A model generated the notes under the pieces. It saw only the letters and a program-made list of their open reading frames with translations. It was not told the DNA's origin and made no database searches. This document shows, piece after piece, positions 1 through 64,000 of a stretch of 64,000 nucleotides of DNA. The stretch's first letter is position 1; each line of letters begins with the position of its first letter. The translations under genes and the position numbers were made by a program. The stretch is from Myxococcaceae bacterium (GTDB lineage Bacteria > Myxococcota > Myxococcia > Myxococcales > Myxococcaceae): positions 62,001 through 126,000 of the forward strand of contig JAEUJQ010000032.1 in the NCBI GenBank assembly GCA_016793095.1. The letters run 5' to 3'.

Positions 1-1
1 G

Positions 2-313
2 AGCTTCACCCGCCTCGAGAGCATCAAGGACCAGCTCTCGGCGCCGCGCCTGCGCACCGTGGTGACACTCACCACCGATCCACGCGGCGTGCTCGCCGAC
101 GCGTCCATCTCGGAGCGCTCGGGTGACCGCACCTTCGACGAGTCGGCGCTGCACCTGTCGCGAAAGGTGATGCGCAAGCTGCCCGAGTCGGACGAGAAGG
201 CGCTCGGCACGAGCTGGTGGCGCTCGCGCTGGGTCTTCACCTGGGAGCCCCCGCGCATGAAGGTGCGCCTCCTCGAGGCCACTCCGCTGCCGCCGCCGAT
301 TCCGTTGGAATAG
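2..313 (+). CDS. TonB C-terminal-domain protein, 3' part only
   Basis: The frame is already open at the window edge, so the N-terminus is missing; 103 residues and a TAG stop are visible. The pattern of a hydrophobic strand, then DPRG, then a strand ending in an ERSG turn, then a D..AL helix is that of the TonB C-terminal domain, which is common in Myxococcota envelope proteins of the AgmX/PglI/TonB type. The tail is proline-rich (PLPPPIPLE). By family it would contact outer-membrane partners from the periplasm. The specific protein cannot be named from this fragment. larB follows after 30 nt on the same strand. Confidence 0.6.
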   Translation, partial: SFTRLESIKDQLSAPRLRTVVTLTTDPRGVLADASISERSGDRTFDESALHLSRKVMRKLPESDEKALGTSWWRSRWVFTWEPPRMKVRLLEATPLPPPIPLE

Positions 314-343
314 CGCGCCAGCGTCGCTAGGAGGCGCGCCGCC

Positions 344-1006
344 ATGTCCGACTCCGAGATCACCCTCGACTTCCAGCGCACCGGCCGCATCGGCTTCGAA
401 GAGGCCATCTTCAGCCAGGGCAAGACGGTCGAGCAGCTCAACGGCATTCTCGATCGCGCGAAGGAGCGCGGCGCCTCGCTGCTGCTCACCCGCCTCTCGC
501 AGCTGCAGCTCGAGGGCCTCACCGCCGAGCACCGCGCCGCCATCGACTACGAGCCGGTGTCGCGCACCGCCTATTTCGGCGCCATCCGTCCCGCGAAGCC
601 GTCGCGCATCGCCATCGTCGCCGCCGGCACCAGCGACGCGCACGTGTTCCGCGAGGTGGCGCGCACGGCCCGCTACTACGGCCACGAGACGACCGGCTTC
701 TACGACGTGGGCGTGGCGGGGCTGTGGCGGCTGCTCGAGCGCGCCGAGGCCATCAAGCAGCACCCGGTCGTGGTGGTGGTGGCGGGCATGGACGCGGCGC
801 TCCCGACCGTCGTCGGCGGCCTCGTCGGCAGCGTCGTCATCGCGGTGCCCACGTCGAACGGCTACGGCGTCGCCGAGGGCGGCTCGAGCGCCCTCAACGC
901 CATGCTCGCCTCGTGTGCGCCCGGCGTCGCGGTGCTGAACATCGACAACGGCTACGGGGCCGCCTGCGCGGCCTTGCGGGTGCTCAACGCCCTCGATCGC
1001 CGTTGA
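344..1006 (+). CDS. larB: LarB, nickel-pincer nucleotide biosynthesis carboxylase
   Basis: The 220-residue protein matches LarB in length and motifs. The C-terminal half carries the PurE-like fold signature: AAGTSD near residue 90, then DVGVAGLWRLL, VVAGMDAALP, AVPTSNGYG and a final NIDNGYGAA. Known LarB carboxylates the pyridinium ring of nicotinic acid adenine dinucleotide and releases AMP, the first step to the nickel-pincer cofactor of lactate racemase-type enzymes. The partners LarC and LarE and a LarA enzyme are not in the window. The ATG has a strong AGGAGG site 10 nt upstream. The N-terminal 80 residues are the family's less conserved helical part. Confidence 0.92.
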   Translation: MSDSEITLDFQRTGRIGFEEAIFSQGKTVEQLNGILDRAKERGASLLLTRLSQLQLEGLTAEHRAAIDYEPVSRTAYFGAIRPAKPSRIAIVAAGTSDAHVFREVARTARYYGHETTGFYDVGVAGLWRLLERAEAIKQHPVVVVVAGMDAALPTVVGGLVGSVVIAVPTSNGYGVAEGGSSALNAMLASCAPGVAVLNIDNGYGAACAALRVLNALDRR

Positions 1007-1050
1007 CGCGCTCCGCCGGGTGGCCCTACCGCGCGACCGCCCGGTCCGGG

Positions 1051-1056
1051 TATGGA
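1051..1056 (+). promoter_or_regulatory. candidate -10 element, leaderless-type
   Basis: TATGGA ends 6 nt before the ATG at 1063. No ribosome binding site lies between, so transcription could begin at the start codon. I see no good -35 match. Confidence 0.4.
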
Positions 1057-1062
1057 GCGCCC

Positions 1063-1641
1063 ATGCTGACCGCCGCCCTGCTGACCCTGCTGACGCAGAT
1101 CGACCTCGCCCCGCAGCTCGAGAAGGGGCCGCTCGTGCTCGTCGAAGAAGGCAAGGCCGGCAAGTTCGGCCAGGCGACCGGCTTCATCCTCGTGAACGCG
1201 ACGCCCGAGCAGACGTGGGCGCAGATCATCAAGTTCGAGGACTACAAGAACTTCCTCCCCAAGGTGACCGAGAGCGAAGTGAAGCGCCGCACCGAGAAGG
1301 ACATCGACCTGCACGTCACCATCGAGGTGCCCGGGCCCGACACCGACTACGTCGTGCGCTACACGCCGGATCACGCGACGAAGGAGATCGTCGGCACCTG
1401 GGTGAGCGGCGATCTGAAGGCGAGCCGCTGGTACTGGAAGGTCGAGAGCGCGCCTGGCAACAAGTCGCTGCTCATGCACACGCTCGCGGTGAAGAACTTC
1501 TCGGGCATCGTGCAGTCGGTGGAAGACGACTCTCAGACGGTGACGGTCGGCGTGAACGTGGGCAGCGTGCTCGCGGCGCTCAAGGCCGTGAAGAAGAAGC
1601 TCGAGGCCGCGGAGCCGGTCGCGCCCGCCGCCGCGAAGTGA
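1063..1641 (+). CDS. START/SRPBCC-fold lipid-binding-like protein, exported
   Basis: This is a 192-residue protein. The ATG at 1063 was chosen because it gives a short hydrophobic leader (LTAALLTLLTQ) that looks like a signal peptide, while upstream in-frame codons run back through larB. The body resembles SRPBCC/START proteins: VNATPEQTWAQI near residue 45, then FEDYKNFLPKVTESEV, a beta-rich middle with WYWKVE, and a long C-terminal helix ending in an Ala/Pro-rich tail. Such domains form a deep hydrophobic pocket for lipids or isoprenoids. The ligand is unknown. It stands alone between larB and an unrelated small gene. Confidence 0.65.
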   Translation: MLTAALLTLLTQIDLAPQLEKGPLVLVEEGKAGKFGQATGFILVNATPEQTWAQIIKFEDYKNFLPKVTESEVKRRTEKDIDLHVTIEVPGPDTDYVVRYTPDHATKEIVGTWVSGDLKASRWYWKVESAPGNKSLLMHTLAVKNFSGIVQSVEDDSQTVTVGVNVGSVLAALKAVKKKLEAAEPVAPAAAK

Positions 1642-1732
1642 CGCGCTCCGACCGCTCTGCCATCCGCGACGGGTAGCCGCCGGCGCCCCCCGGAGGCCAG
1701 GGTTGTTCACCACTGACCAGCGGCCGCGCGAG

Positions 1733-1738
1733 TAGAGT
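1733..1738 (+). promoter_or_regulatory. candidate -10 element, leaderless-type
   Basis: TAGAGT ends 6 nt before the GTG at 1745, with ggcgcc between and no purine-rich binding site. Confidence 0.4.
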
Positions 1739-1744
1739 GGCGCC

Positions 1745-2197
1745 GTGCTGATCGCGCTCGTCCTCTCACAGACCCTCATCAATCACCCGCCGGCCGCCGA
1801 CCAGTTGATGGGAGACCACGTCTTCAACCTCCAGTGGATCGACTCTCCGCCGGGAGTCGCGCGGGTGAGCGAGCCCGAGAAGGGGCAGCTCCAGCTCGAC
1901 GCCGAGCAGCGCAACAAGAAGGGCGACCTCGCGTCGATCAAGGGCCGCATCACGAGGGTCGATGCCTGGTCCTTCGAGCTCAAGGGGACCATCACGACCC
2001 AGGTCAGCTACGTCAACTCGGGCAAGCCGTGCACGCGTGAGGGTGACTTCACCTTCCGCATCACGGGGAAGCGCAAGTACTGGCGCCTCAAGCAGATGCA
2101 GAACTGCGACGGCAGCGTCGACTACCTCGACATCTTCTTCGCGCGTCCTCCATCACCAGCTCGAACGGACATCGACTCGTCAAGCCCGCAGCGCTAA
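1745..2197 (+). CDS. conserved-looking small protein, function unknown
   Basis: 150 residues from a GTG start supported by a -10-like hexamer just upstream; ATG at 1808 is a later alternative. The first dozen residues are hydrophobic but a cleavage site is not obvious. The centre alternates beta strands (GQLQLDAEQ, SIKGRITRVDAWSFELKGTI) and has two cysteines, in GKPCTREGDFTF and MQNCDGSVDYLDIFF, that could pair. The layout suggests a small secreted beta-sheet protein. I do not recognise the family. The glycosidase gene starts 12 nt after its stop, so the two may be co-transcribed. Confidence 0.6.
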   Translation: MLIALVLSQTLINHPPAADQLMGDHVFNLQWIDSPPGVARVSEPEKGQLQLDAEQRNKKGDLASIKGRITRVDAWSFELKGTITTQVSYVNSGKPCTREGDFTFRITGKRKYWRLKQMQNCDGSVDYLDIFFARPPSPARTDIDSSSPQR

Positions 2198-2209
2198 GCG
2201 CGCCCGTCG

Positions 2210-3517
2210 ATGTCCGCGCCGCTCACCTTCCCTCCCGACTTCGTCTTTGGCGTCGCCACCTCGGCGTACCAGGTCGAGGGCGGCATCGAGAACGACTGGA
2301 GCGCCTGGGAGCGCGAGGGCCGGCTGCACGACCCCAACGCCCGCTGCGGCCGCGCGTGCGACCACTGGCCGCGCTTCTTCGACGACGTGGGCCTCATTCA
2401 GCGGCTGGGCGCGACGGCGTACCGCTTCAGCATCGAGTGGGCGCGGGTCGAGCCGCGCCGCGGTGAGTGGAACGACGAGGCCTGGGCCGGCTACCGCGCG
2501 CGCGCCGAGGCGCTGGTGAAGGCCGGCATCCGCCCCGTCGTCACCCTGCACCACTTCACCCACCCGTCGTGGTTCCACGCCGAGACGCCGTGGCACGAGC
2601 CCGCGTGCCTGCCCGCCTGGAAGCGCTACGTCGAGCGCTGCGCCGAGGTGCTCGAGGGCCTGGGCGCCGCCATCATCACGCTCAACGAGCCCAACGTCTT
2701 CCTCATGGGCGCGTACCTCGCGGGCGTGATGCCTCCGGGCCTCAAGGACGGCCGCAAGCTGTACGCCGCGTATGCGAACATGGTGCGCGCGCACGTCATC
2801 GCGCGGCAGGCGTTCCTCGAGCGGGCGAAGGGCGCGCGCCTCGAGCTGGGCATCAGCCAGCACCTGCAGGTCTTCGCTCCCGAGCGGAGGTGGCACCCGC
2901 TCGACCAGGCGCTCACCCGGCTCGCCGAGGCGAACTTCAACCACGCGTTCCTCGAGGCGCTCACCAGCGGCGTGCTCGCGGTGCAGATGCCCGGGCTCGC
3001 CGCCGGCAAGACGCGCATCGACGGCGCCGCGAAGAGCCAGGACTTCATCGGCCTCAACTACTACACGCGCAGCCACCTCAAGTTCGTCGCCGGCGCGCCC
3101 TTCGTCACCTTCCGCTTCAAGGACGTGCACGCGCGCGGGCTCACCGACATCGGCTGGGAGTACTACCCCGAGGGCTTCGGGTGGGTCCTCAAGCAGATGA
3201 AGCGCTACCCGTTGCCCGTCTGGGTGACCGAGAACGGCCTCGACGACCGCTCGGGCCTCAAGCGCCCGCGCTTCCTCTTCGACCACTGGCACGAGCTGCT
3301 GCTCGCTCGCGCCCAGGGCGTGAACGTGACGCACTACCTGCACTGGTCGCTGATGGACAACTTCGAGTGGCTCGAGGCCTACGGGCCGCGCTTCGGCCTG
3401 TACCGCGTCGACTTCGAGACGCTCGAGCGGCACGAGACGCCGGCGTGCGGCTACTTCCGCCGCGTGGCCACCTCGCGAACGCTGACGCCGCCCGACGAGC
3501 CCGTCCCTTCGCGTTGA
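2210..3517 (+). CDS. glycoside hydrolase family 1 (beta-glucosidase-like)
   Basis: A complete 435-residue GH1 enzyme. Residues 6-34 hold the family entry motif (FPPDFVFGVATSAYQVEGG). The acid/base glutamate is E160 in TLNEPN and the nucleophile is E341 in VTENGL. Near the C-terminus HWSLMDNFEWLEAYGPRFG gives the sugar-binding Trp/Glu pair. Known family members cleave terminal beta-linked glucose, galactose or phospho-sugars by a retaining mechanism. There is no signal peptide, so it is probably cytoplasmic. The loop that binds phosphate in 6-phospho-glucosidases is not evident, so a non-phosphorylated substrate is more likely. No sugar transporter lies nearby. Confidence 0.93.
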   Translation: MSAPLTFPPDFVFGVATSAYQVEGGIENDWSAWEREGRLHDPNARCGRACDHWPRFFDDVGLIQRLGATAYRFSIEWARVEPRRGEWNDEAWAGYRARAEALVKAGIRPVVTLHHFTHPSWFHAETPWHEPACLPAWKRYVERCAEVLEGLGAAIITLNEPNVFLMGAYLAGVMPPGLKDGRKLYAAYANMVRAHVIARQAFLERAKGARLELGISQHLQVFAPERRWHPLDQALTRLAEANFNHAFLEALTSGVLAVQMPGLAAGKTRIDGAAKSQDFIGLNYYTRSHLKFVAGAPFVTFRFKDVHARGLTDIGWEYYPEGFGWVLKQMKRYPLPVWVTENGLDDRSGLKRPRFLFDHWHELLLARAQGVNVTHYLHWSLMDNFEWLEAYGPRFGLYRVDFETLERHETPACGYFRRVATSRTLTPPDEPVPSR

Positions 3518-3536
3518 AGTGGACCTGACGGGACGA

Positions 3537-3566
3537 TTGACGCGGCGCGGGCCAGCCGGGTACCTC
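3537..3566 (+). promoter_or_regulatory. sigma-70-type promoter, TTGACG - 18 bp - TACCTC
   Basis: TTGACG (3537-3542) and TACCTC (3561-3566) have an 18-bp spacer. The -10 ends 8 nt before the ATG at 3575, so the transcript would have almost no leader. This is the best -35/-10 pair among the leaderless-type starts. Confidence 0.55.
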
Positions 3567-3574
3567 GCGCGTCC

Positions 3575-4138
3575 ATGTCGCCGCCCCTCGCCACGGTCCT
3601 GCTCGATCCGCCCACCACCTTCATGGCCGGAGGCATCATCGCGCTCATCGGCACGAAGCTCATCCGCAAGGCGGGCGCGGCCGAGGTGTGGAAGACGGGG
3701 GTGCTCGGCGCGCTGTGGGGTGTCATCTACGCCGTCGCGGTCGCGTGGATGTACTTCATCCGCACCGACTGGATGTTCGTGTACCTCGTCGACACGTCGT
3801 CGATGCCGCTGGTCCCCTCGTACCTCGCGTTCTTCATCATCCTCGTGGCGTTCGGCTTCGCGGGCGCGCTCGCAGTCGGCCACCTCATTCAGCACGGGAA
3901 GCTGGGCCTCGCCATCGCGCTCACGCTCGCGGCGGCCTTCACCCTCATCATGACGGGCGTGCTGACGGCGCCCCACTACGTCGCGATGGGCACGACGAAG
4001 GAGTACTGGGCCGGGACGGCGAAGAAGCTCGTCGACGACGCCGAGGCGATGCGCGCGGTCAACGGCATCACCATCGGGGCGACGCTGGCCTCGCTGCCGA
4101 TGCTCTTCCTCCGCATCAGGGACCTGAGGCGGGCGTGA
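3575..4138 (+). CDS. small integral membrane protein, unknown
   Basis: 187 residues with about four membrane segments: near 15-30 (FMAGGIIALIGTKLI), 43-62, 78-103 and 112-130, plus a possible fifth near 170-180. Charged residues sit in short loops. There are no catalytic motifs or cysteines. The stop codon overlaps the GTG start of the next gene, which is also a membrane protein, so the two are translationally coupled and probably act together. I do not recognise the family. Confidence 0.7.
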   Translation: MSPPLATVLLDPPTTFMAGGIIALIGTKLIRKAGAAEVWKTGVLGALWGVIYAVAVAWMYFIRTDWMFVYLVDTSSMPLVPSYLAFFIILVAFGFAGALAVGHLIQHGKLGLAIALTLAAAFTLIMTGVLTAPHYVAMGTTKEYWAGTAKKLVDDAEAMRAVNGITIGATLASLPMLFLRIRDLRRA

Positions 4139-5322
4139 GCGCTCCCGCGCCTCCTCCGGCCCCGCCGAAGCCGCTCCTCGAGCGGGTGGCGGTGCAGTAC
4201 TTCGCCCGCCGCAGCGAGCGCGTTCCCCCGCCAGCCACCTCGCCCAGCGCCCCGCAGGACGCCGTGCACGTGCTGAACCCCGCAGAGCGCGCTGCCATGA
4301 AGCGCGTCGCCGCAGGCGCCATCATCCGCTCGGCCATCGCTGGGGCCCTCTCGGGCGGCGTGTCGGCCATCGCCGAGGTCTGGGCCACGCCGCTGCTGCC
4401 CGACGACGCGCCCCTGCTGTCGAAGCCGTCGCTCGAGTTCTGGCTCATCGTCGGCGGCGCGACGGCCATCGCCGCGGTGCTCGAGATCCTCTACCTGTAC
4501 TGGGACATCTTGCGCTCGACGCACGAGCTGGCGCGCGCTGCCGGCCTCGAGCTCTTCGGGCCCAACCGCAAGGCGAGCGACGCGGCCCTGGTGGACGCGC
4601 TGGCCCGGGCCGCCCTCGAGCTGCCCAACCCCATCGACGACCCGCGGGGCATCAACCCGCGCCGCGAGTCCTCGAAGCTGCGGCTGCTGTTCGCCTCGCT
4701 CGCGTACAAGGCGAAGGTCGGCGTCACCAACTTCCTGCTGAAGATGCTGCTGCGGCGGGTCCTCGCGCGCGTGCTGGTGCGCGGCACCCTGCAGACGCTG
4801 CTGCCCTTCGTCGGCGTGCCGGTGACGGCGGCCTGGAACGCGCTGGTGACGTGGTGGGTGCTGCGCGAGGCCCGCATTCGCGCCATGGGCCCGAGCGCGT
4901 CGAAGGAGCTGGTCGAAATCATCTTCGCCGACGCGCCGGCGCTCTCCGAGGCGGGGCGAATCTCGGCCGCGCGGGCGGTCGCGGCGTCCATCGTGCGCAC
5001 CCAGGACCTGCACCCGAACCTCTCGGCGCTGCTCGACGAGGTGATGGTGCACGTGAAGGACACGGGCCGGGCAGAGCTCGACGACGTGGGCGAGTTCCTC
5101 GCGTCGCTGAAGGCGCTGCCCCCTGCCGAGCTGCGCGTCAGCCTCCAGGTGCTCGCCATCGCCTGCATCGTCGATGGCCGCGTCACCGCGCGCGAGAAGA
5201 CGCTGTGGAGCGATGCCCTCGAGGCGGCCGGCCGGCCCATCGCCTTCGAGCCCATCGAGCGGCTGCGCAGCGCCTTCGTGCGCGGCAACGGGGTCGCCGA
5301 TGACGTGATTCGCGCCATGTGA
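4135..5322 (+). CDS. membrane protein with TerB-like C-terminal region
   Basis: 395 residues from a GTG that overlaps the previous stop (GTGA). A proline-rich N-terminus is followed by two membrane segments near 65-85 and 100-120 (FWLIVGGATAIAAVLEILYLYW), an amphipathic middle, and a third hydrophobic stretch (LLPFVGVPVTAAWNALVTWWVL). The last 110 residues are helical, and LQVLAIACIVDGRVTAREKTLWSDALEAAG resembles the acidic helix pairs of TerB-like domains. Related unnamed proteins occur in myxobacteria and Leptospira as far as I recall. Function is unknown; coupling to the upstream membrane gene is the main clue. Confidence 0.65.
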   Translation: MSAPAPPPAPPKPLLERVAVQYFARRSERVPPPATSPSAPQDAVHVLNPAERAAMKRVAAGAIIRSAIAGALSGGVSAIAEVWATPLLPDDAPLLSKPSLEFWLIVGGATAIAAVLEILYLYWDILRSTHELARAAGLELFGPNRKASDAALVDALARAALELPNPIDDPRGINPRRESSKLRLLFASLAYKAKVGVTNFLLKMLLRRVLARVLVRGTLQTLLPFVGVPVTAAWNALVTWWVLREARIRAMGPSASKELVEIIFADAPALSEAGRISAARAVAASIVRTQDLHPNLSALLDEVMVHVKDTGRAELDDVGEFLASLKALPPAELRVSLQVLAIACIVDGRVTAREKTLWSDALEAAGRPIAFEPIERLRSAFVRGNGVADDVIRAM

Positions 5323-5442
5323 TGTCAGCGCTGCCTGCGCTCGGCACCCGTGCACTCGACAAGACACTCCAGTTCCCCTGGCATGCTCCAATGACGGCAG
5401 CGCTGCACGGGCAAACCATGGAACTTCGGGCAGGCGGGGCGT

Positions 5443-5458
5443 CGGTCCCCCCCTTGCA
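5443..5458 (+). promoter_or_regulatory. weak sigma-54-like -24/-12 element
   Basis: The invariant GG (5444-5445) and GC (5456-5457) are separated by 10 nt, and the -12 part reads TTGCA. The -24 flank is poor (cGGTCC). It lies 14 nt before the preferred start at 5472, in a gap with no TANNNT hexamer. Confidence 0.22.
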
Positions 5459-5471
5459 CAGCGAGCCCGAC

Positions 5472-6566
5472 ATGAGCGGCGCAGCGGCCCGGACAGTCCC
5501 AACGGAGAAGACCCTGAAGGAGTACGCCGAGGCGCTGGCAGCGCGGGGGCACGTGAAGGCGGCGGCCGAGCTCATCGACGCGCACCTCGCGCAGCACGAC
5601 GCGGGCTGGGGCCTGTGGATGACGTTCGCCCAGCTGTCGCGCCGGCTCGGGCAGCGCGAGCTGGCGGTCGCGGCGTACCGGGCGAGCGCTCGGCAGCTCG
5701 AGGCGGCCGGGCACGTCGGCCCTGCGTACGCGGCGCTGAAGGCGGGGCTGACGCTGACGCCCGATGATGCGGTGCTGCGTGACGAGGTGACGCGCGTGGC
5801 GAAGCTGCGCGACCGCAACCGCGAACGTCCGACGCTGCACCTCGAGCCCGGGAGCGCGCTGCACCTGGTGCCTCCGCCGGTCCCGACGCCCCCGACGGTG
5901 AGGCCCATTCCGCCCCCGATCCCCGCGAGGCTGCGCGGGAAGGCCGCGGCTGCGCGCACCACGGCGGCGCCCCGCCCCGCGCCGCCCGGCGCACTGCCTG
6001 CGGCCTCGCTCCCCGTCGGTCCGGCACCGCGGGCCCCCGCGCCCCGCGCTCCATCGCCCCCGCGGCCCGCGCCCCGCCTCGCCACGGCGCCCGCGACGCG
6101 CGCTCCCGCGCCCCGCGCTCCATCGCCCCCGCGGCCCGTGCCCCGCCTCGCCATGGCGCCCGCGACGCGCGCTCCCGCGCCCCGCGCTCCATCGCCCCCG
6201 CAGCCCGCGCCCCGCCTCGCCATGGCGCGTGCTCCCGCGACCTCTCAGCCTGCGCCTCGCCTCGCCGCCATCGCGTGCGCCGCTCCAGGGCCCTCGGGGG
6301 CTGCGCCTCGCCGCGCCGCTGCGCCGCGCCCGGTCGTCGCGCCTGCGACCTCACGGCCCGGGCCTCACCTCGCCTCGGCACCGCGCCTCGCGTCGGCGTC
6401 CGTCGCTCCGCCGTCACCACAGCCCGCGCCTCGGCTCGCCGATGCCCGCCCCATCGCGGCAGCGCGGGCGGCCCCGGCTCAGACGCCCGTGAAGCGCCCG
6501 TCGGTGACCGACCCGTACCTCGCCATCTTCGACATCCTCGACGACGAGCAGCGGCGCGCGCGCTGA
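5472..6566 (+). CDS. TPR protein with a long Pro/Ala/Arg-rich tail
   Basis: I chose the ATG at 5472 (364 residues). An in-frame ATG at 5322 would add 50 residues, but third codon positions there hold roughly a quarter A/T, unlike the rest of the gene. Residues 10-110 form about three TPR-like helical pairs (TLKEYAEALAARGHVKAAAELI and following). From about residue 140 the chain is disordered and rich in Pro, Ala and Arg, built partly from a 23-residue unit repeated in tandem. The last 20 residues (SVTDPYLAIFDILDDEQRRAR) return to a folded-looking helix. The role is unknown; the tail suggests a flexible spacer or a nucleic-acid or polyanion binder. Confidence 0.6.
   Translation: MSGAAARTVPTEKTLKEYAEALAARGHVKAAAELIDAHLAQHDAGWGLWMTFAQLSRRLGQRELAVAAYRASARQLEAAGHVGPAYAALKAGLTLTPDDAVLRDEVTRVAKLRDRNRERPTLHLEPGSALHLVPPPVPTPPTVRPIPPPIPARLRGKAAAARTTAAPRPAPPGALPAASLPVGPAPRAPAPRAPSPPRPAPRLATAPATRAPAPRAPSPPRPVPRLAMAPATRAPAPRAPSPPQPAPRLAMARAPATSQPAPRLAAIACAAPGPSGAAPRRAAAPRPVVAPATSRPGPHLASAPRLASASVAPPSPQPAPRLADARPIAAARAAPAQTPVKRPSVTDPYLAIFDILDDEQRRAR
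6036..6228 (+). repeat. 69-bp tandem repeat, about 2.8 copies, coding
   Basis: The phrase gctccatcgccccc recurs at 6048, 6117 and 6186, an exact 69-bp period. Copies are nearly identical and each encodes 23 residues of the type APATRAPAPRAPSPP-RPAPRLAM. The period is a multiple of three, so copy changes keep the frame. Confidence 0.9.
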
Positions 6567-6592
6567 GCTGCAGCGCGACGTTCAGGAAGGAA

Positions 6593-7420
6593 CTACTTCT
6601 TCACCAGCTCGACGCGGCGGTTCTTCGACTTGCCGTCCTCGGTGCGGTTGTCGGCGACGGGCTTCGTGTCACCCCAGCCCTTCGTCTCGAGCCGCTTGCC
6701 ATCGACGCCCTTGCCGGCGAGCCACTTCTTCACGCTCTCGGCGCGCTTCTGCGACAGCGTCTGGTTCGCCTTCGGGTTGCCGACGTTGTCGGTGTGGCCC
6801 TCGACCGACAGCTTGAGCGAGGCGTTGTTCGTCAGCAGCGAGACGATCTCGGTCAGCAGCGGCTCGGACTCGGGCTTGATGGTGTCCTTCCCGGTGTCGA
6901 AGAGGATGCCGTAGAGCGCGAGGAAGCCGTCCTTGTTCAGCGCGTCCATCATCTCCGAGGCGCTCATCTCGACCTTCTGCTCCATCGCGGCGACCTCGAT
7001 GATGTGGAAGGTGACCGCGTTCCCTGCGTTGGCGAGGTTGATCTGGAACCACCGCTCGGACTTGCCCAGCGGCATCATGTACGAGACGACGCCGCCGCTC
7101 TGATCGACGTTCTGGTACAGCTTCTTGCCGCCGAGCTTCTTCACCGCGTTCTCGTAGTTGCGGGCGACCTCGAGGGGACTGGGCTGCTTCGCGTCGTCCT
7201 TGAGCCAGTAGCCGAGGTCCCAGTAGCGGCCTTCCTTCACAGCGGTCTTGTCCGGCCCCACCTCGAACTCGTACGACGAGAAGTCGTTCACGGTGCAGCT
7301 GTCCAGCCTGAAGCCCGGGAACCGGGAGATCTGCGGGTGGTCTTTGCAGCCCTCCCCGTCTTCCTGCGCAACGGCGATGTGCGAGAGGAGCAGCGAGGCG
7401 GCGAGCAGCGAGCGCGACAT
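6593..7420 (-). CDS. OmpA-family outer-membrane protein
   Basis: 275 residues with a signal peptide (MSRSLLAASLLLSHIAVAQ). Residues 25-150 form a domain of unknown type with cysteines at GCKDH and DSCTV. Residues 165-275 are an OmpA C-terminal domain: ILFDTGKDTIKPES, LSVEGHTDNVGNPKANQTLSQKRAESVKKWL, and GWGDTKPVADN...KNRRVE, including the Asp and Arg that bind diaminopimelate in peptidoglycan. It should tether the envelope to the cell wall. There is no evident eight-strand barrel, so it may be a periplasmic or lipid-free anchor. The AGGAGG site lies 5 nt before the ATG. Confidence 0.88.
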   Translation of the reverse strand: MSRSLLAASLLLSHIAVAQEDGEGCKDHPQISRFPGFRLDSCTVNDFSSYEFEVGPDKTAVKEGRYWDLGYWLKDDAKQPSPLEVARNYENAVKKLGGKKLYQNVDQSGGVVSYMMPLGKSERWFQINLANAGNAVTFHIIEVAAMEQKVEMSASEMMDALNKDGFLALYGILFDTGKDTIKPESEPLLTEIVSLLTNNASLKLSVEGHTDNVGNPKANQTLSQKRAESVKKWLAGKGVDGKRLETKGWGDTKPVADNRTEDGKSKNRRVELVKK

Positions 7421-7431
7421 GAGTACCTCCT

Positions 7432-7451
7432 GGTGTGAGACGCCTCACACC
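7432..7451 (-). promoter_or_regulatory. perfect palindrome over the ompA-like -10/start site
   Basis: GGTGTGAG and CTCACACC are perfect 8-bp arms with a 4-nt centre. The element overlaps the -10 hexamer and the expected transcription start, so it is placed as a repressor operator or as a hairpin in the 5' leader. Confidence 0.55.
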
Positions 7452-7477
7452 GTAGGGTCGCGCTCGCTGGACGTGAA
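7449..7477 (-). promoter_or_regulatory. sigma-70-type promoter, TTCACG - 17 bp - TACGGT
   Basis: On the minus strand TTCACG (7477-7472) and TACGGT (7454-7449) have a 17-bp spacer. The leader to the ATG at 7420 is about 22 nt and contains the AGGAGG site. Confidence 0.55.
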
Positions 7478-7520
7478 GGCTGAACCCTGAAGGCTGGATC
7501 GCGATCACTTCGCGGTGGCA

Positions 7521-7898
7521 TCAGTTGTACGTGCACCAGCCCCGGCTCGAGTTGGTGAAGCGCTGGCAGAACAGGCCGGGCCGGCAGTCGCTCGACGAGC
7601 TGCAGAGCTTCCCGCAGAAGTTCCCGGAGCTGGACTCGACGCAGACACCGCCGCTCGGACAGCTCGCGCTCGAGGAGCACCCGGGCTGGAAGCAGTACCC
7701 GTTGGGCGCGCTGGTGTCACAGCGAAGGCTCCCGCTGCACTCACCGTCATTCGCGCACGAACCGCCGATCGGCTGGCTGGTGAAGGTACCGCTACGCGAC
7801 GAGGTGCAGCCGCCAGGTCCGCAGGACGAGGTCTCGACCGTGCCGCCGCACGCGAGCAGAGTGGAGACAGCAGCGACGACGAAGAGGAAGCGCTTCAT
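7521..7898 (-). CDS. small cysteine-rich lipoprotein
   Basis: 125 residues from the ATG at 7898, which gives a lipoprotein signal (MKRFLFVVAAVSTLLACGG); earlier in-frame codons only extend into non-signal sequence. The mature part has regularly spaced cysteines (GGSCANDGECSGSLRC, CSSSASCPSGGVC, CGKLCSSSSDCRPGLFC), a Dickkopf/granulin-like spacing common in myxobacterial surface proteins. It is likely disulfide-bonded and attached to the outer membrane. The binding partner is unknown. It shares direction with the ompA-like gene, 100 bp upstream of it. Confidence 0.75.
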   Translation of the reverse strand: MKRFLFVVAAVSTLLACGGTVETSSCGPGGCTSSRSGTFTSQPIGGSCANDGECSGSLRCDTSAPNGYCFQPGCSSSASCPSGGVCVESSSGNFCGKLCSSSSDCRPGLFCQRFTNSSRGWCTYN

Positions 7899-8015
7899 GG
7901 TGGGCTCCAGTGAGGGTGAGCCCGGTCCACCTGCACCCAGGTTGCCCGCGAAACCTCGAGGAATCACGGGCGGTGGCCTGCCTTCAATCCACGACGCTGG
8001 ACGCCTGGCGCTTCG

Positions 8016-10604
8016 TCAGGCCGCCATCTTCCCCGCGCACAGATGTGCGAGCGCCATGATGGTCCACTGCGGGTTGATGCTGGCGCAGTCGGGGAAGAGC
8101 GAGCCGTCGGCGACGCGCAGGTTGTCGGTCCCTCGGACGAGGAAGTTCTCGTCCACCGGGCCGATCTGCGGGTCCTTGCTCATGCCGTTGCCGCCCTGCG
8201 GGTGCCCGGTGCCCACGACGAGCGAGCGCAGCTCATCGAGCGCCGCGTACCGGAGCAGGTCGTTCCGATTGTAGATGGAGATGCCCTGCTCGGTGGGCAT
8301 GACGAGGTGATCGATCGCGCCCGCGTCAGCGAACAGCGCCTCGGCGATGGCCAGGTGCCCCGCGTGCACGCGCGCGAGGTCGGAGTTCATCAACGGCAGG
8401 GTGAGCTTGCCGTTCGCGTCCACCGAGCCTCCAGGGAAGGTGCCCACGAGCGGGGCCGCGACGCCCAGGTGCGCGTAGGACTGCATGCGGTAGCGGTGCT
8501 CCTCGAAGTAGCCGGGGACCACCATCGCCTGCGCGGCGGGAGCGTTGAACCACGACTCGATGGCGAAGCCCGGCGCGTTGGGCGGAAGATAGAAGTGCGC
8601 GATCTGCAGCTTCCCGAACGAGTCGAGCTTGTCGTTGGTGAAGGCCAGCACCGGCGCCCCGATGTTGGCCGACAGCCGCCGGCCGATGAGCGCGCTCCCG
8701 GGCACTCCGCGGGTGTGCAGCTTCGAGCGCATGAGCAGCGCCGACGAGTGCAGCGGCCCCGCCGCGACGACGAACTGCTTGCCGCGCACCTTCACCAGCT
8801 CGTCCTCGATCATGACGGACGCGGCCTTCACCGTGCGGCCGTCGAGCTCGAGCGAGTGCACGCGCGCCAGGGGCACGAGGTCCACCAGCTTCGTGGCGAG
8901 CGCCTCGGCGAGGTGCACCTGCAGGCTGTTGCGCTTGGCCTCGAACGAGCAGGCGAGGTTGCAGTAGCCGCAGCCGGTGCACTGCTTCTTGCCGATGTTG
9001 ACGTTGCACTCGTAGAAGCCGGGCACGTTCGGGAGGCCCGCGTCGTGCTGACCGGGCGCGCCCCACGCCTTCTTGAAGCGCTTCACCATCGGGTTGAGCC
9101 GGGCCGCGTCGCCGGTCGCCTGGCTCACGGGGATGATGCCCAGCTTCTGCGCCACCGCGTCGTAGGCGCCGTTGAGCTCAGCCTCGGTGACGGGGAAGCC
9201 CACGTTGCGCCACGCATCGAACCGCGCCTTCGGCAGGCGGAAGCAGACGGCGTTGTTGATGAGCCCGCCGCCTCCGACGGCCGAGGCCTGCAGCACCGTG
9301 ATCTCGCGATGCTGATGCCGCGGCAGCTTCTTCCAGCCCGGGTCCGTCGCGGTCTGCATGCCGCCCTTCTCGTAGACGCGCGAGAGGCCGTCGATCTCGT
9401 CGGACGAGAACGAGCGCTCGTGGTGGTAGCGGCCCGCCTCGAGCACGCACACCGACAGGCCCTGCTCGGTGGCGAGCCGGTGCGCGACGATGCTGCCGCC
9501 GACGCCCGAGCCGATCACCACCACGTCGTACTCCTTGTTCTTCACCGGGCGGCGCTTGACGGCCAGCCGCTTCGTCGGCTTCGCGGTGTTCGTCTTCGAG
9601 CGCGTGTAGCCGAGCTCGGCGTCGGCGCCGGCGCACGCGTAGTACGCAGCGACGACCACGAGGTGCACCTGCCGCGCAATGTCGTGCTGCGTCTTCTCGG
9701 CGTCGTTGGTGACCGGCCGCGTGAGAATGGTGCGCAGCGCGGCCCGCACCTCGACCGGATCGGCCTGGGCGATGGCCTGACCGAGCAGCTGCTCCGCCAG
9801 GCGGATGAGCGCCTCGAAGTTCTGGATCATGTCGACGTCGAGGTTGCCCAGGTACGTCTCGAGCTGGTCGATGACGTCGGGCGCCTTGACGGTCTTCGGG
9901 CCGGTGATGAAGACGTCGAGCAGCAGGTTGACGAGCAGCGCCTGCTGCCACAGCAGCGAGCGACTCTCGCGGAAGAACTGCGGCACCCCGGGGTACACGG
10001 CGGCGATCTTCCCGTTCATGAAGCCCAGGAAGTCCTGGCGGGCGCGACCCACCTGGCTGCCCGTCGCTCCCGGGAACGTCAGCGAGCCCATCTGCTGCAC
10101 GAGGTCTTCGAGGCCCACGTGCAGCTCACCGGTCGCCAGCACCTCGTGAGTGGCGCGGTTCGAGATGGTGACGTTGCGAAGGGTCGACAGATCCTTCAGC
10201 GCGTCGAGGATCTGAATGGGCCCGTCGGCGAGCAGCTCTTTGAAGCCCTTCAAGAGGCACGGCGCGCCGCCAGGGCCGGTGAACTCGAGGTTGAACTCGA
10301 ACTGCTTGTAGCGGCCGCCGCCGGACGGCACGTCGCGGTACATCTCGATGGTGCCGCCCGTGATGGCGTAGCGACGCGTGAGCGCGCCCTCGTTCCAGGT
10401 GACGAAGCCGCCGCGCGCCTCGCAGAGGTGGCCGATGATGGCCGGGCCGAGCTGGATCTTCCCCTTGCGGAACTGGTTCAGCGACGTGATGACCTGGGTC
10501 GTCGAGAACGTGAACGCTTCGCGCGTCGAGGAGCCCGTGCGGGTCACCTCCCCGCGCATCGCCTCGAGCACCTCGAGCCCCACGGTGTCCGGAATCGTCG
10601 GCAT
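8016..10604 (-). CDS. GMC-type FAD oxidoreductase with extra N-terminal domain
   Basis: 862 residues. The catalytic part starts near residue 358 with the FAD-binding motif VVVIGSGVGGS and ends with the GMC signature NLRVADGSLFPDCASINPQWTIMALA. Residues 542-552 (CTGCGYCNLAC) are the four-cysteine insertion seen in fatty-alcohol and sterol oxidase-like members. The first 340 residues are not part of GMC enzymes: about 200 of them are beta-rich (FEFNLEFTGPGG, VTISNRATHEVLATGELHVGL), followed by a helical segment. There is no signal peptide. Likely substrates are lipidic alcohols or sterols. A GAGGAGGGG site precedes the ATG, and the divergent acyl-CoA dehydrogenase suggests lipid metabolism. Confidence 0.85.
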   Translation of the reverse strand: MPTIPDTVGLEVLEAMRGEVTRTGSSTREAFTFSTTQVITSLNQFRKGKIQLGPAIIGHLCEARGGFVTWNEGALTRRYAITGGTIEMYRDVPSGGGRYKQFEFNLEFTGPGGAPCLLKGFKELLADGPIQILDALKDLSTLRNVTISNRATHEVLATGELHVGLEDLVQQMGSLTFPGATGSQVGRARQDFLGFMNGKIAAVYPGVPQFFRESRSLLWQQALLVNLLLDVFITGPKTVKAPDVIDQLETYLGNLDVDMIQNFEALIRLAEQLLGQAIAQADPVEVRAALRTILTRPVTNDAEKTQHDIARQVHLVVVAAYYACAGADAELGYTRSKTNTAKPTKRLAVKRRPVKNKEYDVVVIGSGVGGSIVAHRLATEQGLSVCVLEAGRYHHERSFSSDEIDGLSRVYEKGGMQTATDPGWKKLPRHQHREITVLQASAVGGGGLINNAVCFRLPKARFDAWRNVGFPVTEAELNGAYDAVAQKLGIIPVSQATGDAARLNPMVKRFKKAWGAPGQHDAGLPNVPGFYECNVNIGKKQCTGCGYCNLACSFEAKRNSLQVHLAEALATKLVDLVPLARVHSLELDGRTVKAASVMIEDELVKVRGKQFVVAAGPLHSSALLMRSKLHTRGVPGSALIGRRLSANIGAPVLAFTNDKLDSFGKLQIAHFYLPPNAPGFAIESWFNAPAAQAMVVPGYFEEHRYRMQSYAHLGVAAPLVGTFPGGSVDANGKLTLPLMNSDLARVHAGHLAIAEALFADAGAIDHLVMPTEQGISIYNRNDLLRYAALDELRSLVVGTGHPQGGNGMSKDPQIGPVDENFLVRGTDNLRVADGSLFPDCASINPQWTIMALAHLCAGKMAA

Positions 10605-10701
10605 GTCTGTCCCCTCCTCGCCTGCGCAGAAGGCCGGACCCTAGCCGAACGCTCACCACTTCCATCAGCGCAACTCGCGTGAAGCGCGCGCCGCCTGGCG
10701 T

Positions 10702-10707
10702 TACAAC
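10702..10707 (+). promoter_or_regulatory. candidate -10 element, leaderless-type
   Basis: TACAAC ends 6 nt before the ATG at 10714; the intervening cccgcc cannot pair with 16S rRNA. Confidence 0.4.
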
Positions 10708-10713
10708 CCCGCC

Positions 10714-12468
10714 ATGCCCGCGAACGCCTCGTCCCCCTCGTTCATCAGTCAGCTCTGCTTCGGCACCATCGAGGAAGACCTCATCCTCCCGTACCCGAAG
10801 ATGAAGCCCGCCGAGCAGGAGACGTTCAAGGCGGTGCGCTCGTCGATCGAGCAGCTGCTCAAGCCCCGCGAGAAGGACTTCCGCAAGTGGGACGAGCACG
10901 GCGAGCTGCCGAAGGAGTTCATCGAGGAGCTCAAGCAGTTCGGCCTGTTCTCCCTCGTCATCCCCGAGGCGCATGGGGGCATGGCCCTGTCGGCGACCGC
11001 GTACTCGCGCACGCTGCAGGAGCTGGCCACCTGGGACGGCAGCGTGGCCGTCACCGTCGGCGCGCACTCCTCCATCGGCATGCGCGGGCTGCTGCTCTTC
11101 GGCACCGACGCGCAGAAGGCGAAGTACATGCCGAAGCTGGCGACCGGCGAGATGATCGCGGCCTTCTGCCTCACCGAGCCCGGCGCCGGCAGCGACGCCG
11201 CCAGCATCAAGACGACGGCGGTGAAGGACGGCGACGACTGGATCCTCAACGGCAACAAGCTGTGGATCACCAATGGCGGCATCGCGCAGTTCTTCACCGT
11301 CTTCGCCAAGACGGGCGGCCAGGCCGAGCGCAGTCACATGACGGCCTTCATCGTCACCCGCGACCTGCCCGGCGTCAGCATCGGCCCGCACGAGGACAAG
11401 ATGGGCATTCGCGCGTCGTCCACCACGACGGTGCACTTCGACAACGTGCGCGTGACGCCCGACCACGTCATCGGCGAGGTGGGCAAGGGCTTCAAGGTGG
11501 CGATGAAGATCTTGAACTCGGGCCGCACGGGCCTGGGCGGCGGCACCGTCGGCGGCATGAAGAAGCTCATCTCGCTGGCCACGAAGCAGGCGAAGGAGCG
11601 CGTGCAGTTCGGCAAGCCGATCGCCGAGTTCGGGCTGGTGAAGCAGAAGCTCGGGCAGATGGTGGTGGACTGCTACGTGACCGAGTCGGCGGTGAACATG
11701 GTGAACGCGCTCATCGACTCCGGCAGCCAGGAGTACGCGGTCGAGGCGGCCATCACCAAGGTGTTCGGCACCGAGGCGCTGTGGCGCACCGCCGACGAGG
11801 CGCTGCAGATCGCCGCCGGCAACGGGTACATGAAGGAGTTCCCGTACGAGCGCATCCTCCGCGACGCGCGCATCAACCGCATCTACGAGGGCACCAACGA
11901 CATCTTGCGGCTCTTCATCGCGCTCACGGCGATGAACGAGGTCGGCAGCGAGCTGAAAGAGCTGGCCGACTCGCTCAAGGGCATCTTCAACAACCCCATC
12001 AAGGGCTTCGGCGTGCTCTCGGAGTACGCGCTGCGCCGCGCCTCGCTCGCCACCACCTCGGTGAAGCGCGAGAAGACGAAGTTCACGAAGCTGCACCCGG
12101 CGCTCGAGAAGAACCAGCTCGTGTTCGAGGAGCTGACGCGCGAGCTCGCCGGGGCCGTCGATCGCGTGCTGCGCAAGCACGGGAAGAACATCATCGGCAA
12201 GCAGTTCGCCAGCCGGCGCCTCGCCGACATCATGACCGACCTCTTCATGCTCGCCTGCACGATGTCGCGCGTGTCCACCGCGCTGCAGGAGAAGGGCGCC
12301 GGCGCGGTGACGAAGGAGATCGAGATCCTCGAGGTCTTCACCGGGCAGGCGCGCGACCGCGTGCGGGCGAACATGGCGCACATCGACGACAACGATGACG
12401 AGTTCATCAAGTCGCTCGCCGACCACGCGCTCGATCGCGAGGCCTTCAGCTGGGACAACGTGGACTGA
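10714..12468 (+). CDS. acyl-CoA dehydrogenase, VLCAD/ACAD9-like
   Basis: 584 residues, longer than the usual 380-400, as in very-long-chain enzymes. The catalytic domain has CLTEPGAGSDAASIKTTA and WITNGG (FAD and acyl contacts). The catalytic base is E392 in RINRIYEGTNDILR. Residues 420-584 are the extra helical C-terminal domain that in VLCAD binds membrane. The reaction is alpha,beta-dehydrogenation of long acyl-CoA, passing electrons to ETF. It lies divergent from the GMC oxidoreductase with a 109-bp shared gap, consistent with a lipid-oxidation context. No electron-transfer flavoprotein genes are in the window. Confidence 0.92.
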   Translation: MPANASSPSFISQLCFGTIEEDLILPYPKMKPAEQETFKAVRSSIEQLLKPREKDFRKWDEHGELPKEFIEELKQFGLFSLVIPEAHGGMALSATAYSRTLQELATWDGSVAVTVGAHSSIGMRGLLLFGTDAQKAKYMPKLATGEMIAAFCLTEPGAGSDAASIKTTAVKDGDDWILNGNKLWITNGGIAQFFTVFAKTGGQAERSHMTAFIVTRDLPGVSIGPHEDKMGIRASSTTTVHFDNVRVTPDHVIGEVGKGFKVAMKILNSGRTGLGGGTVGGMKKLISLATKQAKERVQFGKPIAEFGLVKQKLGQMVVDCYVTESAVNMVNALIDSGSQEYAVEAAITKVFGTEALWRTADEALQIAAGNGYMKEFPYERILRDARINRIYEGTNDILRLFIALTAMNEVGSELKELADSLKGIFNNPIKGFGVLSEYALRRASLATTSVKREKTKFTKLHPALEKNQLVFEELTRELAGAVDRVLRKHGKNIIGKQFASRRLADIMTDLFMLACTMSRVSTALQEKGAGAVTKEIEILEVFTGQARDRVRANMAHIDDNDDEFIKSLADHALDREAFSWDNVD

Positions 12469-12482
12469 CGGCGGCGACGGCG

Positions 12483-13355
12483 TCACTCGACGCGCTGGAA
12501 CTCCTCGGTGTCGGCGGAGAACTGGCGGTTCGTCAGGCGCAGCAGGAAGCCGCTCTGCACCCGCACGAGCGCCGCGTCGAAGGCGATGGGCGTGGCGCCC
12601 TCGGGCTCGAGCGTCAGTGACCAGTCGTCGCGCGACCAGCCGCCCGAATCGACCCGCTTGCTGAAGACGCCGTTGAGCAGCGCGCTGGACTCGCGGCGGT
12701 ACGAGCCGGAGGGCTCGAGGGTGAGGTCGCGCCAGGCCGCCACGGCTTCGACTCCCACGAAGCGGCCCGTGCCCGCGGCGTAGCGCTCGGCGGCCGTGGA
12801 GAAGCCCGACTTCCAGCGGCCGGCGACGTCGGCGCAGCCCAGCGCGAACCGGTTGAGCTGCTGCAGCGCGAGCAGCGAGCCGGCGGTCGGGAAGTTCGCC
12901 TGCACGATGGCCTCGTCTCCGATGACCGCGACGGGGTTCGCGATGCCGCTCATGGCCCCACTGGTGAATGAGATGAAGACGACCCGGCCGCTCGACCGTT
13001 CGACTGCCGGGCCCGCGAGGCGCAGCTCCCCGAAGCCGGCGCGCGTGAAGCCCCGCGGCTCGTAGCGCTCGCCCAGCACCGCGCGCCACACGTTCTCCTC
13101 CGAGTCTCCCTGGCGGAGCGCGTCGGTGAAGGGAAACGCCCAGGGCAGCTCGACGACGAGCTGGTCGCGGGTCAGCACCAGCCCGGCGGGGGTGACTGTC
13201 TGCTGCCAGCCCTGAACGGAGTCGGGACAGGCTGCCGTGCCCGGCGGTGAGCCCCCTTCGTCGTCCGCGGCCAGGACGGCGAGGACGAGCGCGCCTCCCG
13301 TGCACGCGACACAGCTCCCTCCGACGGCAAGCGCGACGAGCAGCCACTTGTTCAT
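12483..13355 (-). CDS. membrane-anchored hypothetical protein
   Basis: 290 residues from the ATG at 13355, picked for its AAGGGG site 6 nt upstream; an in-frame GTG further out adds an unlikely leader. The N-terminus is a hydrophobic anchor (WLLVALAVGGSCVACTGGALVLAVLAA) with two cysteines, one of which could be lipidated. The rest is predicted periplasmic, with beta-rich segments (RVVFISFTSGAMSG, GSYRRESSALLNGVF, SWSLTLEPEGATPIAFDAALV). It ends 14 nt from the convergent acyl-CoA dehydrogenase gene. I do not recognise the family. Confidence 0.65.
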   Translation of the reverse strand: MNKWLLVALAVGGSCVACTGGALVLAVLAADDEGGSPPGTAACPDSVQGWQQTVTPAGLVLTRDQLVVELPWAFPFTDALRQGDSEENVWRAVLGERYEPRGFTRAGFGELRLAGPAVERSSGRVVFISFTSGAMSGIANPVAVIGDEAIVQANFPTAGSLLALQQLNRFALGCADVAGRWKSGFSTAAERYAAGTGRFVGVEAVAAWRDLTLEPSGSYRRESSALLNGVFSKRVDSGGWSRDDWSLTLEPEGATPIAFDAALVRVQSGFLLRLTNRQFSADTEEFQRVE

Positions 13356-13454
13356 CGGCCCCTTCTGGACATGGCGCCGAAGCAATGCAACCGGTGGTAT
13401 TCGCAGTGCTTCTGGGTGGGCGGCCACCTCTTCAGTTCAGGGCCGGCTCTGTGG

Positions 13455-13460
13455 TAGCGG
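13455..13460 (+). promoter_or_regulatory. possible -10 element
   Basis: TAGCGG ends 8 nt before the ATG at 13469. Only TA matches the consensus core, so this is among the weaker of the set. Confidence 0.25.
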
Positions 13461-13468
13461 CAGCCATC

Positions 13469-14524
13469 ATGACGACCGCAACCGTTCCCATGACGGACGC
13501 CGCCCCGCAGGCCGAGGCAGCCCCTGCACCTGCGCCGACGACGCCGGCGGGCCGCCGCTCCGAGAAGGACATTCTGCTCCACTCGCGCGAGTACACCGCC
13601 GAGAACGTCGGCCGCTCGTGGGCGTACACCGTCTCGACCTTCCTCGTCCTCGGCGGGCTGGTGGCGGCCGCGGTGCTGCTGCCCGAGTGGTGGATGCGCC
13701 TGCCCTTCTCGGTGCTCGCCGGCCTCACGGCGGTGCGCGCCTTCTGCCTGTTCCACGACTTCCAGCACGGGGCGATCCTGCGGCAGTCGAAGGTGGCCGA
13801 GGGCCTCTTCTTCGTCTTCGGCGAGTTCATCCTCACGCCGCCGTCGGTGTGGCGCGAGACGCACAACTACCATCACCAGCACACGGCGAAGCTCATCGGC
13901 TCGCACATCGGCAGCTACCCGATGGTGACGCCCTCGATGTACGCCGCGATGACGCCGCTGCAGCGCTTCATGTACCGCGCCGTGCGGCACCCGCTGAACA
14001 TGCTCCTCGCCATCTTCACCGTCTTCGGCATCGGCATGTGCCTCAAGCCGTTCCTGCGCGCGCCGGCGAAGCACTGGGGCGGGCTGCTCTCGCTCGTGCT
14101 CGTCTCGAGCCTGGGCGTGTGGTGCGGCATGACGGGCCGGCTCGACGGCTACCTCTTCGGCTGGTTCATCCCCATGGCGGTGGCCGCGGCCTCGGGCGCG
14201 TACCTGTTCTACGCGCAGCACAACTACCCGGGCGTGAAGGTGGCCGACCGCTCGGAGTGGACCTTCTCGGGCGCCGCGCTCGACTCGTCGAGCTACATGA
14301 AGATGGGCGCCTTCATGAACTGGATGACGGCGAACATCGGCTTCCACCACGTTCACCACCTCAACGCGACGATCCCCTTCTACCGGCTGCCCGAGGCGAT
14401 GGCCGGCATCCCCGAGCTGCAGCACCCGGGCGTAACGAGCTGGTGGCCGAAGGACATCGTGGCCGCGCTCAAGCTGAAGCTGTGGGACCCCGAGAAGCAC
14501 GAGATGGTCGGGTACCCCCGCTGA
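13469..14524 (+). CDS. membrane fatty-acid desaturase family protein
   Basis: 351 residues with the three histidine boxes of membrane di-iron desaturases: HDFQH (96-100), HNYHHQH (132-138) and HHVHH (293-297). Hydrophobic segments near 53-72, 75-95, 178-195, 203-222 and 228-248 give the usual topology. Such enzymes insert a double bond or hydroxyl into acyl chains using O2 and electrons from ferredoxin or cytochrome b5. No electron donor lies next to it. The first 30 residues are Ala/Pro/Thr-rich and probably disordered. ATG 13469 was chosen because upstream in-frame codons read through the divergent gene. Confidence 0.88.
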   Translation: MTTATVPMTDAAPQAEAAPAPAPTTPAGRRSEKDILLHSREYTAENVGRSWAYTVSTFLVLGGLVAAAVLLPEWWMRLPFSVLAGLTAVRAFCLFHDFQHGAILRQSKVAEGLFFVFGEFILTPPSVWRETHNYHHQHTAKLIGSHIGSYPMVTPSMYAAMTPLQRFMYRAVRHPLNMLLAIFTVFGIGMCLKPFLRAPAKHWGGLLSLVLVSSLGVWCGMTGRLDGYLFGWFIPMAVAAASGAYLFYAQHNYPGVKVADRSEWTFSGAALDSSSYMKMGAFMNWMTANIGFHHVHHLNATIPFYRLPEAMAGIPELQHPGVTSWWPKDIVAALKLKLWDPEKHEMVGYPR

Positions 14525-14561
14525 GCGGGTCAGCCCTTCACCCCTGGCTCGTCCACCGGGC

Positions 14562-15605
14562 ATGACGGACGACTGGAAGGCCGGCCTCGGCTGGGGAGAC
14601 GACTTCGCCGCTGCGCTGGCGCCGCACGCCGAGAAGGGCCTCGAGCCCGCGCGCGTCACGCTCGTCTACCGCAAGCAGCTCAAGGTGCTCTCGCGGCGCG
14701 GCGAGCACTGGGCGCGCACCGGCGGCCGCATTCTGCACAAGGCCGAGAGCGCCGAAGATCACCCCGCCGTCGGAGACTGGGTCGCCGCGCGCGTCCCGGA
14801 CGAGGGTGAGGCGCTGGTGCACGCGCTGCTGCCCCGCCGCTCGGCCATCGTCCGCAAGGTGGCGGGCCACCAGCACGCGCCGCAGGTCATCGCCGCGAAC
14901 ATCGACTTCCTGCTGCTGGTGATGGGCCTCGACCTGGACTTCAACCCGCGGCGGCTCGAGCGCTACCTCGCGCTGTCGTGGGAGAGCCGCGCGAAGCCCG
15001 TCGTCGTGCTGAACAAGGCCGACGTCTGCGACGAGCTCGAGTTCTTCCTCGAAGAGACGAAGGCGGTCGCGCCGGACGCGCCGATTCACGTGGTGAGCGC
15101 CCTCGAGGGCCGGGGGCTCGACGAGCTGTCCCAGTACGTGGGCCGGGGCAAGACGACGGCGTTCCTGGGCAGCTCAGGCGTCGGCAAGTCGAGCCTCGTC
15201 AACCGCATTCTCGGCGTCGAGCTGCAGGCGACCGGCGAGCTGAAGGACGACGGCAAAGGCAAACACACGACCACGACGCGCGAGCTCATCGTGTTGCCGA
15301 CCGGCGGGGCGCTCATCGACAACCCGGGGCTGCGCGAGATCCAGCTCTGGGACGCGGACGAGGGCCTCACGCGCGCGTTCGACGACATCGCCGCGCTGGG
15401 CAAGGGCTGCCGGTTCTCGGACTGCAGGCATCAGCAGGAGCCGGGCTGCGCCGTGCAGGCGGCGCTCGAAGACGGCACGCTGGCCGACGACCGCTACGAG
15501 GCCTGGCGCCAGCTGGAGCGTGAGCTCGCGGCCCTCGAGAAGCCGAAGCGCGGCGCGCCGGAGACGAAGCGACGCGACCGGGTTGGGCACGGGAAGCGGC
15601 GGTAG
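14562..15605 (+). CDS. rsgA: RsgA, ribosome small-subunit-dependent GTPase
   Basis: 347 residues in the expected order for this circularly permuted GTPase: OB-fold (about 30-100), NKAD (G4, 151-154), P-loop GSSGVGKS (203-210), DNPG (G3, 253-256), then the zinc site C283, C288, H290 and C296 in KGCRFSDCRHQQEPGCAV. RsgA acts late in 30S maturation, checking the decoding centre and releasing RbfA. The tail is basic (KPKRGAPETKRRDRVGHGKRR region), which fits rRNA contact. It ends one base before the convergent neighbour. Confidence 0.95.
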   Translation: MTDDWKAGLGWGDDFAAALAPHAEKGLEPARVTLVYRKQLKVLSRRGEHWARTGGRILHKAESAEDHPAVGDWVAARVPDEGEALVHALLPRRSAIVRKVAGHQHAPQVIAANIDFLLLVMGLDLDFNPRRLERYLALSWESRAKPVVVLNKADVCDELEFFLEETKAVAPDAPIHVVSALEGRGLDELSQYVGRGKTTAFLGSSGVGKSSLVNRILGVELQATGELKDDGKGKHTTTTRELIVLPTGGALIDNPGLREIQLWDADEGLTRAFDDIAALGKGCRFSDCRHQQEPGCAVQAALEDGTLADDRYEAWRQLERELAALEKPKRGAPETKRRDRVGHGKRR

Positions 15606-15606
15606 G

Positions 15607-16389
15607 TCAGCGCAGGGCGAACGAGAACGGCCCGGGCGCAGGCGACAGGGCTGCGCTCGACACCGGCACCTCTTCCGTCCCGCCGGCGAGGAACGCCACG
15701 AGCCCGCCCAGGACGACCACGAGTCCTCCCAACACGCCGACGATGAGCGCGTCTTCGAACGGGGTGTTCACGCGGCCGGGTGGCGGGTTGTCGGGGAGCA
15801 CCGCGCCGAGCGTGACGAAGGACAGCACGGACAAGGCGCCACCCCCGATCATGAGGCCGATGCCGACCTTCCGAGCGGTCGTCGCGCGTCGCTCGGTGCG
15901 CACCGTGGCGGACGGGGCCCGTGGCAGCGGCGTGAGGGTGATCCCCCGCCGCTGCGAGAGCTGAGCAGCCAACGCCCGGGCGGCCTCCGTCATCGCGGGC
16001 AGCAAGAGGCTCTCGGCGTCCACCTGCTTCGAGAACACCGCCACTGTCGCCGCGTCCTTCGCATCGACGAGCTTCGCGTCGAGCTGAAGCTCCTCGCCCA
16101 GCCTGGCCAGAGAGCCGGTGAGCAGCACGTCGACCCCGAGCGCGCTCGCGATCTCAGCCAGACACGACGAGTCCGCGCACCCCAGCAGCTGCTTCTGGCG
16201 CTCGAGACCCAGCGTCGCCCCGACCTGCGCCGAGGTCGTCACCAACAGTCCCTCGAAGGAGAGCTGCTGCGCGAGGTGTTCGTTGACGAAGCCCTGCAGC
16301 TCGGGGCTCACGTTGACACCCTGAATTCCAGGGGCCGCGACCTTCACGGGCACAGCCGAGAGGAACAGCGCCAGGCACACGATCGTCAC
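15607..16389 (-). CDS. exported protein with two C-terminal membrane segments
   Basis: 260 residues from a GTG that sits 6 nt after a TACACT hexamer. A signal peptide (VTIVCLALFLSAVPVKVAAP) is followed by a domain reading LQGFVNEHLAQQLSFEGLLV and LGVDVLLTGSLARLGEELQLDAKLVDA. This pattern recalls the TolB-N/CsgG/FlgO group, which in myxobacteria often begins envelope proteins. Cysteines occur in LLGCADSSCLAEIA. Two hydrophobic helices (170-195 and 215-240) anchor the C-terminus. Function unknown; the fold assignment is inference. Confidence 0.6.
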   Translation of the reverse strand: MTIVCLALFLSAVPVKVAAPGIQGVNVSPELQGFVNEHLAQQLSFEGLLVTTSAQVGATLGLERQKQLLGCADSSCLAEIASALGVDVLLTGSLARLGEELQLDAKLVDAKDAATVAVFSKQVDAESLLLPAMTEAARALAAQLSQRRGITLTPLPRAPSATVRTERRATTARKVGIGLMIGGGALSVLSFVTLGAVLPDNPPPGRVNTPFEDALIVGVLGGLVVVLGGLVAFLAGGTEEVPVSSAALSPAPGPFSFALR

Positions 16390-16395
16390 CTGGCC

Positions 16396-16401
16396 AGTGT
16401 A
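16396..16401 (-). promoter_or_regulatory. candidate -10 element, leaderless-type
   Basis: On the minus strand TACACT ends 6 nt before the GTG start at 16389, separated by ggccag. Confidence 0.45.
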
Positions 16402-16563
16402 CCTTCCTCCGCTCCGGTCTCTGGCCGAATTGTCGCCACTTCGCCTCGTTCCTCGTGGCTCGGAGCCCAGCATGCTCAGCCGTCGAAGCGCCGGCCACCG
16501 TTGACGCCGCGCAACGCCGGGTGCCGGCACGAGCCATGCCTCTCTCACCGTCGGAGGTTCGTC

Positions 16564-17430
16564 ATGAACGCATTCCGCTGGGTTCTCTCGTCGTCCGCCG
16601 CGCTTCTTGCATCGTGCGGTCCGGGGTTCGGCAAGCCGTGCGGCCTCACCGACGAGCCGGAGCCGAACGAGACCCGGGATCAGGCCACCATGCTCGCGCT
16701 GGGCGCCGAGCGCGCGGCGTGCTCCGCCAGCGAGACCGACGAAGACTGGTTCCAGCTCGCGCCAGGCACCGCGGTGGGCTTCTTCAAGGTGACGCTGTCG
16801 GCCGTGGGCGCGGGCACGGTCGACGCCACGGTCTACGCCGCGTCGGACAACGGCGTCGTCGGCACCAGCGAGGGCACGGCGGCAGGTCAGAACGTCACTG
16901 TGCTCTTCTCCTCGAAGGCCAACCAGACGTTCCGCGTACGGGTGAAGGGCTCCCCGGAGAACGCCGAGCTGCCAGGCTTCAAGTACACCATCACCGCGGC
17001 CTTCACGGCGGCGCAGGACCCCTTCGAGCCGAACGACTCGCGCGACGCCGCGACGCAGCTGACGCTCAATACCCCGGTGAACGCGTCGTTCCTCGCCGGC
17101 TTCGCGGGCGGCGCGCCCCTGCCCGACTCCGCCGGCGACGACTGGTACAAGGTGACGCTCGTCGCAGGTCAGCGGCTCAACGTGGCGCTCGAGAACGTCG
17201 CCACCAACGTCACGCCCAGCGTCGTCATCTTCGCGCCCGATCAGTCCGAGTACGCGAACGAGTCGCGGCCCTCCGCCGGCCAGTCGGTGCTGTGGACGTC
17301 GATGGACCGGCTCACCGCCGCCGGGGTGTACCACCTCAAGATCTCGCCGCAGTCGCTCGAGGAGGTCGGCGCGAGCCAGCCCGATCACTTCACCCGGCTC
17401 TACAAGCTGACCGTGAGGCAGGTGCCGTGA
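16564..17430 (+). CDS. lipoprotein with two PPC-like repeats
   Basis: 288 residues. The signal ends in a lipobox (SSSAALLASCG). Two similar beta-sandwich units follow, each opening with an acidic phrase: EPNETRDQATMLAL near residue 35 and FEPNDSRDAATQLTL near 155. Each has a D.DW[FY] motif (DEDWFQL, GDDWYKV), typical of bacterial pre-peptidase C-terminal (PPC) domains. PPC domains usually accompany secreted enzymes, but no catalytic domain is present. It is probably a surface or periplasmic binding protein. A GGAGG site precedes the ATG. Confidence 0.75.
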   Translation: MNAFRWVLSSSAALLASCGPGFGKPCGLTDEPEPNETRDQATMLALGAERAACSASETDEDWFQLAPGTAVGFFKVTLSAVGAGTVDATVYAASDNGVVGTSEGTAAGQNVTVLFSSKANQTFRVRVKGSPENAELPGFKYTITAAFTAAQDPFEPNDSRDAATQLTLNTPVNASFLAGFAGGAPLPDSAGDDWYKVTLVAGQRLNVALENVATNVTPSVVIFAPDQSEYANESRPSAGQSVLWTSMDRLTAAGVYHLKISPQSLEEVGASQPDHFTRLYKLTVRQVP

Positions 17431-17462
17431 GAGAACCCGTTCACAGGTCGCGGCCAACGGGC

Positions 17463-17468
17463 TAGCCC
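17463..17468 (+). promoter_or_regulatory. candidate -10 element, leaderless-type
   Basis: TAGCCC ends 7 nt before the ATG at 17476. The last base departs from TANNNT, so support is moderate. Confidence 0.3.
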
Positions 17469-17475
17469 CTGGCGC

Positions 17476-18936
17476 ATGACGGTGAACGACGCGGTCGAGA
17501 AGACGTTCCGGCTCCAGCAGCGCCTCGCGCTCGTGGCGTCCACGCCTGGCGTGCTCGTCGTCGCCGCCGGGCTGGTGACGGGGCTCGCGGCGCTCGCAGG
17601 TCTCGGTGTCGCCGTGCTGTCGGGCGGCCTCTTCTCGCTCCTGACCGTCCGCCGGAAGCGCGCGGCGGTGCTCGAGCTGCTCGCGAACCCCGAGCGCGTG
17701 GTGCAGGTCGTCCCCGTCGTGCAGCGGGTGCAGGGCCTGGTGACGAACTACCCGGTGGTGCTGGTGGCCGACGACGGCCGCAGCTACCGGGTGGCGACGT
17801 GGGCGAGCAGCGTCGCGGAGGCGGTGCAGCCGTTCCTCGACCGCTTTCGCCACGCCCGCGGCGCCGACCCCGACGCCGTCTTCGCCCCCGACGCGGGCTT
17901 CGCTGCGCGCTTCCAGCTCATCGGGGTGATGCTCGGCTCGATGGTGGTGGGCGGCCTCGCAGCGGTCGTGTTCGTGACGCCCGCCGTCAATCGCCGCCTG
18001 GCGTCGCTCGAGGAGTTCTTCCAGCGGCGCATCGCGCACGACGAGCGGCAGACCCGCGTGCTCGAGGAGCTGCGCGGCGCGACGGTGACGAGCGGGTGGG
18101 CGTCGTGCGCGCTCGAGTCGCTCGAGCCGCCCATCGAGGTGCGGCTCGACGGCGCCGTCGAGGGTGTGCGCTCGCACCGGCGCCGCGGCTGGCTCATCTC
18201 GAATGGCGAGCTGACGTTGGACGAGGACGAGCCGCGGAGCGAGTACGACCGCCGCGGCCGGGCCGAGCTGACGCTCGACGCGCTCACCGGCTACCCCGAC
18301 CGGCCGCCCCGACGCGAGAAGGCGCTGTCGGTCGTGGGCGTGCGCAGGGGCGCGGAGCTCAGGCTGCGGCTCATCGACCTCGACGACGGGACGGTGCTGT
18401 GTGAGGGGCGCGCGACGGTGGCCGCGACGGAGAAGGGCTCGCGGTACGCCGAGGACAAGGCCCTCGCCGCGGCCGTCATGCGCCCGTTCTGCGCCCAGCT
18501 CGAGCGGGACACCTGCGCGACGCTCGGCCCCGAGCCGGGCCCCTCCACCGCCGACGGCACGCCTCAGACGCCCCCCGCGCGCGCCGCCGAGGGCGCTCCA
18601 GTCGCACCGCCCCCCCCGAAGCCGGTGACCGACGCCGCGCCCGCTGGCGAGCTCACCTCGTCGGTGATTCAGAGCACGGTGCGCGCGGCGGCTCTCCGCA
18701 CTCGCGCCTGCTACGAGAAGGCCCTCGCGAAGAACCCCTCGCTGAGCGGCAAGCTGACCGTCTCATTCACCATCGGCGCCGATGGCAGGGTGTCCACCGC
18801 GTCAGGCACGGGCCTGGCCGACACGGCCGTGACGGGCTGCGTGGTGAAGGAGTTCAAGGCGCTCCGCTTCCCACCCGCGCGCGGGCGCAAGCCCGTGTCG
18901 GTCAAGTACCCGCTCGTCTTCCAGCCGGCGAAGTAG
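17476..18936 (+). CDS. membrane protein with AgmX/PglI TonB-like C-terminus
   Basis: 486 residues. Two membrane segments near 25-60 (VLVVAAGLVTGLAALAGLGVAVLSGG) and a third near 150-173 frame a domain like those that test a solute or membrane state (VVPVVQRVQGLVTNYPVVLVADDG). The middle is a beta-rich periplasmic region. After a Pro/Ala linker, residues 395-486 are the AgmX/PglI-type TonB-like domain: TRACYEKALAKNPSLSGKL, FTIGADGRVSTASGTG, and a final FPPARGRKPVSVKYPLVFQ. In Myxococcus such proteins serve gliding and envelope machines. The ligand and partner here are unknown. Confidence 0.7.
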   Translation: MTVNDAVEKTFRLQQRLALVASTPGVLVVAAGLVTGLAALAGLGVAVLSGGLFSLLTVRRKRAAVLELLANPERVVQVVPVVQRVQGLVTNYPVVLVADDGRSYRVATWASSVAEAVQPFLDRFRHARGADPDAVFAPDAGFAARFQLIGVMLGSMVVGGLAAVVFVTPAVNRRLASLEEFFQRRIAHDERQTRVLEELRGATVTSGWASCALESLEPPIEVRLDGAVEGVRSHRRRGWLISNGELTLDEDEPRSEYDRRGRAELTLDALTGYPDRPPRREKALSVVGVRRGAELRLRLIDLDDGTVLCEGRATVAATEKGSRYAEDKALAAAVMRPFCAQLERDTCATLGPEPGPSTADGTPQTPPARAAEGAPVAPPPPKPVTDAAPAGELTSSVIQSTVRAAALRTRACYEKALAKNPSLSGKLTVSFTIGADGRVSTASGTGLADTAVTGCVVKEFKALRFPPARGRKPVSVKYPLVFQPAK

Positions 18937-19076
18937 CCCGTCTCCGACGCAGCGCAGGTCCTGCTGTGGCACCGGTTCTACGAGCCGCGTTCACGCACGA
19001 CGGGCTGAAGCTCTGCTTCCCATCGCGAGCGCACCTGTGGGCCGACTGGAGTCGCTCTCACGGCGGCCGCGGAGCG

Positions 19077-19082
19077 TATGCT
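19077..19082 (+). promoter_or_regulatory. candidate -10 element, leaderless-type
   Basis: TATGCT ends 6 nt before the GTG at 19089. This hexamer decides the start, because the GTG also opens a good lipoprotein signal. Confidence 0.45.
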
Positions 19083-19088
19083 GGGCAG

Positions 19089-20810
19089 GTGCTGCCGCTG
19101 CCACGCGCCCTCCTCGCCACGCTGGCCGTCCTCGTGGCCACGGTGGCCGGCTGCTCGTCATGCACCGAAGAGCCGGTGACGTGCACCGACACCCAGCTGC
19201 TCTGCGAGGGGCGCTGCATCAACCCGCGCGTCGACAGGCGGAACTGCGGCCGCTGTGGCGTGGCCTGCGATGCCGGCGCCGTGTGCATCGCGGGCGCGTG
19301 CCAGGCGTGCGCCGACGACGAGACCATCTGCTTCGACCGCTGCGCGAGGCTCGCGACCGACCAGATCAACTGCGGCGCGTGCGGTGAGCGCTGCGCCGGA
19401 GGCACCTGCACCGGCGGCGCCTGCCTGTGCGTGCCGCCCGCCACCGCCTGCTCCGGCGGCTGCTTCGACCTGCGCACCTCGTCGAAGCACTGCGGCGCGT
19501 GCGGGACCCGCTGCGTGGGCAACCAGTTCTGCGACGGCGGCGTCTGCGAGCTCGCCTGCGAGAGCGGGCTGTCGCCGTGCGCCGACCTCTGCGTGGACCT
19601 GCGGGGCGACCGGATGAACTGCGGCGCGTGCGGCCGCGCGTGCACTCCCACGCAGTCCTGCGACGCGGGCGTCTGCGCGGCGCCGCCCGACCCCGACGGC
19701 GACGGCTACACCTCGCTCACCAACGACTGCTGCGAGACGGTGATGACGTGCCCCAACCCGGCGCAGGTGAACCCCGGCGTGCCCGAGAACCTCGTCAACG
19801 GCCTCGACGACGACTGCGACGGCTACGTCGACGTCATGCCTCCCGACGCGGGCTGTGACGACGGGCTGCAGCCCGGCAGCGCCGGCGACGCTGGCGACTA
19901 CGCCCGCGCGCTCGACGTGTGCGAGGGGCTCGTCTGGGCCCAGGTCCGCCGGGGCGACGGGCTGCCGCTGCGCCCGGACGCAGGCGGCATCGGCATTCAC
20001 CGCGCCATCGGAGGCCTGCGCCCCGCGACCGGCCGCACCCTGCTCGCGCTGGGAACGGGGAACGCGAGCGGTCTGCTCGGCCTCGCGCCCGCGTCCTCGC
20101 GGCCGCCGGTCTCGCTGAACCAGTGCCTGGGCCCCGGCTGTCTGCGCGACTGGTTCGGCGCCAGCAACGGCTCGCTCAAGCAGGCGGGGCGGCTCCCGTC
20201 GTCGCCGGGCTGCTACTTCGGCTCGGCAGACGACCAGGCGTTCGACTCCATCATGCTGCACCTGCGCCTCAGGGCGCCCGCCACCGCGCGCGGCTTCCGC
20301 CTGCTGGGCCGCTTCTACAGCCTCGAGTACCCCGAGTACGTCTGCACGCTCTTCAACGACCAGAGCGTCGTGCTCACCACCTCGCGGGCCAACAACCCGA
20401 GCGACCTCAACCTGCTCACGTACACCGCGCGGGGTGCGTCATGGCCCATCGGCATCAACGTCGCCTCGGGCACGCCGCTGTTCCAGGCGTGCGACACCCA
20501 GGCGGTGAGCCCCCGCTGCTGGGACACCTCGGTCAGCGCCGAGTCGTGCAAGGAGGGCTCCGCGGTGCTCAACGGCACCATCTTCGGCAAGGCGGCGCCG
20601 AACGCGTGCCTGCCGGGCGGCGCGACCGCGCTGCTGCTCACCCGGGGCAACGTGCAGCCGGGCGAGGAGTTCGACCTGCGCATCGCCATCTGGGACGTGG
20701 GCGACCCGTTCTTCGACAGCTTCCTCGTGGTGGACTCGTTCCAATGGCTCGGAGCCGAGGGCACGCCCGGTACCGTCGGTGCGAAGGCCGACGGTGGCAC
20801 CATCGACTGA
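19089..20810 (+). CDS. cysteine-rich MopE-like lipoprotein
   Basis: 573 residues from GTG 19089, giving a lipoprotein signal (LLATLAVLVATVAGCSSC). Residues 20-195 hold at least five repeats of the form NCG-CG--C, each with C.G.C..P and NCGACG phrases, often mislabelled in databases but typical of myxobacterial surface proteins. At about 215-240, NDCCETVM...NGLDDDCDGYVD is the acidic metal-binding motif of MopE-type proteins. The C-terminal 300 residues are a beta-rich domain with paired cysteines (CLGPGCL, CYFG, CDTQ). It is likely an outer-surface metal or protein binder. An in-frame start at 18966 lacks a usable signal. Confidence 0.75.
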   Translation: MLPLPRALLATLAVLVATVAGCSSCTEEPVTCTDTQLLCEGRCINPRVDRRNCGRCGVACDAGAVCIAGACQACADDETICFDRCARLATDQINCGACGERCAGGTCTGGACLCVPPATACSGGCFDLRTSSKHCGACGTRCVGNQFCDGGVCELACESGLSPCADLCVDLRGDRMNCGACGRACTPTQSCDAGVCAAPPDPDGDGYTSLTNDCCETVMTCPNPAQVNPGVPENLVNGLDDDCDGYVDVMPPDAGCDDGLQPGSAGDAGDYARALDVCEGLVWAQVRRGDGLPLRPDAGGIGIHRAIGGLRPATGRTLLALGTGNASGLLGLAPASSRPPVSLNQCLGPGCLRDWFGASNGSLKQAGRLPSSPGCYFGSADDQAFDSIMLHLRLRAPATARGFRLLGRFYSLEYPEYVCTLFNDQSVVLTTSRANNPSDLNLLTYTARGASWPIGINVASGTPLFQACDTQAVSPRCWDTSVSAESCKEGSAVLNGTIFGKAAPNACLPGGATALLLTRGNVQPGEEFDLRIAIWDVGDPFFDSFLVVDSFQWLGAEGTPGTVGAKADGGTID

Positions 20811-20842
20811 CCGCGCGCCGCTTCCGTGGTTCGGTAGCGGCC

Positions 20843-22435
20843 ATGAACGACCCCCAGGGCAGCCTGCGGAGCCGGACCGGCCTGCGCGCGCTGCGCTCGA
20901 TCCTCGTCGGCATCATCGTCGTCGCCGCTTCGGGCCTCGTGGGGGCCCTCGTCTCGTACCGCGCCGACGTCGCCGAGGCCCGGCACCAGGTGCGCAAGCG
21001 CGTCTCGCGCCAGGCCCGCGCCTCAGCCGACTCCCTCGCCGCGCGCTTCGCCCTGCTCTCGAACGAGCTGCAGCGCTTCGCGCACCGCAGGCTCGACCAG
21101 CTCACCAGCCCTGACGCCGAACTGCTTGCCGTCATCCGTGACGACCGCAGCCTCTTCGAGGGCGGCGTCATCGTGGTGGGTCTCGACGGCAAGCCCCGCT
21201 GGAGCGACCCACCCGACGCGCTTGGCGGCCTCGACGTCGCCCCCGAGCCCTGGTTCCAGCACGTGCTCGCGACCGAGCAGACCAGCGTCGACGAGCTCGC
21301 GCCGTTCGGCTCTTCACGTATCGCCATCGCGGTGCCGTTCCGGCAGGACGGCAGGCTCTCGGCAGTGCTGGTTGGCATCGTCACGCCAGCGAACAGCCTG
21401 CTGACCGGCATCGAAGGCGAGGTGCTGCTCGCGCTCTCGGGCACAGGCCACGTCCTGCTGCCGACCCCCAGGCCGTCGTGGGCCGAGGGTGACCTGTCGG
21501 GGCTCGTCGCGCAGGTGCGTGCGAGCCCGGGCGAAGCCAGCTGGCGCATCGGCGACGACGATCTCATCGCCGAGCTGTTTCAGGTGAAGGGCACCGCGCT
21601 CGAGGTGCTCGCGCTCGAGTCCGAGGCGGTGTCGGTCGAGAGCGTACGGCGGCGCCTCACCCTTCAGCTCGCCTTCCTCTCGGTGCTTCAGCTCGTCACC
21701 CTCGCGGCCTTCTTCTGGTTCCTTCGCGCGACGTGGCGCACCTTCGCCGAGGTCGAGGCCGCGGTGGCTGAGCAGGAGAAGATGGTGGCGCTTGGCACGG
21801 CCGCGTCGCTCATCGCGCACGAAGTGAAGAACTCGCTCAACGGGCTCAAGGCGGCGACCTCGCTCCTCGAGGCCGGCGGCGACGCCTCGCTCGCGTCGAA
21901 GACGATGAAGGGGCAGGTCGAGCGGCTGGGCCACCTGGCCACCTCGCTGCTGTCGTTCTCTCGCCCCACGCAGCCCCGGCGGGCGCGCCTCGACACCTCT
22001 GCCGTCGTGCGCGAAGCGGTGCAGGGCCTGCGCACGCTGCCTGAGTACGACGAGGCCGAGGTCGAGCTCGCCCTGCCGACCGAGCTGCCGCTCGAGACCG
22101 ACCCCCTGCTGCTCACCACCGCCGTCGACAACCTGGTGCGCAACGCCATCGAGGCCGCCGTCACCGCCAAGGACACCGGGCGCGTCGCCAAGCCGAGGGT
22201 GCGCGTGTCGGCGCGGCAGCACGCGCGGCGCGTCGTCATCGAGGTCGAGGACAACGCCGGCGGCCCACCGGAGGGCTTCGAGGCGCGGCTCGGGGAGCCC
22301 TTCTTCACCACCAAGTCCCGCGGCATCGGCCTGGGCCTGGCGATGACGCGGCGGGCGGCCGAGCAGCTGGGTGGCGCGCTACGGTTCGAGCGGGTCGCCG
22401 AGGGGAGCCGGTTCTCTCTCGAGCTGCCGGCGTGA
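20843..22435 (+). CDS. membrane sensor histidine kinase
   Basis: 530 residues. A membrane helix (about 20-42), a periplasmic sensor of about 230 residues resembling a Cache domain, and a second helix (about 275-300) lead to the kinase core. The phosphorylated histidine is H326 in LIAHEVKNSLNGLK. N-box (DNLVRNAIEAA), G1 (EVEDNAGGPP) and G2 (GIGLGLAMTRRAA) are intact. It sits 59 nt upstream of an NtrC-type regulator and heads the RND efflux set, so the likely role is to sense metal or envelope stress. The signal is not evident from the sequence. Confidence 0.88.
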   Translation: MNDPQGSLRSRTGLRALRSILVGIIVVAASGLVGALVSYRADVAEARHQVRKRVSRQARASADSLAARFALLSNELQRFAHRRLDQLTSPDAELLAVIRDDRSLFEGGVIVVGLDGKPRWSDPPDALGGLDVAPEPWFQHVLATEQTSVDELAPFGSSRIAIAVPFRQDGRLSAVLVGIVTPANSLLTGIEGEVLLALSGTGHVLLPTPRPSWAEGDLSGLVAQVRASPGEASWRIGDDDLIAELFQVKGTALEVLALESEAVSVESVRRRLTLQLAFLSVLQLVTLAAFFWFLRATWRTFAEVEAAVAEQEKMVALGTAASLIAHEVKNSLNGLKAATSLLEAGGDASLASKTMKGQVERLGHLATSLLSFSRPTQPRRARLDTSAVVREAVQGLRTLPEYDEAEVELALPTELPLETDPLLLTTAVDNLVRNAIEAAVTAKDTGRVAKPRVRVSARQHARRVVIEVEDNAGGPPEGFEARLGEPFFTTKSRGIGLGLAMTRRAAEQLGGALRFERVAEGSRFSLELPA

Positions 22436-22494
22436 GCAGCGGCGGCGCGGCTCGGCGCAAGTGGGCGGTGCAAGGGGGCGTGAGGTGGTAGACC

Positions 22495-23832
22495 GTGGGC
22501 ATGCTCTCGACGCTGCTCGTCGACGACGATCGTGCGTTCTCGGCGGTGGCGGCAGCCACGCTCAGTCGCGAGGGCTTCCCGGTGCAGGTCGTCCACTCCT
22601 TGCACGACGCCCGGCTCGCGGTGGCGGCGAAGGGCTTCGACCTCGTCGTGCTCGACCGCCGCCTGCCCGACGGTGACGGGCTCGCGTGGCTGCCCGAGCT
22701 CAAGGCCGCGCAGCCCGGCGCGCAGGTGGTGTTGGTGACGGCCCACGGAGACATCGCCAGCGCGGTGGACGCGATGCGGCTCGGCGCCGCCGACTACCTC
22801 GCCAAGCCCATCGAGCTGTCCGACCTGTTGATGAAGTCGCGCCGCGCGGCCGACGACATTCGCCTGAGGGAGCGCCTGCAGCACGCCGAGGGCGCGCTGT
22901 CGACACGGCGCGCGCTCATCCACCCGGTATCGGCCGCGATGCAGCCGCTCCTGGCGACCCTCGAGCGGCTGGCGAAGACGAGCCCGCGCAGCCCGGTGGT
23001 GCTGCTCGGCGAGACGGGCGTGGGCAAGGAGGCGCTCGCCTGGCACCTGCACCAGCTGTCGTTCGGCGAGCCGGCGCCCTTCATTCAGGTGAACTGCGCG
23101 GCGCTGCCCGAGTCGATGGCCGAGAGCGAGCTGTTCGGCCACGAGAAGGGCTCCTTCACCGACGCGAAGGGCACCCGGCGCGGGCTCGTCGAGCTGGCGC
23201 ACGGCGGCACCCTCTTCCTCGACGAGGTCGGCGAGCTGTCGGCGGCGCTGCAGGCGAAGCTGCTCACGTTCCTCGACTCGGGTCGCTTCCGCCGGCTGGG
23301 CGGCGCGACCGAGCTGACCAGCGTCACCCGCGTGGTGGCGGCGACCAACCGCGACCTGGAGGCGCGGGTGAAGTCCGGCGAGTTCCGCGAGGACCTCTGG
23401 TTCCGCCTGTCGGTGTTCCGCCTGCAGGTGCCGCCGCTGAGGGAGCGCCAGGAAGACCTGCCCTCGCTCGCCCACGGTCTGCTGGCCCGCATCGCCCAGG
23501 AGCAGGGCCGCCGCGAGGTGCACACCCTGTCGGCGGCCGCGCTCACGCGCCTCGCCCGCTACCGCTTCCCCGGCAACGTGCGCGAGCTGCGCAACATCCT
23601 CGAGCGCGCGGCGGTGCTCGAAACCAGCCCCTCGCTCGAGCTCGACTGGCTCGCCCCAGCGCCCTCCCCGTCGTCCACCGGCTTCGTCATTGACGACACA
23701 CTGACCCTCGACGAGCTGGAGCGCCGGTACGCCCGGTGGGTCCTCACCAGGCTGGGCGACCGCCGCATGGACACCGCGAAGGCCCTCGGCATCTCGCACC
23801 CGACGCTGGCGAAGTTGCTTCGCGAAGACTGA
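22495..23832 (+). CDS. NtrC-type response regulator with altered GAFTGA loop
   Basis: 445 residues from GTG 22495 (AGGTGG 6 nt upstream; ATG 22501 is the alternative). The receiver domain has D54 in VVLDRRLPDGD. The AAA+ domain has Walker A GETGVGKE, Walker B GGTLFLDEVGE and the R-finger region. The loop that contacts sigma-54 reads GSFTDA (23149-23166) instead of GAFTGA. The C-terminal Fis-type helix-turn-helix is TAKALGISHPTLAKLL. It lies between its presumed kinase and the efflux genes, and its stop codon is inside the first of two palindromes upstream of those genes. Confidence 0.9.
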   Translation: MGMLSTLLVDDDRAFSAVAAATLSREGFPVQVVHSLHDARLAVAAKGFDLVVLDRRLPDGDGLAWLPELKAAQPGAQVVLVTAHGDIASAVDAMRLGAADYLAKPIELSDLLMKSRRAADDIRLRERLQHAEGALSTRRALIHPVSAAMQPLLATLERLAKTSPRSPVVLLGETGVGKEALAWHLHQLSFGEPAPFIQVNCAALPESMAESELFGHEKGSFTDAKGTRRGLVELAHGGTLFLDEVGELSAALQAKLLTFLDSGRFRRLGGATELTSVTRVVAATNRDLEARVKSGEFREDLWFRLSVFRLQVPPLRERQEDLPSLAHGLLARIAQEQGRREVHTLSAAALTRLARYRFPGNVRELRNILERAAVLETSPSLELDWLAPAPSPSSTGFVIDDTLTLDELERRYARWVLTRLGDRRMDTAKALGISHPTLAKLLRED

Positions 23833-23866
23833 AAGCCCCTTTCAGTGCGCTGAAAACAACTTTCAC
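23829..23866 (+). promoter_or_regulatory. twin palindromic operator, 21-bp spacing
   Basis: Two 17-bp sites, CTGAAAGCCCCTTTCAG (23829-23845, perfect 7-bp arms) and CTGAAAACAACTTTCAC (23850-23866), have identical outer bases and starts 21 bp apart, two helical turns. They lie 70-107 bp before the efflux start codon, the distance expected for an enhancer bound by the adjacent regulator. I find no TANNNT or good -24/-12 promoter between them and the gene. Confidence 0.6.
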
Positions 23867-23935
23867 TCGAGTGCTCGCCCGGGGAGGAGTTGCGAGGAGT
23901 TGGCGGCTGGCGCGCCCCGTGAACTGCGCGGGGAC

Positions 23936-25207
23936 ATGGTGCTGTTGGCGTTGCTCTCGACGGTCGTCTCGCAGGCGGGCCCCACCCTCGAGCTCTCGAC
24001 GCTGGAGGACGCCGCGGCGCTGCCAGCCCTCGTGTGGGAGCACGCGCCCGACCTGCAGGCGGCGCGCGCGCGGGTGGCCGCCGCCGGGGCCGAGGTGCAG
24101 CGCGCGCTGCTGTTGCCGAACCCGGGGCTCGACGTGTCGGTCAACACCCTTCCCGTCGGCCCGCTGAACCCGCCGGAGCTGCGCGACCCGCTGCTCAACG
24201 TGCCCAACCTCGCGGTGGGGCTCTCGGTGCTGGTCGAGCTGGGCAAGCGCGGCCCCCGGCAGGACGCGGCCCGGGAGGCAGCGCGCGCGGTGAGCCTCGA
24301 TGCGCTGGAGCAGCTGCGGCAGCGCACGTTGACCCTGCTCGAGCTGCTCGTCGACGTCGCGGCCGCCGAGGTGCGGGTGGCGACGCTCACGGCGCTGGCG
24401 AGCGACGCTGAGCGGCTCGTCTCGCTGCAGCGCGCCCGCCTGGAGAAGGGCGACGCCTCGGCCCTCGACGCCGACCGCGCGCGCATCGAGCAGCAGAGCA
24501 CGCTGACGGCGCTCGGCGAGGCGCGCGAGTCGCTGGCCGAGGGCCTGCGCGCGTGCAGCGAGCTGATCGGGTTGCCCTGCCGGCCCTTCGGCGACCCGGC
24601 CCGCGCCTCGGACTGGCTGGGGCGCCGCCTCGACCTCGCGCAGGCGGACCCCACGAAGCGCCCCGACCTTGCCTCCCTCGACGCCGTCGCCGCGAGGGCC
24701 CGCGCCGAGGCGCTGCTCGCCCGGCGCCGCGCGCTCCCCGATCCGACCGTGCGCGTGGGCTACGTGCACGACCGCTTCGTCGTCTCCGGCAACCAGCAGA
24801 ACAGCCTCTTCGTCGGCGTCGCGATGCCGCTGCCCGTGTTCGATCACGGTCAGGCAGACGCAGCGGCGGCGGCGGCGGCGGCGACGGCCGCGGAGCGGGC
24901 GCGGCAGAAGCTGCTCGACTCGGCCGCGACCCAGCACGCGCGTCTCGAGGCCCAGCGGCGGAGCCTCGAGTCGCGGCTCGCCCAGCTGCGCGACGAGACG
25001 CTCCCGCTTGCCCGGAGCGTCATCGACCGGCTCGAGGCCGCCGTGACGCGGGGCGCGGCGCCGCTGCCCGAGCTGCTGATCGCGCGCCGCACCTACTCGG
25101 AGCTCGTGCTGACGACGAACGATCTCGACCGCGCGTTTGCGCGCCTTCAGGTGGGCGAGGCCCGGGTGACCGGCGCAGGCCTTCCGCTTCCAGGAGCACT
25201 GCCATGA
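23936..25207 (+). CDS. TolC-family outer-membrane efflux protein (CzcC-like)
   Basis: 423 residues from ATG 23936, which begins a signal peptide (MVLLALLSTVVSQAG). Long coiled-coil helices rich in Ala, Arg and Glu, with the repeat pattern of TolC proteins, occupy 25-190 and 240-420. AARARVAAAGAEVQRALLLPNPGLDVSV is the typical first helix-strand turn. A run of eight or nine alanines near residue 305 sits in a helix. It forms the exit duct for the adaptor and pump genes that follow, the first overlapping by ATGA. Confidence 0.88.
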   Translation: MVLLALLSTVVSQAGPTLELSTLEDAAALPALVWEHAPDLQAARARVAAAGAEVQRALLLPNPGLDVSVNTLPVGPLNPPELRDPLLNVPNLAVGLSVLVELGKRGPRQDAAREAARAVSLDALEQLRQRTLTLLELLVDVAAAEVRVATLTALASDAERLVSLQRARLEKGDASALDADRARIEQQSTLTALGEARESLAEGLRACSELIGLPCRPFGDPARASDWLGRRLDLAQADPTKRPDLASLDAVAARARAEALLARRRALPDPTVRVGYVHDRFVVSGNQQNSLFVGVAMPLPVFDHGQADAAAAAAAATAAERARQKLLDSAATQHARLEAQRRSLESRLAQLRDETLPLARSVIDRLEAAVTRGAAPLPELLIARRTYSELVLTTNDLDRAFARLQVGEARVTGAGLPLPGALP

Positions 25208-26316
25208 GCCGGTTCACCAGCCTCGCCCTCGTGCTCGTCGCCGGCTGCGCCGTCAAGCCGCCTGAAGAGGTCGTGGAGCAGATGAAGGTGGACGCGAAGG
25301 GCATCACCTTGTCGCCCGACGCGCCGCAGTGGAGGTACGTCGAGCTCGCCGTCGCGCAGCGGAGCCCGTCGCTCGAGCCCTTGCCGATCCCTGCACGGGT
25401 CACGCTCGACGAGAAGCGCACGGCGAACGTCGGCGCTCCCCTGCCCGGCCGCGTCGAGCAGGTCGCCGTGCGCCTCGGCTCTCGCGTGAAGCTGGGCGAC
25501 CAGCTCTTCTCGGTGCGGTCCGGCGCCTTCGCCGAGCTCGACCGCGAGAAGGAGGCCGCGCGCGCGCAGGTCGTCGTCCGCCAGCGGCTGCTCGACCGTG
25601 CGAAGGAGCTGCTCGAGCTGCGCGCGGCCGCTCAGAAGGACGTGCTGACGGCCGAGGCCGAGCTGGTCGAGGCCGAGCTGACGCTCAAGGCGGCCGCCTC
25701 GAAGCTGCGCAGCCTGCAGGTGACGTCCGCGGGTGACAACCTGTTCTGGGTGAAGGCCGCGCGCGCGGGCACCATCGTCGACCTCGACGTCTACCTGGGC
25801 CAGGAGGTGACGCCGGACCGTGACAAGCCGCTCCTGCAGCTGTCGGACCTCGACGAAGTGCTGGTGGTTGCCGACGTGCCCGAGGCCGACGTGGGCGACC
25901 TGTCGATCGGCGAGGCTGTATCGATTCGCGCGTCGGCCGGCAGCACCCCGCGCGACGGGGTCATCGAGTACATCAGCGAGGTCGTCGACCCGCGGCGGCG
26001 CACGGTCGAGGTGCGGGCGCGCGCGAAGAACGCCGACCGGTTCCTGCGCCCCAACGCCTTCGTCGAGGTGGTGGCCACGCCAGACCCCTCGCTCTCCGTG
26101 GTGCGCGTGCCCGATGCGGCGGTGGTGACGCAGGGCACCCGGTCGGTCATCTTCGTGAGCAACGGGCCGGGCCGCCTCGAGCCGGTGGCGGTGACGACGG
26201 GCCGGCGGCGCGACGGCGTCACCGAGGTGCGGCGCGGCCTCGAGGAGAACCAGCGCTTCGTCGCGAAGGGCGCGCTGCTGCTGCTGAACCAGGTCGAGCT
26301 CGCCTCTGGGACGTGA
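25204..26316 (+). CDS. RND efflux periplasmic adaptor (CzcB-like)
   Basis: 370 residues. The start overlaps the previous stop. A lipoprotein signal (LALVLVAGCAVKPP) anchors it to the inner membrane. VGAPLPGRVEQVAVRLGSRVKLGDQL is the first half of the lipoyl-like domain, a coiled coil of about 60 residues follows, and ARAGTIVDLDVYLGQEV is the second half. The beta-barrel (VLVVADVPEADVGDLSIGE) and membrane-proximal domains complete the order. No histidine- or methionine-rich metal-binding tail is present. It joins the pump to the TolC-like duct. Confidence 0.9.
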   Translation: MSRFTSLALVLVAGCAVKPPEEVVEQMKVDAKGITLSPDAPQWRYVELAVAQRSPSLEPLPIPARVTLDEKRTANVGAPLPGRVEQVAVRLGSRVKLGDQLFSVRSGAFAELDREKEAARAQVVVRQRLLDRAKELLELRAAAQKDVLTAEAELVEAELTLKAAASKLRSLQVTSAGDNLFWVKAARAGTIVDLDVYLGQEVTPDRDKPLLQLSDLDEVLVVADVPEADVGDLSIGEAVSIRASAGSTPRDGVIEYISEVVDPRRRTVEVRARAKNADRFLRPNAFVEVVATPDPSLSVVRVPDAAVVTQGTRSVIFVSNGPGRLEPVAVTTGRRRDGVTEVRRGLEENQRFVAKGALLLLNQVELASGT

Positions 26317-26325
26317 GGAGGCCTC

Positions 26326-29300
26326 GTGTTCGAACGCATCGTCGGGTTCTCGCTGTCGAACCGGGGCGCGGTGCTCTTCGTCACCGCCGTCATCGCCATC
26401 TGGGGCGTCGTGTCGTTCCGTGGCCTCACCATCGAGGCCTTCCCGGACCCGACCGACACGCAGGTGAACGTCATCACGCTCTACTCGGGCCAACCCGCCG
26501 AGGAGGTCGAGCGCCAGGTGGGGCTGCCGCTCGAGCGCGCGCTCAACGGCACCCCCGGCCTCGCGCGCTTGCGGAGCCTGTCGATGTTCGGCCTCTCGTT
26601 CGTCACGCTCACCTTCTACGACGGGGTCGATGGCCTGCAGTCGCGGCAGCAGGTGCTCGAGCGGCTGCGCAGCGCCGAGCTGCCCGAAGGCGTGGTGCCC
26701 GAGTTGGGGCCGTTTGCGACGCCCATCGGCGAGGTCTATCGCTACACGCTCTCCGGCGCCGACGACGATCCGATGCGCCTGCGCACGCTGCAGGAGTGGG
26801 TGGTGCGCCCGTCGCTGCTGCGCGTGCGCGGCGTCGCAGACGTGGTGAGCTACGGCGGGCTCGTGCGCGAGGTGCACGTGCTGCCGAACCCGGCGCAGAT
26901 GGCGGCCTTCGGCCTGTCGATGCCTGAGCTCGAGGCCGCCATTCAGAAGGGCTCGGTCAACGCCTCGGGCGGCACCCTCGAGCGCGGGGCCGAGCAGTTC
27001 GTCATCCGCAGCGAGGGCCTGTTCGCGTCGCTGGACGACCTGCGCATGGTGCGTGTGGCGACGCACGACGGCACGCCGGTCTTCCTGCGCGACGTGGCCA
27101 CCATCACCGATGGCTGGGCCCCGAGGCAGGGGGTGGTGAGCCGCGGGCGCGAGTACGACGCCGTCGAGGGCATCGTGCTGATGCGGCGGGGAGAGAACCC
27201 GTCGGAGGTGCTCGCGGCGCTCGCGAAGCAGGTCGACCTCGTCAACCTGCGTCTCGCGGAGGACGGCGCGAAGGTCGATGCGTTCTACGACCGCACCGAG
27301 CTCGTCAACACGACGCTCAAGACGGTGGGAAGAAACCTGCTCGAGGGCGCGGCGCTCGTCGTCCTCGTGCTGTTCATCTTCCTGCTCGACCTGCGAGCTG
27401 CGCTCATCACCGCGACCCTCATTCCCCTCTCGCTGCTGACGGCCTTCATCTACCTGAAGCTGCGCGGCATGTCGGCGAACCTGCTGTCGATGGGCGCGAT
27501 CGACTTCGGCGTCATCGTCGACGGCGGCGTCGTCATCATCGAGTCCATCCTCACGCGGCTGAACGACCGCGACGGCTTCTCGTCCGAGGGGCTGCCGCAG
27601 GAGGACGGCCGGGGTATCGAGCTCACCATCGGCGAGCGGGTACGGAGGGCGACGACCGCCGTGGTACGGCCGACGGTGTTCGCGCTGCTCATCATCATCG
27701 CCGCCTACCTGCCCATCTTCATGCTCGAGCGGGTCGAGGGCCGCATCTTCGCGCCGATGGCGAACACCGTGGTGGCGGCGCTGCTCGGCGCGCTCGTCTT
27801 CTCGGTGACGCTCGTGCCGGTGCTGGCGGCCATCGTCTACCGGCGGCCGGTGACCCACGGCGAGTCGCCGGTGCTGCGGTGGGCCGCGGCGGCGTACGGC
27901 CCCGCCCTGAAGGCAGCGCTCAGGCGCCCGTGGCTGGTGGTGGTGGCGGCGATGGCATTACTGGCGGGCACGGTGACGGTGGTGCCGACGCTGGGCAGCG
28001 AGTTCCTCCCGGAGCTGAACGAGGGGGCGCTGTACATGACCATCACCCTGCCCTCGAACACCTCGCTCACCGAAGGCCGCAAGCTGGTGCCCCAGCTCAC
28101 CCAGCTCATCGAAGGCAACCCGCAAGTCGAGGCAGTGTTGTCGCAGCTGGGCCGCCCCGAGGACGGCACCGACGCGACGCTCACCAGCAACCTCGAGTTC
28201 TTCGTCAAGCTCAAGCCGCCGGACCAATGGCCGAAGGAGACGCCCGAGCTGGGCGACGTCATTCGCGCGCTCAACCGGTCGATCTCGGGCATCCCCGGGC
28301 TCGAGGTGAACTTCAGCCAGCCCATCAGGGACAATGTGAATGAGAGCATCTCGGGGCAGTTCGGGCAGATCTCGGTCAAGCTCTACGGAGACGACCTGAT
28401 CGCGCTGCAGGCCCAGGCCGAGAAGACGAAGGCGGTGATCGCCACCGTGCCCGGCGTCGCCGACCTCGGCATCGTGAAGAGTGGTGAGGTGCCGCAGATC
28501 CGCGTGAGGCCGCAGCGCGCGACCCTCGCGAGGTACGGCGTGGACCTCGGCGACTTCCAGCACTTCTTCCAGACGGCGACGGGCGGGCGGCCGGTGTCGA
28601 CGTTCTGGGAAGGCGAGCGGCGCTTCGACGTGGTGATGCGGCTGCCGCTCACCGCGCGCGACGACATCGAGAAGCTCAGGAAGCTGCGGGTGCCGGTCGA
28701 AGACGGCAACCTGGTGCCGCTCGAGGCGCTCGCGCACGTCGAGACGGGCTTCGGCCGGGCCTCCATCAACCGCGAGAACGGGCGGCGGTACATCGGCCTG
28801 CGCATGAACGTGCGGGGGCGCGACCTCGGCTCGTTCGTCAACGACGCGCGCGCCCGGGTGGAGTCGGAGGCGCCGCTGAAGGCCGGCATGCAGCTCGAGT
28901 GGGGCGGCGAGTTCGAGAACAAGGAGCGCGCGATGAACCGCCTGCTCGTCGTGGTGCCGGTCGCGCTCGTCATCACGCTGCTGCTGCTCTTCAAGGCGTT
29001 CGACTCGATGGGCCGCGCCGTGCTGACGCTGCTCAACGTACCCTTCGCGCTGACCGGCGGCGTGCTGGGGCTGTGGTTGTTCGGCATGCCGGTGTCGGTG
29101 GCGGCGGCGGTGGGCTTCATCGCCCTCATCGGGCAGGCGGCGCTCAACGGCGTGCTGGTGACGTCGGCCATCGCCGAGCGGCGCAGCGCCGGAGCCCAGC
29201 TCGACGACGCCATCATGCTGGGTGCGCGCGAGCGGCTGCGGGCGGTGCTGATGACGGCCGCGCTGGCGGCGCTGGGCCTGGTGCCGGCGGCGCTCTCGCG

Positions 29301-29469
29301 CGGCATCGGCTCGGAGACGCAGCGACCGCTCGCGGTCGTCATCGTGTTCGGCACGGTATCAGCGTGCCTGCTGACGCTGGTGCTGTTGCCGGTGCTCTTC
29401 AAGCTGGCCGCGCCGCTGGCTGAGGCAGTGGTGCTGGCACGGCGGAGGACGACCCTTCTGGTGAGGTGA
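26326..29469 (+). CDS. CzcA/CusA-family RND heavy-metal efflux pump
   Basis: 1047 residues, full length, with 12 membrane segments. The proton-relay motif in segment 4 reads SMGAIDFGVIVDGGVVIIE, the Asp-Asp-Glu arrangement of heavy-metal (HME) pumps rather than drug pumps. TIEAFPDPTDTQV and GQPAEEVERQVGLPLE near the N-terminus are also HME-type. It exports divalent or monovalent cations from periplasm or cytoplasm using the proton gradient. The GTG start has GAGGAGG 4 nt upstream. The actual metal cannot be told by eye. Expression is presumably set by the two-component genes upstream. Confidence 0.93.
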   Translation: MFERIVGFSLSNRGAVLFVTAVIAIWGVVSFRGLTIEAFPDPTDTQVNVITLYSGQPAEEVERQVGLPLERALNGTPGLARLRSLSMFGLSFVTLTFYDGVDGLQSRQQVLERLRSAELPEGVVPELGPFATPIGEVYRYTLSGADDDPMRLRTLQEWVVRPSLLRVRGVADVVSYGGLVREVHVLPNPAQMAAFGLSMPELEAAIQKGSVNASGGTLERGAEQFVIRSEGLFASLDDLRMVRVATHDGTPVFLRDVATITDGWAPRQGVVSRGREYDAVEGIVLMRRGENPSEVLAALAKQVDLVNLRLAEDGAKVDAFYDRTELVNTTLKTVGRNLLEGAALVVLVLFIFLLDLRAALITATLIPLSLLTAFIYLKLRGMSANLLSMGAIDFGVIVDGGVVIIESILTRLNDRDGFSSEGLPQEDGRGIELTIGERVRRATTAVVRPTVFALLIIIAAYLPIFMLERVEGRIFAPMANTVVAALLGALVFSVTLVPVLAAIVYRRPVTHGESPVLRWAAAAYGPALKAALRRPWLVVVAAMALLAGTVTVVPTLGSEFLPELNEGALYMTITLPSNTSLTEGRKLVPQLTQLIEGNPQVEAVLSQLGRPEDGTDATLTSNLEFFVKLKPPDQWPKETPELGDVIRALNRSISGIPGLEVNFSQPIRDNVNESISGQFGQISVKLYGDDLIALQAQAEKTKAVIATVPGVADLGIVKSGEVPQIRVRPQRATLARYGVDLGDFQHFFQTATGGRPVSTFWEGERRFDVVMRLPLTARDDIEKLRKLRVPVEDGNLVPLEALAHVETGFGRASINRENGRRYIGLRMNVRGRDLGSFVNDARARVESEAPLKAGMQLEWGGEFENKERAMNRLLVVVPVALVITLLLLFKAFDSMGRAVLTLLNVPFALTGGVLGLWLFGMPVSVAAAVGFIALIGQAALNGVLVTSAIAERRSAGAQLDDAIMLGARERLRAVLMTAALAALGLVPAALSRGIGSETQRPLAVVIVFGTVSACLLTLVLLPVLFKLAAPLAEAVVLARRRTTLLVR

Positions 29470-29484
29470 GCTCGCCCGGCATGG

Positions 29485-31332
29485 TCAGGGCGCTGGCTCC
29501 CACCCGGTGAGCGTCTTGAACGCCTCGAGCAGCAGCGGCACCGTCCTGGGCCCCAGCGAGTTCGTCTCCTCGTAGTGGTCGCCGCGCGCCTGCTTCGAGT
29601 ACGGGCTCTCGGGGTGCAGCACGTAGTCATACTCGGGCACGAGGTAGCCGAGCTCGTCGTTCGCGAGCCCGAGGATGGTCGGGTACTCGCCGCCGAGCAG
29701 CTCCTTGAGGTACGGCGGCGGCGGCGCGTTCGCCAGCACCGGCGGCGCGGGGTTCGTCGGGTCGACCTGCGGCGCGCCGAAGGCCCAGGCGGCGTCGTAG
29801 CCGACGGCCAGCTCGGGCAGCAGCTCTCCAGGCACGCCGAGGAAGCGCACGCCGCCCAGCTGCACCTTGCTCACCTCGGTCAGCACCAGCGCCGGGTTGT
29901 CGGGGCCGATGGTCTTCATGCGGTCGAAGCCGGGCAGCCGCCGGCGAATGATGTCCACGCCCGGCAGGATGGTGAGCCGGAACACTTCGTTGTCGATGGG
30001 CACGGTGAGGGTGGTGGCGCCAAAGGCGAGGTTGGGCGCCTTCTCTTCACGCGCCCCCGCCAGCGCCTCGAGCGCGACGAGCGCGACGATGTCGCCCACG
30101 GCCTTCGTCTTCGCGAAGGTGCGGTGCGGCGGCTCGTCTCCATCGACGCTCTTCGGCCGCGCGCCGAGCGGGGTCATCATGCCGCCAACCGCGCCGCTGA
30201 AGTACACGCAGGTGCCGCCGAGCCCCTGCGCCACCAGCGAGCCGTCGCGCTTGAAGACGCCCTTCTCGACGCCCTCGCGGAGCGCCCAGACGAAGTCGGC
30301 GCTGAGGAAGTTGTTGGTGTCGCCCAGCACCTCGGGGTGGTTGCCCCACGACACCAGCGAGCCGATGACGAGCCCCGAGACGGCCTCGGTGAACTTCAAC
30401 ACCGTCACCGCGTCGTCGCTGACGAACGGGTCGCGCGTGTCCTTGATGACCTCGAGCGTCTTCGCGCCGAGCCGCCCCTGCGCCGCGAACACCTTCGCTG
30501 GCCGCGCCGACTGCATGGCCTCGCTGACGGCCTGCGCGACGCCTTCGATGAGCACGTCCTTCAGCCAGGCGTCGTCGACGCCGCGCTCGGGCAGCACGGC
30601 GCGAATCGGGCCCCACTGCCCCATGGTGTCGACGCCCTCGTGGGTGTGGGTCGACGAGACGAGCACGTAGTCCGGCACGCCCTGGTTGCGCTTCGCGATG
30701 CGCTCACGAATGCGCTCGACGTCGTCGCGGAACAGCCCCACCACGTCGACGGACACCAACGCGATGGACACGTCGCCGTTCTGCACCACCACGGCGCGCG
30801 CGGTCAGGTCGTCGTGCACGCCAAACGCCGGCGTGGTGAGCCCGAAGCCCGCCAGCCACATGCCCTGGAACTTCCCGTCGCGCTCCGTGCCGTCCGCGTC
30901 AGGGCCCGGGTAGTCGGCGTCGCCGGGGCACTTCTGGTCGCGGCCGCAGTCGAAGAAGAAGTCGGGCTTGCCGTCGGCCTCGCTGCCGTCGGCGTCGGGA
31001 GCCCCGTAGCCCGGTGCGCCGGGACAGAGGCCGTCGCCCCCGCAGTCGGCCGAGAAGGCGCCGTCGGTGAGCTTGCCGCAGCGCGGGCGCCCGTCACGCC
31101 CCGTCGGGGCCGGCTCGCTGCAGTCGCCGGCGCGGCTCAGGAAGTCGGGCCGTGGGCGCTCGAACCGCGGCGTCACCGCCACCACCGCGACGCCCGCCTT
31201 GAAGACGCCGTCGTTGCCCCGCTCGCAGCCGGGCCCACCGGGACAGAAGCGCTCCGGGGGCGTTCCCTTCGCCATCGGCTTCGGACAGCCGCTCAGCCAC
31301 AGGGCGAGGGCGACGAGGGAGAACGCGCGCAT
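29485..31332 (-). CDS. neutral-ceramidase-like lipoprotein with Asp-rich insertion
   Basis: 615 residues from ATG 31332. The signal ends in a lipobox (LALWLSGC). The ceramidase N-terminal family pattern is seen in AGVAVVAVTPRF, then DDLTARAVVVQNGDVSIALVSVD, VLVSSTHTHEGVDTMGQWG, SWGNHPEVLG and YFSGAVGGMM, with zinc-ligand-type histidines. Residues 98-155 insert two 27-28-residue units, each with C-GD---CPG and PDADG.E.DGK, resembling calcium-binding type 3 repeats. Family enzymes cleave N-acyl sphingosine. Divergence is high, so lipid amide or ester hydrolysis is only inferred. A paralogous gene lies divergently upstream. Confidence 0.75.
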   Translation of the reverse strand: MRAFSLVALALWLSGCPKPMAKGTPPERFCPGGPGCERGNDGVFKAGVAVVAVTPRFERPRPDFLSRAGDCSEPAPTGRDGRPRCGKLTDGAFSADCGGDGLCPGAPGYGAPDADGSEADGKPDFFFDCGRDQKCPGDADYPGPDADGTERDGKFQGMWLAGFGLTTPAFGVHDDLTARAVVVQNGDVSIALVSVDVVGLFRDDVERIRERIAKRNQGVPDYVLVSSTHTHEGVDTMGQWGPIRAVLPERGVDDAWLKDVLIEGVAQAVSEAMQSARPAKVFAAQGRLGAKTLEVIKDTRDPFVSDDAVTVLKFTEAVSGLVIGSLVSWGNHPEVLGDTNNFLSADFVWALREGVEKGVFKRDGSLVAQGLGGTCVYFSGAVGGMMTPLGARPKSVDGDEPPHRTFAKTKAVGDIVALVALEALAGAREEKAPNLAFGATTLTVPIDNEVFRLTILPGVDIIRRRLPGFDRMKTIGPDNPALVLTEVSKVQLGGVRFLGVPGELLPELAVGYDAAWAFGAPQVDPTNPAPPVLANAPPPPYLKELLGGEYPTILGLANDELGYLVPEYDYVLHPESPYSKQARGDHYEETNSLGPRTVPLLLEAFKTLTGWEPAP

Positions 31333-31339
31333 GGGCGAC

Positions 31340-31368
31340 GAGTTACTCCGGGTCGCGCCGCTCCAGAA
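31340..31368 (-). promoter_or_regulatory. promoter, TTCTGG - 17 bp - TAACTC, leaderless-type
   Basis: On the minus strand TAACTC (31345-31340) ends 7 nt before the ATG at 31332, and TTCTGG (31368-31363) is 17 bp further up. Confidence 0.4.
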
Positions 31369-31479
31369 GCGGTGAGGGCCCACGCCACGCCGCTCGCCGC
31401 TGCGGAGCGTGTGCCTGGCGTCGCTTCACGTGGGCAGTGCGCTAGGGTCGCCCGCGAGACGGGCCGGCCGGGAGTCGAC

Positions 31480-33738
31480 ATGGTGAAGCACCTGCTGTTG
31501 GTGGCGCTCCTGAGCAGCTGCTCGGGGACGATGATGGGCGGCCCCGCTCCCGGGCCGCTCGAGGTCGGCATCGCCACGACGCTCGTCGACGTCCCCGTGG
31601 GGGCACCGACGGGCGGCTACTCGCGCAGGAAGTCTGCGGACGACCCGGGCTCGCGCTGGGCGCTGAACTTCCCGTCCACCACCGGCGTGCACACCGACGC
31701 CACCGCGCGCGCCATCGCCTTCAGTGACGGCGTCACCCGCACCGCCCTCGTGCGGCTCGACGTGTGCTTGACGACGCCGTCGCTCCGCGCCCGCGTTCGC
31801 CAGAAGCTCGACGCCGCGGGCGAATCGGCGCGCTTCATCGTGCAGGGCACCCACACGCACGCGCACATGGCCCGCTTCTTCGAGCCCGTACACCTCGGCA
31901 ACAAGTCCGGCCTCGACATCACGTCGGTGGGAATGGACGTGTACGACGCCGAGCTCGACGACCGGCTCGCCACCGCCGCGGCCAGCAGCATTCTGGGCGC
32001 GTTCGCCAACCTCAAGCGCGCCAGCGTCGGCGTCGCGGCGCTCGACGCAGGGGTGCTCAACCGTGACCGGCGCTGTGAGAACGACCCGGTGTACGGCCCG
32101 GAGTTCCGGGACCCGACGCTCACCGTCGTGCGGTTCGACGAGGTGAATGGCGACGGCGCGCCCTCGCGGCCGCTCACGGCCATCGCGCACTTCTCGGTGC
32201 ACGGCACGGTGCTCCCGGGCTCCAACACCCTGCTCTCGACGGACGTCACGGGCGCCATCGAGCTCGCCGCGTCGGATGAGCTGGGCGTGCCCGTCTTCTT
32301 CGCGCAGGGCTCGGCGGGAGACGTCAGCCCCGGTGGATCGCCCCACGGCCACGATGGCACCCAGCGCCTCGAGTGGCTCGGGCGCGCCGGGGGCCGCCTC
32401 GTGAGACAGGCCTTCGACCAGGCGCAGCCAGGACCCGCGGCGCCGACGGCGTTGACGCACCTCGACCGCGGCGTGCTGATGACGCGCGAGGCCCTGGGCT
32501 ACCAGCGCGGCGAGTTCCCCGAGCACGGCGGCATCGGCTGCCAGGTGGGTGGACCCGGCTCGGGCTCGAGCTGCGGGCAGATCCTCACGCCGCCCGAGCA
32601 GGGTGGCCTGCTGTGCGGGGCGGTCGAGCCGCGCCCCCTGACGCGCGCGCTCGTCTCCGTCCTCCGCGTGGGAGACGTGGCCTTCGTGACACTGCCGGGA
32701 GAGCCGAGCACCGCCGTCGGTGCGAAGGCGGCCCAGGCGCTGGCCCCGCTCGGGGTGTCCACGCGTCTCACGCTCGGCTACGCCCAGGAACACTACGGCT
32801 ACCTGCTCGAGCAGGACGACTTCCTGCGGGGCGGCTACGAGCCCAGCGTGTCGCCCTGGGGCTGGCGCGTGGGCCAGTACCTCGTCGATGAGGTGACCCG
32901 CCTGGTGAGCACTCGCGCCTCGCCGCAGGAGAGCGCCAGCGCCGCGCGTCCGCCCGGCTTCGAGCCGCGCGCCTTCGAGGAGAGCGAAGCGGCCCCCGTC
33001 ATCATCGGCGACACGGTGGACGTCGAGCGCACCCAGGCCGTCACGCTCACCTTCACGGGGGGCGACCCCGCGCTGGGAACGCCGGCGGTCTCGCTCGAGC
33101 AGGAACGGATGGGGGCCTTCACGCAGGCCCTGGCGTCGCCGACGCGCCCTCTCCAGAACGGCCCCGACATCATCCGCCGCTACCGCGCCACCCCTTCGGT
33201 CGCCGCCCAGCCCGACGCGACGAGGCGGCGGCACGAGTGGACTGCGCGCTGGGAGGTGCTGCCCGACTTCGCCCTGGGCCGCTACCGACTCGTCGTGACG
33301 GGGCGCGCCCGGGTCGCGGGGACGGTCGAGCGCTACCGCCTCGAGTCGCAGCCCTTCACGGTCCTCCCCGCGCGCAGCATCTCGCTCGTGAGCAGCCGCG
33401 TCACCGGCGCGGCGGTCGTCCTCACGCCCCGCTACACGCCGAACCCCATGCGCTTCGCGAACGGCGACCCCTCGACGAACCTGCGCCTGTGGGACGACGC
33501 GAGCCGACCGGAGACGGGGCTGCCGGCGCGACGAGGCTCTGCCCGGGTGCGGGTGGACGCTGCGCCGAGCACGTCGTCGATGGTGACCGCGAGCTGGGAC
33601 GACGGCGAGCAAGGCTACGTCGTGCCTCTGCCCGCTGGGGTGGCTGGCGCCATCACGCTCACCGTCGAGCCCGGCGGACTCGTCGACGGCCTGGGGAACA
33701 CGAACGCCACGCGGCTGTCGTCTTCGGTGAGCCGGTAG
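31480..33738 (+). CDS. neutral-ceramidase-like lipoprotein with long C-terminal domain
   Basis: 752 residues. The lipobox is LLLVALLSSCSG. The ceramidase family pattern is clear: TGGYSRR, TARAIAFSDGVTRTALVRLD, VQGTHTHAHMARFFEP, IAHFSVHGTVLPGSNTLLSTDVTG and FFAQGSAGDVSPGG. The last phrase is the family hallmark. Unlike its divergent neighbour it has no Asp-rich insertion, and it carries about 290 extra C-terminal residues in two or three beta-rich segments (VTLTFTGGDPALGT, YRLVVTGRARVAGTVERY). A TAGGGT hexamer at 31443 leaves a leader of about 30 nt. It probably acts at the outer surface on sphingolipids or other N-acyl lipids. Confidence 0.8.
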   Translation: MVKHLLLVALLSSCSGTMMGGPAPGPLEVGIATTLVDVPVGAPTGGYSRRKSADDPGSRWALNFPSTTGVHTDATARAIAFSDGVTRTALVRLDVCLTTPSLRARVRQKLDAAGESARFIVQGTHTHAHMARFFEPVHLGNKSGLDITSVGMDVYDAELDDRLATAAASSILGAFANLKRASVGVAALDAGVLNRDRRCENDPVYGPEFRDPTLTVVRFDEVNGDGAPSRPLTAIAHFSVHGTVLPGSNTLLSTDVTGAIELAASDELGVPVFFAQGSAGDVSPGGSPHGHDGTQRLEWLGRAGGRLVRQAFDQAQPGPAAPTALTHLDRGVLMTREALGYQRGEFPEHGGIGCQVGGPGSGSSCGQILTPPEQGGLLCGAVEPRPLTRALVSVLRVGDVAFVTLPGEPSTAVGAKAAQALAPLGVSTRLTLGYAQEHYGYLLEQDDFLRGGYEPSVSPWGWRVGQYLVDEVTRLVSTRASPQESASAARPPGFEPRAFEESEAAPVIIGDTVDVERTQAVTLTFTGGDPALGTPAVSLEQERMGAFTQALASPTRPLQNGPDIIRRYRATPSVAAQPDATRRRHEWTARWEVLPDFALGRYRLVVTGRARVAGTVERYRLESQPFTVLPARSISLVSSRVTGAAVVLTPRYTPNPMRFANGDPSTNLRLWDDASRPETGLPARRGSARVRVDAAPSTSSMVTASWDDGEQGYVVPLPAGVAGAITLTVEPGGLVDGLGNTNATRLSSSVSR

Positions 33739-33788
33739 CGCAACGAGGCGCGTCGCAACAAGGCGTCGACTGGAGAAGGCGTCAGCGC

Positions 33789-33794
33789 TACACG
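33789..33794 (+). promoter_or_regulatory. candidate -10 element, leaderless-type
   Basis: TACACG ends 8 nt before the ATG at 33803; the spacer cccgcgcc is free of purines that could form a binding site. Confidence 0.35.
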
Positions 33795-33802
33795 CCCGCG
33801 CC

Positions 33803-35320
33803 ATGGCACGCATTCAGAAGGTGCTGGTGGCGAACCGCGGCGAGATCGCCGTCCGGGTGATGCGCACCTGCAAGGAGCTGGGGCTCAAGACGGTGGCCGT
33901 CTACTCCGAGGCCGACCGCACGGCGCTCCACGCGCGCTTCGCCGACGAGTCGTACTGCATCGGGCCCGCGCCCTCGCGGCAGAGCTACCTGGTCGCCGAC
34001 AACGTCATCGCCGCCGCGAAGCAGGCGGGCGCCGACGCCATTCACCCCGGCTACGGCTTCCTCTCTGAGAACGCCGCGTTCGTGCGAGCCTGTGACAAGG
34101 CCGGCCTCACCTTCATCGGGCCGCCCGCGTCGGCCATGGACGCGATGGGCGAGAAGACCCGCGCCCGGTCCAACATGCAGAAGGCAGGGGTGCCCGTCGT
34201 CCCGGGCACGACCGAGCCCTTCGCCACCGCCGAGGAGGCCCGCGTCTACGCGAAGAAGATCGGCTACCCGGTGATGCTGAAGGCGGCGGGGGGCGGCGGC
34301 GGCAAGGGCATGCGGCGTGTCGATCGAGAAGAAGACCTGGACTCGGCGTGGCGCACCGCGCGCAGCGAGGCGATGAGCGCCTTCGGCAACGACTCCGTCT
34401 ACATGGAGAAGTTCCTCGACCAGCCGCACCACGTCGAGATCCAGGTGTTCGCCGACACGCACGGCAACTGCATTCACCTGAACGAGCGCGAGTGCAGCGC
34501 CCAGCGCCGCAACCAGAAGGTGGTGGAGGAGACGCCGTCGCCCATCCTCACGCCGCAGATGCGCGCGGCCATGGGTGAGGTGGCGGTGAAGGCCGCGAAG
34601 GCGGTGGGCTACGTCGGCGCCGGCACCGTCGAGTTCCTCGTCGACGCGTCGCGGAGCTTCTACTTCCTCGAGATGAACACCCGCCTGCAGGTCGAGCACC
34701 CGGTGACGGAGTGGGTCACCGGCGTCGACCTCGTCGCCTGGCAGCTGCACGTGGCGCAGGGCGGCGTGCTGCCGTTCCTCGAGCCGGTGGCTCCGCGCGG
34801 GCACTCCATCGAGGTGCGCGTGTACGCCGAGGACCCGGCCACCAACTTCATGCCCTCGCCGGGGAAGATCGAGGCGCTGCGCGTGCCGTCAGGGCCGTTC
34901 CTGCGCGACGACTCAGGCGTGTACGCCGGCTACACGGTGCCCAACACCTACGACCCGATGATCAGCAAGCTGTCGGTGTGGGCGCCCACGCGCGCGGAGG
35001 CGATCCGCCGCATGCTGCGCGCGCTCGACGAGTACGTGGTGAAGGGCATCACGACCAACATCGCGTACCTGAAGGGCATTCTCTCGCATCCCGAGTTCCA
35101 GCGAGGCGACTACGACACCGGCTTCCTCGGCCGCGCGCACACCACGCTGCTCGGTGAGCAGAAGCCCGAGCTGACGAAGCTGGCCCTCATCGCCGCCGCC
35201 ATCCGCGCCCACCAGCGGGCCGAGGCGAAGGCGAAGGCGCACCCGGTGCAGACGGCCGGCGCCGCCACCTCGGGCTGGAGGACGTCCGGGCGCCGCGTCG
35301 GTAGCTGGAGGAGGGCCTGA
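33803..35320 (+). CDS. accC: biotin carboxylase subunit (acetyl/propionyl-CoA carboxylase)
   Basis: 505 residues. ATP-grasp order is complete: VLVANRGEIAVRV at the start, HPGYGFLSENAAF, the glycine loop KAAGGGGGKGMR, EIQVFAD, the catalytic Glu-Arg region LEMNTRLQVEHPVTEWVTGVDLV, and EVRVYAED. The enzyme uses ATP and bicarbonate to carboxylate biotin on the carrier encoded 2 nt downstream. The protein extends some 40 residues past the usual 450, ending in a basic Gly/Arg tail. The carboxyltransferase is not in the window, so acetyl-CoA and propionyl-CoA carboxylase cannot be told apart. Confidence 0.92.
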   Translation: MARIQKVLVANRGEIAVRVMRTCKELGLKTVAVYSEADRTALHARFADESYCIGPAPSRQSYLVADNVIAAAKQAGADAIHPGYGFLSENAAFVRACDKAGLTFIGPPASAMDAMGEKTRARSNMQKAGVPVVPGTTEPFATAEEARVYAKKIGYPVMLKAAGGGGGKGMRRVDREEDLDSAWRTARSEAMSAFGNDSVYMEKFLDQPHHVEIQVFADTHGNCIHLNERECSAQRRNQKVVEETPSPILTPQMRAAMGEVAVKAAKAVGYVGAGTVEFLVDASRSFYFLEMNTRLQVEHPVTEWVTGVDLVAWQLHVAQGGVLPFLEPVAPRGHSIEVRVYAEDPATNFMPSPGKIEALRVPSGPFLRDDSGVYAGYTVPNTYDPMISKLSVWAPTRAEAIRRMLRALDEYVVKGITTNIAYLKGILSHPEFQRGDYDTGFLGRAHTTLLGEQKPELTKLALIAAAIRAHQRAEAKAKAHPVQTAGAATSGWRTSGRRVGSWRRA

Positions 35321-35322
35321 CC

Positions 35323-35850
35323 ATGAGCCGCGCGACCCGCTACCACGCGAAGAACCTGCTGCAGGCGAAGGCCGAGCCGGTGCAGCTCGACGTCGAGGCG
35401 CTGGGCGACGATCGCTACGCCGTCACCATCGGCGCCGACCGGCTCGAGGTCGAGGCCCAGGCCCTGCCGGGACTGGCGCTCACCTTCCGCCAGGGCGCGA
35501 CCACCTTCGCGGCCGAGTTCGAGGAGAAGGGCGACGAGATCGGCGTGCTCCTGCGCGGGCAGATCTGCCGCTTCGACATCGTCGATGACCGCACCAACCA
35601 GCTGCGCGCGGCGAACGCCGTGTTCGAGGTCGAGGGCCGGCAGACCATCACCTCGCCGATGCCGGGCAAGGTGGTGAAGGTGTTCGTGAAGGCCGGCGAC
35701 GCGGTCGCCGAGGGCCAGGGCCTCGTCGTCGTCGAAGCGATGAAGATGGAGAACGAGCTCAAGGCGCCGAAGGCCGGCACCGTCGTCGAGGTCACCGCGG
35801 TCGAGGGCCAGGCGGTCGAGAACGGCGCGAAGCTGGTCGTCGTCGAGTAG
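35323..35850 (+). CDS. biotin carboxyl carrier protein
   Basis: 175 residues. Residues 107-175 are a biotinyl domain with the modified lysine K141 in VVEAMKMENELKAP. The first 100 residues resemble the domain that precedes the biotinyl part in alpha subunits of propionyl- or methylcrotonyl-type carboxylases (DRYAVTIGADRLEVEAQ), here as a separate protein. It follows the carboxylase with 2 nt between stop and ATG and a GGAGGAGGG site inside the upstream gene's end. It shuttles the carboxyl group to a carboxyltransferase encoded elsewhere. Confidence 0.92.
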   Translation: MSRATRYHAKNLLQAKAEPVQLDVEALGDDRYAVTIGADRLEVEAQALPGLALTFRQGATTFAAEFEEKGDEIGVLLRGQICRFDIVDDRTNQLRAANAVFEVEGRQTITSPMPGKVVKVFVKAGDAVAEGQGLVVVEAMKMENELKAPKAGTVVEVTAVEGQAVENGAKLVVVE

Positions 35851-35856
35851 CGCGGG

Positions 35857-36567
35857 TCAGCGCTTCGTCGCCGTCACCGCCACCACCTTCGACAGCCGGC
35901 CCGGCACGAGCCCGTCGTGCGCCGTCGCCTCGAAGCCGTGGCGCTCGAGCACGGGCTTCACCTCGGGCCAGGTGAACGTCAGGTAGAACATGACGAAGGG
36001 CGGGCTCACGAGCGCGTTCCGCAGGTGCATGGCGGCGTTGAACGAGCGGGCGACCCAGCGGGCGGGCGAGGTGCGGGGCGGCATCGGCGTGGTGAGGAAG
36101 ACGAAGCGCCCTCCGGGGACGAGCGCGCGGTGCACGCCCTCGAGCAGCCGCTCCTCGTCATCGCCGACGAAGTGACCGAACGCGCCGGCGCTGGTGACGA
36201 GCTCGAACGCTTCCTTGAAGGGCAGCTCACGCGCGTCGGCCTTGAGCAGCTCGACGGGACGGGGCAGGTGCGCAGTGCGGCGCTTCGCCTCCTCCAGCAT
36301 GCCCTGGGAGAAGTCCACGCCCACCAGCCGCCGGGTGACGTACGGCGCCAGGTGCAGCACCTGCGCGCCAGTGCCGCAGGCGACGTCGAGCGCCCGCTCC
36401 ACGCTGCCTTCGGCGAAGACGTGACGGAAGAACGGCGCGAGGAGGACGTCGGGCGTGCGAAACGGCGTGGCGTCGAACTTCGTCGCCAGCAGGTCGTAGC
36501 CACCCTCGGTGGATGACAGCGCCTGCCGCGCGAGCTCGAAGAAGGTGGGGCCGTCGGTGCGGAACAT
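35857..36567 (-). CDS. class I SAM-dependent methyltransferase
   Basis: 236 residues from ATG 36567; an in-frame codon at 36636 would add a Ser/Pro-rich stretch that overlaps the upstream gene. The SAM-binding motif is ALDVACGTGAQVLHLAPY (about 70-87), followed by the acidic loop VGVDFSQGMLEEA, KADARELPF, and GGRFVFLTTPMP. This is the UbiE/Methyltransf_11 pattern. The C-terminal part has a hydrophobic face (PPFVMFYLTFTWPEV) that may bind a lipid or hydrophobic acceptor. The substrate is unknown. It starts 4 nt after the upstream TonB-like gene ends. Confidence 0.85.
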   Translation of the reverse strand: MFRTDGPTFFELARQALSSTEGGYDLLATKFDATPFRTPDVLLAPFFRHVFAEGSVERALDVACGTGAQVLHLAPYVTRRLVGVDFSQGMLEEAKRRTAHLPRPVELLKADARELPFKEAFELVTSAGAFGHFVGDDEERLLEGVHRALVPGGRFVFLTTPMPPRTSPARWVARSFNAAMHLRNALVSPPFVMFYLTFTWPEVKPVLERHGFEATAHDGLVPGRLSKVVAVTATKR

Positions 36568-36571
36568 GGCT

Positions 36572-37402
36572 TCAGAGCGACCCGGCGAAGACGAGCTTGA
36601 AGGTGACGGTGCCGTGGCCCCAGGGGAAGACCTCACGCTGTAGCGCCGCCTCGCAGCACTCCTTCAGGCCGTCATGCCCCGTCCGGTTCCGCATGAGCGG
36701 CATCGAGACGCTCGTCACCTCGCCCGTGTCTCCGACCACGACGGTCGTATGGAGGGTGCCGCGGTAGTTCGGGTCGGCCATCAACACCTCGAGGTAGCAG
36801 TCTCGCAGGGGCTCGAGGCGTTGCTCGAGATCGGCGGCCACCTGCGAGGGCGTCGCGATGACGCGGCCGGCGTTCACCAGGCTCCAGGACGAGGTGAGCT
36901 CGGCGAGGTGCACGTCGACCCGCGGAGGAGGCAGGCGTACCCCGTCAGCGACGACCGTCGGCGGAGCCTGGGGCTGCTGCACCTCCATCGGCGTCGGCGA
37001 GGGAGGCGCTTCGACGACCTGCGGAGCGATGGTGGCCTCGGGCCCCGGCGCGGAGCCGTTCAGGACGGGGTCGGACAGCGGCGGAGGCGGGGGACGTCGC
37101 ATCCACATCATCGCGAGTGCGCCAAGGGCAAGGGCGGCGAGCAGCGTGGCGATCCACCACCGCGAGAGTGGCCGGCCAGCGGTGCCATGGCCGCAGTCGT
37201 GGCTCATCACGCGGCCGTCGGTGCGGAGCACGAGCCGGTTCAAGACGCGCCCCTCGGTGTCGAGCACCAGCCGGCGCAGCTGCTCGTCCGAGAGTCCGGT
37301 GGCGTCGTAGGTGAAAGCGCTGCAGACGCGACATCGAGCCACGCGCGCGTCGAGCGCGGGTGTCAGCGCCTCTGCCTGCCGCGGCGACCGCGTCGTCTCC
37401 AC
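36572..37402 (-). CDS. zinc-ribbon membrane protein with TonB-like C-terminus
   Basis: 276 residues from a GTG. The cytoplasmic N-terminus has CRVC near residue 24 and HDCGH near 68, a possible metal site. A single membrane helix (WWIATLLAALALGALAMMW) follows at about 83-101, then a Pro-rich periplasmic linker. Residues 175-276 form a TonB/AgmX-like domain: LEPLRDCYLEVLMADPNYRGTLHTTVVV, GDTGEVTSVSMPL and a final strand FKLVFAGSL. The arrangement suggests transmission from a cytoplasmic sensor to the outer envelope. The methyltransferase gene follows after 4 nt. Confidence 0.65.
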   Translation of the reverse strand: METTRSPRQAEALTPALDARVARCRVCSAFTYDATGLSDEQLRRLVLDTEGRVLNRLVLRTDGRVMSHDCGHGTAGRPLSRWWIATLLAALALGALAMMWMRRPPPPPLSDPVLNGSAPGPEATIAPQVVEAPPSPTPMEVQQPQAPPTVVADGVRLPPPRVDVHLAELTSSWSLVNAGRVIATPSQVAADLEQRLEPLRDCYLEVLMADPNYRGTLHTTVVVGDTGEVTSVSMPLMRNRTGHDGLKECCEAALQREVFPWGHGTVTFKLVFAGSL

Positions 37403-37474
37403 GACGTCATCTGAGCGCGCCGCCCGCCCGTTGACCAGACTCCCCGCCCGGCCGGCGAGGGCTCGGCTGGTGGG

Positions 37475-37511
37475 GCGGTGTTGGCCCGCCGAGGCAGGGC
37501 GAGCGCGCCAG
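37475..37511. repeat. 37-bp direct repeat, copy 1
   Basis: The first of two identical 37-bp copies beginning gcggtgttggcccgccgagg, in the 176-bp gap between two minus-strand genes. Confidence 0.9.
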
Positions 37512-37537
37512 TGATTCAGCTGGCGAGCGCCTCGCGG

Positions 37538-37574
37538 GCGGTGTTGGCCCGCCGAGGCAGGGCGAGCGCGCCAG
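37538..37574. repeat. 37-bp direct repeat, copy 2
   Basis: Identical to copy 1 with a 63-bp period; the 26-bp spacer includes ctggcgagcgc, which can pair with gcgcgccag at the end of copy 1. It ends 5 bp past the stop of the cystathionine beta-synthase gene. Confidence 0.9.
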
Positions 37575-37578
37575 GAGC

Positions 37579-38961
37579 TCAGCGCAGCCGGCGCCGCAGG
37601 TGGTTCAGCACGTCCATGCGGGTGATGAGGCCGACGAACGTCTCGCCGTCCATCACGATGGGCACGAAGCCGCTGTCGAGCATCGGCATGAGCTCGCGCA
37701 CCGGCGTGCTCACGGGCACGGTCTTGAGCCGAAGGCGCGTCACCATCACCTCGCGCACTGGCAGCTTGAGCTTCGTCTCGTCATCCACCGTCGCGAACAG
37801 CAGGTCGGACTCGTCGATGATGCCAGCGAGGCGGCCCTGCTCCATGACGGGCAGCTGGGAGACGTCGTACAGCTTCATGCGGGCGTGCGCGGTGAGCAGC
37901 GTGTCGTCGGGCGCCACCGTCACCACCGCGTTGTCGGCGAAGCGTCGGGAGATGACGTCACGCAGGTCGCCCTTCGTCTCGCGCTTGATGAAGCCCTGAT
38001 CGATCATCCAGTAGTCGTTGAACATCTTCGACAGGTACTTGTTGCCCGAGTCACAGACGAAGGTGCAGACGCGCTTCTTCGTCGTCTGCTCGCGGCAGTA
38101 GCGCAGCGCTGCGGCGAGGAGGGTGCCCGACGACGAGCCCGCGAGCAGGCCCTCTTTCTTGAGCAGCTCGCGCGCCGCCTCGAGGCTCTCGGCGTCGGGG
38201 ATGGTGTAGGCCTTCTTCACGCTCGAGAGGTCGCAGATTGTGGGGATGAAGTCTTCGCCGATGCCCTCGACGACCCAGCTGCCGGCCTGGCCCAGCTTGC
38301 CGGTCGCGAGGTAGTCCGCGAGCACCGAGCCCTTCGGGTCGGCGAGCACCATCTCGCACCGGGGCATGAGCTTCTTGAACGCGTTCGCGAGGCCCGTGAG
38401 CGTGCCGCCCGAGCCGACGCCCACCACCATCGCGTCGAGCTCGTTGCCGAGCTGCCTGGCGATCTCAGGGCCAGTGCCCTCTTCATGCGCCTTCGGGTTC
38501 GCCGGGTTCTCGAACTGGTTCACGTAGAACGCGCCGGTCTCCTTCGCGAGGCGCTGCGCCACGTCCTGGTAGTACTGCGGGTGGCCCTTGCCGACGTCCG
38601 AGCGGGTCATCACCACGTTGGCGCCCATGGCCCGCAGGTGGGCGATCTTCTCCTGGCTCATCTTGTCGGGGATGACGAGGGTCAGCTCGTAGCCCTTGAC
38701 GGCCGCGACGAGCGCCAGGCCCAGGCCCGTGTTGCCGGCCGTCGCCTCGACGAGCTTCTTCTGCCTGGGCCCCACCAGCCCCGCGTCTTCGGCGGCGCGG
38801 ATCATCGACAGGCCGATGCGGTCCTTGATGCTGCCGCCCGGGTTGTGGGACTCGAGCTTCAGGAAGAGCTCGCAGGGCCCCGTGTCGAGGCGAGTCACCT
38901 TCACCATCGGCGTGTTGCCGATGAGGTCGAGCGGCGTGGCGGGCGGAGCGAGCGTGGGCAT
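37579..38961 (-). CDS. cystathionine beta-synthase with CBS pair
   Basis: 460 residues. Residues 1-320 are a fold-type II PLP enzyme: GNTPMV (15-20), the PLP lysine K46 in NPGGSIKDRIG, EATAGNTGLGLALVAA, the phosphate loop GVGSGGTLTG, and GSSSGTLLAA. Residues 335-460 hold two CBS motifs (TLLTAHARMKLYDVSQLPVMEQGRLAGIIDESDLL and PVRELMPMLDSGFVPIVMDGETFVGLITRMDVLNHL). The enzyme joins serine or O-acetylserine with homocysteine; the CBS pair usually binds adenosyl ligands. The layout is that of CBS rather than CysK, which lacks these domains. Confidence 0.9.
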   Translation of the reverse strand: MPTLAPPATPLDLIGNTPMVKVTRLDTGPCELFLKLESHNPGGSIKDRIGLSMIRAAEDAGLVGPRQKKLVEATAGNTGLGLALVAAVKGYELTLVIPDKMSQEKIAHLRAMGANVVMTRSDVGKGHPQYYQDVAQRLAKETGAFYVNQFENPANPKAHEEGTGPEIARQLGNELDAMVVGVGSGGTLTGLANAFKKLMPRCEMVLADPKGSVLADYLATGKLGQAGSWVVEGIGEDFIPTICDLSSVKKAYTIPDAESLEAARELLKKEGLLAGSSSGTLLAAALRYCREQTTKKRVCTFVCDSGNKYLSKMFNDYWMIDQGFIKRETKGDLRDVISRRFADNAVVTVAPDDTLLTAHARMKLYDVSQLPVMEQGRLAGIIDESDLLFATVDDETKLKLPVREVMVTRLRLKTVPVSTPVRELMPMLDSGFVPIVMDGETFVGLITRMDVLNHLRRRLR

Positions 38962-38969
38962 ACGACGCG

Positions 38970-38975
38970 GCTATA
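38970..38975 (-). promoter_or_regulatory. candidate -10 element, leaderless-type
   Basis: On the minus strand TATAGC ends 8 nt before the ATG at 38961, separated by cgcgtcgt. Confidence 0.4.
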
Positions 38976-39073
38976 CCGGCCGGCGCACGCGTGGAAGGGG
39001 GTGCTGGGGGGCTGCTCGCGCGGCGGACGAATGGCCAGCGCGTCCACGTTGTTGGAGGCGTCCGCTGCGACGG

Positions 39074-40483
39074 TCAGGCGGCGGTGCGGCCAGCGCTCGG
39101 GCTGGTGGAGCGGCTGAGCGCCTGCTCGAGGGTGGCGCGATCGGGTGCGACCGCGAGGGCGTCGTCTCGCGCGACGGAGCCGGCGGTGACGAGCTCGGCG
39201 AGGCTCTGCTCGAGCGAGTGGGTGCGCAGGCCGCTCAACGAGGCGAGGAGGCCGTCTCCCAGGACCTGCCGAACGCTGGGGAGACCGGGCAGCAGCTCCC
39301 ACGCGAGGCTCCGGCCGCCGTCCTTGTTGCGGCACAGCACCTGAGAGAAGACGCCGCGAAACGCCTGGCCCAGCTGCGAGCGGGCGACCGGGCTGCCGCC
39401 GGTCAGGTGGTACAGCTCCTCGGCGACCTGCACCGAGCCACGCGCGTGCACGCCACAGACGACCAGCTTCCCCCGCGTCGCGAGATCGAGCGCGGCCCGC
39501 ATCACCTGCGCGTCATCGAGGCGGCTCACCATCACCACGTCGACGTCGTCGCGCAGGGCGTCGCGCAGCCCCTCGACGAACGAGGGCGTGTGCACGCCGA
39601 CCTCGAGCTGCGTGAGGGGACCCTCGCCGGGCGCGAGGACGTACTCGATGGGGGACTCGAGGCAGCGGACCGCGAGGGGCCGCTCGACGAGCGCCTGCAT
39701 CACCGCCGCGAGGCTCGTGCTGACGCCGTGCCCCGCAGGACCGGCGATGACCCAGAGCCCTCCGCTCACCATCGCCTGAGCGAGCTCTGGCGGCAGCCCG
39801 AGCGAGGCGATGGACACGGTCCGTGGGCGGTGCCGCACCACCAGGCAGAGCCCGGCGTCAGAGCGCTGCACGCTGAGGTGGAAGACCGAGCGCTCGGTGA
39901 GGTGACTGAAGTCCACCCGGCTGTCGCGCAGCGATGGCTTCACGGACGCGGGGGCGAGCGCCTCGAGCTCGGCGGCGAGCTGGGCGGGCTCGAAGACCGC
40001 ACCGGGGACAGGCACCAGGTTGGTGTCGGAGCGCAGCAGCGCCGCGCGACCGGGCGCGAGGTGCAGGTGCGTCGCGCGGCGGGCCTCCATCTCCTTGAGC
40101 AGGCCCACGAGGGTGAGCTTGACGGGTTGGTCGGGCGGCGGCGGTCCCAGCTGCGGCGCCACCTGCACCAGCGACGGCGCCCGCTTGAGCGGCCGCACGG
40201 TGACGCGCAGGTCGTCGCCCGACAGCGTCATGTGGATCTGCACGGTGCCCTGGACGATGCGGTGCGGGAACTCCACCGGCACGCCGGACAGCAGCTTCGC
40301 CGAGAGCGCGTTGGGCACGAGGTCGGCGAAGAGGAGGAGGATCTGGCCGGTGGACAGGTTCGAGCGGAAGACCGGCCGCGCCTTGCCATCACCCTGGAAC
40401 GAGCCCGGCGTCTCGGAGTCGAGCACGAGGGTGCTGCCGGGGTTCTCGAACAGGTACTCGAAGAGCTGAGTGAGCCGGGCCAT
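39074..40483 (-). CDS. PilT-like protein lacking key ATPase residues
   Basis: 469 residues aligned by eye to PilT/PilU. Walker A is AGPAGHGVSTS (247-257): V254 replaces the phosphate-binding lysine. The Walker B stretch DVVMVSRLDD has S320-R321 where PilT has Gly-Glu. The Asp-box glutamate (LESPIEY) and the His-box histidine (H346) remain. The first 110 residues form an extra domain (TLVLDSETPGSFQGDGKARPVF) not found in PilT. It probably cannot hydrolyse ATP and may regulate or pad a pilus or secretion hexamer. It has no pilus genes beside it. A CapA-like gene lies upstream on the same strand, 132 bp away. Confidence 0.75.
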   Translation of the reverse strand: MARLTQLFEYLFENPGSTLVLDSETPGSFQGDGKARPVFRSNLSTGQILLLFADLVPNALSAKLLSGVPVEFPHRIVQGTVQIHMTLSGDDLRVTVRPLKRAPSLVQVAPQLGPPPPDQPVKLTLVGLLKEMEARRATHLHLAPGRAALLRSDTNLVPVPGAVFEPAQLAAELEALAPASVKPSLRDSRVDFSHLTERSVFHLSVQRSDAGLCLVVRHRPRTVSIASLGLPPELAQAMVSGGLWVIAGPAGHGVSTSLAAVMQALVERPLAVRCLESPIEYVLAPGEGPLTQLEVGVHTPSFVEGLRDALRDDVDVVMVSRLDDAQVMRAALDLATRGKLVVCGVHARGSVQVAEELYHLTGGSPVARSQLGQAFRGVFSQVLCRNKDGGRSLAWELLPGLPSVRQVLGDGLLASLSGLRTHSLEQSLAELVTAGSVARDDALAVAPDRATLEQALSRSTSPSAGRTAA

Positions 40484-40615
40484 GCGCGACGTCAGTGCAT
40501 CGCCAGTGCCCGCGCTGGATCACCCCTGAGGCCCGAGTCACCCCGGCTGGTTGTCAGCGTGCCTCGGGGTCGCTGCGGACAGCCGGGTGGGTCCCGACCC
40601 GCCTCGAGGGCGGCC

Positions 40616-41863
40616 TCAGCGAACGGGCATCGCGCCCATGGGGACGGCGCCGGGCTGGGTGACTGGCGAGGGCATGCCCGGCAGGTCCCCCAGCATCTCG
40701 CGCACCCGGGCTTGCCGCGTCTCGAGGATGGCGAGGCGGTCGGCGAGGCGGCGACGCTCCTGCTTCGTGGCGCCGTCGGCGCGCGCGCTCAGCTCGGCGA
40801 GGCGCTCCTTCACTGCGGCGACCTCCTCCTCGAGCACGACCGGCTGCACGTTGCGGCGCTCCCGGCCGGTGCGGTTCTCGGTGCCGATGCCGATGGGCGT
40901 CACCCTCGTCAGCAGCACCGGCGCCCCGGGCCGCGGCCGGGTCAGCTCGAGCCCGAGGAGCAGCCCGTCCCGCTTGGTGCCGTCGGCGACGTTGAAGTCC
41001 TGGTTCGAGACGAGGTTCCCGAGCGAGTACGCGACCAGGCCGATGCGGCCGTCACGCAGCCGCTGAGGCTTCACGGGTTGCAGCACGTGCGGGTGGTGGC
41101 CGATGACGGCGACGGCGCCCGCGTCGAGGATGCCGCGGGTCAGCTCGCGGTCGTAGCTCATCGGCTCGTGCACGTACTCGGCCCCCCAGTGGATGGAGAC
41201 GATGACGGCGTCGACGTGCTTCGCCGTCTCTCGAATGTGCGCGAAGAACTCGTCGAAGGTGCGGCCGCCGCCGATCGGCTCTTCGAGGTACGGCACCACC
41301 GGCACGTGCGGGTCGTCGGGGCCGCCCTTGTTGTGGAACTTGTTCAGCCAGCGGCTGACGGCGATGAGGGCGACGCGAACGCCGTTCTTCTCGAGGATGA
41401 GGGGGGTCCATGCCTCGGCCTCGGTGCGCCCCGCGCCGGCGGTGAGCAGGCCCGCGGCGTCGAGCTCGTCGCGCGTCTCGCGAATGCCCTCGGGGTGCAT
41501 GTCGAGGCAGTGGTTGTTGGCGAAGGTGGCGACGTCGACGCCCGAGGACTTCAGCCCCGCGAGCAGCTCGGGAGGGGCGTTGAAGAGCATCTCCTTCACT
41601 TCCTTCTGCTCGCGGCGCGTGACCGGCGTCTCGAGGTTGACGATGGCGTAGTCGTAGCCGCGGAAGACCGGCGCGAGCGGGCCGAAGACGTGGCCCCAGC
41701 CGAAGCCGTTGAGCGGCGTGCCGTCCTTCGCGAAGCGCGCGTGCTGCTCGGCCACCTTCTTCACCGGCTCGTGCGGGATGACGTCGCCCCCGAAGACGAG
41801 CGTCACCTTCTGCGCCGGCGCGGCGCTCAAGAGGAGCAACAGGCTCGTAGCGGCGAGCGGCAT
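40616..41863 (-). CDS. CapA-family metallophosphatase-like protein, exported
   Basis: 415 residues from ATG 41863, giving a signal peptide (MPLAATSLLLLLSAAPAQ). The CapA/PgsA pattern is clear: TLVFGGDVIPHEP, YAIVNLETPVT, ATFANNHCLDMHPEG, SIHWGAEYVHEP, VIGHHPHVLQPV and LVAYSLGNLVSN. These supply the Asp, Asn and His ligands of a calcineurin-like metal site. Family members act in polyglutamate capsule or related polymer export, but no ligase genes are adjacent. The last 90 residues are a charged helix (VAAVKERLAELSARADGATKQERRRL) not typical of the family. Confidence 0.85.
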   Translation of the reverse strand: MPLAATSLLLLLSAAPAQKVTLVFGGDVIPHEPVKKVAEQHARFAKDGTPLNGFGWGHVFGPLAPVFRGYDYAIVNLETPVTRREQKEVKEMLFNAPPELLAGLKSSGVDVATFANNHCLDMHPEGIRETRDELDAAGLLTAGAGRTEAEAWTPLILEKNGVRVALIAVSRWLNKFHNKGGPDDPHVPVVPYLEEPIGGGRTFDEFFAHIRETAKHVDAVIVSIHWGAEYVHEPMSYDRELTRGILDAGAVAVIGHHPHVLQPVKPQRLRDGRIGLVAYSLGNLVSNQDFNVADGTKRDGLLLGLELTRPRPGAPVLLTRVTPIGIGTENRTGRERRNVQPVVLEEEVAAVKERLAELSARADGATKQERRRLADRLAILETRQARVREMLGDLPGMPSPVTQPGAVPMGAMPVR

Positions 41864-41870
41864 CGACGAG

Positions 41871-41876
41871 ACAGTA
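41871..41876 (-). promoter_or_regulatory. candidate -10 element, leaderless-type
   Basis: On the minus strand TACTGT ends 7 nt before the ATG at 41863. This full TANNNT match supports that start over longer in-frame options. Confidence 0.45.
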
Positions 41877-41924
41877 TGGATCAGGCCCGGGCGGCCGGCG
41901 AACCTGCGCTCCCCGGCCAACGGG

Positions 41925-43383
<1,459 letters not shown>

Positions 43384-43391
<8 letters not shown>

Positions 43392-43938
43392 CGCGCTTTC
43401 GCGTCAGCAACTGCTTCGCGCGCTCGGTGATGCGCTGGAGCTTCCGCGTCACCGTCTTGCGCGAGATGTTCAGCTTGCTGGCGACCTCCTGGCGTTCCTC
43501 GTCGCCGGCCAGCACTGACAGGGCGATGTCACGCGAGACCGTGCCGAGCTCGTCGAGCAGCTTCTGCGAGAACTCGCGCGCCTCGTACTGGCCGGTGAGC
43601 CGCTGGGACGGCCCCTGATCACCCGGGTTGTCGTCGGTGCCCTCGGCGCGGGCGTCGAGCGAGTCGGTGCGCCCGCGCGAGCGCATGAGGGTGAGGCAGT
43701 GGTTGGTGGCCGTCTGGAGCAGCCACGCGAGCTGGGCCTGAGGGTTCTGCAGCCGGCTCTCGTTCGCGGCCAGCTTCATGAAGACGTCCTGGGTCGCGTC
43801 CTCAGCCAGCGCGGCGTCCTTGAGCAGTGTCTGGCAGCGGCGGAACACGGCGCTCCGGTGCTGCTCGTAAGCCGCCTGAACCGACGCCGAGAACCCGCCC
43901 ATGGCGCCATTCTCGACGGACTCGGTCCGCATGGCCAC
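43384..43938 (-). CDS. ECF-type RNA polymerase sigma factor
   Basis: 184 residues. Region 2 is RRCQTLLKDAALAEDATQDVFMKLAA with LAWLLQTATNHCLTLMRSR, and region 4 is LGTVSRDIALSVLAGDEERQEVASKLNISRKTVTRKL, a good helix-turn-helix. The linker is acidic and Gln-rich. No anti-sigma factor with a zinc or membrane motif is adjacent. Instead the 3' end overlaps the kinase gene, which suggests control by phosphorylation, as known for some kinase-linked ECF groups. Start choices at 43938, 43932 and 43902 are all ATG; the first was kept. Confidence 0.85.
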
Positions 43939-43986
43939 TCCCGACTCGCGCCGGGTGGCCCAGGTGGAATCCTGAAGCCACGGCGC

Positions 43987-45321
43987 TCAGTCGTTTCCCT
44001 TGATGCAGGCGACGGGGCGAAGCCGACGGCTCACCTTCGCGAGGCCGGCGAGCTCGACCGCGCCCAGCACCTGCTCGAGGTCCTTGTAGCAGGGCCCCGA
44101 CTCGTCGAGCGGCGTGGTGCGGGTGTTGAGCAGCACGCCGAGGCGCGACATGCGGAGATCGGTGTCCTTCTGCGACAGGCTGCGCTTCGCCTCGTTGCGG
44201 GACAGCCGCCGGCCGGCGCCGTGGTTGACCGAGTAGAGGGACTCGGACGCGCCCGCTTCGGCGAACAGGATGGCCGAGCCGGTCTCCATCGAGCCGGGAA
44301 TGAGAATGGGGTGGCCGGTCGCCTCCCAGGTCGAACCCTTCAGCGCCGGGTGCTTCGCTGGGAACGCGCGCGTCGCCCCCTTGCGGGCCACGAAGCGGCC
44401 AGCCTCCTTCTGGATGAGGTTGTGGGAGATCTCGTAATAGACGTGCGCTTCGCCGCCGAAGACGTGCTCGAGCGCCTCGCACACCGCTTCACCGATGAGG
44501 ATGCGGTTCGCGATGGCGAAGTTGGCCGCCATGTTGTGCAGGTTCCAGTACGCCTTGCCCATGGCCGAGTCGGCGTCGAACCAGACGTGGTCTTCGTGAC
44601 GGCCGCCGGTGAGGCCCAGCGCCTCGGCGCCCGCGACGAAGAACTGCTTCGCGATGTTCCAGCCGAAGCCGCGGCTGCCGGTGTGCAGCATCACCCAGAC
44701 GCGCTGCTCCTCGTCCACCTGCATCTCGCAGAAGTGGTTGCCGCCGCCCAGGCTGCCGAGCTGGTTGCGCTTGTCCCAGGCGCGCGCGGGCACGTCGACC
44801 CGGTCGTCGTCCACCGGAATCGCGGCGCGCTCGGCGCTGTCGTGTGAGTGGCCCAGGGCCTTCGCGCCGTGACGCAGGATCTCCGGGAGCAGCTTCGCGC
44901 CCACCTTGCGGCCGCTCGACTGGCCCACCCCGACGCCGATGCGGCGGATCACCTCGTCGATCCACTGGCGGCGCTTGTCCTTGTCGGCCACGTCAGCCCA
45001 CGTGAGGGTCGTCTTGAGCTGCACCATGCCGCAGCCGATGTCGTAGCCCGCGGCCGTCGGGAGCAGCGTGCCCTCGGTCTCGATGGCCGTGCCGATCGGC
45101 ACGCCGTACCCCACGTGGCAGTCGGGCGTCAGCACCACCCGCGTCGCGCCGGGGAAGGAGCACGCGTTCACCACCTGCGCGAACACGTCCTCCTCGACGC
45201 CTTCGTCGCCGGTCAGCAGCTCGTCGGACAGGAAGAGGTGCGCCTCGCAGCGCATCTGCTTCGTCTTCGGCAACACCCAGTGGCCCGGGCCTGCCTTCGT
45301 CAACGTGGACTTCCAGGACAT
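43987..45321 (-). CDS. rtcB: RtcB, RNA-splicing ligase
   Basis: 444 residues from ATG 45321, which has GGAGG 5 nt upstream; an in-frame ATG at 45405 lacks one. Signature phrases occur in order: TPDCHVGYGVPIGTA, AGYDIGCGM, GSLGGGNHFCE, LHTGSRGFGW, ISHNLIQKE, and YSVNHGAGRRLSR, where the histidine forms the GMP adduct. Two metal ions are bound by the Cys/His/Asp set. RtcB joins 2',3'-cyclic phosphate or 3'-phosphate ends to 5'-OH ends and serves tRNA and rRNA repair. No rtcA, rtcR or archease gene is next to it. Confidence 0.93.
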   Translation of the reverse strand: MSWKSTLTKAGPGHWVLPKTKQMRCEAHLFLSDELLTGDEGVEEDVFAQVVNACSFPGATRVVLTPDCHVGYGVPIGTAIETEGTLLPTAAGYDIGCGMVQLKTTLTWADVADKDKRRQWIDEVIRRIGVGVGQSSGRKVGAKLLPEILRHGAKALGHSHDSAERAAIPVDDDRVDVPARAWDKRNQLGSLGGGNHFCEMQVDEEQRVWVMLHTGSRGFGWNIAKQFFVAGAEALGLTGGRHEDHVWFDADSAMGKAYWNLHNMAANFAIANRILIGEAVCEALEHVFGGEAHVYYEISHNLIQKEAGRFVARKGATRAFPAKHPALKGSTWEATGHPILIPGSMETGSAILFAEAGASESLYSVNHGAGRRLSRNEAKRSLSQKDTDLRMSRLGVLLNTRTTPLDESGPCYKDLEQVLGAVELAGLAKVSRRLRPVACIKGND

Positions 45322-45508
45322 GTGGCCTCCAGGGCCGGTGGACGACGCCGCGCGACGCGTCTGACGGCTCGTGGGTTCGACGAGGTGGTGGGCATCTGAG
45401 TCCATGTGCGGCGCCGACGCGACTGGCGCGACGACTCGTCCAGCTCCTCCGGTGGCGGTGCTGAGCCGGCCGGGGTTGCGCGGCCGCGCGTCAGGCGGGG
45501 AATGCAGA

Positions 45509-45514
45509 TACGGT
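45509..45514 (+). promoter_or_regulatory. candidate -10 element, leaderless-type
   Basis: TACGGT ends 7 nt before the ATG at 45522, and favours that codon over the in-frame GTG at 45513, which lies partly inside the hexamer. Confidence 0.45.
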
Positions 45515-45521
45515 GCGCTGC

Positions 45522-46376
45522 ATGTGCGCCCTGCTCCTGTTGCTCGCCCTGTCGGCCACGCCGCTCGAGACCGCTCAGGCCCACCTGAAGGCGGGGAAGC
45601 TCGACGACGTGCTGTTCGCCCTCGACGGCCAGACCTTCACCGGCGACGACAAGCCGAAGGCCGCCGCGCTGCTCGGTGACGCCGCGAAGGCCGCGTTCGC
45701 GAAGAAGGACGACCTGCTCGCGCTGCAGTTCTCGCAGATGGCCCTCAAGCTCGACCCGAAGCAGCCCGCCGCGCTCGAGACCTCGGCCCGCAGCGCCTGG
45801 GCCCAGCAGCAGTTCGAGACGGCCGAGCGCGCCACCGACACGTGGATCGAGGTGCAACCCGACAACGGCCAGGCCCGCCTGCTGCGCGCCCAGCTCGCCG
45901 TCGACAACGCCGACTGGCAGCTCGCCCTCGATCAGCTCGAGAAGGCGAAGCTGTCGGGCGCCGACGCGAAGAAGGCCCAGGCGCTCAAGGCGAAGGCCAT
46001 GAAGGAGCTCTCGGACAAGAGGTCGAGCCAGTCGGCCATCGCCGCCCTCGAGAAGCAGATCGCCGAGGCCGCCAGAGGGCGAAGCGCCGGCAGCGACCGC
46101 GCCCCCGCGCGCCCATACGTCAACCCCAACACCAGCGACGTCATCATCTACGTCACCTCGTGGTGCGGCTACTGCCGGAAGGCGAAGGCGCTGCTGACGG
46201 CGCGGAAGGTCTTCTTCACCGAGAAGGACATCGAGAAAGACCCTGAGGCCTCGAAGGAGCTGGCGCTCAAAGCAGCGGCCGCCGGGGTGAAGCCGCAGGG
46301 AGTGCCCGTGCTCGACGTGAAGGGCAGGCTCATCCTCGGGTTCGATCAGGGCGCGATCGAAGAGGCGATTCGCTGA
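45522..46376 (+). CDS. exported TPR-glutaredoxin fusion
   Basis: 284 residues from ATG 45522. The N-terminus is a signal peptide (CALLLLLALSATPLETAQA). Residues 20-170 are TPR-like helical pairs (DDLLALQFSQMALKLDPKQPAALE, NGQARLLRAQLAVDNADWQLALDQL). After a basic linker, residues 205-284 are a glutaredoxin: VIIYVTSWCGYCRKAKALL with the CGYC active site, the cis-proline in GVPVLDVKG, and GFDQGAIEEAI. Thiol-disulfide exchange in the periplasm, aimed at partners held by the TPR, is a reasonable inference. Glutaredoxins are usually cytoplasmic and lone, so the fusion is unusual. Confidence 0.8.
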   Translation: MCALLLLLALSATPLETAQAHLKAGKLDDVLFALDGQTFTGDDKPKAAALLGDAAKAAFAKKDDLLALQFSQMALKLDPKQPAALETSARSAWAQQQFETAERATDTWIEVQPDNGQARLLRAQLAVDNADWQLALDQLEKAKLSGADAKKAQALKAKAMKELSDKRSSQSAIAALEKQIAEAARGRSAGSDRAPARPYVNPNTSDVIIYVTSWCGYCRKAKALLTARKVFFTEKDIEKDPEASKELALKAAAAGVKPQGVPVLDVKGRLILGFDQGAIEEAIR

Positions 46377-46380
46377 CCGG

Positions 46381-47292
46381 TCAGCGGGGCAGGTGTGGGG
46401 CGTCGGGGTTGGTCGCCGGCTCTGGCACGGCCTGCAGCATCGCCGCGTCAGCCGAGCGCAGGGCCTGAGTCCCCTCGAACCCCCGGAAGGCCACCGTGCG
46501 GCCGGGGCGGAGCTGTGAGAGCTCGAACAGCTCGTGCCAGGCCGAGAGCACCTCGGGGCTCCGCTTGAGCGCCGTGAGGGCCTGACCGATGGCGAGCGGG
46601 TACTGGGCGCGGGCCTCGGCGACCAGCGTGGCCACCTCACGCGTCGTGTCTGCTTCGAGCTGAGCGACCTCGAGCCGACCGGTCGCTTCGATCTCGGCGG
46701 TGGCGCGCTCGAGCCGCGCCGCGATGGCGTTCGACAGCTCGCTCGCGACCTCGGGTAGCAGCTCGATCTGCTGGATGAAGGCGCTGTCGATGGACAGGCC
46801 CCAGCGCTCGGCTTCGCGGGCGATGTCCGCGCGCAGGCGCTCCCCGAGCTCCTGGCGGTCCTGCAGCACCTGCTGGAAGTCGCTCTTCCCGAGAATCGAC
46901 AGGGCCGCGTGCGCCACCACGCTCTCGAGCGCCTTGTTCCAGTCCGTGACCGCGAACTGCGACTTCACCGAGTCGATGAGGTGCAGCTCGACCCACAGAT
47001 CCACCAGCATCGTGGTGCCGCGGCTGTCGTTGACGTGAATGCCCTTGTACGAGCGGAAGTCTCGCGCCTTCGAGACGTGGAGCACCTGCACCCAGGGCAG
47101 GAGCTTCGAAGGCACGACGTGCAGCCCGGGCCGCGAGAGCTTGCCGACGAAGCGACCGAAGACGGTCACGAGCGCGACCTGCTTGTCATCGACGCTCACC
47201 GTCATCGCGTCGAACAGCTTCGTCACCAACCAGACGCTCCCGACGCCGCCGGCCAGGCCCCCCAGCAGCTGCAGCCAGTCTTGCGCCGTCAT
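46381..47292 (-). CDS. SPFH/Band-7 membrane protein 2
   Basis: 303 residues. A membrane helix (LLGGLAGGVGSVWLVTKLF) is followed by the SPFH core: VTVFGRFVGKLSRPGLHVVP, VDLWVELHLIDSVKSQFAV, and ALSILGKSDFQQVLQDRQELGERLRADI. Then comes an Ala/Glu-rich coiled coil (AIAARLERATAEIEATGRLEVAQLEADTTREV). This is the stomatin/prohibitin/HflK-type order. Such proteins form rings that corral membrane partners. It overlaps the end of the other SPFH gene by 4 nt (ATGA), so the pair likely hetero-oligomerises like HflK/HflC. The glutaredoxin fusion ends 4 nt away on the other strand. Confidence 0.85.
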   Translation of the reverse strand: MTAQDWLQLLGGLAGGVGSVWLVTKLFDAMTVSVDDKQVALVTVFGRFVGKLSRPGLHVVPSKLLPWVQVLHVSKARDFRSYKGIHVNDSRGTTMLVDLWVELHLIDSVKSQFAVTDWNKALESVVAHAALSILGKSDFQQVLQDRQELGERLRADIAREAERWGLSIDSAFIQQIELLPEVASELSNAIAARLERATAEIEATGRLEVAQLEADTTREVATLVAEARAQYPLAIGQALTALKRSPEVLSAWHELFELSQLRPGRTVAFRGFEGTQALRSADAAMLQAVPEPATNPDAPHLPR

Positions 47293-48170
47293 CGCCCCTC
47301 CCCGTCGTTCACGTAGAGCAGCCGCGACTCGGCGAGCACCTCGGCCTTGCGCCGTCGCACGTAGTCCTGCAGCACGCCCTGTTGGTGCAGCGTCGTCAGG
47401 GCCTTGCCGAGCGTCTCGAGCTCGTCGGCCGCGGCGGTCGCGCGCGCCCTGGCGATGGAGACGCCCTGGCGCGCCTCGAGCACCCGCTGGCGGCAGTCGC
47501 TCTCGGCGCGGTAGTGGTGCGCCTCGGCAGCCGACCGCGCCTGCATCACCGCGTTGAGCGCGTCGCGCAGCTCGTCAGGCGGCAGGATGTCGGTGAGATC
47601 GACGGCCTTGAACTCGATGCCGTGCTCGTCGCCGATGCGGGCCTTGCAGAAGTCGGCGATACGGGACGAGAGCAGCCCGCGCTCCCGGCGGATGAGCGCG
47701 TAGCTGCCCGCCTCCTCCGGCAGGGCGTTGGAGACCGAGTGTTGAGCGGGCACGGGCGCCGCCTGCACGTTCGCCAGCTCGTTGCGGAGCAGGCAGGTGA
47801 AGAGCGTCGAGACGTGCTCGAGGGGGTGCTGGAGCCCGAAGAGGAACTCTTCGAGCATCGCCCGGTTCGGCTGGTAACGCAGCGCCGCGTCGAGGCGCAG
47901 CGCAGTGCCGTCGGCGGCCATCGTTCGAATGGCGCCCTCGCCCGCGAGCTCGATGGTCTGCTCCATCATCGAGACGAGCACCACGTGCTGCCACGGCCAC
48001 TTCACCAGGAGCCCGGGCGGCCGGGTCTTGAGCGCGCCGCCCGGCTCGCGCTCCGCCGCGCCGAACGAGGTGAGCACCGCGATGTGCCCCTCGGGTACCC
48101 GCACGCTCGCGGCGCGCAGGCTCCACAGCAGGGCCGCCACCACGCCGAGGATGAGTCCTGTGCTGATCAT
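47289..48170 (-). CDS. SPFH/Band-7 membrane protein 1
   Basis: 293 residues with an N-terminal membrane helix (LILGVVAALLWSL). The SPFH part includes VPEGHIAVLTSFGAAEREPG, PGLLVKWPWQHVVLVSM, ADGTALRLDAALRYQ and ARIGDEHGIEFKAVDLTDILPPDELRDALNAVMQA, followed by a coiled coil with many alanines. It begins 13 nt after the SulP-carbonic anhydrase gene, with GGAG before the ATG, so it is very likely in that operon. A scaffold or stability role for the transporter is inferred from context, as stomatins bind anion and glucose carriers in animal cells. It is not an FtsH-linked HflC by position. Confidence 0.85.
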   Translation of the reverse strand: MISTGLILGVVAALLWSLRAASVRVPEGHIAVLTSFGAAEREPGGALKTRPPGLLVKWPWQHVVLVSMMEQTIELAGEGAIRTMAADGTALRLDAALRYQPNRAMLEEFLFGLQHPLEHVSTLFTCLLRNELANVQAAPVPAQHSVSNALPEEAGSYALIRRERGLLSSRIADFCKARIGDEHGIEFKAVDLTDILPPDELRDALNAVMQARSAAEAHHYRAESDCRQRVLEARQGVSIARARATAAADELETLGKALTTLHQQGVLQDYVRRRKAEVLAESRLLYVNDGEGR

Positions 48171-48183
48171 GTGTGCTCCTGCC

Positions 48184-50277
48184 TCAGAACCGCTCGCCGG
48201 TGGCTACCGACCACCGCTCGTCCCAGACCGCGCCCGGCCGGTCAGTCCCGCCCGGCAGCCGTCGCCCGTTCGCGAGGGCCGCGCGGTACGCCGCCGCGAG
48301 CCCCCGGTTCACGTCCACGACGTCTTCGTTGAAGTGGTGCTGCGCCTCGCTCACCTCGGGGAGGGCGTCGACCTTGTCGGGCGAGTCCACGATGGTGCCG
48401 TGGGGCACGAAGCGCCCGTCTGGCACCGTGACGCCCACCACGACGGCGCCGATGCCGATGAAGCACTGGTTGCCGACCACCGAGTCGTGGACCACCGCCT
48501 TGAAGCCGATGAACGTGTCATCGCCCACGAAGCAGGGCCCGTGCACGAGCGCGTCGTGCGCCATCGACACGTTGCGACCGATGTAGATGGCCCAGCGCTC
48601 GCCGGCGACCTCGACGTGCTTCTCCTTCAGCGCGTGCAGCACCACCCCGTCTTGAATGTTGGAGTTGTCGCCGATGAAGAACGGCGTGCCCTCGTCCGCG
48701 CGCACCGACGAGCCGGCCGCGATGTGCACGTGGTTCCCCAACACCACGTTGCCAATGACCGACGCCTGCGGGTGCACGTAGGCGGTGGGGGCGATGCGCG
48801 GCCGATGGCGTACGTGCGAGAGCCACGCCGCCGCCGACGCCGGAGCTTCGCCGTGGGGCCGGCGGGCGAGCGCGTCTTCCTTCTTCACCACCGCGCGGAT
48901 GCCGGGCTTGAGCTCCTCTTCGATGAGCCGCTGCTCGATGTCCTCGCCGCGATGGAGGAACCTGGAGACCGCGTGCACGCACAGGCCAGCGACGAGGCCT
49001 GCCATGAGGTGGCCCGACACCGTGCCTGCGGCGCTCAGGACGAAGGCGGTGGCCTCGAGCTTCGACTCGCGCGCCAGCTTGAAGAGCGTGCCCACCTCGA
49101 TGAGGCGCACCCCCACGACGCACAACAGCCCCGCCAGCGCCGCGAGCGGCGTCTTCGCGATCTCGGTCGACAGGAGCAGCACGGCCCCGCCCAGCGCGAC
49201 GCCGTGGAGCATCGCCGCGAGCCGCGTCTGCCCACCCGCCTGCACGTTCACTCCCGAGCGCACCACCACGCCGGACACGGGCATGCCCTGCAGCAGGCCC
49301 ACCACGGTGTTGGCCACGCCCTGCCCGAAGAGCTCGAGGGACGGGTGGTGCCTCGGCCGCTCTGGCGTCATGCGGTCGATGGCGCTCGCGGAGAGCAACG
49401 ACTCCACCGCCGCCAGGAGCCCCAGCGGCAACGTCGCCAGGAACAGGTCGAGCCACTGGTCGTCCGGCACGACGGGCAGGCTCAGCCCCGGCAGCCGGTC
49501 AGGCACCGCGCCCACGCGGGTGATGTCCCACCCCAGGTAGTTCGAGACGAAGGTGACCGCGGCGACCGCGACGAGCGCGCCGGGGAACCGCTTGAACTGC
49601 CGGGTGCCCACGACGAACAGCGCGACGAAGAGGCCAGAGACGGCCGCGAGCCACTCGACCTCCTTCAGCCACTCGGGGCGGTGCATCATCGCGGCGAGCT
49701 GAGAGACGCGGTAGTCGAAGCCGAGCAGCTCGGGGATCTGCGCGTCGAGCAGCTTGAGGCCCACGCCGGTGGTGAAGCCCGCCAGCACGCTCTCGGGAAC
49801 GAAGCGCGCGAGGCGCCCCGCCTTCGAGAGCGCGAGAATGAGCTGCAGCAACCCGATCATGAGCGTCGCCGCCGCGACGCCCGTCGGCCCGAAGCGCACC
49901 GCAACCGCCAGGACCATCACCTGCAAAGCCGCCGCGGGTCCCGTCACCTGCAGCGCAGCACCGCCGAACGCGGCCGCCAGAATGCCACCCGCCGCGCCAG
50001 CCACCAGGCCCGCGCTCGCCGGCATGCCCGAGGCGATCGCGAGCGCCAGGTTGAGCGGCAGGGCCACCGCGCCGATGGTCAGCGCCGAGAGGGCGTCGGG
50101 CACCAGCGACTTCCCCGACAGCACCTGGCGCCACCCGTCAGCCCAGGTGCGACCCATCTCCTTCCACTCGGACACGAAGGCCTCGAGGGTCGGTCCTCCG
50201 CCTGACCTGCGTTGTTCGCGCTGGATCGCCATGGGCCCCGGCCGCAGGTTCGACCATGATTCGAGAGTCTCGATCAT
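48184..50277 (-). CDS. SulP anion transporter fused to gamma-carbonic anhydrase
   Basis: 697 residues. Residues 55-440 are a SulP/SLC26 carrier: SGMPASAGLVAGAAGGILAA, LQVTGPAAALQVMV, LLGFDYR, and NTVVGLLQGMPVSGVVVRSG. No STAS domain follows. Instead residues 495-660 are a left-handed beta-helix with the gamma-carbonic anhydrase set: R526, D528, E529, N540, Q542 and zinc ligands H548, H574 and H579 (QDGVVLHAL, NVSMAHDALVHG). The acidic proton-shuttle loop of archaeal Cam is missing; K551 stands at the shuttle glutamate. The inferred role is uptake of bicarbonate coupled to interconversion with CO2 on the cytoplasmic face. ATG 50277 was kept; ATG 50232 is a possible alternative because a palindrome covers the first start. 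Confidence 0.88.
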   Translation of the reverse strand: MIETLESWSNLRPGPMAIQREQRRSGGGPTLEAFVSEWKEMGRTWADGWRQVLSGKSLVPDALSALTIGAVALPLNLALAIASGMPASAGLVAGAAGGILAAAFGGAALQVTGPAAALQVMVLAVAVRFGPTGVAAATLMIGLLQLILALSKAGRLARFVPESVLAGFTTGVGLKLLDAQIPELLGFDYRVSQLAAMMHRPEWLKEVEWLAAVSGLFVALFVVGTRQFKRFPGALVAVAAVTFVSNYLGWDITRVGAVPDRLPGLSLPVVPDDQWLDLFLATLPLGLLAAVESLLSASAIDRMTPERPRHHPSLELFGQGVANTVVGLLQGMPVSGVVVRSGVNVQAGGQTRLAAMLHGVALGGAVLLLSTEIAKTPLAALAGLLCVVGVRLIEVGTLFKLARESKLEATAFVLSAAGTVSGHLMAGLVAGLCVHAVSRFLHRGEDIEQRLIEEELKPGIRAVVKKEDALARRPHGEAPASAAAWLSHVRHRPRIAPTAYVHPQASVIGNVVLGNHVHIAAGSSVRADEGTPFFIGDNSNIQDGVVLHALKEKHVEVAGERWAIYIGRNVSMAHDALVHGPCFVGDDTFIGFKAVVHDSVVGNQCFIGIGAVVVGVTVPDGRFVPHGTIVDSPDKVDALPEVSEAQHHFNEDVVDVNRGLAAAYRAALANGRRLPGGTDRPGAVWDERWSVATGERF
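50256..50277 (-). promoter_or_regulatory. palindrome over the SulP-CA start codon
   Basis: On the minus strand ATGATCGAGA and TCTCGA-A-TCAT flank a single central C, making 10-bp arms with one bulged base. It includes the first eight codons. As RNA it would hide the start; as DNA it could be an operator for a start at 50232. Confidence 0.4.
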
Positions 50278-50512
50278 TTCTAAATTCAGGAATCAACTCT
50301 TCGACCCAGCCTACTGGTTCGACGCGGCACGCCATCGTCACGCGGGGGCTGCTGATCAGGAACTCGACAACGGGCTGATCCTGAGCGATACCCCGGTGCA
50401 TCGGTGGAGCGCATGCCCGCTTGTCGCGGCGCAGGGTGCGGGGGGTTTCTCGGCACTCTGCTGCGCTTCCCCGGTAGCTGATTCCCCCAACCGGCCTCTC
50501 TCGCAGACAGCG

Positions 50513-50518
50513 TAGGCT
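50513..50518 (+). promoter_or_regulatory. candidate -10 element, leaderless-type
   Basis: TAGGCT ends 8 nt before the ATG at 50527, at the far end of the 249-bp divergent gap. That gap otherwise holds three CTGAT-containing short motifs (50352, 50376 and 50479 areas), one a CTGATCAG palindrome. Confidence 0.45.
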
Positions 50519-50526
50519 GGGCCGTC

Positions 50527-52035
50527 ATGCCAGCCCCTGCAGAGCGCCCCCGGTTCCTGCGAGATCTCGACACCCTCATCCGCGCCCGCTACCCGCTCCT
50601 CTACCTGGTGAGCTGGGAGGAGCAGCGGGTGGACGCGCTCCTGGCCGAGCTCGCGCGCACCCATGGGAAGGACCTGCTCGAGTGGACCGCGACGCGGGGC
50701 CTGCGGGCGTTGACCGGCACCCTGAAGACGCCGCCGGAAGAGACGGTCGAGCCCGCGCGGGCCGTGGTGGCCATCGCGAAGCTCACCACGCCGGCGCTGG
50801 TGGTGCTGAAGGACTTTCACCGGCACCTCGACGATCCGGTGACGGTCCGGGCGCTGCGGGAGCTGGGCTTCCACCTCAAGACCCAGTTCACCACCGCCAT
50901 CGTGGTGGCGCCGTCGCTGAAGCTGCCCGACGAGCTCGAGAAGGACGTGTCGGTCATCGACGTGCCCCTGCCCTCGAAGGCCGACCTGCTCGACCTGCTC
51001 AAGGACATCGCCCGCGTGGTGACGAAGAACAAGCGCGCCACCGTCGAGCTCAACCGGGAGCAGGCCGACGCGCTGGTGAGCGCTGCGCACGGGCTGACGC
51101 TCGCCGAAGCCGAGAACGCCTTCGCCAAGGCCATCGCGCAGGACAACCGGCTCGACTCGAGCGACGTGAAGCTGCTGCTCGACGAGAAGAGCCAGGTCGT
51201 GCGGAAGAACGGGCTGCTCGAGTACTACGCGACCGACCAGTCCCTCGCTGACATCGGCGGGCTGGGCTCGCTCAAGCGCTGGCTCGATCGCCGCAAAGAC
51301 GCCTTCTCGGAGGACGCGCGCGCGTTCGGCCTGCCGGAGCCGAAGGGCGTGCTGCTGCTGGGCGTGCAGGGCTGCGGCAAGTCGCTCACCGCGAGGTCCA
51401 TCGCGACGTCGTGGCGGCTGCCCCTGGTGCGCCTCGACATGGGGCGGATCTACTCGGGCATCATCGGCTCATCGGAGGAGAACCTGCGCCGCGCGATCCG
51501 CGTGGTGGAGTCGCTCGCGCCGGTGGTGCTGTGGGTGGATGAGATCGAGAAGGGCCTCGCCGGCGCCGGTGGCGGCGCCAACGACAGTGGGGTGTCGGCG
51601 CGCGTCTTCGGCACGCTGCTCACCTGGCTTCAGGAGAAGACGGCGCCTGTCTTCGTGGTGGCGACGGCCAACCGCATCGACTCCATGCCGCCCGAGCTGC
51701 TGCGCAAGGGCCGCTTCGACGAGATCTTCTTCATCGACCTGCCGACGAAGGCCGAGCGGCAGGAGATCCTCTCCATTCAGCTCTCGAGGCGCGGGCGCAG
51801 CCCGGCCGACTTCCCCCTCGCCGCCCTCGCCCAGGCCACCGAGCAGTTCAGCGGCGCCGAGCTCGAGCAGGTCGTGGTGAGCGGCATGTACGAGGCCTTC
51901 GCCGACCGGGTGCAGCTCGAGGCGAAGCACCTCGAGGCGGCCGTCAAGGAGACGCTGCCCCTCGCGGTGACGATGGCGGAAGACGTCGATCGCCTGCGAC
52001 AATGGGCGAAGCACCGCACCCGGTCCGCGTCGTGA
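50527..52035 (+). CDS. Ycf46-family AAA+ ATPase
   Basis: 502 residues. The N-terminal 230 residues form the Ycf46-specific domain ([23 protein letters not shown] at 17-39). The AAA+ core has Walker A GVQGCGKS (K285), Walker [12 protein letters not shown] (D338, E339), then [26 protein letters not shown] and [15 protein letters not shown], and a lid with FSGAELEQ. These phrases match algal and cyanobacterial Ycf46. As I recall, Ycf46 is linked to inorganic-carbon use in Synechocystis. Here it faces the SulP-carbonic anhydrase gene across 249 bp, which fits such a role in a non-phototroph. Confidence 0.9.
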
Positions 52036-52036
52036 C

Positions 52037-52726
52037 ATGAGCCGCTCCTCACGCTTCGACAAGCTCGAGAACGAACGAGCGCCCAGGGAGGGTGAGGAGC
52101 GGCCGCTGGTCGCCGAGGAGCGCTTCGCGGAGGCGCCCGGACCTTCGACGAGGGCCGTCGAGCACGCGCCGGCGATGGAGGCCGCGCTCGAGGCCTCACC
52201 GTCGTCTCCCGATGCGACAGCCCCCCAGCTCAAGCGCTTCGAGACCGACGGCGCCAACCACCTGTCGCTCGACACCGACGAGCTGGTGCGCCTGCCCTTC
52301 CGCCGCTGCCCCGAGTGTGAGCGCGACTCGAGCAAGTTCGACCACACCTGCATCTTCTGCCACGCGTCTCTCGAGACGCCGGCGGCGCGCGAGCTGAACC
52401 TGTCGATCCTCGCGAGCTACGACAGCGAGAGGGCGAAGGCGCAACAACAGGCCGTCGCCGAGCACCAGGCGAACATCAAGCAGCTCGTGGAAGACGAGTT
52501 CAAGAAGCAGCTCGAGGCGCAGACGGAGGCCGAGGGGAAGACGCGGCGCCTGGGGCGGCTCGGCCTCGTCGTCATCGCGGTGGGCTGCTTCGTCGTCGCG
52601 GTGTGGGCCCGCTCCTTCTGTGTCTCGCTCACGCTGGTGACCACGGCGGTGGCGTTGATCGTCTTCGCGCTGCCGCACGAGGCCCGGGCCGTGCTGGGCA
52701 CGCACGTGCGCTGGCGCCGCTTCTGA
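52037..52726 (+). CDS. zinc-ribbon membrane protein, unknown
   Basis: 229 residues starting one base after the Ycf46 stop, so probably co-translated. The first 85 residues are charged and disordered. A zinc ribbon follows: RRCPECERDSSKFDHTCIFCHASL, with two C-x2-C pairs. A coiled coil (AKAQQQAVAEHQANIKQLVEDEFKKQLEAQTEAEG) leads to two membrane helices at about 178-215 (LGLVVIAVGCFVVAVW and VSLTLVTTAVALIVFAL). The likely orientation is ribbon and coil in the cytoplasm. It could be a membrane anchor for the ATPase. No family recognised. Confidence 0.7.
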   Translation: MSRSSRFDKLENERAPREGEERPLVAEERFAEAPGPSTRAVEHAPAMEAALEASPSSPDATAPQLKRFETDGANHLSLDTDELVRLPFRRCPECERDSSKFDHTCIFCHASLETPAARELNLSILASYDSERAKAQQQAVAEHQANIKQLVEDEFKKQLEAQTEAEGKTRRLGRLGLVVIAVGCFVVAVWARSFCVSLTLVTTAVALIVFALPHEARAVLGTHVRWRRF

Positions 52727-52738
52727 GCGGCTCGCGAC

Positions 52739-53419
52739 TCAGAGCTCAGGCAACCGGCCGTCGAGGACGATGCGGCGCTCGAGGACGCCCTCGAACGGCT
52801 TGCGCCTCGCGATGAGGTGCAGCCGCTCGCACTCTGCCCAGACCAGCGGGCCGAGGAGCTGCCAGTTCGGCGGGTCGACGACGGTGAGCCGCAGCTGGCC
52901 GAGCGTGAAGCCCATCGGCGCGGCGCCCTTCGCCGGCGTCACTGCCTCGACTGCGCGAGGAAGGGCGCTCCGCAGCGCCGCGACGAACCGGGGCTCGAGC
53001 TTCGTGTCGGCGGTAGGCCCGATGAGAATCGCGAAGCCGTCGGTGTGGGTGCGGACGATCTTCGCCCGGGGCACGAGCTCTTTCATCGTCGCCACCATCG
53101 CCTTGAGCGCGAGGTCACCAGCGGGAAAGCCGTGGTGCATGTTGAAGACGGTGAGCTCGCGCGGGTCGATGACGATCGCCTCGAGCACCCAGCCGTCGGC
53201 GTGGCCGTGCGTGGACAGGTCGTACTCCTCCTTGAGGAGGGTGCCCTGATTGAGCGCCAGCGCCTGGAACGCGCCGGTCGGGTCCGGGTGGCCAGCGCGG
53301 TGCAGCTCGGCGTCGACGAGCTGATCGACGAGCCACGTGGGGGCGTCGGGCCGGCCGGCGGCACGCGGGAAGAGGTGCCGCAGGGCGCGTTCGCTCTGCT
53401 CTGAGATGGTGAAGGACAT
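52739..53419 (-). CDS. degenerate GGDEF-domain protein
   Basis: 226 residues. The segment ELTVFNMHHGFPAGDLALKAMVATMKELVPRAKIVRTHTDGFAILIG follows the helix-strand-strand order of diguanylate cyclases: F-N--HG at the Mg/GTP half, GD-ALK-M, and then the signature loop. The loop reads THTDGF (residues 124-129) in place of GGDEF, so both metal-binding acidic residues at the right positions are lost. It is probably inactive and may bind GTP or c-di-GMP as a receptor. No membrane or receiver domain precedes it. The lone PilZ protein lies 5 kb away. Confidence 0.65.
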   Translation of the reverse strand: MSFTISEQSERALRHLFPRAAGRPDAPTWLVDQLVDAELHRAGHPDPTGAFQALALNQGTLLKEEYDLSTHGHADGWVLEAIVIDPRELTVFNMHHGFPAGDLALKAMVATMKELVPRAKIVRTHTDGFAILIGPTADTKLEPRFVAALRSALPRAVEAVTPAKGAAPMGFTLGQLRLTVVDPPNWQLLGPLVWAECERLHLIARRKPFEGVLERRIVLDGRLPEL

Positions 53420-53427
53420 GACGCGCT

Positions 53428-53433
53428 CGTCTA
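53428..53433 (-). promoter_or_regulatory. candidate -10 element, leaderless-type
   Basis: On the minus strand TAGACG ends 8 nt before the ATG at 53419, in the 25-bp gap after the lipoprotein gene. The last base departs from TANNNT. Confidence 0.3.
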
Positions 53434-53444
53434 CACCGCAACCA

Positions 53445-55187
53445 CTACGGGCGGGTGGTGAAGGCGTTCCCACCGCTGCCCACGCCGAGCAGGCCGCAGC
53501 GATCGGCCCCACGCACGCGGGCGATGTGGCCGGTGGGGGGCGTCGCGGGACCGAACGACGTCCACGCGCTTCCGTCCCAGTACGCCAGGCCGACGCGGCC
53601 GCGACTCGGGTCGTGCCCCACCGCATAGACCTCGTTCGCTTCGAACACCTTGAGCCCGTACACGTCGATGGGGGGCGCGGTGCGGTAGGCCCATGCCGTT
53701 CCGTTGAACTCGACGAAGGCCAGACCCGCGGCGAAGCCCAGCGACGGACTCGGGACGTCCACCGCGAAGAGGTTCGTCCCGCCATTGCTGTTGCTGAACA
53801 GCGCGTCCCAGTTGGTCGATGTGGGGTTGTACGTCCACAAACGGTTCCGCATCTGAACGGAGTGGTCCCAGCCGCACGCCCAGGCTTCTGAGGATGAGGG
53901 GCCGCTGAGTTCCCACAGCTGGGCACCACCGGGAGAGGCCGTGTCGAGCAGGCCACCGTCGGGCCGGAATCGTTGAATCGCGACCCCTGAGGCCGAGAAC
54001 CCTCCGACGAAGATGAAGTCGCTGAAGGCGCGCACGGCCATCGCCTGCCAGCCGGCGCCGGGCCCCGACGAGACGACGGTGCACTGCCCTGCTGCAGACC
54101 ACTGCAGCAGCTGCCCCTGCGAGGTGGCGATGAAGACGGCCTGATCCGACGATCGGACCGAGATGCCCATGAAGTCGGCGCCGAGGATCGCGCAGGACCC
54201 ACCGCCGATGTTGGTGACGCCACCATCCGCGGGACGGTAGCGGGTGATGGAGCTCTGTTCCCCGACGAGGATGAAGTCGTCTCCGAAGCGCTGCAGGTCG
54301 TTCCAGGTGGTGTTTCCGATCGTGAAAAAGCGCACCGGACACCCGCCATCGAGCGGAGTACCGGAGCCTCCCGCCGAGCCTCCGGCCGCACCACCGGCCG
54401 AGCCTCCCGCGGCGGCACCACCAGCCGAGCCTCCCGCCGCACCACCGGCCGAGCCTCCCGCCGCACCACCGGCCGAGCCTCCCGCCGCACCACCCGCTGA
54501 GCCACCCGCCGCACCACCCGCCGCGCCACCAGCCGAGCCGCCCGCGGCACCACCGGCCAAGCCACCCGCCGCACCACCGGCCGAGCCACCCGCCGCGCCT
54601 CCCGCAGCACCACCAGCCGCACCACCGGCCGAGCCACCCGCCGAGCCACCCGCCGAGCCTCCCGCGGCGGCCCCACCCGCCGAGCCTCCCGCCGCACCAC
54701 CCGCCGCGCCTCCCGCCGCACCACCGGCCGAGCCTCCCGCCGCACCACCGGCCGTCCCTCCTGCAGTCCCGCCCCCGCCACCCGTGCCTCCGTCGAACGG
54801 GCTCTGCCGCAGCGTGAGTCGGATGATCTGCACCTCGTCCACCTTGAAGGTGGCCCTGCCAGTCTCCACCGCTTCGGGCACAGCGCGACAATCGGCCCCG
54901 CGGTGCAGCGACGCGCGGACCTCCACGCTGTCGGTCCACTCGGGCTTGCGGACGATGCCGAGCGTGATGGAGCCCATCGAACCGCGTGAGGTGATGTCGA
55001 CGTTGGTGGCCTCGAAGCGCTCTGGCTCGCTGCCCACCGACGCGAGGTCCACCGTGGCCACGCGGATGCACGCCGGCAGGCTGTCGACGCGCACGAAGTC
55101 GATCACCGCGCTGACGCCACCCTCGGTCTTCTGACCGCACGCAGACGCAAGTCCCACCAACACGAGGCCGAGGCGCAACCGCTCCAT
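53445..55187 (-). CDS. surface lipoprotein with Gly/Ala/Ser linker
   Basis: 580 residues from ATG 55187. The lipobox is LVLVGLASACG. Residues 18-130 are a beta-rich domain (DFVRVDSLPACIRVATVDL). About 144 residues of G-G-[SAT]-A repeats follow. After TPLDGGCPVRFFTIG the last 300 residues look like a beta-propeller built of repeated units that end in W or F and contain asp-gly turns (QRFGDDFILVGEQSSITRYRP, WQAMAVRAFSDFIFVGGF, LGFAAGLAFVEFNG, VYAVGHDPSRGRVGLAYWDG). The linker may span peptidoglycan or a surface layer. The binding target is unknown. It starts 11 nt after argB ends. Confidence 0.75.
   Translation of the reverse strand: MERLRLGLVLVGLASACGQKTEGGVSAVIDFVRVDSLPACIRVATVDLASVGSEPERFEATNVDITSRGSMGSITLGIVRKPEWTDSVEVRASLHRGADCRAVPEAVETGRATFKVDEVQIIRLTLRQSPFDGGTGGGGGTAGGTAGGAAGGSAGGAAGGAAGGAAGGSAGGAAAGGSAGGSAGGSAGGAAGGAAGGAAGGSAGGAAGGLAGGAAGGSAGGAAGGAAGGSAGGAAGGSAGGAAGGSAGGAAGGSAGGAAAGGSAGGAAGGSAGGSGTPLDGGCPVRFFTIGNTTWNDLQRFGDDFILVGEQSSITRYRPADGGVTNIGGGSCAILGADFMGISVRSSDQAVFIATSQGQLLQWSAAGQCTVVSSGPGAGWQAMAVRAFSDFIFVGGFSASGVAIQRFRPDGGLLDTASPGGAQLWELSGPSSSEAWACGWDHSVQMRNRLWTYNPTSTNWDALFSNSNGGTNLFAVDVPSPSLGFAAGLAFVEFNGTAWAYRTAPPIDVYGLKVFEANEVYAVGHDPSRGRVGLAYWDGSAWTSFGPATPPTGHIARVRGADRCGLLGVGSGGNAFTTRP
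54361..54792 (-). repeat. Gly/Ala/Ser codon repeat, about 430 bp
   Basis: An irregular array of GGC/GGT, GCC/GCG and TCG codons that encodes GGSAGGAAGG units of 5-12 residues in varied order. The opposite strand reads PPAEPPAA units. Such tracts are prone to length change by slippage in steps that keep frame. Confidence 0.85.
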
Positions 55188-55198
55188 GACGTCCCAGT

Positions 55199-56044
55199 CT
55201 ACGCCTTTGCGAACACCGTTCCGCAACGCCCGGGCTCGAGCGCCTCGTCGAGGATGGCCGTCTCGACCGACAGCCCGACGATGTGGATGGCGTCGATGCC
55301 CTCGTCCAGCATCGCGAGGCTCTCCTCGACCTTGGGGATCATGCCGCCCTGGATGACCCCCGCGGCGATCTGCGCCTTCGCCTCCGAGGGAGTCAGCCTC
55401 GAGATTCGCGTCGCCGGGTCGTTCTTGTCCCGCAGGACGCCGGGCACGTTCGACACGATCAAGAGCTTCGCCGCGCGGAGCTTGCCCGCGACCCGGGTCG
55501 CGACGGTGTCGGCGTTCACGTTGAACACCCGGCCGTGCACGTCGCCAGCGAGAGAGCCGAGCGCGACGACGACCCCACGCTCCGACAGCGTCTCGAGCAG
55601 CGTCACGTTCACCGCCGCGATGTCGCCCACCAGCCCATAGTCCACCGGGCCCTCGACGCCCGCGACGGCGACCGGAGGCCGCCTGCTCGCGTCCACGAGA
55701 CCGGCAGACACGCCTGTCGTGCAGAGCGCCGGCACGCCCGCCAGGCGGAGCGCGCTCGCGACGTTCACCGACACCTGCCCGGCGAGCGTCATCTTCATCA
55801 CCTCGAGCGTCGCCTCGTCCGTCACGCGCTGACCCGCCACCTGCTTCGTCTCGAGCCCGAGCTTCTTCGCGAGCTCGGTGGCCTGCGGGCCGCCGCCGTG
55901 CACCACGCAGACCTTGATGCCGGCGTCGAGGAACGCGCGCACCGCGCTCCCGACGGTGCGGGACAGGCGCGCGACGTCCTGCGCCAGCTCTCCACCAATC
56001 TTCACGACGAACCAGCGGTCCCGAAACGAAGCGAGGTCAGCCAC
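55199..56044 (-). CDS. argB: acetylglutamate kinase
   Basis: 281 residues from a GTG. The amino-acid kinase pattern is complete: FVVKIGGELAQD (K15), CVVHGGGPQATEL, GQRVTDEATLEVMKMTLAG, GLVGDIAAVN, NVNADTVATRVAGKLRAAKLLIVSNVPGVL, and GGMIPKVEESL. It phosphorylates N-acetylglutamate, the second step to arginine. The N-terminal helix typical of arginine-inhibited hexameric forms is short here, so feedback control is uncertain. The aldehyde dehydrogenase gene of the arginine succinyltransferase type lies 30 nt upstream on the same strand. Confidence 0.92.
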   Translation of the reverse strand: MADLASFRDRWFVVKIGGELAQDVARLSRTVGSAVRAFLDAGIKVCVVHGGGPQATELAKKLGLETKQVAGQRVTDEATLEVMKMTLAGQVSVNVASALRLAGVPALCTTGVSAGLVDASRRPPVAVAGVEGPVDYGLVGDIAAVNVTLLETLSERGVVVALGSLAGDVHGRVFNVNADTVATRVAGKLRAAKLLIVSNVPGVLRDKNDPATRISRLTPSEAKAQIAAGVIQGGMIPKVEESLAMLDEGIDAIHIVGLSVETAILDEALEPGRCGTVFAKA

Positions 56045-56051
56045 GGCGGGC

Positions 56052-56057
56052 CGCCTA
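56052..56057 (-). promoter_or_regulatory. possible -10 element, leaderless-type
   Basis: On the minus strand TAGGCG ends 7 nt before the GTG at 56044, within the 30-bp gap after astD; the last base departs from TANNNT. Confidence 0.25.
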
Positions 56058-56074
56058 CCACCTTCCCGCGCCGA

Positions 56075-57553
56075 TCAGAACGAGATGCCTGGCCACGACG
56101 GCAGAGGGCCGTCGGCCTTCTGCGGCAGCAGGACCGCGAGCGGGTACGTGCACGACTGCCCCATCAGGATGCCGGCGGGCCGATGGTTGCCGCTCGAACG
56201 GATGCCGCCGAAGGGCAGCCGGCCGCTCGCCCCCGCGCTCGAGCGGTTCCAGTGCAGGACGCCGACGCGCACCTCGTCGACGCAGCGCTCGAACACCTCC
56301 TTCGACTGGGTGAAGACCGCGGCCGAGAGCCCGAACTCCGTGTCGTTCGCCACGTCGATGGCCTGCTCGAGCGAGTCCACCGTCACCACCGCGAGGTCAG
56401 GCGCAAACAGCTCGGTGTCGGTGTAGCCCTCGAGCCGCGTGACGCCGGCCTTCGCCACGTGAACGGCCGGGCGGACGAAGAAGCCCTCTCGCCCGGCGAC
56501 GTCCACGACGCCACCCGGCGCGACCGGCTCGAAGCCTGCCTGCACCGCGCGCGCCTGCGCGGCGAGGAGCCGCTGCCGGGTCGCCTCCGAGATGACCGGC
56601 CCCATGAACACGCCGTCGTCGAAGACGTGGCCGACCTTCACCGACCTCGCGGCGGCGGCCAGCCGCTCGACGAGCCTTCGCGCGATGCCCTTCGTCACGA
56701 TGACGCGCGAGGTGGCCGTGCAGCGCTGCCCGGCGGTGGCGAAGCCCGAGAAGGCGAGCTCTCTCACCGTGCGCTCGAGGTCGCAGTCGTCCAGCACCAG
56801 GCTCGCGTTCTTCCCCCCGAGCTCGAGGGCCACCAGCAGCCCGGGCCGGTGCGCGTTGGCGGCCACGATGCGCTGCCCGACGGGCGCCGAGCCGGTGAAG
56901 AGAATCGCGTCGATGCCCGGGTGCGTGACGAGCTTCTCGGCCGTCGCGACCCCTCCCTGGACGAGGCTGAAGACGCCCGGGGGAACGCCAGCCGCCTCGA
57001 GGCACTTCGCCATCAGCACCGCGGTGCCGGCGCCCTTGTCCGATGGCTTGAACACCACCGTGTTGCCCATCAGCAGCGCTGGCACGAGCTGGCCGTTGGG
57101 CAGGTGGCCGGGGAAGTTGAAGGGCCCGATGACGACCGCGACGCCGTGCGGCCGGTGCACGATGGCGCCGGGCAGGTCGTCAATCGAGACGTCCTTCACG
57201 TACGCCGCGCCTTCGCCGAGCGAGACGTCCACCTTGCTCACCATCGCCGAGACTTCGGTCTTCGCTTCCCACAGCGGCTTGCCGATCTCCCGTGCGATGC
57301 AGCGGGCGAGCTCGTCGGCGTGCGCCTTGAGCGCGCTCTGATACCGCCGCAGCAGGTCGGCGCGCGCGCTCAGCCCCAGCTTGCGCCAGGCCGGAAAGGC
57401 GGCGCGCGCATCGGCGACCGCCTCGTCCACGTGCGCGAGCGCCCACGGGTGACGCCCGACGACGTCGGCCTGGTCGGCCGGACTGCGAAGCTCGATGACA
57501 CCGTCGGGGGTGGTGGGCGTGACGAAGCGCCCACCGAGGAAGTCGGAGGACAT
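56075..57553 (-). CDS. astD: succinylglutamate-semialdehyde dehydrogenase (AstD-type)
   Basis: 492 residues. NAD-aldehyde dehydrogenase motifs: GPFNFPGHLPNGQ, FKPSDKGAGTAVLMAKCLEAAGVP, the glycine turn FTGSAPVGQRI, E244 in LELGGKN, and the catalytic C278 in GFATAGQRCTA. The tail NRSSAGASGRLPFGG-RSSGNHRPA is close to AstD. AstD oxidises N-succinylglutamate semialdehyde in arginine catabolism. AstA, AstB, AstC and AstE are absent here, so a role in another acyl-glutamate pathway is possible. A start at 57748 is open but lacks any alignment support. Confidence 0.85.
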   Translation of the reverse strand: MSSDFLGGRFVTPTTPDGVIELRSPADQADVVGRHPWALAHVDEAVADARAAFPAWRKLGLSARADLLRRYQSALKAHADELARCIAREIGKPLWEAKTEVSAMVSKVDVSLGEGAAYVKDVSIDDLPGAIVHRPHGVAVVIGPFNFPGHLPNGQLVPALLMGNTVVFKPSDKGAGTAVLMAKCLEAAGVPPGVFSLVQGGVATAEKLVTHPGIDAILFTGSAPVGQRIVAANAHRPGLLVALELGGKNASLVLDDCDLERTVRELAFSGFATAGQRCTATSRVIVTKGIARRLVERLAAAARSVKVGHVFDDGVFMGPVISEATRQRLLAAQARAVQAGFEPVAPGGVVDVAGREGFFVRPAVHVAKAGVTRLEGYTDTELFAPDLAVVTVDSLEQAIDVANDTEFGLSAAVFTQSKEVFERCVDEVRVGVLHWNRSSAGASGRLPFGGIRSSGNHRPAGILMGQSCTYPLAVLLPQKADGPLPSWPGISF

Positions 57554-57581
57554 GCCGCTTCCTATCCCAGCGGCGAAGCCG

Positions 57582-57794
57582 TCACTTCTTCTTCTCGTCC
57601 TTCGGCTGCTCAGGCTCGGCGTCGGGTACGGGCTTGGGCTTCTTCTTGCCGGCTGGCGCCGCGGTCGTCGTGACGCCAGTGGCCGGCGGCGCCGAAGCGT
57701 CTCCAGAGGCAGGCGGGGGGGCTGGCGCTGGGGCTGGGGCCTGGGCAAACCCGGGCAGGGCGAGGACGGACAGCGCGAGAGCGATGGCTTTCAT
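57582..57794 (-). CDS. small exported Ala/Pro/Lys-rich protein
   Basis: 70 residues. A signal peptide (MKAIALALSVLALPGFAQA) is followed by a low-complexity Ala/Pro stretch and an alternating charged tail (KKKPKPVPDAEPEQPKDEKKK). It is likely a short periplasmic spacer or basic wall-binding peptide. It could also be over-called, but its signal peptide and position, between astD and a divergent gene, support it. Confidence 0.5.
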   Translation of the reverse strand: MKAIALALSVLALPGFAQAPAPAPAPPPASGDASAPPATGVTTTAAPAGKKKPKPVPDAEPEQPKDEKKK

Positions 57795-57871
57795 GGACGA
57801 GGCCTCGAAGTGGGGTGCGACAGCGACATCGACGGAGTGGCCGAAAACTCATTCAGCCCGGCATTCGCGGG

Positions 57872-57877
57872 TATCCT
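57872..57877 (+). promoter_or_regulatory. candidate -10 element
   Basis: TATCCT ends 10 nt before the ATG at 57888. The spacer gccggaaacc includes a GGAAA that might serve as a weak binding site. Confidence 0.4.
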
Positions 57878-57887
57878 GCCGGAAACC

Positions 57888-58733
57888 ATGGGCTCTTCCG
57901 ACCTCCTTTCTCGTGTCGAAGCGTGCGCCGCGACCATTCGGCAGAGAGTGCCCGGCTTCGCGCCGAAGGTGGGCCTCATCCTCGGCAGCGGCCTGGGCGC
58001 CTTCGCGGACAGCCTGACGAAGAGCGTGTCGATTCCGTACGCCGACCTGCCCGACTTCCCCCGCTCGTCGGTGGCAGGTCACGCCGGGAAGCTGGTGCTC
58101 GGCTTCCACGAAGGCACGCTGCCGGTCGTCACGATGCAGGGCCGCGTCCACTCCTACGAGGGGTATGCGCCGTGGCAGGTCGGCTTCCCCGCGCGGGTGC
58201 TGTGCCGGCTCGGCATCAAGGCGCTCGTCGTCACCAACGCGGCGGGCGGCATCAACACCGGCTTCGCGGTGGGCGACCTGATGGCCATCACCGACCATCT
58301 CAACCTCTCCGGCTCCAACCCGCTGGTCGGACCAAACGACGAGGTGCTGGGGCCCCGCTTCCCCGACATGAGCCACGCGTACGACCCGGGCTTCCTCGAC
58401 CTCCTGCGCGCCGCCGCGAAGGCCGAGCAGGTGCCGCTGCGCGAAGGCGTCTACGTCAGCCTGTCCGGGCCGAGCTACGAGACGCCGGCCGAGATCCGCA
58501 TGCTGCGCACCCTCGGCGCGGACGCGGTGGGCATGAGCACCGTGCCCGAGGTCATCGTCGCCGCGCACATGGGCGTGAAGGTGACGGGCATCTCGTGCAT
58601 CACCAACCTCGCCGCCGGCCTGTCGAAGCAGAAGCTGAGCCACGCCGAGGTCTCCGAGACCGCTGACCGCGTGAAGGACGTCTTCTCGCGCCTCCTCACG
58701 CGCTTCTTGTCGAACCTGGGCAAGTCGCTCTAA
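57888..58733 (+). CDS. purine nucleoside phosphorylase, trimeric type
   Basis: 281 residues. The NP-I/PNP family pattern: KVGLILGSGLGAFAD (phosphate loop), FPRSSVAGHAGKLVLG, MQGRVHSYEGY, VTNAAGGIN, SGPSYETPAEIRMLRTLGADAVGMSTVPEVIVAAHMG, and ISCITNLAAGLS. The Met-Ser-Thr and Asn set for purine and ribose is present. It cleaves inosine, guanosine and deoxy forms with phosphate for salvage. It is the trimeric, 6-oxopurine form, not the hexameric DeoD. ATG 57888 follows a TATCCT hexamer; the open frame extends upstream without a better start. Confidence 0.93.
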   Translation: MGSSDLLSRVEACAATIRQRVPGFAPKVGLILGSGLGAFADSLTKSVSIPYADLPDFPRSSVAGHAGKLVLGFHEGTLPVVTMQGRVHSYEGYAPWQVGFPARVLCRLGIKALVVTNAAGGINTGFAVGDLMAITDHLNLSGSNPLVGPNDEVLGPRFPDMSHAYDPGFLDLLRAAAKAEQVPLREGVYVSLSGPSYETPAEIRMLRTLGADAVGMSTVPEVIVAAHMGVKVTGISCITNLAAGLSKQKLSHAEVSETADRVKDVFSRLLTRFLSNLGKSL

Positions 58734-58766
58734 GCGCGCCTCGTCTTCACCGAAGGGACTGACTCC

Positions 58767-59138
58767 ATGGCCGACAAGAAGAAGCTCGAGCTGCTCAAGA
58801 AGGCGCTGGGCGACGAGCGCCGCGATTCGCCCCGCGTTCCGATGACCTTCCTCTTGCGCGACATCGCGAACCCGAAGGGCGGCTGGGAGGAGCGCCACGG
58901 CGATCTCTCCATCGGCGGCATCGCCTGGCGTGGCAAGACGCCGCCGCACGGCACCACGGTTGATGTTCGCTTCCGCCTCATGGGCATCCCGCGGGAGATC
59001 CACTGCAAGGGCGAGATCATTCGCGTGGTGGACCAGGGGCAGACCATCGAGTTCCGGGTGCGCTTCACGGAGCTCGACGTGAACTCCGAGCTGGCGATCG
59101 CGAAGTACCTCGACGACTGGATCGAGACGAACGCCTGA
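58767..59138 (+). CDS. PilZ-domain protein
   Basis: 123 residues, essentially one PilZ domain. The c-di-GMP signature is RRDSPR (about 18-23) followed by [10 protein letters not shown] (D-x-S-x-x-G, about 45-54). Later strands are [10 protein letters not shown] and [11 protein letters not shown]. The charged N-terminal helix ([18 protein letters not shown]) precedes. It is probably a free c-di-GMP receptor. The C-terminal helix ([15 protein letters not shown]) may contact a partner. It starts 33 nt after the phosphorylase stop, with a possible shared transcript. Confidence 0.85.
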
Positions 59139-59190
59139 GACACCGCGCGCTGCGGTGCTGGAGTCGGCGCAACTCGAGCGAGCTTTGAAC

Positions 59191-60489
59191 ATGGCGACAG
59201 AGGTCGGGACCCTCATCGGAGGCGCTGGCATCAGCGGGCTGGCGACGGCGGCGGCGGCGGGGCGCGGCAGCGACGTACTCGTCCTCGAGCGCGACGCCGA
59301 GCCGGGCGGCTACTGCAAGACGGTGAAGCAGGACGGGTTCGTCTGGGACTACTCGGGCCACTTCTTCCACTTCAAGCACCCGGAGATCGAGGCGTGGCTC
59401 AAGGCGCGCATGCCCGGGCAGGTCGTGCGCACCGTGCAGAAGAAGTCGTCGATCTCGTACGCGAAGCGCCTGGTGGACTTTCCGTTTCAGAAGAACATCC
59501 ACCAGCTGCCGCAGCAGGACTTCATCGACTGTCTGCACGACCTGTACTTCGCGCGGCTGCCGGGCGCGCCGCCGCAGCCCGAGACGAACTTCAAGGAGAT
59601 GCTGTACGCGCGCTTCGGCCGCTCCATCGCCGAGAAGTTCCTCATCCCCTACAACGAGAAGCTGTACGCGACCGACCTCGCTACGCTCGACCGCGACGCG
59701 ATGGGCCGCTTCTTCCCGCACGCGGACGTCGCCGACATCATCCGCAACATGCGGCAGCCCGATAACGCGACCTACAACGCCACCTTCACGTACCCCGAGG
59801 GTGGGGCCATCGAGTACGTGAACGCGCTCCTGCGTGAGCTCGACCCGGCGGCCCTCAAGCTCGGCGAGGCCCTCACCGGCATTGACCTCGACGCGCGCAT
59901 CGCCCGCACCACGAAGGGCGAGTACCGGTACCAGCGGCTCGTGTCGTCGGCGCCCTTCCCGAAGCTGCTCGAGCTGTGCGGCGTGCCGTTCGACGCCTCG
60001 ACGTTCACCTGGAACCAGGTGCTCGTGTTCAACCTCGGCTTCGACGCGAAGGGGCCAGGGGACCTGCACTGGCTCTACGTGCCCGACCGCGCGCGCTCGT
60101 TCTACCGGGTGGGCTTCTACGACAACATCTTCGACAGCCCGCGCATGAGCCTCTACGTCGAGCTCGGCTTCCCGAGCGGCGCGCGCATCGACATTGGCGC
60201 GGAGCGCACCCGGGTGCTGCAGCACCTTCGCGACGAGGGCCTCGTCACCACGCAGCGGCTCGTCTCGGAGCACTCGGTGGTGATGAACCCGGCGTACGTG
60301 CACATCACGCAGCGGTCGCTCGTCGAGGTCGCGCGGCTCAAGGCCGAGCTCGCCGCGAAGGGCGTGCACAGCATCGGGCGCTACGGCGGGTGGACGTATT
60401 GCAGCATCGAGGACAACATCGTCGAGGCGCGCGCGCTGATGACATCGCTGGGGCTCGCGAAGGCGTGGCCCTGGCCGTCGAAGGGCTGA
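59191..60489 (+). CDS. FAD-dependent UDP-galactopyranose mutase-like or PPO-like protein
   Basis: 432 residues from ATG 59191; a GTG at 59155 would add a short leader. The FAD motif is [37 protein letters not shown]. Then [33 protein letters not shown] and [17 protein letters not shown], of the type seen in UDP-galactopyranose mutases and related amine-oxidase-like proteins. The C-terminus has [20 protein letters not shown], a second flavin contact. It could also act in sugar-nucleotide modification. A transporter gene starts 1 nt later. Confidence 0.75.
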
Positions 60490-60490
60490 C

Positions 60491-61717
60491 GTGCGCGTCG
60501 CGATCCTCGTCACCTTCTTCGTCTCGTACGTCGGCATCACCGCGCGCCGGCTGCGGTGGCTTCCGGTGGGGCGGCCCGCGATGGCCCTCATCGGCGCCAC
60601 CGTGTGCGTGGCGCTCGGGGCGTGGGCGGGGCCTCCCTTCCTCGGCGTCGACGACGCGCTGAAGGCGGTCGAGCTGCACACGCTGTCGCTGCTGCTGGGC
60701 ATGATGGTGGTGGCGGCCGGGCTCGGCGAAGCGGGCTTCTTTGCGTGGGCGACCGGGTGGCTGTCGGGGCGCGTGCGCTCGCGGTCGGCGCTCTTGTGGG
60801 CGGTGACGCTCGGCTGCGGTCTCTTGTCGGCGGCGCTGGTGAACGACGCCGTGTGCCTGCTGGCGACGCCCCTCGTGGTGCAGCTCGCGAGGACGGCGCG
60901 CGCGCAGGTGAAGCCGTTCCTCTTCGCCGTCGCCATGGGCAGCAACGCCGGCTCGGCGCTCACGCTCGCCGGCAACCCGCAGAACATGCTCGTCGGGAAG
61001 CTGTCGGGGCTCAGCTACCGCGGCTACCTCGGCGACGTGGCCCTGCCGGTGCTGGCGGCGCTGGTGCTGACCGCCGGGCTCCTGCACCTGTTCTTCCGGA
61101 AGGCGCTCGCCGAAGAGGCCCCTGCCACGGAAGCAGCGGCCGCGAGCTCCATCGACCGTCCGCTGCTCGTCGCCTGTGTCGTCGGCCTCGTCGGCGCGGT
61201 GGGGGCGAACCTGCTCGGCGCGCCGCTGGCGTTGTCGGCCCTCGCGGCGGGCACCCTGACGCTCATCGTCGCGGGGCTGCGGGCCGAGAAGCTGCTCGCG
61301 ATGGTGGACTGGAGCGTGCTGCTCTTCTTCGCCGGCCTCTTCGTGCTCGTGGCGGCGCTGCAGCGCACCGACTACCCGCAGGCGTGGGTGGTCGCGACCG
61401 AGTCCGTGCTGGGGCACGGCTCCCTCGTGCTCACGGCCGTGCTGGCCGTGGGCTCGCAGATCGTCAGCAACGTACCGCTCATCCTCCTGCTCGAGCCGTG
61501 GATCCGCTCGTTCCCCGACCCGGGCCACGCCTGGACGGTGACCGCCCTCGTCTCGACCCTCGCCGGCAACCTCACGCTCCTCGGCTCGGTGGCGAACATC
61601 ATCGTGCTGGAGCGCGCGAAGGAGCGCCTCGGCTTCTTCGAGTACGCGAAGATCGGCGTGCCCATCACGGTGGCGTCGACGGGCGTCGCGCTCGCGCTGC
61701 TCGAGCTGCTCCGGTGA
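60491..61717 (+). CDS. ArsB/NhaD-type (IT superfamily) ion transporter
   Basis: 408 residues with 11-12 membrane segments. The IT-superfamily pattern includes VELHTLSLLLGMMVVAAGLGEAGFF, ALVNDAVCLLATPLVVQLAR, and AMGSNAGSALTLAGNPQNMLVG, whose GNPQN loop is the substrate site. The second half repeats SQIVSNVPLILLLEPW and AGNLTLLGSVANIIVLERA. Arsenite, dicarboxylate or sodium are all known substrates; none is marked. It starts from GTG one base after the flavoprotein, so they may be co-translated. A hairpin lies 92 bp past its stop. Confidence 0.85.
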   Translation: MRVAILVTFFVSYVGITARRLRWLPVGRPAMALIGATVCVALGAWAGPPFLGVDDALKAVELHTLSLLLGMMVVAAGLGEAGFFAWATGWLSGRVRSRSALLWAVTLGCGLLSAALVNDAVCLLATPLVVQLARTARAQVKPFLFAVAMGSNAGSALTLAGNPQNMLVGKLSGLSYRGYLGDVALPVLAALVLTAGLLHLFFRKALAEEAPATEAAAASSIDRPLLVACVVGLVGAVGANLLGAPLALSALAAGTLTLIVAGLRAEKLLAMVDWSVLLFFAGLFVLVAALQRTDYPQAWVVATESVLGHGSLVLTAVLAVGSQIVSNVPLILLLEPWIRSFPDPGHAWTVTALVSTLAGNLTLLGSVANIIVLERAKERLGFFEYAKIGVPITVASTGVALALLELLR

Positions 61718-61808
61718 GGCGCTCGCCCGCACGCCTTCTCTCCTGGGGCTCGGTCGCCTCACCGGCTCTCCCGGCAGAGCGGCCTCCTCCGCGTGGGAGA
61801 GCTGAGAC

Positions 61809-61826
61809 AACTGCGCGAACGCAGTT
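61809..61826 (+). terminator. hairpin terminator candidate, bidirectional
   Basis: AACTGCG-CGAA-CGCAGTT has a perfect 7-bp stem and a stable tetraloop, followed by ttccctctt. It lies in the 185-bp gap between two convergent genes, so it may end both. The U-run is imperfect. Confidence 0.4.
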
Positions 61827-61902
61827 TCCCTCTTCGATCGAGCCCTCGGCGTCGCCATGCAGCCAGCGCTCACCAGGCGCATCATGTGGGGAGTCGCCGG
61901 CG

Positions 61903-62580
61903 TCACCCGGCCGCGGATCGCGGCGTGCGCTTCCCGGTCGGGCACACCTCGAGGCAGCGCGCGCAGGCGCGGCACTGGCCCAGGTCCACCAGCCCACGCA
62001 GGTGCGGCTCCTGCGGACACAGCAGCACGCACGACATGCAGTCCTCACAGCCACCGCCACCGAAGCGGGGGCGCAGCTCGAGCGGCGCGTTGGTGCGCAG
62101 CGCGGTGATGATGACGCGCGGGCCGAACACGGGGTGCACCAGCAGGCCGAAGGGGCTGCGGTTTCCGAGCCCGGCGCGCTCCGCGAGCGCGGGCAGGTTC
62201 ACCTTCGGCGAGAGTGGGTCGAGCGGCTCGGCCGTGGAGCCGTCGCGCCGGAGAATGCGCGCGAGCTGCGCCAGGAACGTCTTCGCCCTCGAGAAGGCCA
62301 CCGGGTCGAAGCCCGTCGTGCGCCAGCGGTGGACGAAGACGACCAGCCCGTCGGCCACGCCAGCGTCGTCGGCCTCCCGTGCGATGAAGTCTGATGCCGA
62401 GCCGGGCGGTGTGCGGCGGCGCAGGAACGGCGCCTGGAGGAGCTCGCCGGGGGCCTTCGTGAGCAGCAGCAGCCCCGGCATCAGGGTGCCGAAGAAGCGG
62501 ATCCGCTCCTCGTCGGTGGAAGCGGCCTTGAAGTCGATGTGCGGCCGCGTCGGGAGCCGTGGGTTCGGTCTGCGCGCCAT
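61903..62580 (-). CDS. QueG-like double 4Fe-4S protein
   Basis: 225 residues from ATG 62580, preceded by GAAGGG. The C-terminal third has two ferredoxin-type clusters: GCEDCMSCVLLCP and QCRACARCLEVCP. The middle phrase NRSPFGLLVHPVFGPRVIITALRTNAPLELRP is like the segment that leads to the clusters in epoxyqueuosine reductase (QueG), but the cobalamin domain typical of QueG is absent. It is thus a QueG-related electron carrier or a shortened reductase. The basic N-terminus may be a linker. No signal peptide, so cytoplasmic. Confidence 0.7.
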   Translation of the reverse strand: MARRPNPRLPTRPHIDFKAASTDEERIRFFGTLMPGLLLLTKAPGELLQAPFLRRRTPPGSASDFIAREADDAGVADGLVVFVHRWRTTGFDPVAFSRAKTFLAQLARILRRDGSTAEPLDPLSPKVNLPALAERAGLGNRSPFGLLVHPVFGPRVIITALRTNAPLELRPRFGGGGCEDCMSCVLLCPQEPHLRGLVDLGQCRACARCLEVCPTGKRTPRSAAG

Positions 62581-62656
62581 GGCCCTTCGAGCCCCTCGTC
62601 CCCACGGGAGGTTCAACGCGGGCGGAACCGCTGAGCGCAGGCGGGGCCGAGTCGGG

Positions 62657-62662
62657 TAATGT
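62657..62662 (+). promoter_or_regulatory. candidate -10 element, leaderless-type
   Basis: TAATGT ends 9 nt before the ATG at 62672, a full TANNNT match; it supports that start for the last gene. Confidence 0.45.
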
Positions 62663-62671
62663 CGCTGGCTC

Positions 62672-64000
62672 ATGTGCACCTCGGCCGTCCGCGGGCTGAC
62701 GCTCGCGTTCCTCGTCTTCGCAGGGTGCCGGCAGTCCTCGGTGAAGCAGGTCGAGCCCGAGCTGGGCCTCGGCGCCCCCACGCTGGACTTCGGAGTGCGG
62801 AAGGTGGGCGTGGAGGCCACCGCCAGCGTCGAGCTGCTCGCGCGCACCCAGGCCGACGTCACGCTGGCGGCTACGCTCGCGGGCGACCCGGACTTCGTGG
62901 TGAGCCCGCCCCCGTCGCTCGCCGGGCTCGAGGTGCTGCCTCTCTCGGTGCGCTTCACGCCCGTCCGCACCGGCCCCCGCTCGGCGGTGCTGACGCTCAC
63001 CTCGAACGACCCGCGCAACCCATCCCAGACACTCACCCTCTCCGGCGTCGGCGCCGAGCCTCAGCTCGAGGTGACGGCCGGCTGTGACGCCGGCGCCTCG
63101 TGCACCGCCGTCGTCACCGCCTCGCCCCTCGCCATCGACTTCGGCGAGGAGCCACTGCTGCGCCGGCTGCCGCTCGAGGTCGCCGCCCTGCCCTTCGTCA
63201 CGGTGCGCAACACCGGCGAGGTGCCCGCGACCGTCGGCGCGGCGGTGAGCGGCCCACACGCGATGGCCTTCATGCCCGTGACGGCGCTGCCGATGGAGCT
63301 CGGGCCCGGCGCCTCGGCCACCCTGCCCCTGCGCTTCGTGCCGCCGCAGCAGGCGAGCACGCCCTTCACCGCTACCCTCGAGGTGACGAGCGACGCGCCC
63401 GCCACGAGGACGACTCGCGTGGCGCTCACCGGACGCGCGCGCCCGAACCTGCCCCCGCGCGTGTGCCTCAACGTGAGCGAGGTGCTGCCGCCCGGCGGGC
63501 TCCTGGTGTCGTACGGGGCCGAGGCCGACTGGGCGCCGCTCCGGGCCCCGCCTGCGGGCGGGTACGACTTCACGACGACGCGACCGATTCCCCCACGGGC
63601 CGTCATCACCCTGAGCGCGCACTCGCCCGGCCCCGCCCAGGCCTGCACGAGCGACCCGGAGGACGGCCGCATTCTGCTCACCTACCAGTGGACGAACGTG
63701 TCGTGGCCGGCAGGGGCGCCCGCGCCCGCGCTCGCCGGCGACCAGGGCCCGCTCCTGCGCCTCGCCGCGGTCGCCACCGGCGACTACGTGGTGCGCCTCG
63801 AGGTGCGCGACGCCCAGGGCAACGCGTCGTCGACGACGGCGAGGTTCCGCGTCGAGGTGCGCAACGACCTCGTGGTGCAGCTCTCGTGGAGCGGCGACGG
63901 CGGCAACCAGGGCGCCGACCTCGACCTGCACCTCGTGCGGCCGGGAGGGGCCCCCTTCGGCGCGCGCTCCTCCGGCGGCGCCGTGGTGTCCGATGACGTG
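62672..64000 (+). CDS. choice-of-anchor-D lipoprotein, 5' part
   Basis: The frame is open from ATG 62672 to the window edge, 443 codons with no stop. The signal ends in a lipobox (LTLAFLVFAGCRQ). Residues 30-130 and 155-260 are two ASH/HYDIN-like beta-sandwich domains (LDFGVRKVGVEATASVELLA, LTLTSNDPRNPSQTLTLSGVG; IDFGEEPLLRRLPLE, LEVTSDAPATRTTRVALTGRA). A PKD-like unit follows (GDYVVRLEVRDAQGNAS). The last visible part is the start of a domain marked LVVQLSWSGDGGNQGADLDLHLV, often paired with such anchors. It is a large surface protein whose function is unknown. Confidence 0.75.
   Translation, partial: MCTSAVRGLTLAFLVFAGCRQSSVKQVEPELGLGAPTLDFGVRKVGVEATASVELLARTQADVTLAATLAGDPDFVVSPPPSLAGLEVLPLSVRFTPVRTGPRSAVLTLTSNDPRNPSQTLTLSGVGAEPQLEVTAGCDAGASCTAVVTASPLAIDFGEEPLLRRLPLEVAALPFVTVRNTGEVPATVGAAVSGPHAMAFMPVTALPMELGPGASATLPLRFVPPQQASTPFTATLEVTSDAPATRTTRVALTGRARPNLPPRVCLNVSEVLPPGGLLVSYGAEADWAPLRAPPAGGYDFTTTRPIPPRAVITLSAHSPGPAQACTSDPEDGRILLTYQWTNVSWPAGAPAPALAGDQGPLLRLAAVATGDYVVRLEVRDAQGNASSTTARFRVEVRNDLVVQLSWSGDGGNQGADLDLHLVRPGGAPFGARSSGGAVVSDDV

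Follow-up and report, generated by a model that had tools for sequence, protein, structure and literature searches.

A SulP Carrier Fused to a Gamma-Class Carbonic Anhydrase and Encoded with an SPFH Pair in Myxococcota and Bdellovibrionota

1. Introduction

For animal proteins, there is a long-standing debate over whether carbonic anhydrase (CA) couples physically to bicarbonate carriers in a transport 'metabolon'. BicA, the cyanobacterial SulP protein that serves as a bicarbonate/Na+ symporter, retains a STAS domain. SulP proteins are also known joined to, or encoded beside, a beta-class CA, and bicarbonate transport has been proposed for such fusions and pairs; the fusions go back to Felce and Saier (2004), as cited in PMC10350532 and PMC5489568. 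SulP/SLC26 proteins function in dimeric form, and STAS serves as a platform of the dimer (PMC6497670, PMC11214054). SPFH proteins, in turn, can enclose other membrane proteins: HflK/C surrounds FtsH, and both AQP1 and trimeric UT-B have been seen inside native stomatin domes (PMC12407830).

Here, we analyze a fusion gene in a window of 64,000 nucleotides from a Myxococcaceae bacterium, where a complete SulP carrier is followed by a gamma-class CA of the Cam kind, and the gene heads an operon with two SPFH genes. No literature report of a gamma-type SulP–CA fusion was found, with a mention in Felce and Saier (2004) being possible, and no paper was found that links SPFH and SulP proteins. The initial annotation had stated that beta-type SulP–CA fusions are known, which agrees with the literature citing Felce and Saier and with SulP–STAS–beta-CA fusions that we observed in Bdellovibrionota. 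These triple fusions lie at L141:4850-7072 and L142:4668-6974 (both minus strand) and L143:3850-6147, two of them in the same genome (G259). In all three, a Pro_CA domain (PF00484) stands behind a retained STAS, whereas the window's protein has a gamma-class CA and lacks STAS; Pro_CA had no match in 40 gamma fusions. The protein described here is a gamma-class form of the SulP–CA fusions, and its link to SPFH proteins would add more if the dome discussed in Section 6 is real.

2. The Fusion Gene

The gene lies in a minus-strand open reading frame of 697 codons without internal stop (48184-50277), which opens at position 50277. Relatives begin at a conserved MAIQRE, corresponding to codon 16 of this frame, so the true coding sequence probably runs from 50232 to 48184 on the minus strand and encodes 682 amino acids. 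In this soil-bacterium protein, Pfam finds Sulfate_transp (PF00916) at residues 61-413 (E 4e-57) together with hexapeptide repeats, but no STAS match at E<=1. Across 40 fusions scanned with Pfam, STAS matched in 0/40 at E<=0.01, while SulP–STAS comparators do match, and the idea of a STAS too diverged to detect was rejected on this count. The architecture proposed in the initial annotation, a complete SulP followed by a gamma-CA in Cam context with loss of STAS, is upheld by the Pfam result, by the Cam and CcmM matches given below, and by its recurrence in 46 loci.

Could the gene be an assembly or sequencing artefact joining two neighbors, as the same annotation had conceded for a merge at about 48800-48900? 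Most relatives are metagenome-assembled genomes, which would favor such an artefact. However, the identical junction recurs in dozens of independent assemblies from two phyla, among them a named isolate, Citreicoccus inhibens M34 (L058), and single-contig genomes. Moreover, same-genus copies reveal purifying selection on both halves, with dN/dS of about 0.13-0.20; the CA half is the slower-changing one, and the tail has a higher ratio. An artefactual merge was rejected on the recurrence of the fusion, and we give it practically no credence.

3. The SulP Carrier Half

The carrier domain (residues 61-413) is encoded at 49039..50097 on the minus strand. AlphaFold models this half with confidence, in the 7+7 fold of SulP/SLC26 proteins; their C-terminal STAS, typical of the family and not universal, is absent. 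The best structural match of the predicted model is BicA (6ki1; Z 49.4, with an rmsd of 2.6 over 369 residues); SLC26Dg gives Z 48, and Z values span 46-49 across BicA, SLC26Dg, and SLC26A11. VIA-align of the fusion model gave no carbonic anhydrase among the matches listed, all places being taken by matches to the SulP half.

Two residues set this carrier apart from its structural neighbor. Glu292 in TM8 (49402..49404, minus strand), aligned with the TM8 Asp of BicA, is Glu in 44/44 fusions holding the site, and Arg340 in TM10 (49258..49260, minus strand), found in neither BicA nor SLC26Dg, is Arg in 44/44. The compared CA-fused SulPs, whether gamma or beta, keep both the Glu and the Arg. Since BicA carries Asp at the TM8 position and lacks the Arg of TM10, ion coupling in the fusion may differ from the Na+ coupling of BicA, which also differs in having no fused CA.

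4. The Gamma-Carbonic Anhydrase Half

The CA domain (residues 488-668; 48274..48816, minus strand) occupies the place of STAS. Residues 492-665 match Cam structures (3ow5, 1qrf, and others) with E 3e-51, and the C-terminal half matches CcmM (3kwc) with E 5e-49. The AlphaFold model of this domain is of middling confidence, with pLDDT mostly 50-79. The three zinc ligands, His548 (Cam His81; 48634..48636), His574 (Cam His117; 48556..48558), and His579 (Cam His122; 48541..48543), all on the minus strand, are present in 46/46 loci. Arg526, Asp528, Glu529, Asn540, and Gln542 are likewise invariant, which bears out every catalytic residue and zinc histidine named in the initial annotation, and so are Asp543 and Asn657 (Cam Asp76 and Asn202). 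In Cam numbering, the invariant set reads R59, D61, E62, N73, Q75, D76, H81, H117, H122, and N202. Thus, all 46 loci encode a hexapeptide-repeat CA with the three zinc histidines and the full set of Cam-type catalytic residues, as in Cam and CcmM themselves.

The domain departs from the Cam subclass in two respects, both anticipated from the window's sequence and since confirmed: the proton-shuttle Glu84 of Cam is replaced by Lys551 (48625..48627, minus strand), a lysine in 46/46 loci, and the alignment shows no counterpart of Cam's acidic-loop insert. Lys at the Glu84 position is not unusual: of four free-standing Cam-like proteins from Bacillota, two share it. With Cam's proton shuttle removed by the lysine, CA activity may be low. 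Unlike Cam, the domain is joined to a carrier, and unlike CcmM, it lacks RubisCO-binding small-subunit-like repeats and bears a short variable tail instead.

This tail (48187..48273, minus strand) follows the last CA helix and varies between 17 and 61 residues, ending in a conserved -[DE]-R-F. The terminal residue is Phe in 45/45 complete fusions and the last two are Arg-Phe in 36/45; a W[DES]xxW motif stands near the end in 31 of 45. A conserved end carried on a linker that varies resembles a docking peptide, and the most evident candidate for its partner is the SPFH assembly.

The fusion is not the sole CA of its cell, a possibility that was rejected since one or more beta-CAs occur in every one of the 17 Myxococcota genomes that carry the fusion. 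Because all fusion genomes also carry beta-CAs, the fusion has a special task. The window's own genome (8.8 Mb) holds three beta-CA matches, and no SulP besides the fusion was found there.

5. The SPFH Pair, Distribution, and Evolutionary History

The fusion is followed on the same strand by two adjacent Band_7 genes. SPFH1 (47289..48170, minus strand) starts 13 bases downstream of the fusion and encodes an N-terminal TM helix, an SPFH domain, and a long coiled coil; it is closest to HflC in sequence and predicted fold. SPFH2 (46381..47292, minus strand), closest in sequence to stomatin, QmcA, and HflK, has a start that overlaps the SPFH1 stop by four bases (ATGA). The two genes have the build of an HflK/C-type pair (TM helix, SPFH domain, and coiled coil), with the fold predicted for SPFH1 only. 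Among 42 loci (L017-L058), SPFH1 lies downstream of the fusion in 40 and SPFH2 in 38, every absence being a contig end, and the four-base overlap is available in 35/42 loci having both genes. The functional unit is therefore a three-gene operon, with the fusion first, then SPFH1 and SPFH2, a context that the initial annotation had missed. As for topology, no Lys or Arg precedes the TM helix in 26 of 27 SPFH1 N-termini. Charge is a weak topology predictor, but this pattern suggests that the SPFH domain lies in the cytosol. The C-terminus of SulP proteins faces the cytosol, the same side as predicted here for the SPFH domain.

No fourth conserved gene was found around the operon, and other gene clusters recurring at many loci proved to be shadow frames of the three operon genes. 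In the window, the operon is flanked by genes for RtcB (43987-45405, minus strand), a TPR-glutaredoxin protein (45513-46376, plus strand), and a divergent AAA ATPase (50527-52035, plus strand); these were rejected as operon-wide partners, as they are kept beside it only within the window's genus. In Pseudomonas, too, SPFH genes are reported to adjoin rtc genes (PMC13086221). Farther out, a putative lipoprotein frame (53445-55226, minus strand) contains a long Gly/Ala/Ser repeat (GGAAGGSAGG...), and a predicted tRNA-Ser(GGA) (53232-53321, plus strand) lies just past its 3' end on the opposite strand.

The fusion is known from 46 loci in Myxococcota and Bdellovibrionota. It occurs in 17 of 195 Myxococcota genomes, covering the window's genus and five others, and in 2 of 192 genomes of Bdellovibrionota, the phylum of L049. 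A species-level genome collection, scanned with two peptide patterns that may miss more distant fusions, holds at least 40 near-complete fusion loci and two that are end-cut. The SPFH1 clade, delimited at E<1e-60, coincides with the fusion genome for genome, both being confined to the same 17 among 195 Myxococcota genomes, counts that are phylogenetically non-independent; the next matches, at 1e-44 or weaker, resemble other SPFH proteins. In Bacillota and cyanobacteria, the loci of free-standing Cam-like genes have no SulP or SPFH match of the fusion-operon kind.

The two halves of the protein have different histories. All CA halves group in a single clade that excludes Cam, CcmM, and the Bacillota relatives, with modest support (91/90). 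The SulP halves fall into two lineages, and a single clade is rejected (AU p 7.6e-47) in the decisive tree, to which L148, L150, L151, and two more distant SulPs had been added; an earlier tree without near relatives of L052-L054 did not reject one clade (AU 0.25). Main-group SulP halves have STAS-bearing SulPs from their own family as the sister group; those of L052-L054 belong with unfused SulPs at 55-58% identity, or 57% as against 23% to the window. These swapped-carrier loci (L052:4639-6765, L053:4214-6307, and L054:4596-6707) have the same CA and SPFH genes with a SulP from another lineage.

Two of three unfused SulP relatives sit 11-26 bases downstream of a beta-CA gene, recognized by its beta-CA motif and a Pfam Pro_CA match. 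At L154:2669-4788 and L155:2836-4988, a beta-CA gene is followed by an unfused SulP of ~465 residues, the closest relatives of the swapped carrier. L149 (contig G110:C86) contains a SulP 57% identical to the L053 carrier within an open frame of 833 codons. On the trees, the carrier half has been replaced once, with the CA and SPFH parts retained. Two SulP lineages, one of them CA-paired elsewhere, have been joined to one CA–SPFH module, the replacing carrier probably coming from a CA-paired line. That the swap probably drew on CA-paired SulPs is the best indirect evidence for bicarbonate as the substrate.

6. Proposed Mechanism and Alternatives

Our main reading is an operon-encoded inorganic-carbon machine, in which a bicarbonate carrier feeds a tethered gamma-CA under an SPFH dome; we put its probability at roughly 0.5. 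The sequences themselves show the fusion, its invariant active site, the loss of STAS, the operon, its co-occurrence pattern, and the exchanged SulP half; we infer the carrier's substrate, CA activity, the trimer, the cytosolic dome, tail docking, and the direction of flux as parts of this machine. The SulP half would carry bicarbonate across the inner membrane, possibly with H+ or in exchange, and the gamma-CA at the cytosolic C-terminus, the usual place of STAS, would interconvert HCO3- and CO2 at the carrier mouth, making a coupling of bicarbonate transport to CO2 chemistry in the fusion plausible. Because the zinc site of Cam lies between subunits, the CA domain is proposed to work as a trimer, which would also replace STAS as oligomerization element. 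SPFH1 and SPFH2 would form a hetero-oligomeric ring or dome on the cytosolic side, as HflK/C, prohibitin, and stomatin do, corralling the fusion, and the -RF tail may dock the fusion to the dome. Like HflK/HflC–FtsH and stomatin–AQP1/UT-B, the operon combines HflC-like and HflK/stomatin-like genes whose relatives enclose membrane proteins; unlike those systems, its partner is a carrier–CA fusion, its SPFH domains look cytosolic, and its enclosure is a prediction. Several points count against this explanation. Among them are the low CA activity that Lys at Glu84 may entail, the middling confidence of the CA model, and the beta-CAs of the 17 genomes, which make the fusion dispensable as the cell's only CA. 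Given dimeric SulP/SLC26 proteins with a STAS platform, a trimeric CA at the STAS position would call for another kind of assembly, as SulP dimers and CA trimers are mismatched in symmetry. Likewise, the predicted contact between SPFH proteins and fusion has to be weighed against the varied roles of SPFH proteins. A more specific form, in which a cytosolic SPFH1/SPFH2 dome over carrier–gamma-CA trimers docked by Arg-Phe makes up a CO2/bicarbonate membrane microcompartment, with bicarbonate entering, or respired CO2 exiting as bicarbonate, via the confined space, is tentative and somewhat unlikely.

Two other explanations keep parts of the machine and drop others. An active gamma-CA may serve the SulP with the SPFH proteins acting only as quality-control or membrane-domain helpers, without an enclosing dome, as might be expected from SPFH roles that are often unclear and context-dependent, HflK/C for instance regulating the protease FtsH. 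We regard this as unlikely: exactly one fusion goes with exactly these two SPFH clades in both phyla, even where the SulP has been swapped, which argues for a direct partner, and the beta-CA fusions L141-L143 have no SPFH genes of the operon type in the flanks read. Alternatively, the gamma-CA half would mainly be a trimerization or CO2/bicarbonate-sensing module on a SulP that carries sulfate or another anion. The invariance of every catalytic residue in 46/46 loci, needless in a scaffold, speaks against this, as do the relation of the second SulP lineage to SulPs paired with beta-CA and the TM8 residue of the STAS-bearing sister group, which is Gly, not Glu. Even so, the closest relatives of the main-group SulPs are STAS-bearing SulPs without an assigned substrate, the Glu84 shuttle is gone, the sulfate carrier AtSULTR4;1 has the TM10 Arg too in the alignment, and the window's genome holds a single SulP. 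On balance, a sensing or scaffolding role seems to us distinctly unlikely, and the operon-encoded inorganic-carbon machine remains the preferred reading.

7. Significance

With one CA joined to two SulP lineages, the CA–SPFH part emerges as the stable core of the system. Since carrier and enzyme are fixed in one chain, point changes of the zinc ligands could directly test whether transport is accelerated by catalysis. With its obligatory pair, the operon offers a rare SPFH assembly with a predicted dedicated client, which, if true, makes the idea of a 'dome over a carrier' testable in bacteria.
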